Below are positions 1-64,000 of a DNA stretch of 64,000 nt, in pieces. A program made the translations under genes and the position numbers. The stretch lies in the NCBI RefSeq assembly GCF_003989795.1, contig NZ_RZHG01000022.1, positions 62,001 through 126,000 on the forward strand, given 5' to 3'. Each line of letters opens with the position of its first letter. The stretch's first letter is position 1. The notes under the pieces are model-generated. The model searched no databases, had not been told where the DNA came from, and saw only the letters and a program-made list of their open reading frames with translations. The stretch is from Vreelandella andesensis. GTDB taxonomy: Bacteria; Pseudomonadota; Gammaproteobacteria; Pseudomonadales; Halomonadaceae.

Positions 1-2
1 CT

Positions 3-899
3 GAGCAGGCCCAGCTTTCGCTAGGCATACCACACTTTGCGCTTATGCGCCTGGACGATGATCGCCCCCACCTGCAAGGCCGCCACTTTGCCCTCACCAC
101 CGAAACCGAACGTTTTAGTGACGTGCTAGCGTCACCAGAGCCAACTTACTTCACTACTCGCATCGCGCTGCCCATTACAGAAGTGCCAGACTTCACCCGC
201 TATAACCGCTACCTACCTGAAGATGCGGGAGTTACCTTGCTCGGCGGCCAGGCTAGCTTAACCAGCGAGTGGCTGCTGGAGGGGCTAACTGCCCAGGGCA
301 ACCTGACGCTGCGCGCGTTTGGTGCCGAGCTAGCGCTGCTTGACCAGCAGCTAAAAGGCGATGTGGAATTGCATTTGCAACTCACCGAGGGAGACTTAGA
401 AACGCGACGCTTCAACGCTAATGACTCATTCCTCCGGTTGGAGAACGTCTTTCGGCAAAGCTCAGCAGGCGCACAAGACGCTGGCTGGTGGGTGCAGCTC
501 ACCATGGAAGAAGCACAGCTTGAGTGGGATGACCCTATTCGTTTAACCAGCCAGCTACGTCTTGGCATGCGCGACACCGGGCTTTTGGCCCGGCTCTTCT
601 TAGACCGCGCCAGACAAAGCGAGTGGTTGGGGCGGTTATTAAACGTGCGTGACATTAACGGTAGCGCTCAGCTTCAGATCAATGGCGAACGCATCCAATT
701 ACACGATCTAACACTTACCGGCGGACCGCTCTTGCTACTTTCCGATGTCACCCTGGCTGACAAAAGTGCCAATGGTGCGCTCTACGCCCACCTTGGCGCA
801 CTGGGGATAGGGGTAGAGTTGATCAACAGCGAACCCACATTAAAGGTATTGCAACCAAGGCGTTGGTTCGATCGCTGGCGAGCAGCAAATGCGTTTTGA
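3..899 (+). CDS. C-terminal part of an unrecognised beta-rich (AsmA/YdbH-like?) protein
   Basis: The reading frame is open from base 3, before the first ATG at 45, so this is probably the 3' end of a longer gene cut by the window edge. The visible part has about 298 residues. It shows alternating hydrophobic/polar strands and repeated 'layer' phrases such as GNLTLRAFGAEL and INGERIQLHDLTLTGG. That pattern is seen in large AsmA-, TamB- or YdbH-type envelope proteins, but I recognise no specific family. It ends in a basic RRWFDRWRAANAF tail. It converges with the TRIC-type channel gene. Function is unknown; the family suggestion is an inference from sequence texture only. Confidence 0.6.
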   Translation, partial: EQAQLSLGIPHFALMRLDDDRPHLQGRHFALTTETERFSDVLASPEPTYFTTRIALPITEVPDFTRYNRYLPEDAGVTLLGGQASLTSEWLLEGLTAQGNLTLRAFGAELALLDQQLKGDVELHLQLTEGDLETRRFNANDSFLRLENVFRQSSAGAQDAGWWVQLTMEEAQLEWDDPIRLTSQLRLGMRDTGLLARLFLDRARQSEWLGRLLNVRDINGSAQLQINGERIQLHDLTLTGGPLLLLSDVTLADKSANGALYAHLGALGIGVELINSEPTLKVLQPRRWFDRWRAANAF

Positions 900-933
900 A
901 AAAGAAGCAATAAAAAAAGAAGAGGCGGAAACA

Positions 934-963
934 CCTTCCTTTCGCAACCACGCAGAAGGAAGG
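934..963 (-). terminator. Hairpin between convergent genes
   Basis: CCTTCCTT and AAGGAAGG form a perfect 8-bp stem around a 14-nt loop, directly after the stop of the minus-strand TRIC-type gene. A T-rich stretch follows on the minus strand, but not immediately. It may also serve the gene that ends at 899. Confidence 0.45.
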
Positions 964-971
964 CTGCTCGG

Positions 972-1688
972 CTAGTGTTTTTTACGCTCTCGTCGGATCA
1001 TGCGCACCCGCTCTTTAGCTTTCTGAGGCGTTGACAGCGTTGCTGCAGTTTCATTATGCGTTTTCGGTGGTAGGGTGACCCAGGCAAATACAGGTAGCGC
1101 TAAGCGCCAGTGAATCGCCGCTAGGCGCAATCCAAGTGTCACTATTAATGAGGCTGCAATCGCCACGGTTAATGGCGCATTTAATGCATCGAACGCCACA
1201 TACACAATGCCACCCGCCAGGGCTGCCGTTGCGTAGATCTCTTCACGAAGCACCATGGGTACCCGCTGGGCCAGCACATCACGAATCATGCCACCAGCCA
1301 CGCCTGTCATCATGCCCATTAACACCGCCACAACGCCTGATGCACCCAGCAGCAGTGCTTTATGTGTCCCGATGACGGTAAATAGCGCCAGCCCAAATGC
1401 ATCCGCAACGGGTAAAAACCCACGAGAAAGACGATGAATATAGTGAAACCCCACCAGCGATACGCCCACCGTAGCTAATATCACCCACAAGTAGGTCGGA
1501 TCTGTCACCCAGAACACTGGGCGAACGCCAAGCACCAAATCCCTGAGCGTGCCGCCGCCAATACCAGTCACCGCTGCCAGCACCAGCATACCGAAGGGGT
1601 CCATTCGCGAACGACAGGCTAAAATCACACCTGACAAAGCAAAGACGATGACCCCCGCCATATCCAACCAGTAAATCACACCCGACAC
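972..1688 (-). CDS. TRIC/UPF0126-type cation channel family membrane protein
   Basis: This is a small inner-membrane protein of the trimeric intracellular cation channel (UPF0126, YadS/YicG) family; bacterial members are thought to form trimeric K+/cation channels. The two family repeats are visible as GIGGGTLRDLVLG and GVAGGMIRDVLAQ, each within a triplet of hydrophobic segments. The frame stays open to an ATG at 1778, but the GTG at 1688 has an AAGGAG six bases upstream and gives the normal start MSGVIYWLDMAG with a membrane segment at once. I therefore chose 1688. The basic C-terminal tail (about 30 residues, RKERVRMIRRERKKH type) is longer than usual. It is divergent from the NfeD gene. 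Confidence 0.85.
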   Translation of the reverse strand: MSGVIYWLDMAGVIVFALSGVILACRSRMDPFGMLVLAAVTGIGGGTLRDLVLGVRPVFWVTDPTYLWVILATVGVSLVGFHYIHRLSRGFLPVADAFGLALFTVIGTHKALLLGASGVVAVLMGMMTGVAGGMIRDVLAQRVPMVLREEIYATAALAGGIVYVAFDALNAPLTVAIAASLIVTLGLRLAAIHWRLALPVFAWVTLPPKTHNETAATLSTPQKAKERVRMIRRERKKH

Positions 1689-1854
1689 GCGACTCTCCTT
1701 AGCAATATGCTTCATTAGACGAGCGGGATAATTCCCCTGACACGAGAAGCCTTCTTCACCAAAAACGTTCAACAACATTCAGCGAATACTACCTGCATCA
1801 GGTTATGGCACACTGGTAACAGTAATCACAATTTGTTCTTATCTTTTTCTATAC

Positions 1855-2361
1855 ATGGGGACACCTATGGACTGGAACCCTGCTTATACTTGGCTGGTGA
1901 TTGCCCTGTTGTTAAGCCTCGCAGAACTGACGTCCGGTGCAATGTTACTGCTTGCGCTGGGAGTTGCTGCGGCGCTTACCGCTACGGTGACGGCACTGGG
2001 ATTATCGCTGCCTTGGCAGCTGCTCAGCATGGGGATTTTCGCGGGTATCTTAGTGCCTTTGGGCGTCGTCGTCATTCGTCCGCGCTTTTCTCCAAGAGGC
2101 GTTGCCTATGGCACGACCGGCACGGGCGTTGAAAAAGGCAACCACTACCAAACGCTGCTACGCGATTTTGACAACGCAACCGGCATTAAAATAAACGGTG
2201 ATTTCTACCGGTTGCGTGTTATCGAGAGCGGAGAGACTGAACTGCCGCAAGGCACCCAAGTGGTCTTTAAACGCTTTGAAGGCACGACCGCCTTAGTGAC
2301 GCTGACACCTTCATCAGATGCAATTCCCCAGGATGCAATTTCCCAACGCAAGGAGCCATAA
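1855..2361 (+). CDS. NfeD-family membrane protein
   Basis: This is an NfeD-type partner of an SPFH protein. It has two or three N-terminal membrane segments (residues about 8-75, with the small-residue run SGAMLLLALGVAAAL), a short soluble linker and a C-terminal OB-fold-like domain (about 90-160, ending VFKRFEGTTALVTL). Short NfeD proteins of this kind pair with a stomatin/prohibitin gene, which here follows after 2 bp, so the two are almost certainly co-transcribed and act together in membrane organisation. The start could be 1855 or the ATG at 1867 (MDWNPAYTW). Neither has a strong ribosome site, although GGGGACACC precedes the second. Confidence 0.82.
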   Translation: MGTPMDWNPAYTWLVIALLLSLAELTSGAMLLLALGVAAALTATVTALGLSLPWQLLSMGIFAGILVPLGVVVIRPRFSPRGVAYGTTGTGVEKGNHYQTLLRDFDNATGIKINGDFYRLRVIESGETELPQGTQVVFKRFEGTTALVTLTPSSDAIPQDAISQRKEP

Positions 2362-2363
2362 GC

Positions 2364-3425
2364 ATGAACAACCTCATGGATTTATCAATTAGCCCAGGGC
2401 TGCTCATCAGCCTGATTATTGTCGTCATTGGCGTGCTCATCATTTCGAAAGGATTGGTTATTGTTCGCCAGTCAGAAGTGATGGTGATTGAGCGTCTTGG
2501 TTCGTTTCATCGTGTGCTCGAAAGCGGCATCAATATCATTGTTCCGTTTATTGAGCAGCCACGCGCGATCACTATGCTGCGTTACCGCAAAATGGGCGAA
2601 GACTACACAGCAATTACCAGCGATGAAACGCGTATTGACCGCCGTGAAACAGTCATGGACTTTCCTGGCCAGCCAGTCGTCACCACGGATAACGTCACCG
2701 TGAGAATCAACGGCGCACTTTACTACCAGATTATTGACCCCAAGCGAGCGGTCTATGAAGTAGAAAACATGAGCCAAGCCGTAGAGGTGCTGGCAAAAAC
2801 AACGTTGCGCTCGGTCGTGGGCAAGATGGAACTAGATAAATTGTTTGAATCTCGCGCCGAGGTAAACAACGAGATTCAAGCAGCGATGGAGGAGCCGGCG
2901 TCTAAGTGGGGGGTCAAAATATCTCGGGTAGAAGTGCAGGATATCGCCATGCCGGAAGAAGTAGAGACGGCGATGCGCCTGCAAATGGCCGCTGAACGTA
3001 AACGCCGTGCGACGGTGACAGAAGCAGAAGGTGAAAAATCCGCGGCCATTGCAATGGCTCAAGGGCAGCGTGAGTCGGCCATTCTTAACGCCCAGGGTGA
3101 TAAAGAGTCGGCGATTTTACGCGCCCAAGGTGAGCAGGAATCCATCAAACTCGTGCTCAGCGCTATCGGCGACAGCGAAGAGAATAAGCGCACGGTGGTG
3201 GGCTATTTACTCGGCCAAAGCTACATCAAAGGGCTGCCCAACATGGCGAAAAATGGTGAGCGAGTGTTCGTACCCTATGAGTCTTCTGCCCTGCTTGGCT
3301 CCATGGGAATGTTCCGTGAAATGGCGGGATCGCCCGAGGACACCGTTGCTAATCATCTAAAAAACCGCAACAGCAGTGACAGCGGCTTCCGCAGCGGCAT
3401 CGTCGGTGGTGCGACAGCTACTTAA
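2364..3425 (+). CDS. SPFH/stomatin-like (paraslipin, QmcA-type) protein
   Basis: It has one N-terminal membrane anchor (residues about 8-30), then an SPFH/band-7 domain with the typical phrases VIERLGSFHRVLESGIN, VTTDNVTVRINGALYYQI and KTTLRSVVGKMELDKL. A long charged helix follows (about 195-275). In it AQGQRESAI, AQGDKESAI and AQGEQESIK make three tandem ten-residue repeats, as in QmcA/paraslipin proteins that build ring-like membrane assemblies. The length of 353 is a little over the usual 305-320, owing to a low-complexity S/G/N tail. It is downstream of its NfeD partner, and a strong terminator follows. Confidence 0.88.
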   Translation: MNNLMDLSISPGLLISLIIVVIGVLIISKGLVIVRQSEVMVIERLGSFHRVLESGINIIVPFIEQPRAITMLRYRKMGEDYTAITSDETRIDRRETVMDFPGQPVVTTDNVTVRINGALYYQIIDPKRAVYEVENMSQAVEVLAKTTLRSVVGKMELDKLFESRAEVNNEIQAAMEEPASKWGVKISRVEVQDIAMPEEVETAMRLQMAAERKRRATVTEAEGEKSAAIAMAQGQRESAILNAQGDKESAILRAQGEQESIKLVLSAIGDSEENKRTVVGYLLGQSYIKGLPNMAKNGERVFVPYESSALLGSMGMFREMAGSPEDTVANHLKNRNSSDSGFRSGIVGGATAT

Positions 3426-3501
3426 AAAATCACTTAAAACGTACTATTTCAGTAATACAGCGAAAAATGCAATTTCTTTAAGCCTCGCAAAACCTACCAA
3501 T

Positions 3502-3530
3502 GCTGGGCCAAGAGAGGTCCAGCCTTTTTA
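3502..3530 (+). terminator. Rho-independent terminator after NfeD-SPFH operon
   Basis: GCTGGGCC and GGTCCAGC pair (8 bp including one G-T) around a 6-nt loop, and CTTTTT follows at once. It is 76 bp after the SPFH stop codon. Confidence 0.8.
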
Positions 3531-3595
3531 CCCTCTTTTCCCGCCTCCCCTCCTTTCTGCGTAATGTTTTTTAACGTTGAAGAAGCTATCATCGT

Positions 3596-3616
3596 CTTAA
3601 CTTATTTTAAGTTAAG
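3596..3616. repeat. 21-bp inverted repeat upstream of GGDEF gene
   Basis: CTTAACTTA-TTT-TAAGTTAAG is a perfect 9-bp dyad in an AT-rich stretch 110 bp before the diguanylate cyclase start. It is a possible operator or a cruciform. The rest of 3426-3726 holds only the terminator at 3502 and the second dyad at 3653. Confidence 0.6.
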
Positions 3617-3652
3617 ATTTTGAGCTACATTAGTGTTTGCATCATATGCGCC

Positions 3653-3678
3653 TCAATCAACTAGCAGGCTTTGATTGA
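3653..3678. repeat. Second inverted repeat upstream of GGDEF gene
   Basis: TCAATCAA and TTGATTGA form an 8-bp dyad with a 10-nt spacer, about 50 bp before the diguanylate cyclase start. It could form a leader hairpin or a regulator site. No family assignment is possible. Confidence 0.5.
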
Positions 3679-3726
3679 AGCATTTATCGGCAGAAGGATT
3701 GTAAACTGGAGGTTAATACGTCCACC

Positions 3727-5526
3727 ATGCTGCCTCGAAAGCTTGCCATTCGCCATTTCACTCTGCTGCTTCTTACAATGGCCACGCTAGTGATGCTTGC
3801 AAGTGTTGCTGTCGCAGCTTCCCCGTCACAACCCCTGCAAAGCTGGGAGTTCCGCTGGGGGGATTCTCCCCAGGACGCCAATAGCCATCCAATATGGTTG
3901 CAAAACAGCACAGCAGAGTGGCAAACCATCGACTCCCCCTCCAATCCGCCTGGCCGCCAGGGGCACGAGCATCTCTGGTTACGCACAACGCTGCCCGCCG
4001 GTGAGTGGAATGATCCTGTTCTGTTTATCACCAGCATGAATCTTATCGGGCAGGTTTATCTGGGCGACGAACTTATCTATCAATACGGCGAGTTTGATGA
4101 TCACGGCAAAGGAGAGTTTGCAGGCTGGCCCTGGCATATGATTGACTTACCCAGCGATGCCGCCGGGCAGCAACTTACCTTTCGGCTCTATTCGTACTAC
4201 ACCAGTATCGGCCTATGGGGCCAAGTACAGGTGATGGAGCGAATTGACGTACTGAAGCAAGTGATTCACGACTCCGCCCAAGATCTCGGTGTGAGTGCAT
4301 TAGTATTGGTGCTCGCGATTCTAGCGACCATTTTCGTATTGATAGGGCCACAGCGCCAAGGCTTCGGTGCCATTGCACTATTCGCCTATGCTTCAGGGCT
4401 GATGTTGCTTGCTGAAACCCCAGCTCGCCAGCTAATTGCCGATGGCGCCCTGGGTTGGGATATGTTGCGCGCTGGAAGCTACTATACCCTGCCGGTGGCA
4501 TTGGGTTTATTGCTTAGCGACTGGCTGGAAGGCACGGCCAAGCGCTGGATAACAGGGCTGTGGGTTATCCACCTGTTATACCTCGTTTCCGCCATGAGTT
4601 TGGTACAACTTAGTGTGATTAGCCTTTCACTCACGTTTCCCATCTTTGACGTAATGCTAGCCCTCACACTTCCCATGATGCTGGTGCTGGCGCTAATGCG
4701 CTTCCAACGGTTAACACTTGAACAGCGGCTTCTGGTGGTGAGTTTTACTTTTTATGCACCGTTATTGCTGGCCGATATGATCGTTGCCCATGGCTTTGTC
4801 ACTTGGCGCAGCGTGCCCTTGAGCTACGGCACATTAGCGTTCGCGGTCGCGAACGCTGCTATTTTTCTGTGGCACTATCGCCACACGCAACAACAGCTTG
4901 CTTTAGCAAATGAAACGCTAGAACAACAGGTGGCGTCCCGTACGGCCGATCTTGACCGCCTCGTTCAGGAGTTAGATGGCTTATCACGCAAAGATCCATT
5001 AACGGGCCTGCATAATCGTCGCCACTTCGACTTAGCATTTGCGCATCTATGTCAACAAGCACTACAACAAACCAGCCACCTCTCGGTGCTTATGCTGGAT
5101 ATAGACTATTTCAAACAGATCAACGACGATTTTGGCCATGGTGCCGGAGATGCCATCTTGGTGGATATCGCGCAGTTGCTGCGACAACACCTACGCGAAC
5201 TCGACGTCATCTGTCGCTTTGGTGGTGAGGAGTTTGTTGCTTTGCTGCCAGCCACGTCTCAAGCTGCTGCCAAAACCAGGGCTAATGCGCTGCTAACGAC
5301 TATCTCCCAAAGGGCATTTGTCTATCGGGGTACACCGATACGGCAAATCACGCTTTCCTGCGGAATAGCGACTTACCCCAATCACACCCAAGACCCTACT
5401 AAGTTGCTACGGCTGGCTGACGAGGCACTTTATAAAGCAAAACACAGCGGACGAAACCGCTGCGTTGTTTGGGAAGATTCTTTTGAAGATCGAGGCTTCT
5501 TGTTCAGTAAACAGCAGACGCTATGA
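3727..5526 (+). CDS. Membrane-bound diguanylate cyclase (7TMR-DISM-like sensor, GGDEF)
   Basis: It makes c-di-GMP from two GTP. A signal peptide (residues 1-31) precedes a periplasmic jelly-roll-like sensor region (about 35-175; WLRTTLPAGEWND... and QVYLGDELIYQYGEF are typical of 7TMR-DISM extracellular modules). About seven membrane segments follow (185-385), then a short coiled coil (395-420) and a GGDEF domain (about 430-585). The active-site motif is GGEEF at 499-503. An intact product-inhibition I-site, RELD at 490-493, lies exactly five residues before it, so the enzyme should be active and feedback-inhibited. No EAL domain is present. A GGAGG lies 14 bases before the ATG, which is rather far. 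It is convergent with the DUF2252 gene. Confidence 0.9.
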   Translation: MLPRKLAIRHFTLLLLTMATLVMLASVAVAASPSQPLQSWEFRWGDSPQDANSHPIWLQNSTAEWQTIDSPSNPPGRQGHEHLWLRTTLPAGEWNDPVLFITSMNLIGQVYLGDELIYQYGEFDDHGKGEFAGWPWHMIDLPSDAAGQQLTFRLYSYYTSIGLWGQVQVMERIDVLKQVIHDSAQDLGVSALVLVLAILATIFVLIGPQRQGFGAIALFAYASGLMLLAETPARQLIADGALGWDMLRAGSYYTLPVALGLLLSDWLEGTAKRWITGLWVIHLLYLVSAMSLVQLSVISLSLTFPIFDVMLALTLPMMLVLALMRFQRLTLEQRLLVVSFTFYAPLLLADMIVAHGFVTWRSVPLSYGTLAFAVANAAIFLWHYRHTQQQLALANETLEQQVASRTADLDRLVQELDGLSRKDPLTGLHNRRHFDLAFAHLCQQALQQTSHLSVLMLDIDYFKQINDDFGHGAGDAILVDIAQLLRQHLRELDVICRFGGEEFVALLPATSQAAAKTRANALLTTISQRAFVYRGTPIRQITLSCGIATYPNHTQDPTKLLRLADEALYKAKHSGRNRCVVWEDSFEDRGFLFSKQQTL

Positions 5527-5549
5527 ACGTTATTAGCGAGGCCTTTTAA

Positions 5550-6902
5550 TTAAGCGGAATCTGTTGCCAAAAAGTGCTCTACAAACACTTGGTAGTCTTG
5601 GGTGACGCAGTCGGCATACGCAATTGCAAGGGTCGACACCACATCAACAAACTGCTCTTCGCGACCGTTTAAACGCTGACAGACCGCATTGGCAAATGGC
5701 GCTGAACGACCCCGGTGAAGCGCCTGGGCGCCGCGCAGATGTTCACGTGCGAGAATCTCTCCCCACTGGCGCGCTAGCTTGCGGTAAGACTTACCCCCTG
5801 AAAGCTTGTGAGTAGGCACGTCTTTTTTGAACGGAGAACGTTCCCGAACCGAAAACACTTTGCTGTTCATGGTCAGCCAACCCAGGTAGGCATCCGGGTG
5901 TTCTGCAATGGCATGGAATGCCGCCGCATGGCGAATGCCTTCATTAGGAAATAGCTTTCGCCACGCCTGCTGTTGGGCTTTATTCATTAAGCCGTAAGCT
6001 TCTGGCGTTACCTGTTCTTTAATATCTAATATAACGTCATCGTGTTCATGGTCTGCCCCGCCCTCAATCAACACATAATACCGCTCAACACCTAACGAGC
6101 CCGTTCCCGCATCCAGACGTCGGGCGGTATCTTTTACACGGAAGTGCTTGGGGTCATTTTCTTTGATCGGATGCTGCAGCGTCTGTTGATACTCTTGCTC
6201 AATCAAACGGCGCAGCTGGCTGGCGACATCCGCGGGCAAATTGGCCAACTTACCAGGGCGCTCTGCGAACATACGCCCTTTCTGGCTATCGAGGGTCGTC
6301 CATTTTTCCAGCATGCGCGCGCGATTCTGCTCATCGGCAACTTTTCCCATGAAAGGCTTGAGGGGCCCTTTAGCGCTATCCAGCGTCACCGCATCAATAG
6401 ACAGCTCGTTGGTATGAGCATCTTTTGCATTAGCTTCTTGGGCATAACCCATTAGCGTGTGAATATACCCCTCTAACAGTTTTTTTAGCGCTTTATCAGT
6501 TGCTTTGGGACTTAACGCTGCGTTTTCACGGCTATCCAACACCACGCTGATCGCCAGCCGCCATACATCGTATTGATAGTCACCTATCAACGCATCATCG
6601 AAGTCATCCATGCCGTAGCGCACTTGGTCATCGTGGTGACCGTAAGCACCAAAGTTATAAACGTGCGCATCACCTTGAAGCCACGTTTGGGTAGTGGGCC
6701 ATCCACCAAATAGCGCAAAGCGCCAATCGTGCCAAACGTCTTGCCAATACAAATGATTGGTTCCACGAAAAAATCGATAGGGAGACGCGGCCATTTTGGC
6801 GTACTTTGCTTGGCGGTGCGCCGCATTTAACGGCGCATTTGCCTGCTGAATCGCGTCAATCACCTGCTGTGGGCGGTTATGCCCGGTTAGTGCATGGCTC
6901 AT
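5550..6902 (-). CDS. DUF2252 family protein
   Basis: This is a full-length (450 residue) DUF2252 protein of unknown biochemical role. The family hallmarks are FRGTNHLYWQD near residue 45, WLQGDAHVYNFGAYG near 75-90, and DDFDDALIGDYQYDVWRLAIS near 100-120. The GDAH...N and DDFDDA pairs resemble the catalytic HxDxxxxN and metal-binding D motifs of protein-kinase-like phosphotransferases, so a phosphotransfer or nucleotide-binding role is a reasonable guess; this is an inference. It appears monocistronic. The next gene on the same strand upstream, DUF1294, is separated by about 80 bp. Confidence 0.85.
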   Translation of the reverse strand: MSHALTGHNRPQQVIDAIQQANAPLNAAHRQAKYAKMAASPYRFFRGTNHLYWQDVWHDWRFALFGGWPTTQTWLQGDAHVYNFGAYGHHDDQVRYGMDDFDDALIGDYQYDVWRLAISVVLDSRENAALSPKATDKALKKLLEGYIHTLMGYAQEANAKDAHTNELSIDAVTLDSAKGPLKPFMGKVADEQNRARMLEKWTTLDSQKGRMFAERPGKLANLPADVASQLRRLIEQEYQQTLQHPIKENDPKHFRVKDTARRLDAGTGSLGVERYYVLIEGGADHEHDDVILDIKEQVTPEAYGLMNKAQQQAWRKLFPNEGIRHAAAFHAIAEHPDAYLGWLTMNSKVFSVRERSPFKKDVPTHKLSGGKSYRKLARQWGEILAREHLRGAQALHRGRSAPFANAVCQRLNGREEQFVDVVSTLAIAYADCVTQDYQVFVEHFLATDSA

Positions 6903-6983
6903 CGCATTGCCTTTATCAGTGTATTAAAAGCAGTCTGCTAGTAGCGTAGGGGATAAACGTTAAGAGAATAAGTCATTGGCGAA

Positions 6984-7367
6984 TTATGCCCATAGCCAAC
7001 CAGCAAGCGCAGCCAGATTGATCAGCACCGTTAACCAAAATACACGCCTGAAGGGACGTTTTTGGGTTTTGTGGCGAAGCCACTGCTGCGCGACCATCGC
7101 CCCGGGCCATCCCGCCAATAAAGACAACACATGTAAGGTTTTTTCTGAGATTCGTTGCCCATTTTTTTGCGCAGCCGATTTATCTGACGCATAAGCAAGG
7201 CATGTCACAGCGCTAACCACCAGGTAAGTTATCAACAACCACATGGGTAGCTTTTCGGTAATAACGGCGATGGCCAGTAGCGCGAAAAATATCAGCGTTA
7301 TGAACAGTGAGCGACCTGCTGTGCCTTTCGCGTGTCTGGTTGTGTTGGCCTTTTTATTCAACGTCAT
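6984..7367 (-). CDS. DUF1294 family membrane protein
   Basis: This is a small inner-membrane protein of 127 residues with hydrophobic segments at about 19-36, 42-60, 78-90 and 108-126. The DUF1294 signature is present: YASDKSAAQKNGQRISEKTLH, then LLAGWPGAMVAQQWLRHKT and a basic RPFRRVFW. Many DUF1294 proteins carry an N-terminal cold-shock domain; this one does not. The frame extends to 7394, but the ATG at 7367 has AAGGAG seven bases upstream and was chosen. Function is unknown. It follows astB on the same strand after about 160 bp without a visible hairpin. Confidence 0.8.
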   Translation of the reverse strand: MTLNKKANTTRHAKGTAGRSLFITLIFFALLAIAVITEKLPMWLLITYLVVSAVTCLAYASDKSAAQKNGQRISEKTLHVLSLLAGWPGAMVAQQWLRHKTQKRPFRRVFWLTVLINLAALAGWLWA

Positions 7368-7525
7368 TGTTTTGCTCCTTTCCTTGAGCCTCAATTATTC
7401 TGTTGATGAGCCATCTTCACAACGACAATAAATCAACGCCAACACCGGCGCTTGCGAATCACCACCAACGGCACCCCGAATAACACTCGGGCATTTTCCT
7501 TGGCGTTTTGGTGACATCACCAGCG

Positions 7526-8884
7526 TTATTGACTCAACTGAAACGGATAGACAGAACCAATTTTCAGCACGTGGGTTAACTCGTCTAGCGCCACAAGCAC
7601 CTCTTTAGCGAGCTGGGGGTCAGCGAGGTCTTCTGCCGCTAGGCGGTCGCGATAGTGACGATTGACCCAGGCAGTCAGGTCATCGTAAAGCGCATTATTC
7701 ATTAACACGCGTCCGGTCAACGCTGCCTGTTCAGCTTCCGATAAAGCAACACGCAGTCGCAGGCAGGCAGGGCCACCGCCGTTGCGCATGCTCTGCTTAA
7801 CATCTTTAACGACCACTTCACCAACCGGGTTATTGCCCGCCAGAATAAAGTCCTGGATGGTGCGCCAGACGGCTTCGCGCTCTTGGCATTCGCTGGGCAC
7901 TACCAGCGTCATGGTGCCGTCCGGGTTGGAAAGTAGCTGGGAGTTGAACAAGTACGATGCTACCGCATCTTCCATGCTCACCGCGTCTAACGGAACTCGC
8001 ACCGGAATCAGTGGCGTAGACATTTTGGCGCGCAACTCATCCAAGGTGCGCGTTTCATCCAAAAAGGCCATTTCGTGATAGAGCAGCACGGGGCCATTAC
8101 CCACGGCAATCACGTCGTTGTGGAAAACACCCGCATCAATGGCGTCTGGGTGCTGCTGGGCAAACACCGTTTGTGCCTCCGTTAGCCCATGCTGGCGAGC
8201 CACCGCTTGGCTGGCTTCCAGGGTTTGCCGAGCGGGGAAGCGTTTTGGCTCACGCTCAACACCAAATGCTTGGCGACCATAGACAAATAAGTGAACGCCT
8301 GGCTCGCCGTGTTCGCCGCATAGCCGAGTATGATTCGCCGCCCCTTCATCTGAAAAGGCAGGTGTCGCTGGCAACACGGGATGATGCGCGAAGTGCTGTT
8401 CATCATGGAAAATAGCCTGCAGCACACGGCCCGTGGTTTGCGGCTCTAGGTAGCGGTGAAAACTAGATTGCAAGTTCGCCGGTGTGAAGTGCACTCGGCG
8501 ATCAGACGCATCAACACTGGGAGTAACGGTGCCTGCGTTGGCCGTCCACATGCTGGAAGCCGAGCAGACCGCCCGTAACAGCTGAGGAGCCTCTTTGGCA
8601 GCGCGGGCTAGCACCTCGCTGTTGCTGCCGCTGAAGCCCAAACCCCGTAATGCCCCTACATCGGGGCGCTGCTGGGGCGGCAGCACACCCTGAGCGTAGC
8701 CCGCATCCATCAGTGACTTCATTTTCAGAAGCCCTTGCAGTGCGCCCTCTTTAGGGTTGGATACTAGCCCACCATGGCTCATAGACGCCACGTTGCCGTG
8801 GGCCAGCCCTGAGTAGTTGTGAGTTGGCCCTACCAGTCCATCAAAGTTAACTTCTCTTACGCTGCTGCTTGAAACGTTGCTCAT
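7526..8884 (-). CDS. astB: N-succinylarginine dihydrolase
   Basis: This is the second step of the arginine succinyltransferase (AST) pathway: it removes two ammonia and CO2 from N2-succinylarginine to give N2-succinylornithine in the cytoplasm. At 452 residues it is full length. It has the amidinotransferase-fold signatures [22 protein letters not shown] at the N terminus, [17 protein letters not shown] in the middle and [12 protein letters not shown] near the C terminus, where Cys374 is the expected nucleophile. The start overlaps the astD stop as ATGA, and GGGAG lies seven bases upstream, so translation is coupled. It is the last gene of the operon here; astE does not follow. Confidence 0.96.
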
Positions 8885-10356
8885 AAGTTAACTCCCGGTG
8901 GCAGCGTTTCCGGCATCTCTAAGGTGTCAGCTTCCATAGAGGCCACCGGATAAGCACAATAGTCAGCGGCATAATAAGCGCTTGGACGATGGTTACCGCT
9001 GTCGCCAACGCCGCCAAAAGGTGCGTCGCCAGAAGCACCCGTGGTTTGGCGGTTCCAGTTCACAATGCCCGCGCGAATACGCAGCAGGAAGTCGTCCCAG
9101 TCTGCTTTATCGCCACCGATGAGCCCTGCAGACAAGCCATAGCGTGTATCGTTTGCCAGCGCGAGCGCCTCATCCCAATCGCTGTAACGATGAACTTTCA
9201 GCAACGGGCCAAAATGCTCCTCGTCGGGTACCTCTAGCCCTGTGACATCAATCAGCGCGGGGCTTAACAGGCTGGTATTTTCTTTAAGGCGCTGCATGCG
9301 GTTAATCACCGTGCCACCCATGGCTTCCAGCTCGTCTTGCGCCTTAAGCAGGCCGTCAGCAGCAGCCACGCTGACCAAGCCACCGTAGAACGGTGCTGCA
9401 GGTGCTTCTTCAAACTGTCCGGCAACGTGTAGTTTAGCGATAGCGTCAGAAAGCGCGTCGATTAAGCGATCACCCACCTCACCCTGCGGCACCATCAAGC
9501 GGCGGGCACAGGTGCAGCGCTGGCCACCGGATAAAAACGCCGACTGTAGAATGTTCAGTACAGCAGCGCGCTCATCATCAACATCTTTTACTACTAACGG
9601 GTTATTGCCGCCCAGTTCTAAGGCCAGAATTTTATCCAACTGCCCAGCGAACTGCTGCTGCAACATGCCACCGACTTTAGCGCTGCCGGTAAACAGCAGG
9701 CCATCGATACCTGGGTGCGCTGCCAAGGCTTGCCCTACAGCCACACCGCCCTGTACTAAGTTAATCACCCCGGCAGGCAGCCCTGCTTCTACCCAGCATT
9801 GCAAGGTTAAGTCGGCAGTCAACGGGGTTTGGTCGCTGGGTTTAAATACCACCGTATTGCCTGCAAGCAAGGCTGGCACCATATGGCCATTGGGCAGATG
9901 ACCGGGGAAGTTGTAGGGGCCAAATACCACCATGACGCCGTGGGGGCGATGGCGCAGTACGGCTTTCGCACTCCCCACTTCTTTTTCTCGCTCGCCAGTA
10001 CGCTCATGGTAGGCCTTGATAGACAGCGCCACTTTGCCGACCATCGCGCCGGCTTCAGTGCGGGCTTCCCAAAGCGGCTTGCCGGTTTCGGAAGCAATCG
10101 CGACCGCTAAGTCTTCACGGCGAGCCGTCAGCACGTCCACAAAACGCTCAACCAATGCTTGGCGCTCAGCAAACGTTGTGCGCGCCCAGCCAGGGAAAGC
10201 CACACGCGCGGCATCGATAGCGGCACCCACCTGCGCGTTTGAGGCCGAAGCACCTTGCCAAAGCTGTGTTCCCGCAACCGGGTCGTACTTTGTGAAGGTG
10301 TCGGCATCGCCGGTTACCCAGGCGCCGTTAATCAGTTGCTGCTGTTGGGCGTGCAT
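8881..10356 (-). CDS. astD: Succinylglutamate-semialdehyde dehydrogenase
   Basis: This NAD-dependent aldehyde dehydrogenase oxidises N-succinylglutamate 5-semialdehyde to N-succinylglutamate, the fourth AST step. It has 491 residues with the ALDH landmarks [45 protein letters not shown] (catalytic-base region) and [10 protein letters not shown] with the catalytic cysteine. The C-terminal [17 protein letters not shown] block is typical of AstD. It overlaps astB by 4 bp. The 77-bp gap to aruG upstream has no hairpin, so it is probably read from the same transcript. Confidence 0.96.
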
Positions 10357-10433
10357 GTTTATCTCCTTCCCGTATGCGTGCTTGTTGTGCGAGCTTGTTA
10401 TGTGCGTTTATTTTGAAAGACGGTTTTGAAGCG

Positions 10434-11465
10434 CTAGGTTTCCAACAAACGAATGTGTTCACCTGTCGTCACACCCAGGCGATCGGCTTCTTGTTGATTA
10501 AGCACGATGGTATTTTCCTGAGTGGGCGCGCGACCTATCCAACTGGCGGTGAAGTTAAGCATCTCGGTGGTGGCTGCCAGCCAACGGCTAACGCTTTCGT
10601 CCGGAGCGCTTTGAGAAATCTCCACTTGGCAGAGTCGTGAATCACGAATCGCCCGCACGTCATCAATGTAGGCTTCCACCGTGGGGCCACCATCGAAAAT
10701 ATCGACATAGCCTTCCCAGCGCAGTCCTTCTTTCTTGAGCATTTCAAGGGCTGGTCGAGTATGGCGGTGCACCTGGCCAATACAGGCACGCGCCTCGTCT
10801 GACATAAACGTGGTGTAGATCGGGAACTTAGGCATTAGCTCACCGATAAAGCTTTTCTGCCCCAGGCCGGTTAACCGGTCGGCCTCGTTAAAGTCCATGG
10901 GAAAGAAGTGTTTACCCAAACTTTCCCAAAAGGGGCTGGTGTTGTTTTCATCAAACACACCGCGCATTTCCGCCAACACTTTTTGCGGAAAACGGTCACG
11001 AAACTGAGCAATGAACAGCCAGCGGGCTTTGGAAAGAAGCGCACCATTGCGCAGGTGTTTGTTTGCTTCGCCGCGGTATTCAGGGCGTAAAAACAGCGAG
11101 CACACTTCGGCATCGCCTGTGTGATCAGAGCTTAAAAACAGCGTGTCGATTGTGCGGTGCAAATCCAACTGCACCGAAGAGTGCGCCAACGTGCCTAAGC
11201 GATAGTTATAGAACGGCACTTCGCGACCGACTTGGCCTTCAATAGCACAACAACCTGCCAGTTCTCCACTCTGCTCATCTTCCAGTATAAAGAAGTAGAG
11301 TCGATCGTCGGCGGGCGTGCGCTCTTCAAAGGCTCGGGCGGCGGCTTCAATTTTGCCGGCCAAAAACTCACGGTTATCCGGCAGTGAGGTAAAGCCAACG
11401 CCTGCCTGTTGTGCAAGCGCCTGGAGCCCATCTAAATCGTCGCGGGCAATGGGTCGAATGCGCAT
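10434..11465 (-). CDS. aruG: Arginine N-succinyltransferase, beta-type subunit
   Basis: With AruF it forms the heteromeric arginine/ornithine N2-succinyltransferase that starts the AST pathway (succinyl-CoA + L-arginine). It has 343 residues, beginning MRIRPIARDDLDGLQALAQQAGVGFTSLP, with the AstA-family blocks SLFLRPEYRG, ENNTSPFWESLGKHFFPMDF, KSFIGELMPKFPIY and GYVDIFDGGPTVEAYIDDVRAIRDS. The start shares one base with the aruF stop (TAATG), so the two subunits are translationally coupled. In enterobacteria a single AstA does this job; two paralogs in tandem are the Pseudomonas-type arrangement. Confidence 0.93.
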   Translation of the reverse strand: MRIRPIARDDLDGLQALAQQAGVGFTSLPDNREFLAGKIEAAARAFEERTPADDRLYFFILEDEQSGELAGCCAIEGQVGREVPFYNYRLGTLAHSSVQLDLHRTIDTLFLSSDHTGDAEVCSLFLRPEYRGEANKHLRNGALLSKARWLFIAQFRDRFPQKVLAEMRGVFDENNTSPFWESLGKHFFPMDFNEADRLTGLGQKSFIGELMPKFPIYTTFMSDEARACIGQVHRHTRPALEMLKKEGLRWEGYVDIFDGGPTVEAYIDDVRAIRDSRLCQVEISQSAPDESVSRWLAATTEMLNFTASWIGRAPTQENTIVLNQQEADRLGVTTGEHIRLLET

Positions 11466-12529
11466 TACATCTCTCCTTCATCAAGCGCGTCTACCGCGCT
11501 TGGCAGGGTTAACGGCGCTGCCAGCACCGCGCGCCCCTCTTCAACACCTAGCCGTTCAGCGTGCTGCGGTGAAAGCATCAATTGCCCGGTAGGCGAAAGC
11601 GCATAGCGCGCCACAATACAGCGGAAGTCACCTAAAGTTTGGTTGGCTATCATCGCTGGTTCCGCATCGGGCAGTGCACGCTCAGGGCGAACTCTGACCG
11701 GATGCCAAGCAGCGCGACGGAAGGTTTCCAATCGCTCACGCTCGGCTTTTACAATCGGCCCTGCGTCGAAAATATCGACATGGCGAGAACGCACAAAGCC
11801 TTCTGCCAGCATCTCTGCCAGCGCGTCTTCATGGGCGGGGTGCTCTCGGCCAATGGCCGCGCGCGCCTGAGGCGTTAAAAGCGGTAGATAAAGCGGAAAC
11901 TGCGGCATCACTTCCGCAATAAAGCTTTTCGAGCGAACGCCCGCTATGTGATTCATTTCTTGGAAGCTGCGCGCAAAAAAGTGACGACCAACGCTCTCCC
12001 AAAAAGGTGATTCGTTTTTGCGATCCAAATAACCCGGAAAAGCGACCGCTAGAAGGCGTGAAAAGCGCTCGGGATATTGGGCAATAAACATCAATCGCGC
12101 ACGGCGTAACAGGCTTTCCGCACTGGTGCCTTTGTAGCGCGGATTAAGCGACAGCGCGCAAAGCAGCGTGGCATCCGAGGCTTCGTGAGAAAGCGCTAAG
12201 GTTTGTACTTCCCGTCGCACATTCAGCTGTTGAGAAGCATGAATCAGCGTTTCCTGACGATAGGTGTAGTAGGCTTCAGCAGCGCCTGCCTGGGCGCGAA
12301 TGGTCGCCGTGCCTAACACTTCTTCGCGGTCATCATCCGCTAGCACAAACATGTAGTGCTCGTTGCCAGGAAACTCTATTTCACTGTTAAACGCTTCCTG
12401 GGAGCGCACAATGCGCTCCTCAAGCCGATCACGGTTGGCGGGCAGATTAGTGAGCCGTGGCACCGCGTGCTCTGCCAACTGCTCCAGGGCTGGAAGGTCA
12501 GCCATTGTTACCGGTCGAATTACCAGCAT
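11465..12529 (-). CDS. aruF: Arginine N-succinyltransferase, alpha-type subunit
   Basis: This paralog of the next gene has the same AstA-fold landmarks (LSLNPRYKG, NESPFWESVGRHFFARSF, KSFIAEVMPQFPLYLPLL, RHVDIFDAGPIV). The frame is open to an ATG at 12568 that overlaps the astC stop as ATGA. The family's N terminus, however, is MLVIRPVTMADLPALEQLA, beginning at 12529, with GAGGGG nine bases upstream. I chose 12529; the 13-residue longer form cannot be excluded. It is the partner of AruG in arginine/ornithine succinylation and sits in the usual order astC-aruF-aruG-astD-astB. Confidence 0.92.
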   Translation of the reverse strand: MLVIRPVTMADLPALEQLAEHAVPRLTNLPANRDRLEERIVRSQEAFNSEIEFPGNEHYMFVLADDDREEVLGTATIRAQAGAAEAYYTYRQETLIHASQQLNVRREVQTLALSHEASDATLLCALSLNPRYKGTSAESLLRRARLMFIAQYPERFSRLLAVAFPGYLDRKNESPFWESVGRHFFARSFQEMNHIAGVRSKSFIAEVMPQFPLYLPLLTPQARAAIGREHPAHEDALAEMLAEGFVRSRHVDIFDAGPIVKAERERLETFRRAAWHPVRVRPERALPDAEPAMIANQTLGDFRCIVARYALSPTGQLMLSPQHAERLGVEEGRAVLAAPLTLPSAVDALDEGEM

Positions 12530-12564
12530 CCTTAACGCCCCCTCTTGTGTGGCTTCTTGCCTAT

Positions 12565-13779
12565 TCATGCGCTGGCAACTAGCCGCTCAATAGCACGCTC
12601 TAAACGTGCCATACCTTCAGCAATATCTTCTTCTGGAATGACGAGTGATGGCGCCATGCGAAGCACGTTGGGGCCAGCAATCAGCGCCATCACGCCCTCT
12701 TCGATCGCAAGTGGCAGGATGTCTTTAGCGCGGCCTTCAAAGGCATCCGACATTTGCGCGCCCATCAGCATTCCCATGCCGCGAATTTCTTTAAACACGC
12801 CGTATTTGCGATTAATGGTTTCTAGGTGTTCACGGAACAGGTCGTGGCGATGCTTAACACCGGCAAGTACGTCTGGCGTGTCAATAAACTCCACCGCCGC
12901 GAGCGCTACCGCCGATGCCAGTGCATTGCCCCCATAGGTAGAGCCATGGGTACCAATCACTAAAGATTTTGCAATTGCATCCGTGGTTAAAGTGGCACCA
13001 ATTGGGAAGCCGCCACCCAGTGATTTTGCACTGGTGAGAATATCCGGAGTGATACCGAAATTTTTGTAAGCGTAAAGTTCACCGCTGCGGCCAACGCCCG
13101 TTTGTACTTCGTCAAAAATCAACAGCGCATTGTGTTCATCGCACAGGTCACGCAGCCCCTGAAGAAACGCTTGAGTCGCGGGAACAATGCCACCTTCGCC
13201 CTGCATCGGCTCAACCATAATGGCGCAGGTATCGTCGCCGACCAGCTTGCGCACGCTTTCCAGGTCGTTGAAGCTGGCATGCAGAATGCCACCGGGCACT
13301 GGGCCAAAGCCTTGGGAGTACTTAGGCTGGCCACCCACGCTCACGGTGAAGAAAGTGCGGCCATGGAAAGACTGATAAAACGAAATAATTTTATCTTTGT
13401 GCTCGCCATGGTGATCAACTGCCCAACGGCGGGCCAGTTTTAATGCCGCTTCATTAGCTTCGCCACCAGAGGAGCAGAGGAATACCTTATCGGCAAAGGT
13501 GCGTTCAGTAAGCGTTTTGGCAAGTGCCAATGCTGGCTCGTTGGTGAATACGTTGGACAGGTGCCAGAGCTTTTCGCCCTGCTCTTTCAGTGCATTTACC
13601 AGTACTGGGTGACAGTGGCCAAGCGAGTTCACCGCAATGCCACCCGCGAAGTCGATATATTCACGCCCCTGTTGATCCCACAAACGGCTGCCTTTGCCAC
13701 GCACTGGAATAATCTGCTGCGGCGAGTAATTTGGCGTCATGTAGTGATCGAAATCCTGACGGCTTGGGGTGTAACTCAT
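12565..13779 (-). CDS. astC: Succinylornithine transaminase (acetylornithine aminotransferase family)
   Basis: This is a class-III PLP aminotransferase that converts N-succinylornithine plus 2-oxoglutarate to succinylglutamate semialdehyde plus glutamate, the third AST step. Such enzymes often also act on acetylornithine. It has 404 residues. [26 protein letters not shown] opens the domain, [16 protein letters not shown] binds PLP phosphate, [12 protein letters not shown] holds the PLP-ring Asp, and [14 protein letters not shown] holds the Schiff-base lysine (K252). A GGAGG lies about nine bases before the ATG. It is the first structural gene after argR, so the AST promoter lies just upstream. 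Confidence 0.95.
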
Positions 13780-13879
13780 GGGACGATACCTCCGATGGAG
13801 TAAAGGATAGAATCAGTATACGGGGGGCGATAGACGGCGTGCTTTCAGTATTGGGACGGTAAATTATGAAAAGCCGCGC
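13780..13879 (-). promoter_or_regulatory. Likely AST operon promoter region (argR-astC gap)
   Basis: This 100-bp gap precedes astC. On the minus strand it contains TATACT (a good -10) near 13815-13820, with only a poor -35 at the right distance. That fits a promoter needing an activator such as ArgR. The call rests on position and the -10 only. No ArgR site was proved. Confidence 0.4.
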
Positions 13880-14854
13880 TTATCCAAGCCGTTCTTCCCG
13901 CGGTGTGATGCCAAAGTGATTGCGATAGGCGGTAGAGAAGTGCGCACCAGAAGAAAACCCGGTCATCAGCGCAATATCTCCCACCGGGCGATCGCTCTCT
14001 CTTAATTGTTTGCGCGCATCTTGTAAGCGCAGATCCAGGTAGTACCGACTAGGCACTGCCTGTAGGTACTTTTTGAACAGTCGCTCTAACTGCCGCCGGG
14101 AAATACCCAGATGCTCAGCCAACTCTAGTGTAGAAAGCGGCTCTTCAATATTCGCTTCCATTAACGTAACGGCATCTACCAGGCTTTGCGGCGCGTGGCC
14201 AAGGCGATTACGCAGCGGCACGTGCTGGCGCTCATCGGCTAAGCGAATGCGATCACAGACGAACTGCTCAGACACCTGCTCGGCAAGGCGCTGACCGTGA
14301 TGTTTGCCAATCAGCGTGAGCATCATATCCATGGCCGCCGTACCGCCAGCACAGGTTAGCCGGTCGCGGTCAATTTCAAACAGTTGCTGAGAGAGTGTGA
14401 CCTGAGGATAAGCCTGCGCAAACGCATCGAATCGCTGCCAGGGCAGCGTGGCGCGATAACCTTCTAAAAGCCCGCAGCGGGCCAGCACTTCGGTGCCTCC
14501 CGCAAGACCGCCCATAGCAACACGTCTGCCTTGATGACTACGCAGCCATTCATTTAGCTTGGCGGGTAGCGCATAAGGCAACGGTGTAGGCGCACACACC
14601 AGCAGCAGATCCAGCGGCCCAAGCGGCGCGCCCAACACGTGCTGCGCTAGCAAGGAAAGTTGCGCGCCACTGCGCACCGGCTCATCGGTTAAGCTGAGTG
14701 TCACCGTGTGGTAAAGCATTTGCCCGCTGAGCTGATTGGCCATTTGAAGCGGTTCGATAGCGCTCGCATGGGCCAACAGCGAAAAACCGGGCAACAGCAC
14801 GAAGGCCACCCGCCGACGTTCACTGGCGGATGACATCAACGTACTTGAGGACAT
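13880..14854 (-). CDS. argR: AraC-family regulator of arginine catabolism, ArgR type
   Basis: This transcription factor has an N-terminal class-I glutamine-amidotransferase-like (DJ-1/PfpI) ligand domain (residues about 14-200; VAFVLLPGFSLLAHASAIEPL, then CAGGTAAMDMMLTLI). A C-terminal AraC double helix-turn-helix follows (about 222-322; LGISRRQLERLFKKYL and DIALMTGFSSGAHFSTAYRNHFG). This layout and its position next to astC match the ArgR of Pseudomonas, which activates the aru/AST operon in response to arginine. It is unrelated to the E. coli ArgR repressor. It is on the same strand as the operon, with its own upstream region at 14855-15033. Confidence 0.88.
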   Translation of the reverse strand: MSSSTLMSSASERRRVAFVLLPGFSLLAHASAIEPLQMANQLSGQMLYHTVTLSLTDEPVRSGAQLSLLAQHVLGAPLGPLDLLLVCAPTPLPYALPAKLNEWLRSHQGRRVAMGGLAGGTEVLARCGLLEGYRATLPWQRFDAFAQAYPQVTLSQQLFEIDRDRLTCAGGTAAMDMMLTLIGKHHGQRLAEQVSEQFVCDRIRLADERQHVPLRNRLGHAPQSLVDAVTLMEANIEEPLSTLELAEHLGISRRQLERLFKKYLQAVPSRYYLDLRLQDARKQLRESDRPVGDIALMTGFSSGAHFSTAYRNHFGITPREERLG

Positions 14855-14990
14855 GACACGTTGCTTCGCTGCATAGAAATCGCCGCCAACTTAGGTAAAT
14901 AGCTAATCAAAAAGCCATCTTACCCAATTGCGCAAGTGAAGGCAGTGCTATGGCTCTTAAAACTAAAATAGGGGGCATAATTACAAAAGT

Positions 14991-15009
14991 GCCGGGCGTA
15001 AAGCCCGGC
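14991..15009 (-). terminator. Rho-independent terminator
   Basis: GCCGGGC and GCCCGGC form a perfect 7-bp GC stem with a 5-nt loop. On the minus strand ACTTTTGT follows. It ends the transcript of the small membrane protein at 15034 before argR. Confidence 0.75.
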
Positions 15010-15033
15010 AACAGAAGGAGGAATGAGTCTTTG

Positions 15034-15249
15034 CTAACCGCCGCTATTGCCAAGCCCTAGAATGACAATGCCTGCGACGACAATGCCCATCACGATAATG
15101 ATTAAAGGGAGCATTTTATGCAGTCCATTAGCGGACTTTTTTGCTTCCGGCTGCCGTTGGGGCTGAGACGTTTCAAAGTCCTCCGGGATACGTTCTTTCA
15201 TTACGTGCTCTATTTCTTCTTCCCGGGTTTTGCTTTCCTTGGTATCCAT
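15034..15249 (-). CDS. Small single-pass membrane protein, unrecognised
   Basis: This 71-residue protein has a very charged N-terminal half (KESKTREEEIEHVMKERIPEDF), a proline/glutamine-rich linker, and one strong membrane helix near the C terminus (about 47-66; LPLIIIVMGIVVAGIVILGL) ending GNSGG. This suggests an N-in anchor with a cytosolic acidic-basic domain. GAGAGGTG precedes the ATG at good spacing, and a clear terminator follows, so it is a genuine single-gene unit. I recognise no family. It is upstream of argR and downstream of fabV on the same strand. Confidence 0.75.
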   Translation of the reverse strand: MDTKESKTREEEIEHVMKERIPEDFETSQPQRQPEAKKSANGLHKMLPLIIIVMGIVVAGIVILGLGNSGG

Positions 15250-15317
15250 ACAACACCTCTCGCTTTCCGGTTAGATGATCAAAGCGTGACGATTAACATT
15301 CCTCATCGCGCTTATCG

Positions 15318-16523
15318 CTATAGCGTCACGACATCAAAGTGAACATCAGGGTTCACATCTGCTTCGTAATCTACGTCTTCACGCTCGAAGCCAAACAGCT
15401 TCAAGAATTCATGCTTGTAACCAGCATAGTCGGTTATTTCAAAAAGATTCTCTGTTGTGACGGCTGGCCACAGGTCTTGGCAGGCTTTTTGTACGTCGTC
15501 ACGCAGCTCCCAGTCATCAAGACGTAGGCGGCCTTTGTCATCGGTGACCATGTCGTCATGTTGACCAGAGTAAAGGCGCTCGCCAAACAAGCGGTTTAAT
15601 TGGTCAATCGTACCTTCGTGGAGGCCCTGCTCTTTCATGATGCGGTAGACCATGGCGATATACAGCGGCATCACGGGAATCGCGGCGCTGGCCTGGGTGA
15701 CCACCGACTTGAGAACGGCAACGTTGGCACCGCCGCCTGTCTCTTTCAGTTTGGCATCAATCGCAGCGGCGGCACGGTCAAGGTCTTCCTTGGCTTTACC
15801 GAGCGCACCGTGCCAGTAAATCGGCCAGGTGATTTCAGTACCGATGTAGCTAAACGCCACGCTACGCGCGCCTTTCGCTAGCACGCCCGCTTCATCCAGG
15901 GCGCTCATCCATAGCTCCCAGTCCTCGCCGCCCATCACGGTGATGGTATCGTCGATCTCTTGCTGGGTGGCAGGCTCGACTTGCGCCTCGATGATGGCAT
16001 CTTTATTGGTGTCAATGGCGGTAGCGCGGTAGGTTTCGCCAATCGGCTTCAGGCTAGAGCGCTTCACTTCGCCAGTATCTGGCAACTTACGCACTGGCGA
16101 CGCCAGAGAGTAGACCACTAGATCAATGTCGCCCATGTCCTGCTTAATCAACTCAATGGCTTTTTCCCGTGCTTCGTTAGAGAACGCATCGCCGTTGATT
16201 GATTTGCTGTATAGGCCTTCTTGCTTGGCAAACTTGTCAAACGCTGCACTGTTATACCAGCCAGCAGTGCCGGTTTTTTTCTCACTGCTAGGCTTTTCAA
16301 AGAAGACACCTAGGGTATCGGCGCCATAACCAAAAGCAGCCGTAATACGCGCTGCTAAGCCGTAGCCACTGGAAGCACCAATTACCAGCACCTTTTTAGG
16401 GCCTTGGCTTTTATCTAAGCCACGCGCGCGGGTTGCCTCGATCTGTTCCAGAACGTTTTGCTCGCAGCCTTTAGGATGTGTGGTGGTGCAGATAAAGCCA
16501 CGCACTTTTGGTTTAATGATCAC
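15318..16523 (-). CDS. fabV: Enoyl-[ACP] reductase FabV (trans-2-enoyl-CoA reductase family)
   Basis: It catalyses the last, NADH-dependent step of each fatty-acid elongation cycle in the cytoplasm. FabV is the long (about 400 residue) enoyl reductase; this one has 401. The N terminus [20 protein letters not shown] is typical, followed by the dinucleotide-binding [19 protein letters not shown]. The FabV active site Y-x8-K is visible as [10 protein letters not shown] in [15 protein letters not shown]. FabV enzymes are known to be little affected by triclosan. It is divergent from the 127-residue gene at 16683. Confidence 0.96.
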
Positions 16524-16682
16524 ATTGGACCCCTTTATCAGATTGATGTCGCTTCCAGCATGGCAGTGCCATTACCGTGTGGGGTGTATTCTAGCGGTCT
16601 AGGCGCGCGCTGTCCGCTCTTGAGCTTCTTCGCCATTCACGGCAGGATAGCGACCTGACCACTCCTTACCGACGAGACCCTG

Positions 16683-17066
16683 ATGAACGCACAGCAGCTA
16701 GTCGATGAACGTGGCGACCTATGGCTTGCTCTTGCACCGTTGTGGCTTGACCGTGAGCCAAGTGAGCGCGACTACGCCCATATGATTGAGATAATTGAAC
16801 AGCATGACATGTCACTGAAGGAACTGGAGTGGATGTTCCGTTTAGAGCTTGCTCCAGTGATGGCGAGACACCAGCTGTCCATCGCCAGTGAATGGCGAAA
16901 GTTCGATGACTATAAATTGATGAAGCAGTTGGTGAGCCATAACCTGCGCCTGAAAGGCTGGCGGCGTAAAAGTTGGGCGCTGTTTTCAGGATTAACCACG
17001 ATGATGGTTCGCCATCGCTGGGTGGAGTTGATGCAGCGGCTAATGGTTACCCGCGGCGAGCTTTGA
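16683..17066 (+). CDS. Small cytosolic protein, possibly DUF7079 family
   Basis: This 127-residue protein has the phrases LALAPLWLDREPSERDY, SLKELEWMFRLELAPV and LSIASEWRKFDD, which look like the DUF7079 family by memory; I could not check it. The C-terminal third is basic (LRLKGWRRKSWALF). It is predicted all-alpha with no membrane segment or signal peptide. It stands alone between divergent fabV and convergent glutathione peroxidase. Function is unknown. Confidence 0.65.
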   Translation: MNAQQLVDERGDLWLALAPLWLDREPSERDYAHMIEIIEQHDMSLKELEWMFRLELAPVMARHQLSIASEWRKFDDYKLMKQLVSHNLRLKGWRRKSWALFSGLTTMMVRHRWVELMQRLMVTRGEL

Positions 17067-17137
17067 CAGAACGCCTTATTCTTATCCACTGCGCTCTCTC
17101 TATCACGCTTTATCCATTTCTCTTTACTCTTTGCCCA

Positions 17138-17623
17138 TCACTCCTTATCAAGTGCGGCCTCCAGCGCAAGGCGCAGCGACAGCCCATGGTCGTTGGGGGC
17201 AAACCGTGCAATCACCCTGCCATCACGCCCTACTAAAAACTTGGTAAAATTCCACTTGATCGCCTTGGTGCCCAACACCCCTGGCGCTTCTTGCTTTAAC
17301 ACCACAAACAGCGGGTGGGCGTTTGGACCATTCACCGACACTTTTTCCAGCAGTGGAAAGCTGACACCAAACTGCTGCTCGCCGAAAAGACAAAAGGCCT
17401 CAGCACTCTCCGGTGACTGTTTACCAAACTGATTACAAGGAAAACCAAGCACCGTAAACCCGCGATCTCGGTAACGTTGGTAGAGGCTTTCCAGCTCTTT
17501 TAACTGCGGGGTAAAACCGCACTTACTCGCCACATTTACGACCAACAATACCTGCCCGCGCAGCACCCGCAAGTTAAACGGCTTGCCTTGATGGGTGTAA
17601 CAATCCTGCTCATAAATCATCAT
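17138..17623 (-). CDS. Glutathione peroxidase family (thiol peroxidase)
   Basis: It reduces hydrogen or organic peroxides with thiol donors. The family catalytic tetrad can be read: the Cys of NVASKCGFTPQ (residue 35 counting from 17623; cysteine rather than selenocysteine), Gln in GFPCNQFGKQ, and Trp/Asn in IKWNFTKFLVGRDG. At about 161 residues it is normal for a bacterial Gpx/BtuE. Many cysteine-type enzymes use thioredoxin rather than glutathione. The frame opens with a GTG at 17626, but the ATG at 17623 sits seven bases from AGGGGG and is preferred. It is in tandem with the LysE gene, about 75 bp apart. Confidence 0.93.
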   Translation of the reverse strand: MMIYEQDCYTHQGKPFNLRVLRGQVLLVVNVASKCGFTPQLKELESLYQRYRDRGFTVLGFPCNQFGKQSPESAEAFCLFGEQQFGVSFPLLEKVSVNGPNAHPLFVVLKQEAPGVLGTKAIKWNFTKFLVGRDGRVIARFAPNDHGLSLRLALEAALDKE

Positions 17624-17700
17624 CACAAGGCCCCCTAAATGACTCCAACAGCATAGGCTTTACCATGCCACGGCACCAGCCGTTACGCCAGTACGGCTTA

Positions 17701-18318
17701 TCAACTAATAGGGCCAATCACAACGCGCAGCGCCAGTGCAATAAGCAGTACACCAGTGATTCGGTTAATCCAATGGGCATGGTGCTGAAGCCAGGGCAAT
17801 ACGCGAGAATGCGAAAGCCCTACCGCCACTAAAACGTACCATCCTCCATCAATAATAATCGCCGTGGCGACGATAATGGCTTTAGCAAGTAGACTCATCT
17901 CGGGCGTTACGAACTGACTTAATAGAGCTACAAAAAAGATGATCAACTTGGGATTGCCTAGCGCCACCAACACTGCTTCTTTGGCGGCTTGGCGTGGCGT
18001 CGTCACTGCCGCACCGGGAGATAGCGCACCGCTTCTGCCCGCTCGTAGTGCCTTTATTCCTAACCACGCTAAATAGGCCGCGCCACACCATGTCACTAGT
18101 TGAAATAACGCTGGATAGCGCACTATGAGCGCAGCTAAGCCCCATACGGTGAGCAACGCATAAACCCCAACGCCCAGCGCATGAAAAACCGCAGCCGTCA
18201 TGCCGGGCAAGCGACCACCCCCTAGCGTATGGCGCAGTACCAGTGCCAGGCTAGGGCCTGGTGACATTGCCCCCATGGCACAAATAGCAGCCAGCGATAG
18301 CCAAAGTGACAGCGGCAT
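17701..18318 (-). CDS. LysE/RhtB family amino-acid exporter
   Basis: This is an inner-membrane exporter of about 205 residues with six hydrophobic segments. The signature is near the N terminus (AMGAMSPGPSLALVLRHTLGGGRLPGM), then YLAWLGIKALR in the middle, GNPKLIIFFVALLSQFV, and a C-terminal INRITGVLLIALALRV. The ATG at 18318 has AAGGAG six bases upstream and is preferred to the one at 18342. The substrate (neutral amino acid, homoserine or other) cannot be told from sequence. Confidence 0.9.
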   Translation of the reverse strand: MPLSLWLSLAAICAMGAMSPGPSLALVLRHTLGGGRLPGMTAAVFHALGVGVYALLTVWGLAALIVRYPALFQLVTWCGAAYLAWLGIKALRAGRSGALSPGAAVTTPRQAAKEAVLVALGNPKLIIFFVALLSQFVTPEMSLLAKAIIVATAIIIDGGWYVLVAVGLSHSRVLPWLQHHAHWINRITGVLLIALALRVVIGPIS

Positions 18319-18465
18319 TCCTCTCTCCTTGAAAAGCGGCAATATTAAATTAAATGAGTATACGCCAGCAACGCAGGTATCTCGTGAATAAATCTATCCC
18401 CTTAAATAACGCTGTTAGCATGGTACGCTGTTGGGTAAAATTTTCCCCTTTTTGAAAACGATGAC

Positions 18466-18480
18466 GCCTGCCCTGCAGGC
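18466..18480 (+). repeat. Hairpin in yebC leader
   Basis: GCCTGC and GCAGGC form a 6-bp stem with a 3-nt loop, 27 bases before the yebC start codon. It may be leader structure or an operator. No T-run follows, so it is not a terminator for this strand. Confidence 0.35.
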
Positions 18481-18507
18481 GGTTCATGGCTAATAAAGGA
18501 CTTCAAT

Positions 18508-19239
18508 ATGGGTAGGGCGTTTCAAAACCGTAAGGAATCCATGGCCAAAACGGCCGCTGCGAAAACCAAGGTTTACAGCAAGTATGGGCGTGAAATCTAC
18601 GTTTGCGCCAAAGCGGGCGGCACCGACCCGAACGGCAATCTTGCGCTACGCGGTTTGATGGAACGGGCTAAGAAGGACCAAGTGCCGTCTCACGTTATTG
18701 ACAAAGCCTTGGATAAAGCGAGCGGCGCAGGCGGCGAAGACTTTTCGCCAGCACGCTATGAAGGCTTTGGCCCGGGTAACGTCATGGTGATCGTCGATTG
18801 CTTAACCGATAACCCCAACCGCACCTTTGGCGATGTGCGTGGCTGCTTTACTAAAACCAAAAGCAAAATTGGCACCCCCGGTACCGTTAGTCACATGTTT
18901 GATCACTGCGCGATTTTCTCGTTTGCGGGTAGCGATGAAGAAGCCGTGTTGGAAGCACTCATGGAAGCCGATGTTGACGTTACTGACATTGAACAGGAGG
19001 AGGAGCGCATTACGGTCTTTGCTCCGCACACCGATTACGCAAAAGCCAAACAAGCGCTGATCGATACTTTCGGTGAGATCGATTTCGACGTTGATGAAAT
19101 ACAGTTCTTACCTCAAACCCCTACCCCCATCGAAGGCGACGATGTGGTGATGTTTGAGAAACTGCTGGGCATGCTTGAAGAGCTCGACGATGTTCAAAAT
19201 GTTTTCCACAGTGCCGAGCTACCAGAAGAAACGTCTTAA
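18508..19239 (+). CDS. YebC/PmpR family protein (YeeN-type)
   Basis: YebC/PmpR proteins are DNA-binding regulators in some bacteria, and recent work on the family links them to relief of ribosome stalling. The family start [12 protein letters not shown] and the N-terminal block [15 protein letters not shown] are present, with the central [23 protein letters not shown] and [20 protein letters not shown]. The length of 243 is standard. The basic-lysine N terminus resembles the YeeN subgroup. AAAGGA lies seven bases before the ATG. It is single-gene, convergent with mscS. Confidence 0.92.
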
Positions 19240-19272
19240 ACCGTCATTCGGTTAGCGCATACGCCTTGTGGT

Positions 19273-19292
19273 CGTCGGCATCTCTGCCGACG
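19273..19292. terminator. Hairpin between convergent yebC and mscS
   Basis: CGTCGGCA-TCTC-TGCCGACG is a perfect 8-bp stem with a tetraloop between two convergent stops. T-tracts are weak on both sides, so it may act as a bidirectional but inefficient terminator. Confidence 0.55.
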
Positions 19293-19303
19293 GCCTTATA
19301 GGG

Positions 19304-20134
19304 TCACTGATGGGCAGCCTCGCGTGAATCCAAGGCTGCATCAGGCGGTAGCAACGCGGGGGTAACGCCCGCTGCACTTAGCACCTGTTTACCGCGCACG
19401 GTCAAATCAGTGATAAACAAAAACTGCTGCCGTGGATCTACCGGAAAAGCGCGAATACGGTAATGCGTGCCCCAGGGTTTCTCCTCTGCCACGACAATAA
19501 TCGGCTTATCAAACTTAAGGTAAGCACTCGTTAACGCGACGTCTCGAAGCGCTGTGCGCACCCAGCCAGCCTCGTGCTCAGGATGAAGGTAAAAACTTGC
19601 CACGCACTGAAGGCTAGTGCCGCCATTGTTAGCGTTATAAATGGCTGAATCCCAGAGTTTAAGATGCGGTACCGCTACCAAATCATCATCGGGGGTTAAG
19701 ATTTCTACGGTGCGCATCCCAACGTGCTTAACTTCACCGTAAGTATCCTCAATTTTAACCCAATCTCCAGGCCGATAGGGCAGCTCAACAGCGGATACTA
19801 CCCCTGCAATCAGGCTGCTGACGTAATCTTTTAGGGCAAAGCCTATCGCTAGGCCAAGGGCACCTAGCAGCGTCACCATATTACGCAGTGAAGGCTCAAT
19901 AACGATAGGTACAGCAATCGCCAGCGCGGTAATTAAAATCAGTAACCGTGTTAAGGGCACCAGCGCAAACACTCTAAAACGCACTTGACCATGTAAGCGA
20001 TTAGCCAACCAGCTCAATCCTCGCTGGCTAGCAATAATCAACAGCACCGTACTGGCTAGAATGACCCCTAATATCACCAGTGTTTGACTATCAAACTCAT
20101 TAAACAGCCTGGCATACTGCTTTTGATCGTCCAT
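19304..20134 (-). CDS. MscS-family mechanosensitive ion channel
   Basis: This is a small-conductance mechanosensitive channel that releases solutes on hypo-osmotic shock. It has 276 residues with three N-terminal membrane segments (about 15-35, 55-80 and 85-118). The pore-lining TM3 is NMVTLLGALGLAIGFALKDYVSSLIAGV. A beta domain follows (YRPGDWVKIEDTYGEVKHVGMRTVEILTPDDDLVAVPH), then a C-terminal alpha/beta domain. It lies 9 bp downstream of the unknown 415-residue gene, so the two are co-transcribed. Osmotic release channels suit a moderate halophile. Confidence 0.93.
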   Translation of the reverse strand: MDDQKQYARLFNEFDSQTLVILGVILASTVLLIIASQRGLSWLANRLHGQVRFRVFALVPLTRLLILITALAIAVPIVIEPSLRNMVTLLGALGLAIGFALKDYVSSLIAGVVSAVELPYRPGDWVKIEDTYGEVKHVGMRTVEILTPDDDLVAVPHLKLWDSAIYNANNGGTSLQCVASFYLHPEHEAGWVRTALRDVALTSAYLKFDKPIIVVAEEKPWGTHYRIRAFPVDPRQQFLFITDLTVRGKQVLSAAGVTPALLPPDAALDSREAAHQ

Positions 20135-20142
20135 ATAATCTC

Positions 20143-21390
20143 CTAAAGCGGGTCAACCAGGTAGCGTCGCGATTCCAGCAGTTGCCGCACGCCCGAGTAG
20201 CTTAATGGGTCGACTTGCCAGCGCCCTTGGTGGCAATTAAGAATTCCCTGACGAGCGAGTGCTAACCGTGCGTTTAGCGCTTCATGATTTGAAAATGGCA
20301 GTACATACTGTAACGCTTGATCCTCTAGCCCCCCATGAATTAGCAGCGCATGCAGTAACAGCGTTGGCACATCCCCCGTATCTAAAGCCAGTTCTGCTTC
20401 TGCCAAGGCGTCTAGTAGCCATAGCTCTTTTGATTTTCCTTGAGATTTTCCTTGAGATTTTCCTTGAGATTTTCCTTGAGATTTTCCTTGAGACTTCTCT
20501 TGAGACCGCTGGCGCGGACGGCCTTTATCGCCATTGTCAGCCGGCTCACGCAGCCGCTCTCGCCAGTAGTGCCACGCAATACCTAAATGCCCTCGGCAGT
20601 GAGCTGCTAGACGCTGCAGCTCTTTATAAGAGCGCTCACTATCAGCAGTGTCGTTACTAGCGTCAGCAAGAATTGACTGCCCCGTTCGAGAACTGTACAC
20701 CGTAGGATAGACGCTACTATCCGCCAACTGAGCAAAATAGTACGCAAGCTGTTCTCCCTCTAGCGCCTGTAAGGTAACGACCGGGACACCCTCTAGGCCC
20801 ACCGCATGCTGAAGATAAGCATACGTCCAGCTATCACAACCAATCACACCCTGTCCTAGCCGGCCACTTAAGGCTCGCTCCAACAATTCGCGTACGCCTT
20901 GCAAACCTTGCGTGTGACGTAAAAAATGCCTTTCCAAGGTAGGGATTGCCCATTGACGCTGATGGCTACAGTGTTCTACCCATTCTAGGCAACCCTCCGT
21001 AAGCTCTTTAAGCGTTGGTGGCGGTATGCAATTAACGCCTTGCTGCTGCGCCCAGCGACTAACCACTGCCCCATGGCCACCATGAGGTGGAGAGATAAAC
21101 AGCACGAGCGGTGCATCCGTATTGTCTTCCGTTACTTTACCAAAGGCATGAGACGCTGGCGCCCAATCAATGGGAGGTACCCAATGTGAAAGCGCGACTT
21201 CGGGCAGTTTACGCAACTCGCTTTCTTGCTTTGCTTGTCGTTCAGAGGCCTCTTTACCGACGATCCATGTAGTCGCCGTCCGCCAACTACGCCGCCACTG
21301 GCTAGCTTGGGTTTGCTCTGGTGTTTTAAATAACTCAAGTGCCACGACTTCCCATGGCGAAAAGGCAGACTTCGTTGAGCGCTGCGCCAT
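20143..21390 (-). CDS. Unrecognised protein with KSQG repeat linker, in operon with mscS
   Basis: The protein has 415 residues, is cytosolic (no signal or membrane segment), and I recognise no family. Three parts are seen. The first is an N-terminal alpha/beta domain (about 1-285), where PLVLFISPPHGGHGAVVSRW looks like a strand-loop-helix of a nucleotide- or effector-binding fold without a standard Walker A, and GVIGCDSWTYAYLQHAV follows. The second is a very basic linker (about 286-320) with five exact copies of K-S-Q-G. The third is a C-terminal helical region (about 320-415) ending in a winged-helix-like LARQGILNCHQGRWQVDPL. Its stop is 9 bp before mscS, which hints at a role linked to the channel. 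The function is not known. Confidence 0.72.
   Translation of the reverse strand: MAQRSTKSAFSPWEVVALELFKTPEQTQASQWRRSWRTATTWIVGKEASERQAKQESELRKLPEVALSHWVPPIDWAPASHAFGKVTEDNTDAPLVLFISPPHGGHGAVVSRWAQQQGVNCIPPPTLKELTEGCLEWVEHCSHQRQWAIPTLERHFLRHTQGLQGVRELLERALSGRLGQGVIGCDSWTYAYLQHAVGLEGVPVVTLQALEGEQLAYYFAQLADSSVYPTVYSSRTGQSILADASNDTADSERSYKELQRLAAHCRGHLGIAWHYWRERLREPADNGDKGRPRQRSQEKSQGKSQGKSQGKSQGKSQGKSKELWLLDALAEAELALDTGDVPTLLLHALLIHGGLEDQALQYVLPFSNHEALNARLALARQGILNCHQGRWQVDPLSYSGVRQLLESRRYLVDPL
20432..20503 (-). repeat. 12-bp in-frame tandem repeat (KSQG), five perfect plus one degenerate copy
   Basis: The unit GATTTTCCTTGA (plus strand) occurs five times without change at 20432-20491, then once in degenerate form (GACTTCTCTTGA). 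It codes for K-S-Q-G inside the unknown protein. The unit is a multiple of three, so copy-number changes would lengthen or shorten the linker without a frameshift. Confidence 0.95.
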
Positions 21391-21529
21391 ATGCTGCCTC
21401 GAACATAAATAAGTGGATTAAGGTTAGCATGCCTCATATTGTCAGTGAGGAGTTAGCCGAACTTATCGTCTAAAATAAAGTCGTTATACATTGGCTAACT
21501 AACATGAGAGCAAAGCGCAGGAGGCGATA

Positions 21530-21802
21530 ATGAGTGTAGTTAACGTTACAATGGCAGAACTGCATGAGAAGCTTGCAAAGTGCATTGCAGGCGAGCGGGT
21601 GCTTATCGACCACGAGGGAAATCGATTCAGCGGACGGATCCAACACGTGGGCTTAACGGGGTTAAAAGTTATCCCTGAAGCACAGATTAAAAACAGCACG
21701 GGAGACTCAGGCGATATCGATGGGGTGGCAGTTACCTATGACGACATTTGGGAACTTGAAGTAAAAGGCGTTGTGTACAGCCGTCAAATCGACGACGCTT
21801 GA
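21530..21802 (+). CDS. Small cytosolic protein, unrecognised
   Basis: The protein has 90 residues, acidic, with no membrane segment. A short N-terminal helix (MAELHEKLAKCIAGERV) is followed by strands (VLIDHEGNRFSGRIQHVGLTGLKVI), which suggests a small beta-barrel (SH3/Sm-like) fold. That is inference only. A clean AGGAGG sits five bases before the ATG, and the sequence ends 4 bp from the convergent Nudix gene. I know of no family; it is likely a genus-level conserved small gene. Confidence 0.7.
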   Translation: MSVVNVTMAELHEKLAKCIAGERVLIDHEGNRFSGRIQHVGLTGLKVIPEAQIKNSTGDSGDIDGVAVTYDDIWELEVKGVVYSRQIDDA

Positions 21803-21806
21803 TAAA

Positions 21807-22340
21807 TCAACCAGCCAAAGCAAAAGCAACACGTTCTAACACCAGCGTCTCGCGGTGGATAGACAACCCCATGCTGGCAGGCTGGCGCGACATAACATCA
21901 CGGTTGTGCTTAATCGCATCCTCTAGCGACACCCATTTTGCTGACATTCCGTTAGCGGCCTCATAATCTTCCAGTTTTGCTTCTCCCAACGTGCTGCCGA
22001 TTTGGCAGGTAAACCAGTGTGATGTTTGAAACATGACATCCCACTGCTTTTTCCAGGTCGGCGTGTACTCGGTAACATAACCGAAGTGAGCCGTGACACT
22101 AATGTGTTGCGCCCCCGTTTCTTCGTAAAGCTCACGGTGTAAACCGACTTCAGGGCTTTCTCCTGGGTCTATACCGCCACCGGGGAAACTGAAGTCGTCG
22201 TAGCGCTCGGTATATAGCAATAGAATGCTGTCATCACGAGTGACAATGGCGCGCGCGGCCTCGCGTTCGAGAACCCGCATACCGTCAAGAGGTAATGGTG
22301 ATGGCAACGTACTATGAACAAGATGAGCAATGTGCTGCAT
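21807..22340 (-). CDS. Nudix hydrolase
   Basis: This enzyme hydrolyses a nucleoside diphosphate linked to another group; the substrate is unknown. The Nudix box G-x5-E-x7-RE-U-x-EE-x-G is complete: GGGIDPGESPEVGLHRELYEETGA at about residues 54-77 carries every conserved residue. At 177 residues it is a single-domain member with a short N-terminal extension (LEREAARAIVTRDDSILLLYTERYDDFSFP). It stands downstream of the MDR reductase gene but is separated from it by a strong terminator. Confidence 0.9.
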   Translation of the reverse strand: MQHIAHLVHSTLPSPLPLDGMRVLEREAARAIVTRDDSILLLYTERYDDFSFPGGGIDPGESPEVGLHRELYEETGAQHISVTAHFGYVTEYTPTWKKQWDVMFQTSHWFTCQIGSTLGEAKLEDYEAANGMSAKWVSLEDAIKHNRDVMSRQPASMGLSIHRETLVLERVAFALAG

Positions 22341-22358
22341 GAGTACCCCTAATAAATA

Positions 22359-22389
22359 AAAGCGGCCATTTTACGCAAATGACCGCTTT
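22359..22389 (-). terminator. Rho-independent terminator of MDR reductase gene
   Basis: The arms pair over 13 bp with one mismatch and a 5-nt loop (AAAGCGG...CCGCTTT outer part). A TTTATTTATT run follows on the minus strand. It lies 46 bp after the reductase stop. Confidence 0.8.
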
Positions 22390-22434
22390 AATTCACCTAA
22401 TTTGCTGAAAGCAACATTACGTATTCAATCAGCG

Positions 22435-23442
22435 CTAGAAAGTCAGACAAATCTTGCCGAAGTGTTTGCCCGATTCCTGGTGACGAAAAGCATCAGCAAT
22501 GTCGTTCAGCGAAAACTCACGGTCAATAACGGGCTTTAGGTTAGTGGCTTCGATGGCACGAATCATCTCGATTTGATGACGGCGGCTACCCACAATAAGG
22601 CCTTGCAACTTGGCCTGTTTCGCCATCAGCTTGGCCGTTGGTATTTCGCCTTCTCGGCCAGTTAGAACGCCTATCAGCGATATATGCCCGCCAATTTTTA
22701 TCGCATCAATCGATTGCGGTAGCGTACCAGGGCCACCTACTTCAACCACATGATCCACGCCTTCGCCGTTGGTTAATGCCTTAACAGCCTTACCCCAGTC
22801 AGGCGTTTCCTTATAATTAATAGTGTGCTCAGCGCCGAGTTCGCGCAGGCGGGTCAGCTTGTCATTTGAAGACGACGTGGCGATTACCCGTGCGCCCATC
22901 ATCTTGGCAAACTGTAGCGCGAAAATGGAGACACCGCCGGTGCCCAACACCAGCACGGTATCTCCTGCTTTTAGTCCGCCATCTACCACAAGTGCCCGCC
23001 AAGCGGTTAAACCAGCGGTGGTCAACGTCGCAGACTCCGCATGGCTATACCCTTTAGGCTGATGGGTAAATGAGGTAGCGGGCGCAACGACTTGCTCGCG
23101 AGCATAGCCGTCGACACCATCCCCTGGCGTAGTGGTGAAGTCGCCTACTCTCGCTGGCCCTTCCAGCCAATTGGGGAAAAACGTCGACACAACCGCATCA
23201 CCCACGGCGAATTCGCTAACGCCTTCCCCAACCGCTTCAACCACGCCGGCACCATCCGACATGGGGATACGACCATCCACAGTGGGGATCATACCTACTA
23301 CCACAGCATAATCGTGGAAGTTAAGCGAACTAGCATGTAGACGTACTTTAATTTCACCGCTGCCAGGCTCACTTGGCGCTGTTAATTCAACCACGTCCAG
23401 TTTATCTAAACCGCCGGGCTCTCGAAGCTGAATAGCTTGCAT
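22435..23442 (-). CDS. Medium-chain NAD(P)-dependent alcohol dehydrogenase/quinone reductase-like
   Basis: This MDR-superfamily oxidoreductase has 335 residues. The N-terminal GroES-like domain has SSLNFHDYAVVVGMIPTV and MSDGAGVVEAVGEGV. The Rossmann domain has DTVLVLGTGGVSIFALQFAKMMGARVIATSSS and GVDHVVEVGGPGTLPQSI. The structural and catalytic zinc cysteines are not seen, so it is probably a zinc-free type acting on quinones or enals. The substrate is unknown. AGGAGG five bases before the ATG is a strong ribosome site. Confidence 0.88.
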   Translation of the reverse strand: MQAIQLREPGGLDKLDVVELTAPSEPGSGEIKVRLHASSLNFHDYAVVVGMIPTVDGRIPMSDGAGVVEAVGEGVSEFAVGDAVVSTFFPNWLEGPARVGDFTTTPGDGVDGYAREQVVAPATSFTHQPKGYSHAESATLTTAGLTAWRALVVDGGLKAGDTVLVLGTGGVSIFALQFAKMMGARVIATSSSNDKLTRLRELGAEHTINYKETPDWGKAVKALTNGEGVDHVVEVGGPGTLPQSIDAIKIGGHISLIGVLTGREGEIPTAKLMAKQAKLQGLIVGSRRHQIEMIRAIEATNLKPVIDREFSLNDIADAFRHQESGKHFGKICLTF

Positions 23443-23508
23443 CGCTACCTCCTGTTAGACGTATGTCGTTAAAAACGCCTGGTATAAAAAACCTAGTAAA
23501 CGACTGGT

Positions 23509-25407
23509 CTAATTAGAAGTGGGGGCATTATTATCGGGATCAAGGTCGTGCCCCAAAAAGCCCCCAGACTGGCGCTGCCACAAGCTTGCATAAATGCCAT
23601 TATGAGCCAGCAGTTGCTGATGCGTGCCACTTTCCACCATGCGACCTTCATCCACGACAATCAATCGATCGAGCATGGCAATGGTAGACAGCCGGTGGGC
23701 AATCGCAATCACCGTTTTTCCTTCCATCAGCGCATCGAGCTGCTCTTGAATGGCGGCTTCCACTTCAGAATCCAGTGCCGAGGTGGCTTCATCAAGCACC
23801 AGAATCGGGGCATTTTTAAGCAGCACGCGGGCGATAGCAATGCGCTGACGCTGACCACCGGAAAGTTTTACGCCACGCTCGCCTACGTGGGCATCTAAAC
23901 CGCGCCGCCCTTTGGGGTCGACCAGCTCGTTGATAAAGGTATCGGCGTGGGCGCGGCTGACCGCTTGCCACACATCGTCATCGCTGGCATGAGGGCTACC
24001 ATAACGGATATTGTCCCGCAGCGAACGGTGCAGCAGCGAGGTATCCTGGGTCACCATGCCAATCCGGTGGCGCAATGAGGTTTGGGTGACGTCGGCGATA
24101 TTCTGTCCGTCGATCAGAATTCGACCGCCCTGTAAGTCGTAAAACCGCAGTAGCAGGTTTGCCAGTGTCGACTTCCCCGCCCCGGAACGGCCAATCAGGC
24201 CAATTTTCTCACCGGGCTTAATCGTCAGGCTCAGCCCGTCGAAAACGTTTTTACTTTCCCCCTTGGCCTGGGCGTACTGAAAGCGCAGCGCATCAAACAC
24301 AATCTCACCATTGGGCACTGTAAGCGCCTTGGCATTGGGCGCATCTTTGATCGTTGGCTCCTGGGCGATGGTATTCATGCCATCCTGCACCGTGCCAATG
24401 TTTTCAAACAGGCCGGCCACTTCCCATAAAATCCAGTCCGACATGAAACGGATACGCATGACCAGGGCAATCGCTATCGCTAAAACGCCCAGGGAAATAG
24501 CGTCAAAATACCAGGCACTGATCGCCATGCCCGCCGTTCCCACCAACAGCAACGTATTGAGCAAGGTGAGACAGACACTCATGATGGTGACCAAGCGCAT
24601 TTGCCGATGCACGGTGCCCATAAACCCTTGCATGGCATCTTTGGCATAGCTCTGTTCGCGCTGGGTATCGGCGAACAGCTTGATGGTCTGGATGTTGCTG
24701 TAGCTATCAACCACGCGCCCCGTCATCTGGGCACGAGCATCGGCTTGAGCCATCGAAACATCGCGCAGGCGCGGAACAAAAAAGCGCATAATGCTTAAAT
24801 AGCCGACCAACCAAATCCCCAAAGGCAGCAACAGCCACGGGTCTGCACGCCCTAGCAAAATGGCTGCACCGGTGAAGTACACAATGGCGTAAACCATTAA
24901 GTCCATCACTTTGGTGACGGTTTCACGAATGGCCAGCGCCGTTTGCATGACTTTTTGCGACACCCGCCCCGCAAACTCATCCTGATAAAAGGCCAAGCTC
25001 TGGCTGAGCATATGACGGTGCGATAACCAGCGGCCAATCATCGGATAGTTCCCGAAGATACTTTGGTGGGTCACCAGTGATTGCACAAGCACCAGGAGTG
25101 GCAAGCCGATAATCACCACCAAACCAACACCCGAAAGCCAAAGACCGTGATTCGACCAGAAGTCCGCCCGTTCTACATAGCCCAACCAGTCAACTAAGTC
25201 GCCCATGTAGCTAAAAAACACCACCTCCGCCGCGGAAACTAAGGCAGTCACTACCGACATCAGCAAAAGCCACGGCCATACCGGCCGCGAAAAATGCCAG
25301 ATAAATGGCAGCAGGCCTTTCGGTGGCGTGACAACCTCTCCTTCAGGATAGGGATTCACCCGCGTTTCAAAGTAGCGGAACAGCGGTGCTAGCAGACGAG
25401 ACAACAT
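23509..25407 (-). CDS. ABC transporter, fused permease and ATPase (exporter half-transporter)
   Basis: This MsbA/MDR-like exporter is active as a dimer in the inner membrane. It has 632 residues. The type-I transmembrane domain (about 30-345) has six hydrophobic segments, and the nucleotide-binding domain (about 370-610) has Walker A GRSGAGKST, Q-loop MVTQDTSLLHRSLRDNIRYG, signature LSGGQRQR, Walker B PILVLDEATSALD and the switch histidine in AIAHRLSTI. Lipid or drug are the usual cargoes; this one cannot be named. AAGGA precedes the ATG. It is followed after 66 bp (upstream of the MDR gene) and preceded by the RIO kinase. Confidence 0.9.
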   Translation of the reverse strand: MLSRLLAPLFRYFETRVNPYPEGEVVTPPKGLLPFIWHFSRPVWPWLLLMSVVTALVSAAEVVFFSYMGDLVDWLGYVERADFWSNHGLWLSGVGLVVIIGLPLLVLVQSLVTHQSIFGNYPMIGRWLSHRHMLSQSLAFYQDEFAGRVSQKVMQTALAIRETVTKVMDLMVYAIVYFTGAAILLGRADPWLLLPLGIWLVGYLSIMRFFVPRLRDVSMAQADARAQMTGRVVDSYSNIQTIKLFADTQREQSYAKDAMQGFMGTVHRQMRLVTIMSVCLTLLNTLLLVGTAGMAISAWYFDAISLGVLAIAIALVMRIRFMSDWILWEVAGLFENIGTVQDGMNTIAQEPTIKDAPNAKALTVPNGEIVFDALRFQYAQAKGESKNVFDGLSLTIKPGEKIGLIGRSGAGKSTLANLLLRFYDLQGGRILIDGQNIADVTQTSLRHRIGMVTQDTSLLHRSLRDNIRYGSPHASDDDVWQAVSRAHADTFINELVDPKGRRGLDAHVGERGVKLSGGQRQRIAIARVLLKNAPILVLDEATSALDSEVEAAIQEQLDALMEGKTVIAIAHRLSTIAMLDRLIVVDEGRMVESGTHQQLLAHNGIYASLWQRQSGGFLGHDLDPDNNAPTSN

Positions 25408-25508
25408 GGAAGGTCCTTACATGAGGAAGGCCATCACACCTGCCACCGTTTTAATAACGCTAGCAGGTATGCTTCGCCTAAACGCAGTGATGATGGATAC
25501 GAGACGAT

Positions 25509-26387
25509 TTAATACGGCTGGGGAATCTCACCATCGTCATCATCATCGCCGCGCATGCGCGCCTGACGGTCAGCCTCTTCCTCTTTGGCATCGTCGATCA
25601 CTTCCATCAGTTCACCGACGTTGGCAATATGGCTATCAAGTTCAAAATGACCCGTCAGCTTGCTATCGGGGTGTAACTTACCTGCTTCGTACAAGGCCCA
25701 CATTTCTTTACCGTAATGGGTCGTCAGAAGCTCTGGCGCGAAACGACCAAAGTAGGCACGCATATTATCGACGTCGCGTTCTAGCATCGCCTCTGCACTG
25801 TTATTCCCTGCCGCATCCACCGCCTGGGGCAAATCGATAATCACCGGCCCTTCAGCATCAACCAACACATTGAATTCCGATAAGTCGCCGTGGATCAGGC
25901 CTGCGCACAGCATACGTACCACGTCCTGAATGACCTTGGCGTGATAGCGCAGCGCTTGCTCCTGGGTTAGGGTCACTTCATCCAGACGCGGTGCGACATT
26001 CCCTTCAGCATCGCTGATCATTTCCATCAGCAGCACGCCATCAACGAAACCATGGGGCTCAGGCACACGTACATCAGCGGCAGCAAGACGATAGAGCGCA
26101 TCGACTTCGGCATTCAGCCATGCCTGTTCCTGTTCTTTCTGACCGTAGCGGGTCTTTTTCGCCATAGCGCGCGAACGGCGACTGTTGCGTTCCTTTCGCC
26201 CCTCCTGGTATTGCACCGCCTGTTTGAAGCTACGCTGTTTAGCCTCTTTAAAGACTTTAGCGCAACGCACGTCTTCACCGCAGCGCACAACATACACCTG
26301 CGCCTCTTTACCACTCATTAACTGCACCAGCACTTCATCAATCATTCCATCATCGACCAAGGGCTGTAATCGCTTAGGGATTTTCAT
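25509..26387 (-). CDS. RIO1-type serine protein kinase
   Basis: This RIO-family atypical kinase has 292 residues. The ATP-loop region is LMSGKEAQVYVVRCGEDVRCAKVFKEA, with the invariant Lys in CAKVFK. The catalytic loop is LIHGDLSEFNVLV with Asp168, and the metal Asp is in PVIIDLPQAVD. The hinge MEMISDAEGNVAPRL is also typical. The tail is acidic (KEEEADRQARMRGDDDDDGEIPQPY). In bacteria these are found mainly in gammaproteobacteria and a few others; the targets are largely unknown. The GAGGAG before the start is 15 bases away, rather distant. Confidence 0.9.
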   Translation of the reverse strand: MKIPKRLQPLVDDGMIDEVLVQLMSGKEAQVYVVRCGEDVRCAKVFKEAKQRSFKQAVQYQEGRKERNSRRSRAMAKKTRYGQKEQEQAWLNAEVDALYRLAAADVRVPEPHGFVDGVLLMEMISDAEGNVAPRLDEVTLTQEQALRYHAKVIQDVVRMLCAGLIHGDLSEFNVLVDAEGPVIIDLPQAVDAAGNNSAEAMLERDVDNMRAYFGRFAPELLTTHYGKEMWALYEAGKLHPDSKLTGHFELDSHIANVGELMEVIDDAKEEEADRQARMRGDDDDDGEIPQPY

Positions 26388-26420
26388 GGTTAGCTGCGTC
26401 GGCTCCTCTTTATTACGAGA

Positions 26421-27839
26421 TCAATAACGAATGCGGCGAACGCGAAAAGCGCGTCCTTTAAGTTTGTCACGTTCAAGTTTAGCCTGGGCTTTTTGAACGG
26501 CGCTATGCTCTACCGCCACATAAGCACTGCGGGCCAGCACTTTAATTTTGCCTACCTGGTCACCTCGCAGGCCACCTTCGCTGGTCAGCGCCCCTAAAAT
26601 ATCACCCGGGCGCAGCTTGTCTTTTTTACCGCCCGCCAGCTGTAGCGTTGCCATGGGCGGCTCAAACGGCACTGAATGTTGGGATTTCGGCAAGGGTTCG
26701 GTGGTAATTGGTTGTTCCAACAAGCCTTCCAACCGTTCTAGTCGGTAATGCTCTTTAGGCGTTACCAACGTACAGGCAATACCGCTAGCCCCGGCGCGCC
26801 CAGTACGCCCCACCCGATGCACGTGAACATCAAGCTCACGGGCAATTTGGTAGTTAAACACTGCATCCAATTGAGCAATATCCAAACCGCGAGCGGCAAC
26901 ATCCGTCGCCACCAAAATAGACGCGCTTTGGTTAGCAAACAGGATCAAGCGACGATCGCGATCTTTCTGCTCTAAATCACCGTTGAGCGCCACGGCACTA
27001 AAGCCAGCCTCAACCAATTGCTCAGCCACTGCCTGGGTTTCGCGCTTGGTGTTGCAGAACACCACGCTAGTTGCTGGCCGGTAAACCAGTAACAGCTTCT
27101 GAAGCGCCGCAAAACGGGCCTCTTCGTTAGCCACCTCAAAAAAGTGTTGATCAATGGTCGTAGCATCATGAACCTCGGCCACTTTGACCATCACTGGCTC
27201 ACGCATGACCCCTCGGGTCATCGTAGCAAGGCCACCGGAAGACCGATCATCCGGAAACGTCGCGCTAAACAGCAGCGTTTGGCGGTCGGCAGGCGTCTCG
27301 GCAATGATCGCATCAATGGTGTCTTGAAACCCCATATCAAGCATCCGATCCGCTTCATCAAGAACCAACGTCGTGAGCGAACCCAGCGTTAGCGAGCCTT
27401 TGCGTAAATGCTCATCAATTCGACCCGGCGTACCCACGACAATATGCGCCCCATGTTCCAGGGACCCTAATTGCGGCCCAAAAGGCGCACCACCGCACAG
27501 GGTAAGCACTTTAACGTTGGGTAATCCCCGCGCTAAACGGCGCAGCTCTTCAGCCACCTGGTCGGCAAGTTCCCGAGTCGGGCACAGCACAAGGCCTTGA
27601 ACGGCAAACGCTTCTACGCGCAACTCTGCGAGCAGTGCTAAACCAAAGGCAGCAGTTTTCCCCGAGCCTGTTTTGGCCTGGGCCAAAACATCGCGGCCTG
27701 CCAACATAGGTGGCAGGCTTTGCGCCTGCACAGGCGTCATTGCATGGTAGCCAAGGGAATCTAAGTTAGTTAAAAGCGCAGGAGAAAGCGCGAGTGAAGC
27801 AAAAGAAGTGTCAGACACAAAATTATCCTGAAGGGCCAT
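26421..27839 (-). CDS. dbpA: DEAD-box ATP-dependent RNA helicase DbpA
   Basis: This helicase for 23S rRNA maturation has two RecA domains (about 1-205 and 215-370), with Q motif, Walker A AQAKTGSGKTAAFG, DEAD box VLDEADRMLDMGF, SATFP and VHRVGRTGRAG. The C-terminal DbpA RNA-binding fold (about 400-472; LQLAGGKKDKLRPGDILGALTSEGG...VAVEHS) recognises hairpin 92 in the known enzymes and supports the gene name. The frame extends to 27872, but homologs begin near MALQDNFVS at 27839; neither start has a strong ribosome site. It is 33 bp upstream of the RIO kinase gene. Confidence 0.9.
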   Translation of the reverse strand: MALQDNFVSDTSFASLALSPALLTNLDSLGYHAMTPVQAQSLPPMLAGRDVLAQAKTGSGKTAAFGLALLAELRVEAFAVQGLVLCPTRELADQVAEELRRLARGLPNVKVLTLCGGAPFGPQLGSLEHGAHIVVGTPGRIDEHLRKGSLTLGSLTTLVLDEADRMLDMGFQDTIDAIIAETPADRQTLLFSATFPDDRSSGGLATMTRGVMREPVMVKVAEVHDATTIDQHFFEVANEEARFAALQKLLLVYRPATSVVFCNTKRETQAVAEQLVEAGFSAVALNGDLEQKDRDRRLILFANQSASILVATDVAARGLDIAQLDAVFNYQIARELDVHVHRVGRTGRAGASGIACTLVTPKEHYRLERLEGLLEQPITTEPLPKSQHSVPFEPPMATLQLAGGKKDKLRPGDILGALTSEGGLRGDQVGKIKVLARSAYVAVEHSAVQKAQAKLERDKLKGRAFRVRRIRY

Positions 27840-27952
27840 ATTGCCCAGCAAACCTATAATGTGGAGCACCATACCAGAAAGCGTTCCCCCATGCCTTGCT
27901 GCAAGCGTTGGCGTACGCTAAAGCATGCCTGGATGCTGAAACCACATCTATA

Positions 27953-28429
27953 TTAGGACAGTGTGGTTGCCAGCGCTGCAAAACACCCTTGGCATAACAT
28001 GGCTAAGTCGCTTGGAGAAAGCTCAATCTCCAGCCCGCGCCGCCCAGCGCTTACATACAGTGTCGAAAGCATCTGCGCCGAATCGTCAATATAAGTGGGC
28101 AGCCGTTTTTTCTGGCCTAGCGGGCTAACGCCGCCAAGTACGTAGCCTGTTGTCCGCTCAACGTCCTCTGGCGCCGCCATGGCGGCTTTTTTCGCCCCTG
28201 CCGCTTTCGCAATCTGCTTTAATTCCAAGTGGCTAGTGACCGGTACAATGCCGACTGCCAACTGCTTACCATCCAGGGTAACTACCAAGGTTTTAAACAC
28301 TTGCTTGGCAGCAACACCCAGTTTTTCAGCTGCCTCTAAGCCATAGGAGTGCGCAGCAGCATCGTGTTCATACTCATGGAGCTGAAAGGCAATACCTGCG
28401 TGTTTTGCGCTATTAATCGCCGGTGTCAT
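27953..28429 (-). CDS. ybaK: Cys-tRNA(Pro)/Cys-tRNA(Cys) deacylase YbaK
   Basis: This small editing protein removes mis-charged Cys from tRNA(Pro). It has 158 residues with a standard YbaK/EbsC fold. The conserved lysine region AAKQVFKTLVVTLDGKQLAVGIVPV, the block KAAMAAPEDVERTTGYVLGGVSPLGQKKRLPT, and the C-terminal SAGRRGLEIELSPSDL are all present. It is on the minus strand with no close operon partner; dbpA is about 113 bp downstream. Confidence 0.93.
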   Translation of the reverse strand: MTPAINSAKHAGIAFQLHEYEHDAAAHSYGLEAAEKLGVAAKQVFKTLVVTLDGKQLAVGIVPVTSHLELKQIAKAAGAKKAAMAAPEDVERTTGYVLGGVSPLGQKKRLPTYIDDSAQMLSTLYVSAGRRGLEIELSPSDLAMLCQGCFAALATTLS

Positions 28430-28543
28430 GGGTTTCTCTTACGTTAACATCGTCAGGCCTTCTGGAAAGGACGCATCTCACTGCTAAGTTAGATAGCGTG
28501 ATTATTTCAAGGAAGTCAACTGACAGGCGTCTCGAAATGAAAG

Positions 28544-28572
28544 CAACGGCCAGGACAAACCGATGGCCGTTG
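28544..28572 (-). terminator. Hairpin after cation diffusion facilitator gene
   Basis: CAACGGCCA and TGGCCGTTG form a perfect 9-bp stem with an 11-nt loop, 30 bp after the stop of the minus-strand gene. CTTTCATTT follows, a moderate T-run. The remainder of 28430-28601 shows nothing else. Confidence 0.6.
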
Positions 28573-28601
28573 TTATTAAAATTGCGGATTACTTTTAGAA
28601 A

Positions 28602-29465
28602 TCACGTCACTAACGTAATACTGGTGACAGCCCGCAAATTACGCCGTTTACAGTGCTGTTCAACGCTTTCGACAATTTCTTCAGCATCATTCATTTGCTG
28701 CTTATCCAACTGAATATCAACCATTAAAAAACTACCGACCTGCGCTAGCCGCACGTCGTCATTGGCAATATCGTAATCGGCGACTTCTTTCACCATTTCC
28801 TGGCGAACGCTACCCAAAGGCTCACCAAACATCAATTCACGCAGCGCGCCCCGCACCATGCGAATAGGCATCGGTAGAAAGTATCCCGCGATAATCAGCA
28901 CCATCACCGGATCAGCAAAACGCGCCAGGTGGGCCCAAGGAGTCAGCGTCACCCCCCACGTAAGCGCAAAGCCCAGCATAACCGCGGCACTTAGCCAGGT
29001 GTCCATTTGCCACTGACGCAGCTCGGCGGCCAGCAGTGATGAACGGGCAATTCGGGCATAACGGTTCAACCACCACCACGTCAACAAGCATCCCGTTACA
29101 TTCGCCACACCAAACATTAACGCAAGGTCCAACGTTACCAGCCGCCCGCCTTGTGCAAGACTCCACACAGCAGACACCATCGAAAACAGGCACACCAGCG
29201 CTATCACTACGCCTTTAAGCAGCACAGCTAACGGCTCTACGGTAAGCCGCCCAAAGGGGTAGTGATCATCTGCCGGTTTGCGCGCCTGCTGTAACGCAAA
29301 CAACGAAAGCGACGCCAGCACTAAACTTAATAGCGAATAGCCACTATCAAATAAAATAGTAATGGATCCGCTGGCAAGCCCAAGCGCAAGGCCGGTAAAG
29401 GCAAACAGGCTGGCAGAGACAGCAGAAAATTTGAGCGCGCGGCGCTCGGCGACAAAGGGGGTCAC
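28602..29465 (-). CDS. Cation diffusion facilitator (CDF) family transporter
   Basis: This is an inner-membrane proton-coupled divalent-metal exporter of about 287 residues. It has six hydrophobic segments (ASLFAFTGLALGLASGSITILFDSGYSLLSL at the start, then DHYPFGRLTVEPLAVLLKGVVI) and a C-terminal cytosolic domain with VGSFLMVDIQLDKQQMNDAEEIVESVEQHC. The DSGYS motif in TM2 and the HYPFG motif before TM3 match the family. The frame extends to 29498, but the GTG at 29465 has GGAG eight bases upstream and is preferred. It is divergent from a LysR gene. Confidence 0.85.
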   Translation of the reverse strand: MTPFVAERRALKFSAVSASLFAFTGLALGLASGSITILFDSGYSLLSLVLASLSLFALQQARKPADDHYPFGRLTVEPLAVLLKGVVIALVCLFSMVSAVWSLAQGGRLVTLDLALMFGVANVTGCLLTWWWLNRYARIARSSLLAAELRQWQMDTWLSAAVMLGFALTWGVTLTPWAHLARFADPVMVLIIAGYFLPMPIRMVRGALRELMFGEPLGSVRQEMVKEVADYDIANDDVRLAQVGSFLMVDIQLDKQQMNDAEEIVESVEQHCKRRNLRAVTSITLVT

Positions 29466-29537
29466 GCGAAGTACTCCAGTAAAGTGTGTTAAACGCAACG
29501 CATCTTAATGAGTACACTAACGCTTCACCAATCGCTC

Positions 29538-29558
29538 AGCGCCAATTTTTTTGGCGCT
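29538..29558. promoter_or_regulatory. Perfect hairpin between LysR gene and CDF gene
   Basis: AGCGCCAA-TTTTT-TTGGCGCT is an 8-bp perfect dyad directly before the LysR ribosome site (GGAG at 29563). It is a possible autoregulatory operator, or a leader hairpin affecting translation. The divergent spacing of about 107 bp suggests a shared control region for both genes. Confidence 0.45.
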
Positions 29559-29572
29559 TAATGGAGTAACTC

Positions 29573-30442
29573 ATGCGAGCAGAACAAGTGCAGGCGTTTA
29601 TCGACGTTGCTGAACATGGCTCCTTTGCCGCCGCCGCTCGGCATACCGGGATAAAACGCAGCACCCTCAGCGCTACCGTCAATGCCTTGGAAGATAGCCT
29701 AGGGGTCGTGCTGTTCGAGCGTTCAGGCAATAGTCTACAGCTGACTGCCGTCGGTGAAAGCGTGCTACCAGACTGCTACCGCCTGCTGACAAGCGCTAGC
29801 CGAATCAAAAAACACTGCCAACAGCACCTGCAAGGTGTAGAAAGCCAGCTGTGCATTGCCAGGGATGATGCCTTGCCTGAAGCGTTCTGGCGGCAAGTCA
29901 TGCACGACCTAAAACAGCGCTATCCACTTACAGCTATCTCAGTCTATTTATTACCGCCCCAAGAGCACCCACAGTTTGTCCTTCGCCAAACTGTCGATAT
30001 TGCCTTTGGGTTATATACCGCTGAAGGCGCCGTCGTTAATGCCAGTAACCTTGCGCCGGTTAGCATGTGCCTGGTGGCTGCAACGTCGCACCCGCTGAGT
30101 CGCCTTCCCAGCGTTACCCGCGATGATCTCGCCCAATACACCCAGGTATGCTTAACTTACGAGCAGGGCGATAAGCTAGTCAGTGATGCGCTTTTTTCAA
30201 CCAATTACCTGGGCCTAACTATGTTCGAGGTCATTCGCGATGCCGCGATCAATAGCACTGGTTGGGCATTGCTACCTTACCCGCTAGTGAAAGAAGCAAT
30301 AGAAAGTCATCAGCTTTGCGCTCTCAACCATGATCTTGCGCTAGACAGCCACTACTACCGCTACGTGGAAGGTGAACGCCTGGGAGTAGTAGCTACCGCG
30401 CTGCTGACAAAAGTGTCACGTTTCTTAGGCACCACCCGTTGA
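29573..30442 (+). CDS. LysR-family transcriptional regulator
   Basis: The N-terminal winged helix-turn-helix (residues 1-60) reads AEQVQAFIDVAEHGSFAAAARHTGIKRSTLSATVNALEDSLGVVLFERSGN, followed by the linker helix and a LysR substrate-binding domain to 289. GGAG precedes the ATG. It is divergent from the CDF metal exporter gene, and LysR regulators often control a divergent neighbour, so this one may regulate the CDF gene. The effector is unknown. Confidence 0.86.
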   Translation: MRAEQVQAFIDVAEHGSFAAAARHTGIKRSTLSATVNALEDSLGVVLFERSGNSLQLTAVGESVLPDCYRLLTSASRIKKHCQQHLQGVESQLCIARDDALPEAFWRQVMHDLKQRYPLTAISVYLLPPQEHPQFVLRQTVDIAFGLYTAEGAVVNASNLAPVSMCLVAATSHPLSRLPSVTRDDLAQYTQVCLTYEQGDKLVSDALFSTNYLGLTMFEVIRDAAINSTGWALLPYPLVKEAIESHQLCALNHDLALDSHYYRYVEGERLGVVATALLTKVSRFLGTTR

Positions 30443-30640
30443 GACTTTGTAAGAACGTTGAAATATAACAGTGGAAAAAATTGCTTACGCCCTCCACTCT
30501 TCCATAAGAACTTTGTAAAAAAGTGCTACACGAGGAGGTTAAAAGGACTCGCTAGAGAACCGACACAGGCAAGTGTCATCTAAGCGTAAAGTGCATCTGC
30601 CAGTGTCGATGTTGCCGTCAACAAAGGAGTAATTTCCACG

Positions 30641-32050
30641 ATGGTACGACTCGATAAGAAAGCGACTAGGCTGTATGTCCTAGACACGAATGTCCTTATC
30701 CATGACCCCGCCGCGCTCTACCATTTTGATGAGCACGACGTGGTTATACCCATGACAGTCCTTGAGGAGCTAGACAAGCACAAAAACGGCATTCGTGAGA
30801 TTGCCCGCACGGCGAGGCAAGTTAGCCGCACACTTTCCGACTTAACCAACCAAGTCACCTTCGACGAGATCCAGAAAGGCATTCCTATTCCCCGCATCAG
30901 TGGTGAATCTGGCCGCCTCCACTTTTTGTGCTACAACGACCTTAAGCCCTTCGATTCCCTTGATGATAGCCCCGATAATCGTATTTTGGCGGAAACCTGT
31001 CGGCTACGCGATGAGCGCCCAGACGCTTCTGTCATCCTGATTACCAAAGACATCAACCTGCGGGTGAAAGCGGCCGCACTTAAAGTGCCGGTAGAAGATT
31101 ATCTGAACGACCGCGCCTTCTCTGACAACGATGCAATGATTGAAGGCGCACAGGTTTACGCCGCAGCGGGGCAGGATGGTGCATCACTGTGGGAAGCGCT
31201 TAATGTCGAGGTTACCGTTGAACGTATTGACCACCATACTTTTTATCAGCTAAGTGGCAACATGCCTCGCCACTGGCATGTTGGTATGCTGGTATCCGAT
31301 AGCGAAAATGGCGCTGAGTTTGAAGCTATTGTGCGCGAGCTTTCACCGTCTTCTGCCCGACTGCAGTTACTCACCAACTACCGTCACCATGCTGGCGTAT
31401 GGGGCGTTCACGCCCATGACAGTCGCCAAAACTTCACACTCAACCTATTGATGGATCCCGATATTGATCTGGTGACTATTGCGGGGAATGCAGGCACAGG
31501 CAAAACCTTCATGACGCTCGCGGCAGCGTTTCAGCAAACACTGGACGCCAAGCTTTTTGAACGCATTGTGTTTACCCGCGCACCTATTCCCATGGGCGAA
31601 GATATCGGTTTTCTACCAGGCACCGAAGAGGAGAAAATGTCGCCCTGGATGGGAGCCTTCCACGACAATATGGATAACCTGCTGCGTAACGAAGAGGGAG
31701 AATCAAGCTGGGATAACGGCGCCACGCGTCAGCTGATTGGCTCGCGTGTGCAAATCCGCTCGCCGAGTTTTATGCGCGGGCGCACGCTGAACGATACGTT
31801 TCTAATTATTGACGAGGCACAAAATTTCACGCCTAAACAACTCAAGTCGTTGGTGACCCGAGCAGGTCGAAATACCAAGATTGTTTGTTTGGGTAACGTT
31901 GGTCAAATAGACACTCCCTACTTAACCGCCAACACCTGTGGCATGGCTGCCGTTGTAGAACGGTTTAGGGACTGGCCCCATGCTGGGCATATCACGCTGA
32001 AAAGCGTTGAGCGCTCACGCTTAGCGCTGGCTGCCGAAGAACTGCTGTAA
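30641..32050 (+). CDS. PhoH-family ATPase with N-terminal PIN domain
   Basis: A PIN ribonuclease domain (about 9-150; LYVLDTNVLIHDPAALYHF, VTKDINLRVKAAALKVPVEDY) is fused to a PhoH ATPase domain (about 235-465). Walker A is GNAGTGKTF at 282-290 and Walker B is TFLIIDEAQNF. This PhoH2-type layout is linked to ATP-driven RNA unwinding and cleavage in other bacteria. It has 469 residues and is full length. AAAGGAG lies eleven bases from the ATG. It is a solo gene. The 198-bp leader contains no clear promoter I would defend. Confidence 0.91.
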   Translation: MVRLDKKATRLYVLDTNVLIHDPAALYHFDEHDVVIPMTVLEELDKHKNGIREIARTARQVSRTLSDLTNQVTFDEIQKGIPIPRISGESGRLHFLCYNDLKPFDSLDDSPDNRILAETCRLRDERPDASVILITKDINLRVKAAALKVPVEDYLNDRAFSDNDAMIEGAQVYAAAGQDGASLWEALNVEVTVERIDHHTFYQLSGNMPRHWHVGMLVSDSENGAEFEAIVRELSPSSARLQLLTNYRHHAGVWGVHAHDSRQNFTLNLLMDPDIDLVTIAGNAGTGKTFMTLAAAFQQTLDAKLFERIVFTRAPIPMGEDIGFLPGTEEEKMSPWMGAFHDNMDNLLRNEEGESSWDNGATRQLIGSRVQIRSPSFMRGRTLNDTFLIIDEAQNFTPKQLKSLVTRAGRNTKIVCLGNVGQIDTPYLTANTCGMAAVVERFRDWPHAGHITLKSVERSRLALAAEELL

Positions 32051-32154
32051 TTCTTTCCCGCTTTTCAATCACTATTCTTAATCACTAGCCTTAATCACTA
32101 GCCTTAATGGCCCTGCCACCAACACGATCACCGCGACTCTTTTTTGTCACAACA

Positions 32155-32175
32155 CCGCCCAGTTGAACTGGGCGG
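32155..32175 (-). terminator. Hairpin at end of antiporter-like operon
   Basis: CCGCCCAGTT and AACTGGGCGG form a perfect 10-bp stem with a one-base centre, starting three bases after the BrkB stop on the minus strand. A modest T-run occurs only about 15 bases later. Nearby at 32089-32106 is a short TTAATCACTAGCC double repeat. Confidence 0.55.
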
Positions 32176-32177
32176 CA

Positions 32178-33236
32178 TTACGTAGGCGGTTGTTTACCCT
32201 CTGATTGACGTTGGGCATCAAGATGATAAGTATCAAGGTGATAGGTATCAAGGTTCTCGCTATTCCAAGGGTTCTCAACACCAATTGTATCGGCGGCAAA
32301 TGCCCCGCGTTCGCCAAGAGGGCGCGCCGCGCCAACCGTTGTATCGTTACAGGTTTGGCGCTCCATTTCACAGTTAAGCTCCGCGCCAAATAGCACCACA
32401 AACGCTGATAGCCAAAACCATAACATTAGTGCCACAACAGCTCCAAGAGAGCCATACAACTCACTAAAGGTAGAAAAATAGCGTACGTAAAGCGACAAGC
32501 CGCCAGACCCTAGCAACCACATCACGGTAGCAAAAAGCGTACCGTAACTTAACCAGCGCCATTGGGCAGAACGTCGGTAGGGAGCGTAACGATATAGCAA
32601 AGCAATAAGCGCGCTCATCAGCACCAACAGTGCCGGCCAGCGCAGCCATTTCAAAACACTATCTACCGGTGGCTCAATTGTCAGCGTATCAACTAATACC
32701 GGGACTATGGCAATAAAACCCAGTGACACAAGCGTCATTGTGATCATACCAAAGGTCAACGACACCAACACCACTCCCCGCAACAATAGCGAACGCTTTT
32801 CATGTTCGCCGTACACGACGTTTAAGCCAACAACCAGCACGGAAACACTTTTCGACGCAACAAACATCGCAATCAACAGTCCTGCTAGCGCCGTCATCAC
32901 ATTGCCAGCTTCCGTGCTTTCCACGACTTTTTGAGCCTGTTGATCAATTAAATTCGCTGCATCCGGTGGCATAAAGCGGCTAATTTCATAAAGCTGTCGA
33001 CCTGCCTCAACAGGGTCAAACAGCAACCCCCAAAGGGAAATAACGGCTGCTATCGTAGGAAAAAGCGCCAGCAACGCATAAAAAGCGACGCCCGCCGCAA
33101 ACATGGTAATGCGATCACGTCGGGCTGCATGCAATACACGCCAACTAATATCGTGCCACCCTTCACGAGGGATATCGTCGGGCACTATCGCTTTCCTGCC
33201 ACGCCGGTGAGTATCCACTCTCTCTTTGTGGCTCAT
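32178..33236 (-). CDS. YihY/BrkB-family inner-membrane protein
   Basis: This integral membrane protein of the YihY (UPF0761, 'virulence factor BrkB') family has six or so membrane segments (about 45-290). The characteristic blocks are AAGVAFYALLALFPTIAAVISLWGLLFDP, SAQWRWLSYGTLFATVMWLLGSGGLSLYVRYF and YGSLGAVVALMLWFWLSAFVVLFGAELN. A basic N terminus and a soluble C-terminal tail follow; the tail contains a double DTYHL from a 15-bp repeat at 32225-32254. The start at 33236 has GGAGG seven bases upstream and overlaps the preceding stop as ATGA. Its place as the last gene of a proton-channel operon suggests a linked role. The molecular function of the family is unsettled. Confidence 0.88.
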   Translation of the reverse strand: MSHKERVDTHRRGRKAIVPDDIPREGWHDISWRVLHAARRDRITMFAAGVAFYALLALFPTIAAVISLWGLLFDPVEAGRQLYEISRFMPPDAANLIDQQAQKVVESTEAGNVMTALAGLLIAMFVASKSVSVLVVGLNVVYGEHEKRSLLLRGVVLVSLTFGMITMTLVSLGFIAIVPVLVDTLTIEPPVDSVLKWLRWPALLVLMSALIALLYRYAPYRRSAQWRWLSYGTLFATVMWLLGSGGLSLYVRYFSTFSELYGSLGAVVALMLWFWLSAFVVLFGAELNCEMERQTCNDTTVGAARPLGERGAFAADTIGVENPWNSENLDTYHLDTYHLDAQRQSEGKQPPT

Positions 33237-35017
33237 CGCAGTCCCTCCCACATTAGCAAAAGCGCCAGTATGACAGCGAACGCCATCATCAAACCGCTAC
33301 CATGATGACGCATCCATGCTTCTGCGAATAACCCTCTTTTCAAGTGCCCCATTAACGTTCGCTCAAGGGCTAGCGAGAACGTAACGCTCGCCATTTTCAC
33401 TTTTTCACAGGCACGGGCGATAACCCTTAAGGCGCGCAGCCCTCTCAAAGTAAGATCACTATACAGCCACCATAAATCGCCCGCAGGCAGCGTTTGAACA
33501 ACAGCGTGACGACGCCAGCCAGCGCCGATCAGAACCCCAACGACAACGACCATGACCCCAACGGGGAAAGGCCAGCTCAGACTTAACCATTCAGAGGCTG
33601 GCGGCACCTCGACGCTGCCCACGGGTAGCGGAAGCCATATTGGCGTCACCAGAGCAGCAATTAAGGCAGTCAGCCAGGCGCCCCACTGAAAAGCATCACT
33701 GCCCCCTGAATGCCGTTGTTGCCACTGACGCCACACGCAAACGCTGACCAACGCAGAGGTGCCAATAGCCGCCCAGGTCAATAGCATAATTAACCCTTCG
33801 TGATGCATTTCATAAAGCGCACTCTTAACGCTCCATTTACTCAGCATCCCCGCCGCCAGCGCACCCGTCAGCGACACGCCTGGTAAAGCAATTAGCGCAA
33901 ACAGCAACGGCTGGGGCCAACGAGGCATATGCTCGCTAATGCTGGTGCCCAGAAATAGCGCCCCTTTTGCCAGCGCATGGTGAGCGGCAAATAACACCAC
34001 ACCGGGCAATATCAGCGACCACACGTCTGGGGCGGCTAGTCCCATGGCCACCATCGCCGTGAGCATCCCCATTTGACTGATACTGGAGTACGCCAGTACC
34101 GCTTTTGGGTGACGCTGCCAAACGCCATACAGCGCTGCACCAAACGCGGCTGCTAACCCGGCCACTAACATAATGTTGCCCAGTTGAATGAGCGCGGGCG
34201 ACAACCCATCAACGCCCAGCGGTAATACGTTGATCCAACCTAACAGCCCTGCTTTAATCATCGCGCCACTCAGCACGGCACTGGCGGGCGCAGGCGCCAC
34301 CGGATGAGCCAACGGCAACCACACATGAAGACCAATAACGCCTGCTTTCACCCCAAAACCAAGCCATAACAAAAGCGCCATCAGGGCACCGTCATCAGCA
34401 GCAACAATGCCTTCTCGCACCCCCTTGAGCGTCAGGGTCTCTGCGCTGCCGGCTACCCAAAGAAGGCCACCAAGAATAAGCCCCTCACCAATAACAGCCA
34501 GGGCTAAGTATGCCCTTGCGCCTAGCCGCGCCTCGTTACTACCGCTATGCAAAACCAGGGCATAGGCAGCAAACGTCATCAATGCAAAGCCCAGATAAAA
34601 ACTCGCGATATCTTGCGCAATAATCAGCAACACATTGCCTAACAGCGTGAGTGGCCACAGTAGCGCTAACCGCTGACATCGACGCTGGGCACCCTGATCG
34701 CCCGCCTGGGCTTTTCGTTGCTCTGCGGAAAAATAACCCCGAGCATGAGCTGCCGCCAAACTCCATAACAGAGCAGTAAAGGCGAGCCACGGCCGGCTCA
34801 AGGTATTTAACTCCCAATAACCGCCTAGCATCCAGGCATCGATTGTCCATTGGACCTCGCCACTAAAGGCCAGCAGTAACGCGGGCCAAGAAGCACTAAT
34901 CCAGAGCAACGGAAAATAATCACGGCTAGCAGCAGGCGTTCGATATGCCTGCCACACCGTGCTGCCCGCAACACACAGGGGCCAAAGCAACGCCGCCAGC
35001 AAAAGTAGCGTGATCAT
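33233..35017 (-). CDS. NuoL/HyfB-like proton-conducting membrane subunit
   Basis: This 594-residue polytopic protein is built like the ND2/4/5 antiporter-type subunits of complex I, Mrp and group-4 hydrogenases. Conserved helices include GFGVKAGVIGLHVWLPLAHPVAPAPASAVLSGAMIKAG (TM7-TM8 with the lysines) and GMLSKWSVKSAL (TM12 lysine). The HVWLPLAHP block is of the NuoL/HyfB type. At TM5 the expected Glu in the L-E-L position reads FAL (A145 by my count), so the key acidic residue seems absent. The fourth gene of the five-gene operon, it overlaps both neighbours by ATGA. It has about 15 segments, including a C-terminal extension. Confidence 0.85.
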   Translation of the reverse strand: MITLLLLAALLWPLCVAGSTVWQAYRTPAASRDYFPLLWISASWPALLLAFSGEVQWTIDAWMLGGYWELNTLSRPWLAFTALLWSLAAAHARGYFSAEQRKAQAGDQGAQRRCQRLALLWPLTLLGNVLLIIAQDIASFYLGFALMTFAAYALVLHSGSNEARLGARAYLALAVIGEGLILGGLLWVAGSAETLTLKGVREGIVAADDGALMALLLWLGFGVKAGVIGLHVWLPLAHPVAPAPASAVLSGAMIKAGLLGWINVLPLGVDGLSPALIQLGNIMLVAGLAAAFGAALYGVWQRHPKAVLAYSSISQMGMLTAMVAMGLAAPDVWSLILPGVVLFAAHHALAKGALFLGTSISEHMPRWPQPLLFALIALPGVSLTGALAAGMLSKWSVKSALYEMHHEGLIMLLTWAAIGTSALVSVCVWRQWQQRHSGGSDAFQWGAWLTALIAALVTPIWLPLPVGSVEVPPASEWLSLSWPFPVGVMVVVVGVLIGAGWRRHAVVQTLPAGDLWWLYSDLTLRGLRALRVIARACEKVKMASVTFSLALERTLMGHLKRGLFAEAWMRHHGSGLMMAFAVILALLLMWEGLR

Positions 35018-36519
35018 GGCAGATACTCCCCTACCGCCACACGGGTCGCCCAGTCCAACGGACTAAATGGCAACCCTGCCAGCAGCCCTGCCCCAAGACT
35101 CACCACCGCTGTGAACACCGCAGGCCATAATAACCAGCCGTGGGTTTCCATGCGCCCAAGACACTGTTCATTAGGCCACTCGCCTTTCCCATGGGCCGGG
35201 CCCTCGCGGAACCAAAGGCGATGCAAGACGGGCAGAAAGTAAATCGCATTCAAGGTACTGCTTGCCACTAATACGGCAACCACCCAATACCTCTGTGCCT
35301 GAATAGCACCAACACCCAAGTACCACTTAGTGATAAAGCCAGCGATAGGCGGCAGACCAATCATCCCAAGTGCCCCCACGGTGAATGCCAAGCTGGTAAG
35401 TGGCATACGTTTCCCGGCACCGTCCATTTCATCAATACGATGGATACCTAGCTCTTCAGCGTAGTTACCTGCACAAAAAAACAGCGTGACCTTCATCAAG
35501 CCTTGATGCAGTAGATGCGCAAGCGCACCAATCGTACCGAAGGGGCCAAACAGACTAACGCCCAGTATGACGTAGGAAACTTGGCTAATAGTGGAAAACG
35601 CCAATCGGGGCTTTAGTTCTTGTTGGGCAATCGCGCGCAGCGAGCCGTAAATAATCGTGATTGACGCCGCAATAGCTAGCACGGTGGTGACACCAAGCGC
35701 TACGCTAAGCTCAATGCCATAAAGATCATAAATCACCCGAAGGATGCCAAAGGCACCTGCTTTTACAACCGCAACCGCATGCAACAGCGCACTAACCGGC
35801 GCAGGCGCTACCATTGCTCTTGGCAGCCAACCGTGCAACGGCACCATGGCAGCTTTAACCGCTAAACCACCCACCAACAAGGCAAATATCAGTGTCAACA
35901 AGCCACGATGATCATTGAGATAAGGCGATAACCCCCGCTCAGAAGCGAACGAGTGGTCGCCCGTTAAGCTGTAGAGCAATACCACACCGAGTAGTAGCAC
36001 CACCCCACCTGTTAAGGTATAACGCAGATAGACTCGTCCTGCTGCTAGCGCCTTGGCGGTGCCTGAGTGGACAACCAGCGGGTAGGTAGAAAGGGTCAAC
36101 ATTTCGTAGAAAATCAGAAACGTAAATAGATTACCGGCTAACGCGATACCCAAGGTACTCGCGACACACAGACTGAAAAAGCCAAAAAAGCGTTTGCGGT
36201 TCGCCGCCCCTTCTAAATAGCCGATCGCGTAGATGGTCGTACACAGCCACAGTAATGAAGAGAGCCCCGCAAACATCACCCCTAACGCATCAGCTCTTAA
36301 TACAAACTCAACGCCGCCCACTATCTGGAAACTAAAGGTGTCTTCAAAGCCCTGAGAGACCCGACCAACCATCAAGGTGACCAGGATAATTTTACTAACC
36401 GCGGCAAGCAGGTTAATGCTGGTACGTAGCCGCCGCGCGTCTTCAGGTAGAAGAAAAATAACCCCCGCGGCAACAAGGGAAACTGCTAACGTTGTTAGCG
36501 GTAGCCAAGCTGCATTCAT
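35014..36519 (-). CDS. MnhD-like monovalent cation/proton antiporter subunit
   Basis: This 501-residue ND2/4/5-type subunit is closest in feel to Mrp/Mnh subunit D. It has 13-14 membrane segments. TM5 carries E139 (LIFYEMLTLSTY), TM7 K222 (LAVKAAMVPLHGWLPRAM), TM8 a lysine in VAVVKAGAFG, and TM12 a lysine in GLPPIAGFITKWYLG. All the proton-path residues are therefore present. The frame opens at 36594, but the ATG at 36519 has GGGAGG nearby and overlaps the previous stop as ATGA; I chose it. The third gene of the operon. Confidence 0.87.
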   Translation of the reverse strand: MNAAWLPLTTLAVSLVAAGVIFLLPEDARRLRTSINLLAAVSKIILVTLMVGRVSQGFEDTFSFQIVGGVEFVLRADALGVMFAGLSSLLWLCTTIYAIGYLEGAANRKRFFGFFSLCVASTLGIALAGNLFTFLIFYEMLTLSTYPLVVHSGTAKALAAGRVYLRYTLTGGVVLLLGVVLLYSLTGDHSFASERGLSPYLNDHRGLLTLIFALLVGGLAVKAAMVPLHGWLPRAMVAPAPVSALLHAVAVVKAGAFGILRVIYDLYGIELSVALGVTTVLAIAASITIIYGSLRAIAQQELKPRLAFSTISQVSYVILGVSLFGPFGTIGALAHLLHQGLMKVTLFFCAGNYAEELGIHRIDEMDGAGKRMPLTSLAFTVGALGMIGLPPIAGFITKWYLGVGAIQAQRYWVVAVLVASSTLNAIYFLPVLHRLWFREGPAHGKGEWPNEQCLGRMETHGWLLWPAVFTAVVSLGAGLLAGLPFSPLDWATRVAVGEYLP

Positions 36520-38006
36520 GCGCCACCTCCCTGCAATAGCGCCAGTGGTAGGTGAGCCAATAAGCCGAGTGCAAAGGCCGCTAACGCCAAACAAAGCGCA
36601 ATAAGATCCATGCCGGGCGCTAATGGTTGGTACTGATGTCGAGGCGCCGTTTCATCGAAGGAGTAGCGAAAAACACGAAACACATAGGCAGCCGTCAGCA
36701 GCGTACCTATTAATAGCGCAGCAACAGCTACCCATTGCTGCGTCATCACCATCGCCTGGAGTAGCAGCCACTTTGCTGTGAACCCTGCACTAGGCGGTAG
36801 CCCCATCAGCGTAACGGATGCAATACCAAAAATAAGCAGTGATAGCGGTAACCGGCGGCTAGTCCCCGCCAGCCCCTTAATTGAGCTTTCACCAGTGGCA
36901 ATAATTAGATTGCCAACGGCCATAAACATAGCCGCTTTTGCCAACGAGTGGCCCATTAACTGTAGCCAAAAACCTTCCCAAGCCAGCGCGCCGGGGAGCG
37001 GCGAAACAGCAGACCCCAGCAACAGGGGAAAAGCCACCATTAAGTAACCCAGCTGACCTACCGTAGAAGACGCCACCAAGGTTTTAAGCGATTCGGCACG
37101 CCACGCAATTAGCCCGCCCCAAACGATCGCTAGCATGCCCAGCCATGCCACCAAGCGCGGAGCAAACAACGCATCGGGAAGCAAAATGCCCCACAGCATG
37201 ATCAGCATAAACAGCGAGGCTTTAATCACTAACGCCGCATGTAGTGCACTCACCGGTGTCCAGGCATTTTCATGCACAGGCGTTAGCCACCCGTGAAGCG
37301 GAAAAAGTGCCGCTTTCAGCGCCAATCCCGCACCTATCAGGGCAGCCGCCACCCAGGACACCGGGCTAGGCTCAACAACCTCAACCAAAGATTTGAGGTC
37401 AAGTTCCCCCCAATACCCAAGCAGCAAAGCCACACCAAGCAGGTAGGCAAGAGAGCCAACCAACGCTAACAGCAAATACCGCATACCCGCTTTTAGCGCA
37501 TCTGGCTTACCTGAAAGCAGTAACATACCCACGGCAGCTAGCCCCATTAGCTCTAACGCGGCGTAAAGGGTTAATAGATCCACCGCTAGCCAAATAAGCG
37601 ACAGCGCACTAATCAGCACACCCATCAACGGCCACAGCCATCGCGCGTGTTTACCGGGGTTGGTCAGTTGCAAATGTCCCGGCGTGTACATGGCAGCCGC
37701 CGTCCCCACCCACTGAGTGATCATTAACATTAAACCGCTCAGGCCGTTAAAGCGCAGCGACAGCTCAACGCCTGCAATATCCCATTGCCAACGCAGTAAC
37801 CCCACTTGCAGGTAGTCGACAATCAATAGTGCTCCAGCCAGCAAAATTGGCAGGCACGCAAGCGCAACGGGGAATAGGCGGCGCGGGGTAAAAAATGCGC
37901 CTAACAGGCCTATAAATATCGGTAACACTAAGATTGCCAGCAGCGCCCAGTGGCTATACCACTGCGGTTCAAACGTGCTTTCGTACAAGCCAAAGCGCCA
38001 TATCAT
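36516..38006 (-). CDS. NuoM/MnhD-like proton-conducting membrane subunit
   Basis: This is another ND2/4/5 paralog of 496 residues. TM5 carries E152 (AALELMGLAAVG). TM7 carries K231 (LALKAALFPLHGWLTPVHENAWTPVSALHAALVIKAS), and TM12 has GLPPSAGFTAKWLLLQ. The residues needed for proton movement are kept. It is distinct in sequence from the next two genes, so the operon holds three separate antiporter-type modules, as in complex I, but no quinone or NADH module. Overlaps its neighbours by ATGA on both sides. Confidence 0.87.
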   Translation of the reverse strand: MIWRFGLYESTFEPQWYSHWALLAILVLPIFIGLLGAFFTPRRLFPVALACLPILLAGALLIVDYLQVGLLRWQWDIAGVELSLRFNGLSGLMLMITQWVGTAAAMYTPGHLQLTNPGKHARWLWPLMGVLISALSLIWLAVDLLTLYAALELMGLAAVGMLLLSGKPDALKAGMRYLLLALVGSLAYLLGVALLLGYWGELDLKSLVEVVEPSPVSWVAAALIGAGLALKAALFPLHGWLTPVHENAWTPVSALHAALVIKASLFMLIMLWGILLPDALFAPRLVAWLGMLAIVWGGLIAWRAESLKTLVASSTVGQLGYLMVAFPLLLGSAVSPLPGALAWEGFWLQLMGHSLAKAAMFMAVGNLIIATGESSIKGLAGTSRRLPLSLLIFGIASVTLMGLPPSAGFTAKWLLLQAMVMTQQWVAVAALLIGTLLTAAYVFRVFRYSFDETAPRHQYQPLAPGMDLIALCLALAAFALGLLAHLPLALLQGGGA

Positions 38007-38683
38007 TGCGCATGCCCCGTAGCGTCACTGTCACTTTCTAGTGCGAGCAGACCTTCTAACGAAACCAGTTGCCGAATGAGCAGCACGCCTAACAAAGTAC
38101 CCAGCCAAGCAATGGTCAACCCCACGCTGATCAATGCCTGTGATCCAGGCATGGTGCCCGCCATTCCCGCTAGCAAAAGAAACACACCAGACCCCAAAAC
38201 ATTGAAGGCCATTAAGCGGCGCAGCATATGTCTGTGTAGCGCAAATGCCCCCATTGCTGTGGCTACAATAACAACGGCAGCGATAATTAGCGGATGCTCT
38301 GTCGGTGAGTAAGCCATGTCAGGCAATAAAAACCAAATGGCGCCACCTATCATCACACTCCAGGCCAGCGCCAACACTGCGCGTACCACTTTATGAGACC
38401 AACGATGGAGGGAGCGGTCATAATGGGGCACCTTTTCAGCAGTGGCAGGGAATGCATTCAGTGCATAAAAAAAGCTGCCCCCCGTCAGCGTCAACCCGAG
38501 TACAAGCTCTGCCAACGCCAACCCAGGTGCATCAAACAGCCACCACGAAAGACTCATCAATAACGCAAATAGCAAAAACAGACTACTCGCCCGTTTTAAG
38601 TGGCGATCAAACAAACAGGCAAGCGCTGCGGCTACTAGACAGAACGCTACACCGACTTCTACATAGTCAATTGACGCTATCAT
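38003..38683 (-). CDS. Fused MbhD/DUF4040-like and MnhC/NuoK-like membrane subunit
   Basis: This 226-residue protein has six or seven membrane segments. The N-terminal half (about 1-80) carries FDAPGLALAELVLGLTLTGGSFFYAL, matching the DUF4040/MbhD motif APDVALAE...G. The C-terminal half (about 120-215) resembles MnhC/NuoK: HRHMLRRLMAFNVLGSGVFLLLAG and SQALISVGLTIAWLGTLLGVLLIRQL. In Mrp complexes these are separate or part of MnhA/B and MnhC; here they are one polypeptide. It is the first gene of the operon, immediately upstream of the three antiporter subunits (ATGA overlap). The alignment is by eye. Confidence 0.78.
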   Translation of the reverse strand: MIASIDYVEVGVAFCLVAAALACLFDRHLKRASSLFLLFALLMSLSWWLFDAPGLALAELVLGLTLTGGSFFYALNAFPATAEKVPHYDRSLHRWSHKVVRAVLALAWSVMIGGAIWFLLPDMAYSPTEHPLIIAAVVIVATAMGAFALHRHMLRRLMAFNVLGSGVFLLLAGMAGTMPGSQALISVGLTIAWLGTLLGVLLIRQLVSLEGLLALESDSDATGHAQ

Positions 38684-38729
38684 AAGCCTTCGCTGATTCC
38701 TTGCATCGGCTGCGGGTTTGGATGCTCGG

Positions 38730-39395
38730 CTAAGCTAAACGCTCGCTTAGCCACTTGCCAATATCGTTAACCTGCTGAGGGCAAAGCGCATGCGCCATAG
38801 GGTACTGGCGATAATTAACCTTGTAGCCCATTTCTTTTAGACGATCGACACCACTTCGCCCCAGGGTTTCAGGAACGATGGGGTCAAAATTGCCGTGGTG
38901 TGCTTCTATCGCTATATCGCGATTGGATTCAGCTAAATCGATGCTATCGGCTGTCGCAAAATAGGTCGACATAGCCAACAGCCCACCAAGAGGCTGAGGG
39001 AATGAGAGCGCCGCCTGATAGGCAACTGCACCACCCTGGGAAAACCCAGCAACGATAATCCGCTGGCTATCGATCCCTTGATCGATCTGCTCTTCAATTA
39101 ATGCCTGGATGCGTTCGGCAGATGTTTTCAGCTGAGCTTCATCCACCCGACGCCCTAAATCCATAGCGAGAATGTCATACCACGCGGGCATTACCATGCC
39201 GCCATTAATCGTGACCGGTAAACGCGGCGCATGGGGCATAATGAAACGTACATGTGCGGAGTCCGGTAGGTTAAGGGCTGGTACTAGCGGCTCGAAATCG
39301 TGCCCATCGGCACCCAACCCGTGAATAATAAACACGCACGCGTCGGCAGGTTGACCATTTTTCGGTTCAATAATCAGTTCGCCTGGGGCTGTCAT
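38730..39395 (-). CDS. Carboxylesterase/phospholipase-like alpha/beta hydrolase
   Basis: This cytosolic serine hydrolase of the carboxylesterase II family has about 221 residues. The oxyanion region is IIHGLGADGHDF, the nucleophile elbow GFSQGGAVAYQAAL (G-x-S-x-G), the acid in NFDPIVPETLG and the histidine in YPMAHALCPQQ. The frame is open to 39428, but the ATG at 39395 (MTAPGELII) has AAGGA eight bases upstream and is preferred. The natural substrate is unknown. Not part of the antiporter operon: about 46 bp lie before the next start on the same strand. Confidence 0.9.
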   Translation of the reverse strand: MTAPGELIIEPKNGQPADACVFIIHGLGADGHDFEPLVPALNLPDSAHVRFIMPHAPRLPVTINGGMVMPAWYDILAMDLGRRVDEAQLKTSAERIQALIEEQIDQGIDSQRIIVAGFSQGGAVAYQAALSFPQPLGGLLAMSTYFATADSIDLAESNRDIAIEAHHGNFDPIVPETLGRSGVDRLKEMGYKVNYRQYPMAHALCPQQVNDIGKWLSERLA

Positions 39396-39468
39396 GAGCT
39401 CGTTCCTTGCTGACGTTAAAAGCGCCACCCTAGCGCAAAGTAGCGCGTTGGGCGAGTCATTTACCTGC

Positions 39469-41238
39469 TTAAAACGGCCAAACTAGTGGAATAAGCGTTA
39501 AAGCAATGGCCCCCGTCAATAGGTTTAGGCCGCCACCAACGCGCAAGAAATCGCTGACCCGATAGCCGCCTGGGCCATGCACCATGAGATTCGTTTGATA
39601 ACCAATCGGCGTTAAAAAACTAGCCGAGGCAGCAAACATTACCGCCACCACGTAGGGCATCGGATTAACGCCCAGACTTTCCGCCGCCGCCATGACCACC
39701 GGAAAAATGATCACCGCAGCGGCATTATTGGTCACTAGCTCGGTCAACATGGCCACGACGCAATACGTAGTAATTAAAAGTAGCATCGGGTTACCCGCCA
39801 CCAACGACAATACACTACCCGCTAGGAAATCCGCCGCGCCGGACGTCTGCAGCGCAGCCCCCACCCCGAACGATGCCGCAATGGTCAGAAGTACCTGTGT
39901 ATCCAGGCCACGTTTAGCAGCCCCCACGGAACAACAACCGGACAACAACGCCAGCGCTGCACCCAACATGGCGGCATTTAGCATGCTTAATACGCCTAAC
40001 GCCGCCAGCAGCACGGCCCCCAACAAAATCGCCCAGGCGAGCGGTGCTTTTTCATGCACGGGCCGCGCGGAACCGTTCAGCTCGCTGATCAAAAGAAAGT
40101 CTTTCGACTGGCGGTGGCGCTCAATGAAAGGCGGGCGTGCTTCTAACAGCAGCACATCAGCAGGCTGCAAACGCACTTGGCCCAAGTTTCCCGTCACTCG
40201 TTCGCCGCCACGACAGATTGCTAATACAACCGCGCCATACAATGTTCTAAAACGCCCATCACGAATACGTTGCCCAATGAACTGGCACTGGTTCGACACC
40301 ACCGCTTCAACCAAGCGACGCTCTTTAAACTCTTTTTCCAAACTTGAGGCCTCATCACGAGAAGGGATAAGCCCACGTATCTGCTGTAACTCAACAGCGG
40401 CGTCCGAGGTGCCCACAAAGACGAGCCGGTCACCCGCTTTTAACTGCTCGCCTGGCCCCACCACACTGACTACGTTGCCAGCGCGCTCAATTTCAACTAA
40501 GAACAGCTCTTGAAGATGGCGCAGCCCAGCCTCTTCCACCGTACGGTCAACCAGCACGCCCACAGGATCAACTTCCATTTCAATGGTGAACTCGCGAGGG
40601 TTCGCAAACGCTTTTGACATCCCCTCTCGTGAAGGTAATAAACGTGGCCCCAAAAAGATAAGATAAGCAAGGCCCGCCAGAGCGACAGGAATGCCCACCC
40701 ATGCCAAATCAAATAAGCCCATTGCCAACGCGGGATGGCGTTCTACCAACAGCCCATGAACGACCAAGTTCGTACTCGTGCCAAATAGCGTAATGGTGCC
40801 ACCTAAGATAGAAGCAAAGCTGAGCGGCATTAAAAGCCGCTGGGGAGAAAGCCTTAACCGTCGGCTCCAGCTCATGACAGCCGGGATGTAGGTAGCGACA
40901 ACGGGGGTGTTATTAAGAAAACCACTCAACGAGGCCACAGGTAGCAGAAGCCGAACAAGCGCACCACGTTCACTGTTAGGGCGACCCAGTACATAGCGAA
41001 TAATCAGGTCAATACCGCCAGTTTCACGAATACTGGCAACCAACACGTACATGAACGCTACGGTAAACAAACCACTGTTAGAAAAGCCGCCTAGTGCCTG
41101 TTGTGGGTCAATGATACCCAAGGTCATTAACACCACGACGGCACCGAGCAGAATAATATCCGGCCCTAATCGAGACAGTGTCATCAAAGGGAAAATAGTG
41201 AGCACCACCCCCACGGCTATCCAAGCATCCAGCAACAT
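39469..41238 (-). CDS. SLC13-family permease with two TrkA-C domains
   Basis: This inner-membrane carrier has 589 residues. Two clusters of membrane helices carry the SLC13/DASS pairs FLNNTPVVATYIPAV and VTNNAAAVIIFPVVM at equivalent places. Between the halves are two RCK_C/TrkA-C ligand domains (about residues 200-285, AGDRLVFVGTSDAAVELQQ, and 295-375, LQPADVLLLEARPPF). Such proteins transport sulfate or other anions with Na+, or their substrate is unknown. The apparent frame opens with a TTG at 41256; the ATG at 41238 has AGGGA at suitable spacing and was chosen. Confidence 0.87.
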   Translation of the reverse strand: MLLDAWIAVGVVLTIFPLMTLSRLGPDIILLGAVVVLMTLGIIDPQQALGGFSNSGLFTVAFMYVLVASIRETGGIDLIIRYVLGRPNSERGALVRLLLPVASLSGFLNNTPVVATYIPAVMSWSRRLRLSPQRLLMPLSFASILGGTITLFGTSTNLVVHGLLVERHPALAMGLFDLAWVGIPVALAGLAYLIFLGPRLLPSREGMSKAFANPREFTIEMEVDPVGVLVDRTVEEAGLRHLQELFLVEIERAGNVVSVVGPGEQLKAGDRLVFVGTSDAAVELQQIRGLIPSRDEASSLEKEFKERRLVEAVVSNQCQFIGQRIRDGRFRTLYGAVVLAICRGGERVTGNLGQVRLQPADVLLLEARPPFIERHRQSKDFLLISELNGSARPVHEKAPLAWAILLGAVLLAALGVLSMLNAAMLGAALALLSGCCSVGAAKRGLDTQVLLTIAASFGVGAALQTSGAADFLAGSVLSLVAGNPMLLLITTYCVVAMLTELVTNNAAAVIIFPVVMAAAESLGVNPMPYVVAVMFAASASFLTPIGYQTNLMVHGPGGYRVSDFLRVGGGLNLLTGAIALTLIPLVWPF

Positions 41239-41336
41239 ACTTTGCGTCCCTAACAAAAAATGTAGGAGTATTGTGCCGCCCTACTGATATTCTAAAAAGT
41301 TATTTTTAGAAACACAGTAAGATCAAAAAAGAATAT

Positions 41337-41392
41337 GAGGCGTGAGGCGTGAGGCGTGAGGCGTGAGGCGTGAGGCGTGAGGCGTGAGGCGT
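41337..41392. repeat. Eight-copy 7-bp tandem repeat
   Basis: GAGGCGT is repeated eight times without a mismatch between the SLC13 gene start and the cold-shock gene terminator. It is non-coding. Seven is not a multiple of three, and nothing in either frame looks coding, so it is probably a slipped-strand minisatellite near a promoter; it lies about 100 bp upstream of the SLC13 start. Confidence 0.95.
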
Positions 41393-41430
41393 GAACAGGG
41401 TACTGAAAGGATGGAAAGGATAGAAACAAA

Positions 41431-41452
41431 AAACCCCGCTTTCGCGGGGTTT
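41431..41452 (-). terminator. Rho-independent terminator of cold-shock gene
   Basis: AAACCCCGC-TTTC-GCGGGGTTT is a perfect 9-bp GC-rich stem with a tetraloop. T-runs lie on both sides, so it may work in both directions. It lies 49 bp after the csp stop. Confidence 0.9.
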
Positions 41453-41500
41453 TTATGCATATCAGCGTTACACGCTAACAGCGAACATTATAAATTCTAA

Positions 41501-41704
41501 TTAAAGAACTTTAATGTTAGAAGCCTGAAGGCCTTTTTTACCCTGAGTGACGTCGAAGGAAACCTTCTGGCCGTCTTGCAGAGTTTTGAAACCGTCAGCT
41601 TGAATTTCAGAGAAATGTGCGAACAGGTCGTCGCCATTATCGTCAGGAGAAATGAAGCCAAAACCTTTAGTGTCGTTAAACCACTTAACGGTACCAGTTG
41701 CCAT
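41501..41704 (-). CDS. CspA-family cold-shock protein
   Basis: This small single-stranded RNA/DNA-binding protein of 67 residues (normal) melts RNA structure, mainly in the cold. The RNP-1 motif [10 protein letters not shown] and RNP-2 DLFAHFSEI are exact, and the [16 protein letters not shown] start and [11 protein letters not shown] terminus are canonical. A long leader (about 150 nt to the likely promoter) precedes it, as in other cspA-type genes. Which paralog it is cannot be told. It has a strong terminator. Confidence 0.96.
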
Positions 41705-41873
41705 GATCGAAATCCTCGATGTAGCTTGATGTAGAGCCGGGTAATACCCGAATTACAGTGGGTAGAACAAGAAACTTTCACCAGACTAAACGCTTTGCGT
41801 TTCGATACTGCTGACAACGTTCGACTTGCTAACCAACTGTGCTCAGCATGCACCTAACTTAGCTGCACGTCAA
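41705..41873 (-). promoter_or_regulatory. Structured leader and promoter region of the cold-shock gene
   Basis: On the minus strand TTGACG (41873-41868) is a plausible -35. Two short dyads follow in the transcribed region: AAACGC-TTT-GCGTTT (41788-41802) and CGGGTA-A-TACCCG (41738-41750). They resemble the structured 5' leaders of cspA genes that act as cold sensors. The -10 is poor, and a thermosensor role is inferred. Confidence 0.4.
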
Positions 41874-41892
41874 TATAGTGGTGGAAAAAATG

Positions 41893-43557
41893 TCAGGCTG
41901 ATGACCTATCTACCGCCATCATCCACCCCGCTGCTTTTTCAGCAATCATTAACGTTGGTGAGTTAGTGTTACCACTGGTGATGGTTGGCATAATGCTGGC
42001 ATCCACCACACGCAACCCTGTGACGCCTATCACCCGAAGTTTTGAATCCACAACGGCCATTGGATCGTCGTCGCGGCCCATTTTCGTGGTGCCTACCGGG
42101 TGAAAAATCGTCGTGCCAATATCGCCGGCCAATTTGGCCAACTCATCGTCACTTTGATATTGAAGCCCCGGTTTAAACTCTTCTGGCTGATACTTAGCAA
42201 ATGCCTGCTGCTCGGCAATGCGCCGCGTCACCCGTAAAGAATCTGCCGCTACCTTGCGGTCTTCTTCCGTACTCAGGTAGTTAGGTTCAATGGCGGGCGC
42301 AGTTTGTGGATCACGGTTTTTGATCCGTACCGAGCCACGGCTGGTTGGGTTGAGATTGCAGACACTAGCGGTAATGGCAGGAAACCCATGCAGCGGCTGG
42401 CCAAACGCATCCAGGCTTAATGGCTGTACGTGATATTCGATGTTGGCATGCTGGTAATCGTCAGAGCTGCGCGTAAAGATGCATAGCTGTGAAGGTGCCA
42501 TGCTCATCGGGCCAGAACGTTTAAGCGCGTATTCCAAACCAATTTTGGCTTTCCCCAACAGGGTGTTGGCCATCGTATTGAGCGTTTTTGCTCCTTTCAC
42601 CTTATAAACGGAACGAATTTGCAGGTGATCCTGCAGGTTCTCACCCACCCCGGAAAGCGCTGCCACTACGTCAATACCATGGCGCTGCAGCAATTCGGGG
42701 TCGCCAATACCAGAAAGCTGCAAAATTTGGGGAGATCCGATTGCCCCTGCGCTCAGCACCACTTCTTTCTTCGCCGCCACGGTAAGCACTTTGCCCTCGC
42801 GAAGAAGCTCGGCGCCTACGCAGCGCGGTTTGCCATCTTGCTGCTCAAACAGCAGTCGATTGACGTGGGTAGAGTGCCAGACAGTCAGGTTAGAGCGCCC
42901 TTTGATCGGCCGCAAAAACGCTTTAGACGTATTCCAGCGCCAGCCGCCACGCTGGTTAACTTCGAAGTAGTTGACGCCTTCGTTATCGCCGCGATTGAAA
43001 TCTTCAGTATGCGGAATACCGGCTTGAACCGCCGCCTCTGCGAAGTCATCCAACACTTTCCAACTTAAGCGCTGTTTTTCGATCCGCCATTCACCACCAT
43101 GACCATGATAACGGCGGTGCTCGGCATCCCCGTCACCACTCTCATCCAGTCGATGGTGGTCTTCGTGTTTCATGAAATCTGGCAGACAGTTGTCCCACCG
43201 CCAAGCGTCGTCCCCGGTCAACTCGGCCCAGTGGTCGTAATCCCGCGCCTGACCACGCAGATAAAGCATCCCATTGATGCTGGAACAACCACCCAGCGTT
43301 TTACCCCGCGGATAAATCAATGAGCGGCCATTGAGCCCTTTGTCAGGCTCAGTGCGAAACAGCCAGTCAGTGCGCGGGTTGTTGATGCAATAGAGATACC
43401 CGACAGGGATATGAATCCAGTGGTAGTTATCCGGCCCTCCCGCTTCAATCAGCAGTACCTTGTTATTAGGATTGGCACTGAGCCGATTAGCCATCAGGCA
43501 CCCTGCGGTGCCTGCACCAATCACGATATAATCGAAATTATTAGCAACATCTGACAT
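41893..43557 (-). CDS. GMC-family FAD-dependent alcohol dehydrogenase (DddA/HpdH-like)
   Basis: This 554-residue flavoprotein is of the choline-dehydrogenase type. The FAD-binding start is YIVIGAGTAGCLMANRLSANPNNKVLLIEAGG, the GMC signatures are GKTLGGCSSINGMLYLRG and GAIGSPQILQLSGIG, and the C-terminal active site is TIFHPVGTTKMG...SIMPTITSGNTNSPTLMIAEKAA. It is 26 bp downstream of an mmsA-type gene, with a LysR gene beyond. This three-gene set matches DddA-DddC-DddR of Halomonas and HpdH-MmsA-HpdR of Pseudomonas. The likely substrate is therefore 3-hydroxypropionate (or 3-hydroxyisobutyrate), giving malonate semialdehyde. The family alone would only say alcohol dehydrogenase; the substrate is inferred from context. 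Confidence 0.87.
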   Translation of the reverse strand: MSDVANNFDYIVIGAGTAGCLMANRLSANPNNKVLLIEAGGPDNYHWIHIPVGYLYCINNPRTDWLFRTEPDKGLNGRSLIYPRGKTLGGCSSINGMLYLRGQARDYDHWAELTGDDAWRWDNCLPDFMKHEDHHRLDESGDGDAEHRRYHGHGGEWRIEKQRLSWKVLDDFAEAAVQAGIPHTEDFNRGDNEGVNYFEVNQRGGWRWNTSKAFLRPIKGRSNLTVWHSTHVNRLLFEQQDGKPRCVGAELLREGKVLTVAAKKEVVLSAGAIGSPQILQLSGIGDPELLQRHGIDVVAALSGVGENLQDHLQIRSVYKVKGAKTLNTMANTLLGKAKIGLEYALKRSGPMSMAPSQLCIFTRSSDDYQHANIEYHVQPLSLDAFGQPLHGFPAITASVCNLNPTSRGSVRIKNRDPQTAPAIEPNYLSTEEDRKVAADSLRVTRRIAEQQAFAKYQPEEFKPGLQYQSDDELAKLAGDIGTTIFHPVGTTKMGRDDDPMAVVDSKLRVIGVTGLRVVDASIMPTITSGNTNSPTLMIAEKAAGWMMAVDRSSA

Positions 43558-43583
43558 GAACTGGCTCCCGTAACGTAATGGCG

Positions 43584-45095
43584 TTACTTCGCCGTGGGCA
43601 TCACAAACTCAGCGCCCGCATCAATGGAGTCTGACCAGCGCTGCATAATGGACTTCTGCTTGGTGTAAAAACGCACGCCCTCTTCGCCGTAGGCATGTGT
43701 GTCACCAAACAGCGAGCGCTTCCAACCGCCAAAACCATGCCATGCCATCGGCACCGGAATTGGCACGTTGATGCCGACCATACCCACCTGAATGCGACGA
43801 CCAAATTCCCGCGCAACGCTTCCGCTTTCGGTAAAACAGCTCACCCCGTTGCCAAACTCATGGTCATTGATTAGTTGAATGGCCGTGGCAACATCGGGCA
43901 CCCGAACGCATACCAGCACGGGGCCGAAGATCTCTTCTTTATAAATAGTCATCTCGGGGGTGACGTGATCAAACAGAGTACCGCCCATCCAGAAGCCCTC
44001 AGCACAGCCGTCTCCGGTTTGCGTTGCATCTAACTCACGGCCATCCACGACCAGCTGGGCACCTTCTTCCACGCCCTTGTTGATGTAGCCGGTAATGCGT
44101 TCATGGGCTTGTCGGGTAACGATTGGCCCCATTTCCGCATCCAGCTGCATGCCGTCTTTCACTTTCAAATCGCTTGCACGTTCGGCCAGCTTGGCCACTA
44201 CGCCATCTGCTATATCTCCTACCAGCACGGCCACGCTGATTGCCATGCAACGCTCGCCAGCTGAGCCGTAGGCTGCACCGATCAGCGCATCGACCGCTTT
44301 TTCTAGATTGGCATCCGGCATTACCACCATGTGGTTCTTTGCCCCGCCAAGTGCTTGCACTCGCTTACCGTGTTTCGCACCACGTTCGTAAATCAGGTTG
44401 GCAATCGGCGTGGAACCGACAAAGGACAGCGCTTTAATATCTGGATGGTCGATCAGTGCTTCTACCGAGCCTTTGTCGCCCTGCACCACGTTAAACACGC
44501 CAGCTGGCAGGCCTGCTTGCTTAAGCAGTTCTGCCATCATCAGCGACGCACTCGGGTCTATAGGGCTCGGCTTAAGAATGAAGGTATTGCCAGCAGCAAT
44601 TGCCACCGGGAACATCCACATCGGCACCATAACAGGGAAGTTAAACGGCGTGATCCCAGCCACGACACCCAGCGGCTGGCGCAGGGTCCAGTTATCAATT
44701 CCGGTGCTGACCTGCTCGGTATAGTCACCTTTCAGCAACTGAGGAATACCGCAAGCGAACTCAACAATATCGATTCCGCGGGCCACTTCACCCTGGGCAT
44801 CGGTAAATACTTTGCCATGCTCTTTAGTAATCGCTTCCGCCAAGGCATCTTTGTTGGCATTAAGCAGTTCTAAAAACTTAAACATTACCCGAGCACGACG
44901 AATCGGAGGGGTATCTGCCCAAGCAGGAAATGCTGCCTTGGCGGCTTGCACAGCAGTATCCACATCACGTTCAGACGCAAGCACAACGTTTCCGCTCACG
45001 TTGCCAGTTGCAGGGTTAAACACATGTTGAGAAAGCCCCGAGCTTCCCTCGTTGATCTGCCCGTTGATGAAGTGATGAATAGCGGTTGTTGTCAT
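43584..45095 (-). CDS. mmsA: CoA-acylating methylmalonate-semialdehyde dehydrogenase (MmsA/DddC-like)
   Basis: It converts malonate or methylmalonate semialdehyde plus CoA and NAD+ to acetyl- or propionyl-CoA with loss of CO2. The 503 residues have the MmsA features: [57 protein letters not shown], the cysteine in [13 protein letters not shown], and the EEIFGPVL block and [24 protein letters not shown] ending. The usual ALDH base glutamate is absent at the GGAKN position, which is normal for MmsA. It is next to a GMC dehydrogenase and divergent from a LysR gene. It could serve valine, beta-alanine or 3-hydroxypropionate breakdown. Confidence 0.93.
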
Positions 45096-45143
45096 TGGCG
45101 TACCTTTATAAGCAGATTAAAATAACTAACCTAGTGCCGACAG

Positions 45144-45170
45144 ATTAACTGCCCCTACAGGGCAATCAAT
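45144..45170. promoter_or_regulatory. Imperfect dyad, likely LysR operator
   Basis: TGCCC-CTACA-GGGCA is the core of a 27-bp dyad. The flanks ATT and AAT also match. It lies between mmsA and the divergent LysR gene, where LysR proteins usually bind. The assignment as operator is by position and symmetry only. Confidence 0.45.
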
Positions 45171-45232
45171 TGAGTAATTTTTAACCTAGATATAATTTTT
45201 CCTGATATCACAACAATGACAGGTGCTCGCTT

Positions 45233-46135
45233 ATGCAAGAGTACTCAACGCTTCGGGCATTTGTGGCCGTTGCACGTACCGGAAGCGTTTCACGGGCGGC
45301 TGACCAACTATGCCTTACTCAACCCGCTGTAAGCCTAAAGTTGAAGCAGCTTCAACAGCATTTGGGGTTAACCCTGTTTACCCGCCGCCCCCAGGGGTTA
45401 ACACTAACCGCCGATGGCTACGCGTTATTACCCGCCGCTGAAAACGCCCTCGCCAGCGCCCTTGCCTTTGAACAAAGCGCTAGTACGTTACACAGCACCC
45501 TGCATGGGAAACTTAAAATTGGCACGATTGTTGACCCAGAGTTTATTCGCCTAGGCAAGTTTCTCAGCCGTTTAATGGCTCGCGCCCCACAGTTGGAAAC
45601 GGAGCTTCATCACGGCATGAGCGGCAGCGTATTAGCGAAAGTGGAGCAAGGCGAACTAGACGTAGGCTTTTATCTCGCCATGCCAGGAGAAGGTACTGAT
45701 AACGTCGCACTAGATTGGCGTGAGTTGACCCATTTTCACTATCACATCGTCGCCCCAGCGGGTTGGGAAGCCAAACTAGCGGACACCCGTTGGGAAATAC
45801 TGGCCACTCTGCCCTGGATCGTTACGCCACCGGACTCGGTGCATCATCGGTTGCTTAAGCACGCGCTAGCAGCGAGCGGTGCCCTACCAAACCGAGTTGC
45901 TCAGGTCGATCAAGAAGCGTGCATGTTGGATTTGGTTCGCGCGGGTGTGGGGCTCAGCTTAGCCCGAGACGCGTTAGCAATGGCTGAACGTCAGGAGAGT
46001 GGTCTGGCAGTGGCAGATAATGTACGTCTGCCCTGCGCACTTAGCATGGTCTGGCGTAAAGAACGCGCGATGGAACCCACGGTTAAAGCAGCACTAGATA
46101 CTTTAGATTCGGTTTGGCAATATCGTCTTCGCTAG
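45233..46135 (+). CDS. LysR-family regulator divergent from mmsA
   Basis: This 300-residue LysR regulator has a winged helix-turn-helix at the N terminus (LRAFVAVARTGSVSRAADQLCLTQPAVSLKLKQLQQHLGLTLFTRR) and a substrate-binding domain from about 90 to 295. The position across a 137-bp gap from mmsA and the GMC gene makes it a probable regulator of that pair, like DddR or HpdR, responding to 3-hydroxypropionate or a similar acid. That effector is inferred. No clear ribosome site is seen. Confidence 0.87.
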   Translation: MQEYSTLRAFVAVARTGSVSRAADQLCLTQPAVSLKLKQLQQHLGLTLFTRRPQGLTLTADGYALLPAAENALASALAFEQSASTLHSTLHGKLKIGTIVDPEFIRLGKFLSRLMARAPQLETELHHGMSGSVLAKVEQGELDVGFYLAMPGEGTDNVALDWRELTHFHYHIVAPAGWEAKLADTRWEILATLPWIVTPPDSVHHRLLKHALAASGALPNRVAQVDQEACMLDLVRAGVGLSLARDALAMAERQESGLAVADNVRLPCALSMVWRKERAMEPTVKAALDTLDSVWQYRLR

Positions 46136-46220
46136 ACAAAATGTATACAGCGAACACCCTTTATGTACAAGAAATAGGAACCTACGTTAATAAATTGGAT
46201 CAATAGTCCGTCTGCTGATT

Positions 46221-46240
46221 GGCCATATTGCTGTATGGCC
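46221..46240. repeat. Hairpin between LysR gene and msrA
   Basis: GGCCATA and TATGGCC form a 7-bp dyad with a 6-nt loop, 20 bp before msrA. No T-run follows, so it is more likely a leader structure or operator than a terminator. Confidence 0.4.
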
Positions 46241-46259
46241 CCAAACTGGAGAGCCGCTT

Positions 46260-46949
46260 ATGTCTCGTCTATCGCTGTCTCGTCTATCGCTGTCTCGTCT
46301 ATCGCTGTCTCGTCTATCGTTGTTTCGTCACCCGTTTCGCCCGCTCTTTCACGTGCCTGCTTTCTGCATGGTGGTGGCCGCAGGGTTAGCCAGCACATCG
46401 TTACAAGCGCAATCTAATACGGAAGCCACTTTTGCTGGCGGCTGTTTTTGGTGCATGGAACCGCCCTACGATAAACAGCCAGGCATTAGCGCCACGATTT
46501 CAGGCTATATGGGCGGCGAGCTTGAAAATCCCACTTACGAGCAGATTTCTCGCGGTGGAACCGGCCACGTCGAGGTGGTGCAAATCGCCTATGATGACAG
46601 CCAAATCAGCTACGAACAGCTGCTGGAAATTTTCTGGCGCAACATTGACCCCTTCGCCGTCAACCGTCAGTTTTGCGACAGTGGCGACCAGTACCGCTCC
46701 GCCATTTTTTACCATAACGACGACCAGCGGGAATTAGCAGAAGCCTCTAAAGCTGAAATGGAAGCACGCTTTGATCAATCTATTGCGACCGAGATCGCCC
46801 CCGCTAGCGAGTTTTGGGAAGCTGAGGAGTATCACCAGGACTACTATGAAAAAAATCCGTTACGCTATCGGTTCTATCGCTTGAGCTGTGGACGTGATGA
46901 TCGCCTGGAAGAGGTATGGGGCGAAGAAGCAGGCGGCCCGACTTTCTGA
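46260..46949 (+). CDS. msrA: Exported peptide-methionine (S)-S-oxide reductase MsrA with repeated signal-peptide n-region
   Basis: It repairs methionine-S-sulfoxide in proteins. The catalytic GGCFWCMEPPYDK has its cysteine at residue 62 (resolving pair CFWC, 62 and 65). The family blocks GYMGGELENPTYEQISRGGTGHVEVVQI, WRNIDPFAVNRQFCDSGDQYRSAIFY and EYHQDYYEKNPLRYRFYR are intact. The N terminus is unusual: four copies of S-R-L-S-L from a 15-bp DNA repeat, then a basic FRHPFRPLF and a hydrophobic core (FCMVVAAGLAST), with a likely signal peptidase site after SLQA. Export is therefore expected, to the periplasm. GGAG eight bases upstream of the ATG fits the first Met. Confidence 0.9.
   Translation: MSRLSLSRLSLSRLSLSRLSLFRHPFRPLFHVPAFCMVVAAGLASTSLQAQSNTEATFAGGCFWCMEPPYDKQPGISATISGYMGGELENPTYEQISRGGTGHVEVVQIAYDDSQISYEQLLEIFWRNIDPFAVNRQFCDSGDQYRSAIFYHNDDQRELAEASKAEMEARFDQSIATEIAPASEFWEAEEYHQDYYEKNPLRYRFYRLSCGRDDRLEEVWGEEAGGPTF
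46261..46320 (+). repeat. Four-copy 15-bp tandem repeat encoding SRLSL
   Basis: TGTCTCGTCTATCGC is repeated three times exactly, and a fourth time with one end change (T for C). A degenerate start of a fifth follows. The start codon ATG overlaps the first unit. Loss or gain of units keeps the msrA frame and changes the basic n-region of the signal peptide. Confidence 0.95.
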
Positions 46950-47026
46950 TGCCGAGGCTACCCGCTATTAGGTCTGACCAGCGCTTAAGAAATACTATCA
47001 CTGACATTAAGAAAAGAGCGTCTCAG

Positions 47027-47509
47027 TCAGCTAACTTGCAACGGCCTGCGGCGCTGCCAAAATTTCAGCACCAGCGCCATCACCACCCACGTCACTAACG
47101 CCGCAATCACATCGTCTAACACAATGCCAAAACCGCCCTGGACATATTCGGCCAAATGAATTGGGGGTGGTTTTAAACCATCAAAGAACCGATAAACGCC
47201 AAATGCCAGGGCCATAACGAGTGGATGGCGAGCGGCTGTTAACCCCAATACCGCCAGCGGGAACGCCACATACTCATCGGCGACGATACTGCCATGGTCA
47301 GCACCCGCAAAGTGCAGCGAGGCAATATGACATATCGGCACCGCCGCTATAATAAGCACGCCTGTCACTACTGCTTGCAGGCGGGTTGACTTGCTTAGCA
47401 ACCACCATGCTAACGGAATGCCCAGCAGCGAGCCGAACGTGCCCGGCGCCATCGGCGCTAGCCCCAAGCCAAAGCCGGTGGCTATCCATAGATTAAGCGT
47501 TTCCAGCAT
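47027..47509 (-). CDS. pgpA: Phosphatidylglycerophosphatase A
   Basis: It dephosphorylates phosphatidylglycerol phosphate in the inner membrane to make phosphatidylglycerol. It has 160 residues with the family blocks ATGFGLGLAPMAPGTFGSLLGIPL, DHGSIVADEYVAFPLAVLG, FRFFDGLKPPPI and the C-terminal QGGFGIVLDDVIAALVTW. In it the DE and DD pairs are the metal-binding/active-site acids. Two to four hydrophobic segments are present. The start shares one base with the stop of the DUF533 gene (TAATG), so translation is coupled. Confidence 0.9.
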   Translation of the reverse strand: MLETLNLWIATGFGLGLAPMAPGTFGSLLGIPLAWWLLSKSTRLQAVVTGVLIIAAVPICHIASLHFAGADHGSIVADEYVAFPLAVLGLTAARHPLVMALAFGVYRFFDGLKPPPIHLAEYVQGGFGIVLDDVIAALVTWVVMALVLKFWQRRRPLQVS

Positions 47510-48303
47510 TAGCCAGCCTGCTGCGCTTGCCGCTCAAGCTCAGCAGTCATGTCGGGTGAAAGATTCAATGCGCCAGCCAATTGATCCAACCAAGCACGCT
47601 CCATAGGGTTTTGATCATCAGTAACAGCCACGCTAATCAGGTACATCTCGCGAGCGGCTTGAGGAGAGTCGGCCTCACGGGCAAGCGCTTGGGCATCCAA
47701 CGGAGCTTTAAGCTGCTGCTCGACCCAGCGGTGCATCTCCTGATCAGCACCGAGCGCATCGATTTGCTCTGTGATTAACACTTGCTCTTGCTCATCAATG
47801 TGGCCATCGGCTCTCGCGGCCATAATCATTGCTTGCAACAGCTCAAGACTTCGCCGCTCTTGGTACTCACCGCTTAGCACGTCTACCCGCTCGCCCTCTG
47901 ATGCGCGCTGAGCAGCGCTCGACGAGTTGCCACTATTTTGTCCTTCCTGAGCTTTTCCTTCCTGAGAGTGTTGCCATGCTTTCCAGGCCAGCATGCCCAC
48001 ACCGGCAATCGCGCCATACTTAAGCGCTTTGCCGCCCATGCTACGACCACGCTTAGAGCCCACCAGCATACCCATTGCACCACCACCCAACAGGCTCTTT
48101 ATATCAAAACCGCTGGAGCCACCACCTTGACGCGAATTCTGGCCTCCATTGCCACCACCGCCAAGCTGGCGCGATAGGCCATCAATAACGCCTTTAACAT
48201 CGAAACCGCTACCGCCACTAGTATTTCCACTACCGTTTCCACCGCTTCTGCTGCTACCGCTGGCCTGCTTCATTAGCTGCTGTAGAATTTTGCTTGCGTT
48301 CAT
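47509..48303 (-). CDS. DUF533/TerB-like protein (YebE type)
   Basis: This 264-residue protein has a glycine/serine/asparagine-rich N-terminal part (about 15-75; KQASGSSRSGGNGSGNTSGGSGFD). Next is a short hydrophobic GMLVGSKRGRSMGGKALKYGAIAGVGMLAWKAW (about 80-115), the DUF533 hallmark. The C-terminal helical TerB-like domain (about 140-260) has LLQAMIMAARADGHIDEQEQVLI and the acidic pair D...E. Known members such as YebE are inner-membrane proteins of unknown role, induced by envelope stress in E. coli. Overlaps pgpA by one base. Confidence 0.85.
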   Translation of the reverse strand: MNASKILQQLMKQASGSSRSGGNGSGNTSGGSGFDVKGVIDGLSRQLGGGGNGGQNSRQGGGSSGFDIKSLLGGGAMGMLVGSKRGRSMGGKALKYGAIAGVGMLAWKAWQHSQEGKAQEGQNSGNSSSAAQRASEGERVDVLSGEYQERRSLELLQAMIMAARADGHIDEQEQVLITEQIDALGADQEMHRWVEQQLKAPLDAQALAREADSPQAAREMYLISVAVTDDQNPMERAWLDQLAGALNLSPDMTAELERQAQQAG

Positions 48304-48399
48304 CCTTGTACTCCTTAGAGGCTATTATCTTGAGGGCTCGCTAGTTTAATAATTAACTTACGTTATAAAACATGCTACATGAACCCAGCATGAACTGAC

Positions 48400-48460
48400 G
48401 TTAACCAAAGCATTTGTTAACCAAAACACTCGTTAAACAAAACACTCGTAACAAAACATT
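48400..48460. repeat. Imperfect 16-bp tandem repeat at end of sbcC
   Basis: GTTAACCAAAACACTC and its variants occur as three full units (48400-48447) and a shortened fourth that reaches the sbcC stop codon. It is intergenic between sbcC and DUF533. The region 48304-48399 shows nothing else. Confidence 0.8.
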
Positions 48461-51400
48461 AGAAAAGTGCACCCTTCACTTCCACCGAGCTGCCGTGTCG
48501 GCTGGCGCGTACTTCAACACGGACAGGCATTTGCTCTTTGAGTTCGCTGACATGGGAGATGATCCCGATCATTCGCCCCCCCATGTGTAACTCGCTAAGC
48601 ATCGCAATCGCTTGGTCTAATGCATCCTGATCCAGACTGCCAAAGCCTTCATCTATAAATAGCGTATCCAACTGAATACCGCCCGCGTAGGCCTGCACCA
48701 CGTCGGAAAGCCCTAACGCCAGCGCCAGTGCCGCCATAAACGACTCACCGCCAGACAGCGTTGCTACCGAGCGGCTCTTACCGGTGTAGGTGTCGGCCAC
48801 GTCTAACTCTAGCCCAGAGGCTTTATTGCCTTTTGAAGGGTCTTCTCGACGCACCAATTGATAGCGTCCGCGACTCATACGCACCAGCCGTTCAGACGCC
48901 TGAATCAGCACATCATCCAGCAACACGCCTAACACAAACCGTTGCAAGCTAATGCGATTCCCGGTTCGCCCATTGGCCACCTCGCTGAGCGTGCCCCATA
49001 CTCGATACTGGGCTTCAAGCTCCGCTTGGGCCGCGTGGGCAGCGGACAGTTTTTGGCCAATACCCTGCAGCGTGCTTAGCCGCCCATCCAACGCCCGCCA
49101 CGACTCAAGCTGGGCATGCTCTTCTGCTTGGGCGGTTTCTGTAAGCGTGGTGAGCGCGGCGATATCCGGCGGCGATTTTTCCGCCAACTGGGCGTGATAA
49201 TTTTGTAGTGCACCTTCAAGCTCAGCCAAACGTCGTTGATACGACTCTGCTTGACGGGCCATGTCTTGCCGTTGGTGATCGTCTAGCTGAGCAGCCTGAA
49301 AGGCAGCCTCACTCTCGAACGGACTGGTCTGTAATGCGGTTCGCCACTTTGCCTGGGCCTGTTCAAGTGCTTGCCCGTCGCGCTCAATGCGTTGCTCCGC
49401 TGCACGCAGTTGCTCTTCTACCCGCGCCTGCTGGGTTTCGCTAGTGGAGAGCATCTGCTGCGCACGCTCCCAGGCTTTTTCAAACTCAGCAATCTGGTTG
49501 TCAAGTTCCGTGAGGGTTTGGCGCAGAATCACTGGGTTACGGGCATCTTCTGGAAGCGATTGGCTTAACTGATCACGCTGGCTCTCTAGGCGTAGCGCCT
49601 CCTCTTTGGCCTTTTCAACCACAGGCCGATGAGCTTTAAGCTGCTTATCCAGCGTGCCCCAGTCGCGGCGTAGCGCATCACGGGCAGCGTTTTGCTGATT
49701 AATCTCACTTTCGACATGTTTCCGACGCTCGACTTGGTGGCGTAATTGTTCGCAGGCTTGTTGCAACTCACCCTGCGGCTGGCTGGCCCATTCGCCAAGC
49801 TGTTGACTAAGGCGCTGTGTCTGCTCAGCGTTGTAGCTAATCTGTTGTGTTAACTGTTGAACCTGACGCTCGGCGGTTTGTAATGCGTGACGCGACTGCT
49901 CCTCGGCTGCGCGGGCGGCTTCCACCTGGGCTTGGGTAACGATGTCAGCATGCTTAACGGCCGGAGCCGGGTGCTCAAGACTGCCGCACACCGGGCAAGC
50001 GGCCTCTTCTTCAAGAGTGAGTGCTAACAGGGCGGCTTGCCCTTGGTGCCAACGCATCTCTTGCTCAGTCGCATACCGCCTAGCCTGCTCTAATTCGCCT
50101 CGCCGGTGGTTAAGCACCTCGTTTGCCTGATGCTGTTGAGTTGTGAGCTCACGCCCTTTTCTTGTTAGCTCATCCAACGCTTGTCGTTGGGAGAGCAAAC
50201 TCTCATGGCGGCTTAGTTCTGCGGGGGCGCTGGCCAGCTGCTGACCCTCTGTTTGCAGGCGCTCAAGCGTGAGGCTGATGGCTTCCCCTTGCTGGCGAAT
50301 ACTGTCTAGCTGCGCTTCATCACGCTTAAGGGTGCCATCGGCTTGTTGCCAAGCGGCCCGCGCGGTTTGTAAGCGCGTTTCAAGCTCGCTTAACTGCTGA
50401 CCTTTATGGATAAACTCACCTAGCTGACGATGGCGCTCGCGCAGTGTAGGCAGGTCGGTTTGGCGCTGGCGCGCGGCTTCAAAGGCACGTTTGGCTTGTT
50501 CAGTGGTTGCGCGTTGGGCTGTCAGCGTGGCCTCTGTCTGCCTGTGCTCTGCTTGGGCGGTGCGCAGCGTCTGTTGCGCTTGGGCTAACGCAGTGCTGTG
50601 GGGTCGTAACGCTTGGGCCTGGTCATTTTGGGCCAGTTGATCCCGAAGCATAACTATGTGCGCGTGCTGCTCAAGATGGCGTGCTTTGTCTGCGGCGAGG
50701 CTGTCGCGGGCCTCAAATTGGCGCTGCAGTGCTTGGGCGTCGTCTCGCTGTTGTTCAGCGCGGCGACGCTGGCGCTGGGCAGCGTCAAAGCGCTGGCGAG
50801 CCTTTCCTACTTGGGGGGTGAGCGCCGCTACTTCTTGCGCTAATGCCGTTTCGCTTTCCAACTCGCCACCGGCCAAAATCCCACTAATATGCTGACGATG
50901 ATCATTTACCGCCCGCTCTATTTGATTCGCCTGGGTACGCAGGCGCTCTTCAATGCGCTGAAAAATCTGGGTTTGAAACAGCTGAGAAAAAATTTTCTCG
51001 CGATCCTTCGATTCCGCGAGTAGCAGCTCACGGAATTTCCCCTGGGGAAGCACCATCACTTGGCGAAACTGGTTAGCATCCAGGCCTATTAAACGATGAA
51101 GATGGCTATTGGCATCGGTAACCTTACGCGCCACTACACATTCATCTTTTTCGCCTTCCGGGGTCAGCCGCCACAGCTGGGCTTCTGCGCTTTGCGTGGT
51201 CGTCCCTTCACCAGTGGCCTTAGGACGCTCCTGCTGGGGCACCCGACGCACTCGATAAGTCCCATCGCGCAGGCGAAAATCTAAACTGACTTCCGTCAGT
51301 AAGGCATCGGCTGCCTGGTCGCAGCGCATTTGCACTGCATCTCGGTCATTACCGGTGGTTTGGCCGTAAAGCGCAAAGCAAACCGCATCTAATATCGAGC

Positions 51401-51524
51401 TTTTGCCTGCGCCCGTGGGGCCGTTAATCAGAAACAGCGGGCTTTTTCCCAGCGCGGTGAAGTCGATTGTTTCGCTGCCTGCAAAGGGCCCAAACGCCTG
51501 CATAGTGAGCGTTAACGGCGTCAT
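48459..51524 (-). CDS. sbcC: Exonuclease SbcC, ATPase subunit
   Basis: This Rad50-like SMC-type ATPase of the SbcCD nuclease cleaves hairpins and palindromic DNA. It has 1021 residues. The ATPase head begins FGPFAGSETIDFTALG with Walker A NGPTGAGKSSILDAVCFALYG (about 35-55). Two long coiled-coil arms (about 180-490 and 530-830) meet at the zinc hook CPVC at 510-513. The second half-head carries the signature LSGGESFMAALALALGLSD, Walker B LDTLFIDEGFGSLDQDALD and HVSELKEQM. It overlaps the sbcD stop by ATGA, so it is co-translated. Confidence 0.95.
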   Translation of the reverse strand: MTPLTLTMQAFGPFAGSETIDFTALGKSPLFLINGPTGAGKSSILDAVCFALYGQTTGNDRDAVQMRCDQAADALLTEVSLDFRLRDGTYRVRRVPQQERPKATGEGTTTQSAEAQLWRLTPEGEKDECVVARKVTDANSHLHRLIGLDANQFRQVMVLPQGKFRELLLAESKDREKIFSQLFQTQIFQRIEERLRTQANQIERAVNDHRQHISGILAGGELESETALAQEVAALTPQVGKARQRFDAAQRQRRRAEQQRDDAQALQRQFEARDSLAADKARHLEQHAHIVMLRDQLAQNDQAQALRPHSTALAQAQQTLRTAQAEHRQTEATLTAQRATTEQAKRAFEAARQRQTDLPTLRERHRQLGEFIHKGQQLSELETRLQTARAAWQQADGTLKRDEAQLDSIRQQGEAISLTLERLQTEGQQLASAPAELSRHESLLSQRQALDELTRKGRELTTQQHQANEVLNHRRGELEQARRYATEQEMRWHQGQAALLALTLEEEAACPVCGSLEHPAPAVKHADIVTQAQVEAARAAEEQSRHALQTAERQVQQLTQQISYNAEQTQRLSQQLGEWASQPQGELQQACEQLRHQVERRKHVESEINQQNAARDALRRDWGTLDKQLKAHRPVVEKAKEEALRLESQRDQLSQSLPEDARNPVILRQTLTELDNQIAEFEKAWERAQQMLSTSETQQARVEEQLRAAEQRIERDGQALEQAQAKWRTALQTSPFESEAAFQAAQLDDHQRQDMARQAESYQRRLAELEGALQNYHAQLAEKSPPDIAALTTLTETAQAEEHAQLESWRALDGRLSTLQGIGQKLSAAHAAQAELEAQYRVWGTLSEVANGRTGNRISLQRFVLGVLLDDVLIQASERLVRMSRGRYQLVRREDPSKGNKASGLELDVADTYTGKSRSVATLSGGESFMAALALALGLSDVVQAYAGGIQLDTLFIDEGFGSLDQDALDQAIAMLSELHMGGRMIGIISHVSELKEQMPVRVEVRASRHGSSVEVKGALF

Positions 51525-52675
51525 GGCTGGCTCTCCTGCTCACGGCTAAGAGTGGTGATGAGTTCACGCATCGCGCTTGCCTGCTCATCACTCATGGTGT
51601 CTCCGCTGGTTTGGCTAAAGAAATCGCTAAACATATCCAAGGCACTAAACTGCAGCCGCTCGCGGTCTAGCTGCTGGCGTCCTCGCGCTTCCAACATGCC
51701 AGGCTTTTCTAAATGCAGCACATTCGGATAGACCTCGCGCAGCTTACCCATGGGGTCAAGAATCGCGTGGCGGTCAGTCAACCGCACTAACACATAGTCA
51801 TCCGCTTGGGCATCGGTGCTGCCTTGCGCTAGCAGCTCGGCCAACTCACCTTCTAATACGCGCACCTCTCGGCGCGGCGTCAGCGGGCGGTGCTCGATCT
51901 GGCTCAGCCCTTTTGGGCCAATATCCACCAATGTGACACCTTTTCGCTGGTTAGCCTCAGAAAAACTGTATTTAAGCAGCGAGCCGCTATAACGAATATG
52001 TTCGCCGCCACGGTATTGCGGCCCATGCAGATGGCCTAAAGCAACATAGTCAAATGACTGCATCGGCTCCCAGGCGACACTTTCCGCGCCTCCTAAGGTG
52101 AGCGGACGCTCTGAATCACTGGCACTGCCGCCATCCACAAAGCAGTGGCTCATTAGTATGGTGGGGCGGCCCGCTTGGCGCTGAGTATTAATACGTTCAA
52201 CTAAGTAGCGGTGAGCGCTGTCGAAGTCGCGTACATCCACTGAAAACTGGCTGCGCACATACTCTGGATCAGCGTAGGGAATACCAAACACATCCACCTC
52301 TACCTCTACCCCCTTAATCGAGAGGGTTACGGGGCGATCGAAGGCAGATAAATCAGACAATATATGTAGGCCTGCTTGGCGCAAATGACGCGCCCCAAAG
52401 CCTAGTCGCTCAGCACCGTCGTGGTTGCCAGAAATCATAATCACCGGCAAACCACGCTTTTCACACAACTCGCCTAACACATCATCTAATAGTGTGACGG
52501 CGGCAGCTGGCGGCACCGAACGGTCGTAGATATCGCCTGCAATCAGCACCGCATCCACCGCATCGCGGTCGATAATATCCAGTAGCTGGTTCAACACATG
52601 GCGCTGGTCTTCCAGCAGCGATAGGTTGTGAAACAGTCGTCCCAAGTGCCAATCGGCGGTATGGAGTAGTCGCAT
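51521..52675 (-). CDS. sbcD: Exonuclease SbcD, nuclease subunit
   Basis: This Mre11-like Mn-dependent nuclease partner of SbcC has the phosphoesterase motifs LHTADWHLGR, AGDIYDRSV, ISGNHDG, MSHCFVDGG and ALGHLHGPQ in order, with a C-terminal capping domain. About 384 residues from the ATG at 52675. The frame is open to 52744, but the family start MRLLHTADWHLG begins at 52675. The ribosome site is weak. It is the upstream gene of the pair and overlaps sbcC by 4 bp. Confidence 0.95.
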   Translation of the reverse strand: MRLLHTADWHLGRLFHNLSLLEDQRHVLNQLLDIIDRDAVDAVLIAGDIYDRSVPPAAAVTLLDDVLGELCEKRGLPVIMISGNHDGAERLGFGARHLRQAGLHILSDLSAFDRPVTLSIKGVEVEVDVFGIPYADPEYVRSQFSVDVRDFDSAHRYLVERINTQRQAGRPTILMSHCFVDGGSASDSERPLTLGGAESVAWEPMQSFDYVALGHLHGPQYRGGEHIRYSGSLLKYSFSEANQRKGVTLVDIGPKGLSQIEHRPLTPRREVRVLEGELAELLAQGSTDAQADDYVLVRLTDRHAILDPMGKLREVYPNVLHLEKPGMLEARGRQQLDRERLQFSALDMFSDFFSQTSGDTMSDEQASAMRELITTLSREQESQP

Positions 52676-52770
52676 GGCAGGCTCAACGCAAAAAATATGC
52701 CCCATCATAGCAACCTGCATTCCAAACTGTCCTTCACTCAGCACAAAACGCCCCGTATAAAATGCCTAGC

Positions 52771-52797
52771 ACAAAAAGCCCCGCACATGGCGGGGCT
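52771..52797 (-). terminator. Rho-independent terminator of DASS carrier gene
   Basis: AGCCCCGC and GCGGGGCT form a perfect 8-bp stem with a 5-nt loop and then TTTTTGTGC on the minus strand. It ends 23 bp after the carrier stop and separates it from sbcD. Confidence 0.88.
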
Positions 52798-52819
52798 GGG
52801 TATCGATCGTAACTGGCGG

Positions 52820-54478
52820 TTAGTTGCGAAACGCGTCGGGATAGGTTGTTAAATCGATTCCCCACAACAGAGGCAACAAGAAATATACCGACGCTACAAT
52901 GAGCAGCAGCGCGAAAATATTCAGCCAAAACCCATTGCGCACCATTTCGATAATTTTAATTTTTCCGGTGGCAAAAATAATCGCGTTAGGCGGCGTTCCT
53001 ACTGGCAGCATAAAGGCGCAGTTGGCTGCCATTGCCGCCGGCACCATTAGCACAAAAGGGTGGATATCCAGCGCAAGCGCCAGCGATGCCAGTACAGGAA
53101 GAATCATTGTCGCCGTTGCCGTATTAGAGGTAATTTCGGTTAAGAACAATACCATTCCGGCAGCTAGCAAAATCACTAATAAGAAATTAACGCCTTCCAA
53201 TACGCTCATTTGGCCACCAATCCACACAGCTAGCCCAGAAGAGCTAAAACCAGCTGCAATCGCTAAGCCACCGCCGAACAGTAACAGAATGCCCCAGGGC
53301 ACATCTTTCGCGATATCCCACCCCAGCAGGCAGCCGCCTTTATTTGGCGAGGGAATCAAGAACAGAGCAATCGCCGCCACAATAGCGATCATGGTGTCGT
53401 TAATACCGGGAATAGTTAGGATCTGTCCTTGCCATAAGAAAGAACGGGTGATCCAGAAAAATGCCGCTGACAAGAAAACAACCAATACGGCTTTCTCTTC
53501 AAAGCTGATGTTACCCAGGGCTTCCTTCTCTTTGGCAATAAGTGCTTTGCCGCCGGGCAAACTGCTGAATTTAGTGGGGTAAATAAAGCGTGTTAGCATC
53601 AGCCAACCAATAAACAACAGCACCACCACAATAGGAAAAGCAAACATCATCCAACTGGCAAAGGTGATTTCAACACCAAACAGCTCATTCACAATCGCGG
53701 CCAGAATGATATTAGGCGGCGTACCAATCAGTGTTCCTAAACCACCGATAGTGCCGCCGTAACCAACCCCAAAGATCAGCGCTTTACTGAATTTATCGAT
53801 GTCTTCGCTGTGGTCACCCTCAGTCTTATTCAGCTCTTGGGTTACCTGATACACAATCGCGGTGCCAATGGGCAGCATCATCATGACCGACGCCGTATTG
53901 GATACCCACATCGACAAAAAACCGGTGGCCGCCATAAAACCGAACACAATACTGTTAATACTGGTACCCAATACCGAAATAATGGTGAGTGCAATACGCT
54001 TATGCAAATCCCACTTTTCCATCGCCAGGGCAAGCATAAACCCGCCAAGAAAAAGAAAAATAATGGGGTTGCCGTAAGCCGCCGTTACTGCACTAGTCTC
54101 AAGGGCGCCAGTAATCGGCAACAGCACGATGGGCAGCAGCGATGTCACCGGAATTGGAATCGCTTCCGTAATCCACCAAACGGCCACCCATAACGTGGTG
54201 GCAAGCACCATGCGACCTCCTACACTCAAGTCTGCCGGGTGAAAAAACAGCAGTACGAAAGCAAACAGTACCGGCCCTAGCACCAGCCCAACCTTTTGAG
54301 CGGTGGTATAAGCAGGCGGCTTGGGAGGTTCGTCACCCGCACTCTGCTGCTGGCCTGAAAGGCTAGAGGATGAACGGCCTGCGCCAGCAGCTGGCAACGC
54401 GCACATCAACAGGTGTTTAACTTGGTTATGGGAGTGCCAAAGCGAGTCCCAGAGCGTCATCGTGGCAGTTCTGCGCAT
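52820..54478 (-). CDS. DASS/SLC13-family sodium:dicarboxylate (or sulfate) symporter
   Basis: This inner-membrane Na+-coupled carrier has about 552 residues. A soluble N-terminal part (about 1-60; QQQSAGDEPPKPPAY) is followed by 11-13 membrane segments. The two S-N-T substrate/sodium motifs are seen: MWVSNTASVMMMLPIGTA and ITSNTATATMILPVLASLA. WWITEAIPIPVTSLLPIVLLPITGAL is also a family block. Substrate could be succinate, citrate or sulfate; unresolved. The apparent frame opens with a TTG at 54484; ATGs at 54478 and 54460 are possible and no start has a good ribosome site. Confidence 0.88.
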   Translation of the reverse strand: MRRTATMTLWDSLWHSHNQVKHLLMCALPAAGAGRSSSSLSGQQQSAGDEPPKPPAYTTAQKVGLVLGPVLFAFVLLFFHPADLSVGGRMVLATTLWVAVWWITEAIPIPVTSLLPIVLLPITGALETSAVTAAYGNPIIFLFLGGFMLALAMEKWDLHKRIALTIISVLGTSINSIVFGFMAATGFLSMWVSNTASVMMMLPIGTAIVYQVTQELNKTEGDHSEDIDKFSKALIFGVGYGGTIGGLGTLIGTPPNIILAAIVNELFGVEITFASWMMFAFPIVVVLLFIGWLMLTRFIYPTKFSSLPGGKALIAKEKEALGNISFEEKAVLVVFLSAAFFWITRSFLWQGQILTIPGINDTMIAIVAAIALFLIPSPNKGGCLLGWDIAKDVPWGILLLFGGGLAIAAGFSSSGLAVWIGGQMSVLEGVNFLLVILLAAGMVLFLTEITSNTATATMILPVLASLALALDIHPFVLMVPAAMAANCAFMLPVGTPPNAIIFATGKIKIIEMVRNGFWLNIFALLLIVASVYFLLPLLWGIDLTTYPDAFRN

Positions 54479-54484
54479 TGTCAA

Positions 54485-54896
54485 AGTACCGCTTGCAGTC
54501 AGGTGATCAAAAGGGCTGCTTCACTCAGCAACCCACTGAGGTGTATCAAAACAGCCTAGTTGGTTTTTCGGCGCTCTTTATTGACTCAAGCAATGAATTA
54601 GTCCAGTCAATTAGCCATAGGCAAGACTAAAGCCTAACAACTATAGTCTTATTAATTAGCGCATTCTGACATGCCACTGCGATCCTATCGCGGTAGGTTT
54701 GCGTCGTTTCCCAAGGAGATACTTACGTGCTCGACCGCTTCACTATGCCACCTTAGTTAACGTTGCCATATCGCCTACGGTCGTTAAGCACGCAATGTGC
54801 GTTATCGAACCGACAAAGGCTGACGTTAAGCACATCGTCCTGATAGAGAAGCATTGTTTAAGAGCCGTGCTCTGCACATTCATCAGGATGTAACCC
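54485..54896. promoter_or_regulatory. 412-bp divergent region before the glucan synthase gene
   Basis: No full gene is seen. It holds a stem-loop at 54513-54534 (GGGcTGCT/AGCAaCCC, one mismatch), an inverted repeat AAGACTA/TAGTCTT (54623-54650, spacer 14), a strong-SD mini-ORF at 54727-54756, and two copies of CGTTAAGCAC (54782 and 54824), exactly 42 bp apart. The two genes diverge, so promoters for both must lie here; I could not pick a -10/-35 pair with confidence. Confidence 0.5.
54727..54756 (+). CDS. Possible leader peptide MLDRFTMPP
   Basis: A near-ideal AAGGAG (54713-54718) sits eight bases before a GTG that opens nine codons (M-L-D-R-F-T-M-P-P) and then TAG. It ends 140 bp before the glucan synthase start. 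The signal for translation is strong but the product is tiny, so a leader peptide or attenuator is possible; chance is not excluded. Confidence 0.3.
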   Translation: MLDRFTMPP

Positions 54897-57800
54897 ATGA
54901 CTCTTTTTTTTCATACATCTTTATTTCGTCGTGCGCACCAACACAATACATCTATGGCATTGTGGAACTCTTCCGCTCCAGTACGTGAAGAATTGTTTAG
55001 TGCAGAACGGCTTGAACAACACGCGGCCAGTTTAGCACTGGCACAAGTTGTTACTGAAAGCCCACCTAAAGTGGTGTCGTTAACACGACGGCTAAACGAT
55101 AATGCCAACGTGTTACTTGCCGCTTACCGCGCTTGCGCGGTAACGCTGGAAGAAGGACGAGATATCGTTCCTGCTGCCGCATGGTTACTTGATAATTATC
55201 ACCTTATCGAGGCACAAATCCGGGAAATTCGTGGCGACCTTCCACCCGGTTATTACCGACAACTACCAAAACTTGCAGAAGGCCCCTTTGCGGGCTATCC
55301 ACGCGTTTTTGGTATTGCATGGGCATTTATTGCACATACCGATAGCAATATAGAACTCACTAACTTACGTTCATTTATTAACGCTTATCAGCGCGTTCAA
55401 CCACTAACGATTGGTGAGCTATGGGCGATCGCGATAACACTCCGTATTGTATTAGTTGAAAATCTACGCCGACTTGCCGACCAAATCATTACTGAACAAA
55501 CTGCGCGGGATGCAGCGGATACACTAGCGGCTAAATGGATCGCTACTGAAAACGACTCACAAAAAAGAAACGATTCACCTGATAGATATTCACCTGATAG
55601 TTATTCATCAGCGAATCATTCATCTAAAAATTATTCGAATGATCATGAGTTTCCATCGTTTACGTTCCAAAAAGCACCGCTTTCAGCGCCTTTCACCGCT
55701 CAATTAGCCAAGCGTTTACGCGGTATTAATCCCAATACCAGCCCTTTAGCTTGCTGGCTTTTTGAGCAACTTAACCGACAGGGCGAGTCTATCGACGACG
55801 TTGTGCAAAATGCCCAGCAGCACCAGGGTGCGGCGAACGTTACCGTGCGAAATATCATTACCAGCATGCGTTTCATCTCCAGTACCGATTGGGCTGAACT
55901 CCTCGAAAGCATCAGTTTGGTCGACGCAAAATTACGCGAACATAGTCGTTTTGCGCAGTATGATTTTTCAACGCGCAACCATTACCGGAGCGCGGTGGAG
56001 GAGCTTTCCCGGGGCTCAGGTTATTCAGAGCTGGAGGTTGTTGATCAGGCGATAACGCTGTCAAGAGAAGCATTACCATTGACCGATGATGCCCACGAAG
56101 CAGCACGCGTGAGCGATCCTGGCTATTTTTTAGTAGCGGCGGGTAAAAATACGTTAGAAAAACGCCTTAACTTTCGTCCACCATTGAAACGGCGGTTTCG
56201 CCAAATACTGTTGAAAAATGGCATCCACGGCTACGCTATGATGCTCACAGCGGCGTCAGTCATCTTAATGATAGTGGGCTGGCTGCTATTATCAGTGTCT
56301 TCAGGCGAGACGTCGTCACTTTGGTTATTGTTACTAGCAGGCCTAGGCATACTGCCCACGATTGAGGTCGCTACGTCTATCGTCAATCGCTTCGTGATTC
56401 ATAATATTGGCGCTCAGCCACTGTCTAGCCTGGACCTCTCTAAAGGTATTCCGCCCGCTCTACGCACGCTGGTCGCAATGCCAACGCTATTGACGAGTGA
56501 AGCCGACTTAAAAGAGCAGCTTGATCGGCTTGAAGTGCACCACTTGGGTAGCGGTGGCGGTGCCATTAGCTATGCACTGTTAACCGATGGTATTGATGCA
56601 CAGCAGGCAGAAACAGCCACCGATGAGGCGCTGCTAAGTACTGTTGAAAAGCGCATTGAGGAATTGAATAAACGCTACTGTACTTCTAGCCATGAGAAAC
56701 GTTTTTTCTTACTCCATCGCAACCGCGTCTACAACAAAAGTGAGCAATGTTGGATGGGGTGGGAGCGTAAGCGAGGCAAGCTTCATGAGCTCAACAGGCT
56801 GTTACGTGGCGCAACGGATACAACCTTCAGAGACCCGCCTTCGTTACCAAGAAATGTGCAATATATTATCACCTTAGATGCCGACACACGTCTGCCAAGA
56901 GGTGCTGCCAACAAGCTGGTTGGCAAAATAGCCCATCCGTTAAATCACCCTCGCTTTGATACGCAGCAACGACGCGTAGTGGAAGGCTATGCCATTTTAC
57001 AGCCCCGCGTCACTCAATCGATGCCTATGGGTGAGAGAGGTTCGTCTTATCAGCGGCTGTGCTCTTCTCCAGGAGGCATTGATCCCTATGCCGCCGCCAT
57101 GTCAGACCTTTATCAAGACTTAGTGGGTGATGGCTCGTTCGCAGGTAAAGGTATTTACAATATTGATGCCTTTGAAGCATCGCTAGCAGGCCGAATCTCT
57201 GAAAACAGCCTGCTAAGTCACGATATGTTCGAGGGCATTTTTGCCCGTGCAGGTCTGGCATCCGACATTGAAGTCATTGAGGACTTTCCAGACCGCTATG
57301 ATGTAGCAGCCAAACGCCAACACCGCTGGGTGCGGGGCGATTGGCAGTTACTCCCGTGGTTATTTACGGTGTCGGTGCCACTCACAGGGCGCTTAAAAAT
57401 ACTTGGAAATCTACGCCGATCGTTGCTACCACCACTACTGTTAGCTTGCCTTGCGCTGAGTTGGCAGCTCCCTCTGATGATGGCTGTCATCAGCAGTCTA
57501 ATGGTTATCATGGTCATCAGCATACCGGTCTTACTGTCTTTAATAACGTCATTTTCTCCGCTGCGGCCAGGCGTCAACCTTCGTTACCATTTCCAGCAAT
57601 GGTGGGATGAACTAACGCTGGGATTAAAACAAATTTTGCTGCAACTGATGTTTCTTCCTGATCAAGCATGGCGAATGCTAGATGCCATCGTTAGTACCCT
57701 GATACGCATTTTAATTACTCGCCGCCATTTACTAGAGTGGACCTCTGCAGCCCAGACGATGAAATGCCCACACCTGACCATTGGGGGGTTTTATCAACAC

Positions 57801-60800
57801 ATGGCGCCCGGCACGTTACTAGGCGTAGTCGTTGCCTTTAATGCATTGTGGTTTAACAGTGGTGTTTGGATGCTGGTCGTACCGGTGGCGCTGCTTTGGG
57901 TAGCAGCCCCGGCAATAGCGACGTGGATGAGCAGTACAGTGAATGTTGCGAACCAGCCGCTTTTAGCAGAAGACGTAGCCCGTGAGCTGAGACTTATTGC
58001 CCGAAAAACCTGGCGCTACTTTGAAACCTATGTAAATGCATCGACCAACCTTCTCCCGCCCGATAATTTTCAGGAAGAGCCTCAGCCGGTGATCGCCCAG
58101 CGAACCTCCCCAACCAACATGGGGCTCTACTTACTATCGATACTGGCGGCGCGTGATTTCGGCTGGATCGGCAATCAAAATGCGCTAAGCCGAATAGAAA
58201 CCACCCTTGCGATCATGCATACCCTGCCTCGTTATCGTGGTCACTTCTTTAATTGGTACGCAGTCGATGATCTCCGTCCGCTAGACCCTAGGTATGTGTC
58301 TACTGTCGATAGCGGCAACCTTGCAGGGCATCTCATTACTCTCGCCAACGCCCTGGAAACCTGGCAGGAATCGACGTTTTCACCCGATCCGCGCCAAGGA
58401 ATAGCAGATACATTGACCTCGGTATTCGAGGCACTTAAGCGTGTGCCTCAATCAACAACTCAGTCCACTGCCCCACTGATGGCACAGCTTCAAAAAGTCG
58501 CTGCGCTAGTAAGTGAAAACAAAACGGCGCCATTAGACTTAGAGGCCCTCACTACAGAAACAAAACAAACACTTGGCATGGCTTGCGACCTGTTTAATGA
58601 ACAACGCGCCCCCGGTAGTGCGGATAATAGAGAAGACTATAGCGACGATGTCATTTTTTGGGTAACCGCACTACACAAAACGGCTGCTCAGCACAGCGAT
58701 GACCATCGCAAAGAGACAATCGCCATCAGCACGCATTCCGAGCGGCTCCAGCAACTGGCCAGTAAAGCCCGACGTCTAGCTCTCAGCATGGATTTTGCGT
58801 TTTTACTCAACCCAGAGCGGCAGCTACTGTCGATAGGCTTCTCCTTGGATGACGCCAGCCTGGATACCAGTTGCTATGACCTGCTGGCCTCAGAAGCACG
58901 ATTGGCAAGCCTGTTTGCTATTGCCAAAGGCGATGTGCCCACTCGCCACTGGTTCCGTCTTGGTCGCGCGGCAACCCCCTTAAAAGAGGGCGCGGCGATG
59001 ATTTCCTGGTCAGGCTCCATGTTCGAATATCTAATGCCGTCGCTGATTATGCGCGCCCCCGCTGGCAGCTTATTAGAGCAAACTAACCGTCTGGTGGTTA
59101 AACGTCAGGAAACATATGCCGCTCAGTTTTCAGCGCCATGGGGTATTTCCGAGTCGGGGTATAACGCGCGAGACATAGAACATACTTATCAATATTCCAA
59201 TTTTGGAGTGCCTGGATTAGGGCTTAAGCGTGGCCTGTCGGCTGATTTAGTGATCGCCCCGTACGCAACGGGCTTGGCGACAATGATCGACCCAGAGGGG
59301 GCCTTTAAGAACTATCGCCGCCTTGCAGAAATGGGCGCACTAGGACGCTATGGGTACTACGAAGCGCTAGACCTGACCCGTTCACGGCTCCCCAAAGGCG
59401 CCGAGTTAATAATTGTGCGCAGCTACATGGCGCACCATCAAGGCATGACCATCGTCGCCATCGCCAATACGCTTCACCGTGGGCAGATGCGGGCACGCTT
59501 CCACCGCGAACCGATGATTCAGGCGAGCGAACTGTTACTTCAAGAACGCATACCGCGGGACGTTGCCATCGCTTATCCCCGTGCGGAAGAAGTGAAATCG
59601 ACAGCTAGCCAAACGATCAACGAGGCACAAACCGTGCGCCATGTATCAACCACCGTCAACGGGCCTCCGGTCACTCACCTGCTCTCAAACGGCAATTATT
59701 CTGTCATGTTGACCGCAACAGGCGGCGGCTATAGCCGATGGCACAACATTGCCATCACTCGCTGGCAGCCAGATACGACTCGCGACCACTGGGGAAGTTT
59801 TATTTTTCTCCGTGATACCCGACGCCCAAGCGTTTGGAGCGCAACAGGACAATCGCTGGAATCACCTAACGGTGCTTATGATGACGACAATCACGTGTTA
59901 TTTGCTGAGGATTATGCCCGCTATGTCCATCGGCATGAGGCTATTTGCAGCCACGTGGACATCCTCGTTTCTGGGGAGGATGACAGCGAAGTACGCCTGC
60001 TGACACTGACCAACAGTGGACGCCAAGTCTGCGATATCGACGTTACTTCCTATGCAGAATTAGTACTAACCACGCCCAGTACCGACAACGCTCATCCAAG
60101 CTTTGCCAAAATGTTCGTAGTAACGGAGTTCCTTCCTGAATTCAATGCCCTCGTGGCCACACGCCGGCGGCGGGACCCGAGCGAAGCGCACGTGTGGGTC
60201 GCTCACTTCGCCGTGGTAGAAGGCGAAACCGTTGGCGAGTTCCAATACGAAACCGATCGCGAGCAATTTATTGGCCGGGGCCACCGCCTTACCACCGCAA
60301 GGGCACTTGCTGAGGGCCAGCAATTATCAGGCACCGTCGGAAGTGTCATCGACCCTATTTTTGCATCACGCTATTGCCTGCGGATCACTCCAGGTAAAGC
60401 TGCCCGTATTGCTTACTGGACTGTCGTTGCCACTTCACGACAGGCACTGATGGACTTAATTGATAAACATCATGATGTTAGCGCCTTTGAACGCGCTAAG
60501 ATGCTCGCGTGGACCCAAGCACAGGTGCAACTGCGCCACTTAAGCACTCAGCCAGAAGAAGCCGCTGAATTCCAGCGGCTTGCTGCCCCACTGCTCTATC
60601 CGGACGCACGCTTTAGGGCGCCTAAAAGAGCGATTCAGAGCGGTGCCGCTCAACAGTCTTTGCTGTGGCAACACGGGATATCCGGCGATTTACCCATCGT
60701 TTTGTTACGTATCGAATCCACTGATGACTTGCCGCAATTGCATCAATTACTTCGCGCGCATGAATACTGGCGCTTGAAACGGCTCGAAGTCGATATAGTC

Positions 60801-63614
60801 ATCATCAATGAGCGCGCTTACTCGTATATTCAAGATTTACAACAAGCCATTGAAGCCACAATACTCAGTAGCCAGGCAAGACCACGTCTTCACAGTGGCT
60901 ATGCACAGGGAACGGTATATGCCTTACGTGCCGACTTAGTGAGCGCTCTATCACGCGCTCAGCTTCAATCGATTGCTCGCGTGGTGCTGATAGCGCATCG
61001 AGGATCAGTTGCCGATCAGCTGTCTATTATGTTGTCTGGCCAACAAGTCAAGAAACCTCTTACCATCACCAAACGTGCTTTCCCAAAACAGCTGATTGAT
61101 AAGATGGAAACTCATCGTCCGCTTAATCGGCCTCCACTTGAATTTTTTAACGGCTGGGGCGGGTTTGCAAAGCAAGGACGACAATACGTCGTCATCCTCG
61201 AAGCAGGCAGCTCAACGCCAGCGCCATGGATCAATGTCATCGCGAATCAACAGTTTGGATTTCAAGTATCCGCAGAGGGAGCCGGCTACCTATGGGCAGA
61301 CAACAGCAGAGAAAACCAACTAACACCATGGACTAACGACCCTGTCATTGACCCTAGCGGAGATGCTGTCTACGTCCGGGATGAAGAAACGTTGGCGCTG
61401 TATACGGCGACAGCAAGCCCAATACGTGATTCAGGCCGCTACGTTGCACGTCATGGTTTTGGCTATAGTCAATTTGAACATCAAACTAACGAGCTTAGCT
61501 TAACGCTGTTGCACTTTGTCCCACTGGATGCGCCGCTACGCATCTCTCGACTAAGGCTGGTAAATCATTCAAACCGGACGCGTAAACTTTCCGTAACCGC
61601 TTATGCAGAATGGGTATTGGGCACATCACGCAGCGCATCGGCACCCTTTCTTATTACCTCGCAAGCAACCGATAGCGGTGCATTATTAGTCACAAATCCC
61701 TGGAATGCCGCTTTCCCAGGCCGAGTGGCTTTTCTCGACATTGGCGAGCAACCTGCCCAATGGACAGGCAATCGCAGCGAGTTTATCGGTTATGGAAAAA
61801 GTTTAGCTGAACCTGCCGGGTTACGAAGTAAAACACCACTTTCCGGCGCATTAGGCGCGGGGTTAGACCCATGTACCGCTCTTCAACGCCGCGTGACATT
61901 GGCCCCGGGTGAAACGGTCGACATTATCGTGTTGTTGGGTCAAGGGGGCTCAACCGAAGAAGTTGCGGGTCTAATTGCCCGTTTTCGTAATGCCGATATT
62001 GATGCAGAGCTTGCCAGTATCCACGACTACTGGAATAGCCAGCTGAATGCCATACAGGTCAAAACCCCCGACCGGGCGATGGACATCATGCTAAACGGTT
62101 GGCTGCTTTATCAGACCATCGCCTGCCGTTTAACGGCTCGTTCGGCGTTTTACCAGGCCAGCGGCGCTTATGGCTTCCGTGACCAGTTACAAGATTGTAT
62201 GGCGTTGACATTTAGCAACCCTGCCAAAACACGCCAGCATCTGCTGCGGGCGGCATCACGCCAGTTCCCAGAAGGCGATGTACAACACTGGTGGCTGCCA
62301 CACTCCGGCCAAGGCGTGCGTACGCGTATTTCTGATGATCGAGTTTGGTTGGCTTATGCGTGCGCGCGCTATATCGCCACTTCCCATGACACATCGATAC
62401 TCGATGAGCCCGTCAACTTTCTCGACGGCACACTGTTATCGTCCCGTGAACATGAACACTTCTTCCAGCCAACGACCTCGTTAGAAACTGCTTCACTGTT
62501 TGAACACTGCGCACGCGGACTGGATATTACCCTTTCACAGCTAGGTGAACATGGGTTGCCGCTGATAGGAGGCGGTGACTGGAACGACGGTATGAACCGG
62601 GTGGGGGCAGAGGGCAAGGGAGAAAGTGTGTGGCTAGGCTGGCTGTTAGTTAAAACGCTTGAGCTATTTACGCCACTTGCCGAGCAGCGGGAGGCCAAAT
62701 TACTTCATTTAGACGATTATCATCGCTACGCCGCTCGTTGGCATCAATACACCCTCGCACTCCGCATAGCGCTTGAAAACAGCGCCTGGGATGGCCAGTG
62801 GTATCGCCGAGCCACTTACGACGATGGTACCTGGCTAGGCAGCAAACAAAGCGATGCCTGCCAGATTGATTCGATCGCCCAGTCCTGGGCGGTGCTTTCC
62901 GGCGCCGGTGCCCCTCAGCGGGCTAAGCTTGCTATGTATTCCTTGGAGCGCGAACTTATTCTTCACGAACAACAGTTAGCGCTGCTTTTTTGGCCTCCCT
63001 TTGACCAGCCCCAGCAAGACCCTGGCTATATAAGCGGCTATCCACCAGGAATGCGCGAAAATGGAGGGCAATATAGTCATGCATCGATGTGGGCAATTTT
63101 GGCGTTTACCCAGCTAGGTGATGGCGACAAGGCGCATCGTCTGTTTACACTGCTTAATCCCATCAACCATGCCACTACAACGGAGAAGGCTGCCCGTTAT
63201 CGCGTTGAGCCTTATGTGGTAGCCGCTGATGTGTATTCTGTTGCGCCCCATACAGGCCGCGGTGGCTGGACATGGTACACCGGCGCTGCGGGTTGGATGT
63301 ATCAAGCAGGTATTGAGGGTATTTTAGGCATTCGCCGTGAAGCTAACTGGCTGGTTATTTCTCCTTGCCTGCCCACTAGCTGGCCCCATTTTACTGCTGA
63401 CATTACCCTTGCCCAATCGCACTATCATATCAGGGTGATCAATGCGCAAGACTCTCCAGCGACGTCAAGCCAAGCCCCTTTAAGCCAACTCCTCTCTGCA
63501 ACACTGGATGGCGTTCACTTGGCAGAAACAGGGGTTGGTATGCCTATTCGCGCGCCGTTGGATAGTCAGCATCATCAACTAGAGATAATTATCCGGCGTT
63601 TTACGCCCGCATAA
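54897..63614 (+). CDS. Cyclic beta-1,2-glucan synthase (NdvB/Cgs type)
   Basis: One 2905-residue inner-membrane enzyme should start, elongate and cyclise beta-1,2-glucan for the periplasm. Order: N-terminal region (SAERLEQHAASLALAQ); an odd S/N/D/Y-rich linker (about 220-262); two membrane helices (about 440-490); GT84 glycosyltransferase domain with D661-x-D663 (TLDADTRLP) and the product-site QHRWVRGDW (808-816); more membrane helices (about 835-885 and 980-1010); two carbohydrate-binding/GH94-type beta domains; and a C-terminal GH94 phosphorylase-like domain with GGGDWNDGMNRVG, whose Asp2564 is the likely acid. Length matches NdvB/Cgs. The ATG at 54897 has AGGA nearby; another in-frame ATG is at 54954. 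Confidence 0.9.
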   Translation: MTLFFHTSLFRRAHQHNTSMALWNSSAPVREELFSAERLEQHAASLALAQVVTESPPKVVSLTRRLNDNANVLLAAYRACAVTLEEGRDIVPAAAWLLDNYHLIEAQIREIRGDLPPGYYRQLPKLAEGPFAGYPRVFGIAWAFIAHTDSNIELTNLRSFINAYQRVQPLTIGELWAIAITLRIVLVENLRRLADQIITEQTARDAADTLAAKWIATENDSQKRNDSPDRYSPDSYSSANHSSKNYSNDHEFPSFTFQKAPLSAPFTAQLAKRLRGINPNTSPLACWLFEQLNRQGESIDDVVQNAQQHQGAANVTVRNIITSMRFISSTDWAELLESISLVDAKLREHSRFAQYDFSTRNHYRSAVEELSRGSGYSELEVVDQAITLSREALPLTDDAHEAARVSDPGYFLVAAGKNTLEKRLNFRPPLKRRFRQILLKNGIHGYAMMLTAASVILMIVGWLLLSVSSGETSSLWLLLLAGLGILPTIEVATSIVNRFVIHNIGAQPLSSLDLSKGIPPALRTLVAMPTLLTSEADLKEQLDRLEVHHLGSGGGAISYALLTDGIDAQQAETATDEALLSTVEKRIEELNKRYCTSSHEKRFFLLHRNRVYNKSEQCWMGWERKRGKLHELNRLLRGATDTTFRDPPSLPRNVQYIITLDADTRLPRGAANKLVGKIAHPLNHPRFDTQQRRVVEGYAILQPRVTQSMPMGERGSSYQRLCSSPGGIDPYAAAMSDLYQDLVGDGSFAGKGIYNIDAFEASLAGRISENSLLSHDMFEGIFARAGLASDIEVIEDFPDRYDVAAKRQHRWVRGDWQLLPWLFTVSVPLTGRLKILGNLRRSLLPPLLLACLALSWQLPLMMAVISSLMVIMVISIPVLLSLITSFSPLRPGVNLRYHFQQWWDELTLGLKQILLQLMFLPDQAWRMLDAIVSTLIRILITRRHLLEWTSAAQTMKCPHLTIGGFYQHMAPGTLLGVVVAFNALWFNSGVWMLVVPVALLWVAAPAIATWMSSTVNVANQPLLAEDVARELRLIARKTWRYFETYVNASTNLLPPDNFQEEPQPVIAQRTSPTNMGLYLLSILAARDFGWIGNQNALSRIETTLAIMHTLPRYRGHFFNWYAVDDLRPLDPRYVSTVDSGNLAGHLITLANALETWQESTFSPDPRQGIADTLTSVFEALKRVPQSTTQSTAPLMAQLQKVAALVSENKTAPLDLEALTTETKQTLGMACDLFNEQRAPGSADNREDYSDDVIFWVTALHKTAAQHSDDHRKETIAISTHSERLQQLASKARRLALSMDFAFLLNPERQLLSIGFSLDDASLDTSCYDLLASEARLASLFAIAKGDVPTRHWFRLGRAATPLKEGAAMISWSGSMFEYLMPSLIMRAPAGSLLEQTNRLVVKRQETYAAQFSAPWGISESGYNARDIEHTYQYSNFGVPGLGLKRGLSADLVIAPYATGLATMIDPEGAFKNYRRLAEMGALGRYGYYEALDLTRSRLPKGAELIIVRSYMAHHQGMTIVAIANTLHRGQMRARFHREPMIQASELLLQERIPRDVAIAYPRAEEVKSTASQTINEAQTVRHVSTTVNGPPVTHLLSNGNYSVMLTATGGGYSRWHNIAITRWQPDTTRDHWGSFIFLRDTRRPSVWSATGQSLESPNGAYDDDNHVLFAEDYARYVHRHEAICSHVDILVSGEDDSEVRLLTLTNSGRQVCDIDVTSYAELVLTTPSTDNAHPSFAKMFVVTEFLPEFNALVATRRRRDPSEAHVWVAHFAVVEGETVGEFQYETDREQFIGRGHRLTTARALAEGQQLSGTVGSVIDPIFASRYCLRITPGKAARIAYWTVVATSRQALMDLIDKHHDVSAFERAKMLAWTQAQVQLRHLSTQPEEAAEFQRLAAPLLYPDARFRAPKRAIQSGAAQQSLLWQHGISGDLPIVLLRIESTDDLPQLHQLLRAHEYWRLKRLEVDIVIINERAYSYIQDLQQAIEATILSSQARPRLHSGYAQGTVYALRADLVSALSRAQLQSIARVVLIAHRGSVADQLSIMLSGQQVKKPLTITKRAFPKQLIDKMETHRPLNRPPLEFFNGWGGFAKQGRQYVVILEAGSSTPAPWINVIANQQFGFQVSAEGAGYLWADNSRENQLTPWTNDPVIDPSGDAVYVRDEETLALYTATASPIRDSGRYVARHGFGYSQFEHQTNELSLTLLHFVPLDAPLRISRLRLVNHSNRTRKLSVTAYAEWVLGTSRSASAPFLITSQATDSGALLVTNPWNAAFPGRVAFLDIGEQPAQWTGNRSEFIGYGKSLAEPAGLRSKTPLSGALGAGLDPCTALQRRVTLAPGETVDIIVLLGQGGSTEEVAGLIARFRNADIDAELASIHDYWNSQLNAIQVKTPDRAMDIMLNGWLLYQTIACRLTARSAFYQASGAYGFRDQLQDCMALTFSNPAKTRQHLLRAASRQFPEGDVQHWWLPHSGQGVRTRISDDRVWLAYACARYIATSHDTSILDEPVNFLDGTLLSSREHEHFFQPTTSLETASLFEHCARGLDITLSQLGEHGLPLIGGGDWNDGMNRVGAEGKGESVWLGWLLVKTLELFTPLAEQREAKLLHLDDYHRYAARWHQYTLALRIALENSAWDGQWYRRATYDDGTWLGSKQSDACQIDSIAQSWAVLSGAGAPQRAKLAMYSLERELILHEQQLALLFWPPFDQPQQDPGYISGYPPGMRENGGQYSHASMWAILAFTQLGDGDKAHRLFTLLNPINHATTTEKAARYRVEPYVVAADVYSVAPHTGRGGWTWYTGAAGWMYQAGIEGILGIRREANWLVISPCLPTSWPHFTADITLAQSHYHIRVINAQDSPATSSQAPLSQLLSATLDGVHLAETGVGMPIRAPLDSQHHQLEIIIRRFTPA

Positions 63615-63803
63615 CGCGTACAAAAAAACGCCAATACACCAGAACCTGAGTTGATACGCTAACCTTCTAAAAAGGGTAACTGTCGTCTTTTTCATCACAT
63701 CGTAGCCAATGTGGCGCTGCTGGGTCAGCTATTCATCTCCGCAGCTGCTCCTGCTTTGGTCATTGTAAGGTTCACTGCCGCGCCGACATGATTGACATCT
63801 TGC

Positions 63804-63837
63804 TGTTCCTTATATAGAACGTTCTATAAAAGGAACA
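63804..63837. promoter_or_regulatory. 34-bp near-perfect palindrome before XRE regulator gene
   Basis: Arms TGTTCCTT...AAGGAACA meet at AGAACGTTCT; 16 of 17 base pairs match. It lies 14 bp before the regulator's start codon. TTGACA (63792-63797) is a perfect -35, and a TATAGA at 63813 inside the palindrome gives a 15-bp spacer. The palindrome should therefore cover the -10, a typical autorepressor operator. No other feature was seen in 63615-63791. Confidence 0.65.
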
Positions 63838-63850
63838 GTAAGGTTACCAA

Positions 63851-64000
63851 ATGGATGAGCACTCACTAAGCACCCTAGGCCAGCATTTGCAGTCTCTTCG
63901 CCAAGCGCGTGGCTGGTCGCTGTCCTTTTTAGCTAACGCGGCGGGCATTGCCAAATCAAACCTGTGTCGCCTGGAACAAGGTAACGGCAACCCCACCTTA
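63851..64000 (+). CDS. XRE-family helix-turn-helix regulator, truncated by window end
   Basis: Only the first 50 codons are in the window. They form a lambda-repressor-type HTH: LGQHLQSLRQARGWSLSFLANAAGIAKSNLCRLEQGNGNPTL, with the recognition helix around AGIAKSNLCRLE and the family ending EQGNGNPTL. Such proteins often carry a C-terminal cupin sensor, which cannot be seen. The 34-bp palindrome just upstream suggests self-regulation. Confidence 0.85.
   Translation, partial: MDEHSLSTLGQHLQSLRQARGWSLSFLANAAGIAKSNLCRLEQGNGNPTL

Follow-up and report, generated by a model that had tools for sequence, protein, structure and literature searches.

How would a set of antiporter-like membrane proteins operate when neither a redox module nor most of the other subunits of a cation/proton antiporter are encoded beside them? 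The question is raised by a locus in a 64,000-nucleotide stretch of DNA from Vreelandella andesensis (the window hereafter), in which an initial annotation, made from the letters alone, had recognized a five-gene operon, interpreted its products as a stand-alone ion-translocating complex, and suggested a BrkB protein as a new partner of that complex. What is new here is a shortened relative of the Mrp antiporters that keeps the proton-channel parts, most of the presumed sodium-handling parts having been lost.

Results

Gene content and borders of the locus

The five open reading frames lie on the minus strand at the place first described, and Pfam profiles bear out the proposed families throughout. 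The first gene, g1 (38003..38683), encodes a fused MbhD-MnhC subunit of 226 aa with seven predicted helices, matching MbhD (PF13244, E 5.6e-9) above the cut-off and Oxidored_q2 (PF00420, E 2.7e-4) below it. Three antiporter-like subunits of the NuoL/M/N type, all matching PF00361, follow as D1 (36516..38006; 496 aa; E 8e-46), D2 (35014..36519; 501 aa from the ATG at 36519; E 3.2e-60), and D3 (33233..35017; 594 aa; E 2.2e-25). A BrkB/YihY-family gene (32178..33236; 352 aa from the ATG at 33236; PF03631, E 3.6e-57) is the co-directional neighbour. Upstream, the border is formed by Est, a carboxylesterase/phospholipase-family gene (PF02230; 38730..39428, minus strand) lying outside the unit, and downstream by a convergent PIN-PhoH gene (30641..32050, plus strand).

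All four ATGA junctions claimed at the outset are present in the sequence. Those within the core, at g1/D1 (38003..38006), D1/D2 (36516..36519), and D2/D3 (35014..35017), all on the minus strand, are kept in 28/29, 38/38, and 37/38 loci, respectively (103/105 junctions overall). Among 151 Halomonadaceae genomes searched, 30 carry a near full-length g1; g1, D1, D2, and D3 stand together in 29 of these, so their grouping is not due to chance; in the remaining genome, the contig breaks off after g1.

Missing subunits are supplied neither nearby nor by orphan genes

None of MrpB, MrpE, MrpF, and MrpG, which belong to the definition of an Mrp (CPA3) complex, is present at the locus. A search of the whole host genome returned two matches each for MnhB, MnhE, MnhF, and MnhG, all on contigs C4 and C25, where both sets sit inside complete Mrp operons, and no orphan copy of any of the four was found in this genome outside the two operons. 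The eight PF00361 matches of the genome are accounted for by the two Mrp operons, one protein on contig C21, and the g1-D3 locus. On C21 the PF00361 protein, of 531 aa, is followed by a protein of 802 aa, a candidate DabBA pair. Among the 11 genes read between 28602 and 43557, Pfam profiles revealed no redox or quinone subunits of complex I, no catalytic subunits of group 4 hydrogenases or formate hydrogenlyase, and no DabA-type partner. Gene content and the genome search together support an Mrp-like complex that stands alone, presumably translocates ions, and has no redox partner encoded at the locus; neither adjacent genes nor orphan genes of the host make up for the Mrp subunits that it lacks.

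Derivation from an eight-gene operon

Relatives have an eight-gene operon in the order E-F-G-[MbhD/MbhE/MnhB]-C-D1-D2-D3. At the level of the class, E, F, G, B, C, and D1 occur in 20/20 fetched loci (18 genomes), D2 in 19/20, and D3 in 17/20; within the host's own family, all eight genes are found at six loci (L071, L072, L216-L219). In a D2 tree of 44 rows, the 25 reduced rows form one clade (support 100/98), whose neighbours are eight-gene operons from within the family (100/99). The comparison shows that E, F, and G disappeared in one Halomonadaceae clade and that B and C, which lie side by side, merged into g1; this gene kept the equivalent of MbhD Glu69, whereas MnhB and the acidic motif of MbhE were lost. 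A further, three-gene form, seen in nine surveyed genomes, is without g1 and without approximately 84 N-terminal residues of D1. This form belongs to other genera of Halomonadaceae.

The architecture of g1 can be followed along its length. Its MbhD half (residues 1-80; 38444..38683, minus strand, as for the other parts) comprises three helices, is matched by the Pfam MbhD profile, and aligns to PDB chains 6cfw_D and 6u8y_D; a linker helix (residues 95-122; 38318..38401), helical in the model, corresponds in the alignment to the segment after MbhD in the parental B protein; and the MnhC half (residues 128-215; 38039..38302), again of three helices, has fold matches to 6z16_C, 6cfw_G, and other chains. 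Profile alignment with hhalign places g1 5-120 on residues 15-128 of the parental B protein and g1 131-222 on residues 6-101 of the parental C protein. The two halves of the g1 model also match complex I chains that we assume to be of the NuoJ and NuoK types. Two defining elements of Mrp complexes are thereby found in g1, namely MrpC in its C-terminal half and the MrpA-C/MbhD core, with Glu59 as the homologue of MrpA Glu706. The Glu59 codon lies at 38507..38509 on the minus strand; the residue is invariant in 28/28 aligned sequences and is aligned with Glu69 of MbhD (6cfw_D), itself the homologue of MrpA Glu706 according to PMC7419157.

The acidic motif of MbhE (VDFRxxDTLGE type), carried by the host's own MrpA and PhaA, is not seen in g1: its DT(L/F)xE pattern is matched by 24/30 parental B proteins and by 0/82 g1 rows, and the bare DTL found in five of the 82 is sited in loops or the tail. 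The polar positions D and H of MbhG are G and F in g1, as they already are in the parental C protein.

Proton-path residues are conserved in the antiporter-like subunits

The residues expected of Mrp antiporter-like subunits are complete in D1 (TM5 Glu152, TM7 Lys231, TM8 Lys262, TM12 Lys412) and in D2 (TM5 Glu139, TM7 Lys222, TM8 Lys253, TM12 Lys398). D3 has the lysines (Lys224, Lys255, Lys394) without the TM5 glutamate (Ala145), which is also absent from D3 of the eight-gene forms. The TM5 Glu, TM7 Lys, and TM12 Lys are present in 82/82 scored D1 sequences and, apart from a gapped row at TM12, in 72/72 scored D2 sequences; the nine three-gene loci likewise keep the proton-path residues, the sole exception being a Glu to Asp change in one D1. 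Values of dN/dS for g1, D1, D2, and D3 range from 0.03 to 0.39 (13 pairs), and within the window's genus D2 shows the strongest conservation among the four core proteins. D3 is broken into two frames at two loci (L051 and L058).

BrkB is a bystander

The association of BrkB with the core is not confined to one genome but extends across the window's genus, so the refutation envisaged in the initial annotation does not apply. The gene lies directly downstream of D3 in 19/19 carriers of the window's genus (the window and 18 further loci) and in 33/33 named loci of the window's type that reach this point; an ATGA overlap joins the two genes in the window (33233..33236, minus strand), and ATGA letters stand at the end of D3 in 16/19 loci. 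Such regularity would suit a true fifth subunit of the YihY family, a reading that we nevertheless hold to be highly improbable. In seven of the 16 loci the letters are out of BrkB's frame, leaving an in-frame overlap in only 9/19, against 55/57 core overlaps kept at the same 19 loci. Six same-genus genomes are without the g1-D3 core, and four of them (L194-L197) retain Est-BrkB-PhoH; since BrkB stays between Est and PhoH there, its linkage to the core is positional. At loci of the other type, BrkB occupies the site in 0/17 named cases reaching PhoH, yet a close relative (51-59% identity, called an ortholog by identity) lies elsewhere in 10/10 searched g20 genomes, and Halomonas genomes carrying g1-D3 have BrkB at another locus. 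In the neighbourhoods of same-genus and Halomonas genomes, BrkB neither moves nor disappears along with the complex. BrkB is a bystander with no conserved place in the complex, and was rejected as a partner on the grounds of the independent Est-BrkB-PhoH arrangement, the separate locus in Halomonas, and the inconstant reading frame. Of the initial interpretation, the stand-alone Mrp-like complex is thus retained and the BrkB partnership is not; in the neighbourhood survey the BrkB junction proved not to be general.

Discussion

In the D2 tree, the next of kin of the window's operon is the eight-gene Mrp/Mbh-like operon of Gammaproteobacteria, with which it shares the three D subunits, identically ordered, and the MbhD and MnhC parts, whereas E, F, G, the MbhE motif, and MnhB are missing and B and C are fused. 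By our reading, the eight-gene operon itself would belong to the 'group 3' that Ito et al. 2017 (PMC5703873) describe as irregular. Glu/Lys antiporter-like subunits, an MrpC part, and the MrpA Glu706 homologue are held in common with Mrp (CPA3, Mnh/Pha) groups 1 and 2, but MrpB, E, F, and G are lacking and three D-type subunits replace MrpA-N and MrpD. By count, the complex equals the membrane arm of complex I (NuoJ, K, L, M, N), with three antiporter-like parts, one NuoJ-like, and one NuoK-like; in contrast to complex I, there are no redox genes at the locus, and the best sequence matches of D1-D3 and g1 among solved structures are subunits of MBH, MBS, and Mrp. DabAB also has an ND5-like subunit without a redox partner, whereas the window's locus has no DabA-type partner. 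Nt-Nha of Natranaerobius thermophilus is likewise an antiporter-like protein working outside an Mrp operon, although it is a single protein (PMC2764116), as against three paralogs and g1 here.

It seems to us an even call whether the locus specifies a pared-down exchanger of Mrp (CPA3-type) ancestry, whose antiporter-like subunits would themselves perform the transport. From an eight-gene ancestor, loss of E, F, and G and conversion of B and C into a single gene (MbhD, one linker helix, MnhC) led to the four-gene form, and other genera of the family are additionally without the fused gene and the start of D1. D1 and D2, with their complete Glu/Lys sets, would carry protons, D3 would be a variant third module, and g1 may cap the array at the Glu59 coupling site. 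Because the three-gene form is without g1, Glu59 is not needed for whatever the whole clade shares. Na+ or K+, as the monovalent cation, would still be swapped for protons through the antiporter-like subunits themselves, a separate MnhB/E/F/G module being dispensed with, and in a halophile the complex could serve pH and ion homeostasis alongside the two complete Mrp systems. A group-1 Mrp deletion has been constructed in H. hydrothermalis Y2 (PMC6815383).

Antiporter-like subunits apart from an Mrp operon have precedents in Nt-Nha (PMC2764116) and in individual Ehrlichia subunits, which at pH 5.5 complement E. coli (PMC8395091). Against the exchanger, the Ehrlichia D subunits raised the salt sensitivity of E. 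coli at pH 7 and 8 (PMC8395091), and one Mrp structure assigns Na+ to MrpB, C, E, F, G, and MrpA-C (PMC7419157). Most of the Na+ path proposed in PMC7419157 is absent from the reduced complex. Earlier studies, as covered in the review PMC5703873, found MrpA or MrpD alone inactive for every Mrp antiporter, with Nt-Nha and Methanosarcina MrpA as exceptions. Also counted against an exchanger are the changed MbhG polar positions in g1, the missing TM5 Glu of D3, and the absence of g1 from the three-gene form.

Retention of the proton path, with most of the proposed Na+ path gone (MnhB, E, F, G, and the MbhE motif) and even the Glu59 site missing from the three-gene form, would also suit a proton-only device, in which gated entry of protons acidifies the cytoplasm at alkaline pH with no cation exchange. 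We consider this unlikely: an ungated leak of protons would presumably be costly, and elsewhere Na+ and K+ are indeed exchanged by antiporter-like proteins that lie apart from Mrp operons (PMC2764116, PMC8395091). It is quite unlikely that the complex does not stand alone, with the two complete Mrp systems lending it B, E, F, and G or with another remotely encoded partner involved. Both sets are at hand on C4 and C25, but g1 has no MbhE/MnhB part, which in the published structure adjoins F and G, the search of the host genome gave no orphan copies, and the same genes are absent from the locus across the clade.

A DabAB-like role, in which an ND5-like subunit powers a partner for energy-coupled uptake or conversion of some other substrate, is brought to mind by the two proteins on C21, which resemble such a pair. 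It appears very unlikely here, given the lack of a conserved soluble partner, the variable genes between Est and g1 in Halomonas, and the independence of BrkB from the core. Stepwise gene loss, the split D3 of L051 and L058, and the six same-genus genomes without the core could finally be read as the decay of an eight-gene operon into a functionless remnant; low dN/dS, intact proton-path residues, and overlaps conserved in nearly all carriers make this scarcely credible. Beyond the exchanger reading as such, we propose, tentatively and with some doubt, that Halomonadaceae pared a cation/proton antiporter at one site to its proton-channel subunits (from eight to four to three genes), leaving what may still be a separate, working transporter without the subunits presumed to carry the cation, either proton-only or passing the cation through the D subunits.

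The route of Na+ through Mrp is disputed: the models in PMC7419157 and PMC9568556 place it in MrpB/C/E/F/G and MrpA-C, in MrpD, or at Glu687 (Glu706) with an exit beside MrpB. The Halomonadaceae series amounts to a natural deletion experiment on this path, the eight-gene form having everything, the four-gene form the Glu59 site and the MnhC part, and the three-gene form the D subunits only. The series also bears on coupling in the membrane arms of complex I, and a comparison of cation dependence across it would test the models of the Na+ path directly.

Gene content of the locus

Comparison with related genomes shows that the g1-D1-D2-D3 core has lost its MnhB, MnhE, MnhF, MnhG and MbhE parts, with the proton-path residues of D1 and D2 retained and all four genes under purifying selection. 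The initial annotation had described five genes joined by ATGA at every junction, and both positions and overlaps were confirmed, with all five on the minus strand. In Pfam, the first half of g1, a 226-residue fused protein, matches MbhD above cut-off and its second half Oxidored_q2 below it; PF00361 is found in each of the antiporter-like subunits D1, D2 and D3, and PF03631 in the last gene, BrkB. Among the best 25 of 74, 75 and 58 NCBIfam models for D1, D2 and D3, respectively, all fall below cut-off; D1 and D2 score highest against "putative monovalent cation/H+ antiporter subunit D", and D3 against "hydrogenase 4 subunit B". The nearest named relatives of g1 come from Vreelandella venusta (87% identity), Halomonas sp. 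LS-001 (88%) and Halomonas qinghailakensis (85%). A second MbhD-MnhC fusion, P0083, shares 35% identity with g1 across two thirds of the length; it was found on short contigs, as a single isolated cluster in the search. Elsewhere in the window, positions 54897-63614 (plus strand) hold one 2905-aa frame with GH94 and glucoamylase-like domains, resembling a cyclic beta-glucan synthase.

The host genome (3.9 Mb in 34 contigs, the window's contig measuring 130,691 bases) contains eight PF00361 matches: D1-D3, a pair in an Mrp operon on contig C4, a pair in a second Mrp operon on C25 in which A and B are fused, and one gene on C21 adjoining an 802-aa gene, the two of which we take to be DabBA-like. 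With all eight accounted for, the genome has no additional NuoL/M/N set. MnhE, MnhB, MnhF and MnhG occur in two copies each, confined to C4 and C25. As a search for MrpB, E, F and G found none of them with g1-D3, we do not class the set as a strict Mrp complex.

Distribution in Halomonadaceae

In a family sample of 151 Halomonadaceae genomes, taken from a larger group, g1 matched 39 at E <= 1e-3 (30 over most of its length) and D2 matched 45 at E <= 1e-100; fetched loci sorted these 45 into four forms. Nineteen genomes of the window's genus, the window counted, carry g1-D1-D2-D3 followed by BrkB, and 11 of genus g20 have g1, with D1-D3 running into PhoH without BrkB in the 10 whose stretch continues (the contig of L063 stops after g1). 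Nine genomes from genera g12, g23, g9 and g14 (L199, L208-L215) have a D1-D2-D3 operon alone, D1 N-terminally shortened and the small subunits wholly absent, and six (L071, L072, L216-L219) hold an eight-gene operon, E-F-G-B-C-D1-D2-D3. Three Mrp-like family loci lie beyond the 45: L073, from a 77% complete genome, breaks off inside D1, and L074 and L075 comprise separate E-F-G-B-C operons plus two D genes. The genomes of the latter two carry the four-gene form as well, which means that one genome can house both types. Among 55 named loci, two are unfused (L121, L149) and 53 fused; BrkB comes next in 33 of the fused loci, D3 leads straight to PhoH in 17, and the contig is too short in three. 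D3 in L051 and L058, most genes in L163 and D2 in L219 are each split over at least two reading frames, through either sequencing error or decay.

The nine three-gene genomes yielded no g1-, B- or C-like sequence in six frames, and their D1, with the longest possible frame taken, starts about 84 residues late; thus, whatever the clade shares does not need g1.

Origin from an eight-gene operon

A 44-row tree of D2 groups the 25 reduced (four- and three-gene) rows in one clade (100/98), which adjoins the same-family eight-gene operons L071 and L072 (100/99); several eight-gene rows have long end branches. Within the reduced clade, the four-gene and the three-gene rows may each form a clade, both weakly supported. 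The core lies between Est and PhoH in the window's genus, and the three-gene stretches have both borders in 7/9 cases and Est only in 2/9, with opposite-strand genes preceding PhoH in L209, L210 and L212; in g20, additional genes separate Est from g1. Across 13 pairs, dN/dS for g1, D1, D2 and D3 was 0.03-0.39. Saturation affected g1 and D1 in one pair, and the reading of frames from the preceding stop codon can push the ratios upward. D2 was the lowest of the four in 6/6 pairs of the window's genus, though not in every other pair.

The g1 profile matched 34 of 369 genomes in a class-wide sample, fused in the window's genome and G010 only; in 30 of the 32 unfused genomes the MbhD and MnhC halves match separately, and G248 and G437 give one match each. 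At 20 loci fetched from 18 of these 32, E, F, G, B, C and D1 were present throughout, D2 was detected at 19 and D3 at 17. Profile-profile alignment (39 g1, 24 B and 16 C rows, filtered by length) paired g1 5-120 with 15-128 of the parental MbhD-MbhE-MnhB protein B (probability 98.4) and g1 131-222 with 6-101 of the adjacent C (99.5). The simplest account of the fusion would be an in-frame deletion between these two genes. The part of B absent from g1 carries an (N/D)FRxYDTLLE-like motif (VDFRGFDTLGE in the host's own PhaA), which we equate with MrpA Asp792/Glu796 of the literature; a looser DT(L/F)xE pattern occurs in 24/30 B proteins versus 0/82 g1 rows.

Hydropathy and charge of g1 agree with seven helices and an external N-terminus, and an AlphaFold model also has seven (pLDDT 78.8, pTM 0.76), a linker helix being predicted to hold the two halves in register. 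As supportive evidence only, model residues 1-126 match complex I chains, taken to be NuoJ/NdhG, and residues 126-224 match MrpC (6z16_C), MbhG (6cfw_G) and further chains, presumably NuoK. Glu59 of g1 aligned with Glu69 of MbhD in 6cfw, named as the Glu706 homologue in PMC7419157.

BrkB as a neighbour

The initial annotation had also proposed BrkB as a new partner of the complex, a role that its distribution argues against. In-frame overlaps are conserved at g1-D1 in 28/29, D1-D2 in 38/38, D2-D3 in 37/38 and D3-BrkB in 9/19 loci; D3 ends in the letters ATGA in 16 of these 19, seven of them out of BrkB's frame. At the survey threshold, D2 was not detected in six of 25 genomes of the window's genus. 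In four of them (L194-L197), which are without the four-gene core, Est, BrkB and PhoH follow one another directly; G129 (L198) has BrkB with other genes ahead of PhoH, and G138 has a distant BrkB paralog only. In two of L194-L197, BrkB retains 87-89% identity to that of the window, which suggests that the core was lost or exchanged recently. A close BrkB relative (51-59%) occupies a separate locus in all 10 g20 genomes searched (of 11), its surroundings having been inspected in seven, and the window's genome holds three BrkB-family genes. Kept without the core in the same genus and sited elsewhere in the g20 genomes searched, BrkB is thus a neighbour rather than a partner.

Proton-path residues

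Residues were counted in 82 D1 and 72 D2 relatives; the count was limited to rows of 250-800 aa, with L126, L152 and L160 set aside. TM5 Glu, TM7 Lys and TM12 Lys occur in all D1 and, bar one gapped row at TM12, all D2; exceptions at TM8 Lys are a pair of D1 rows from eight-gene operons and a single D2 row with a gap. All nine three-gene D1 proteins have the lysines of TM7, TM8 and TM12, and eight of them the TM5 Glu (Asp in the ninth); the scored positions of three-gene D2 and D3 equal the window's, save that two D3 proteins carry Thr in place of Ala at TM5.

In D3 (33233-35017) and its relatives of all forms, the TM5 position is Ala, Ser, Thr, Val or Ile (one gap); the lack of Glu, shared by the eight-gene form, is thus an old trait. 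Eight-gene D3 rows keep TM8 Lys in 11/16 and TM12 Lys in 12/16, and with lysines incompletely kept D3 is the loosest subunit. Reduced and eight-gene forms share an acidic residue beyond the TM5 site of D3, Glu178 in the window and Asp in four eight-gene rows.

Discussion

Our literature search found no published account of such a reduced operon. PMC7784846 describes extra NuoL/M-like genes adjoining group 3 Mrp genes in Nitrospira, so arrays of multiple D-type subunits are already known. PMC2764116, PMC8395091 and PMC5703873 report antiporter-like proteins active outside a full Mrp complex, but according to the review PMC5703873, MrpA or MrpD alone was inactive in other systems. Mrp models disagree on the route of Na+, as stated in PMC9568556. 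A device moving protons only ranks second among the readings considered. The reading we place first is that the three antiporter-like subunits, set in a row, would form a stand-alone complex in which the D subunits may exchange a cation for a proton.
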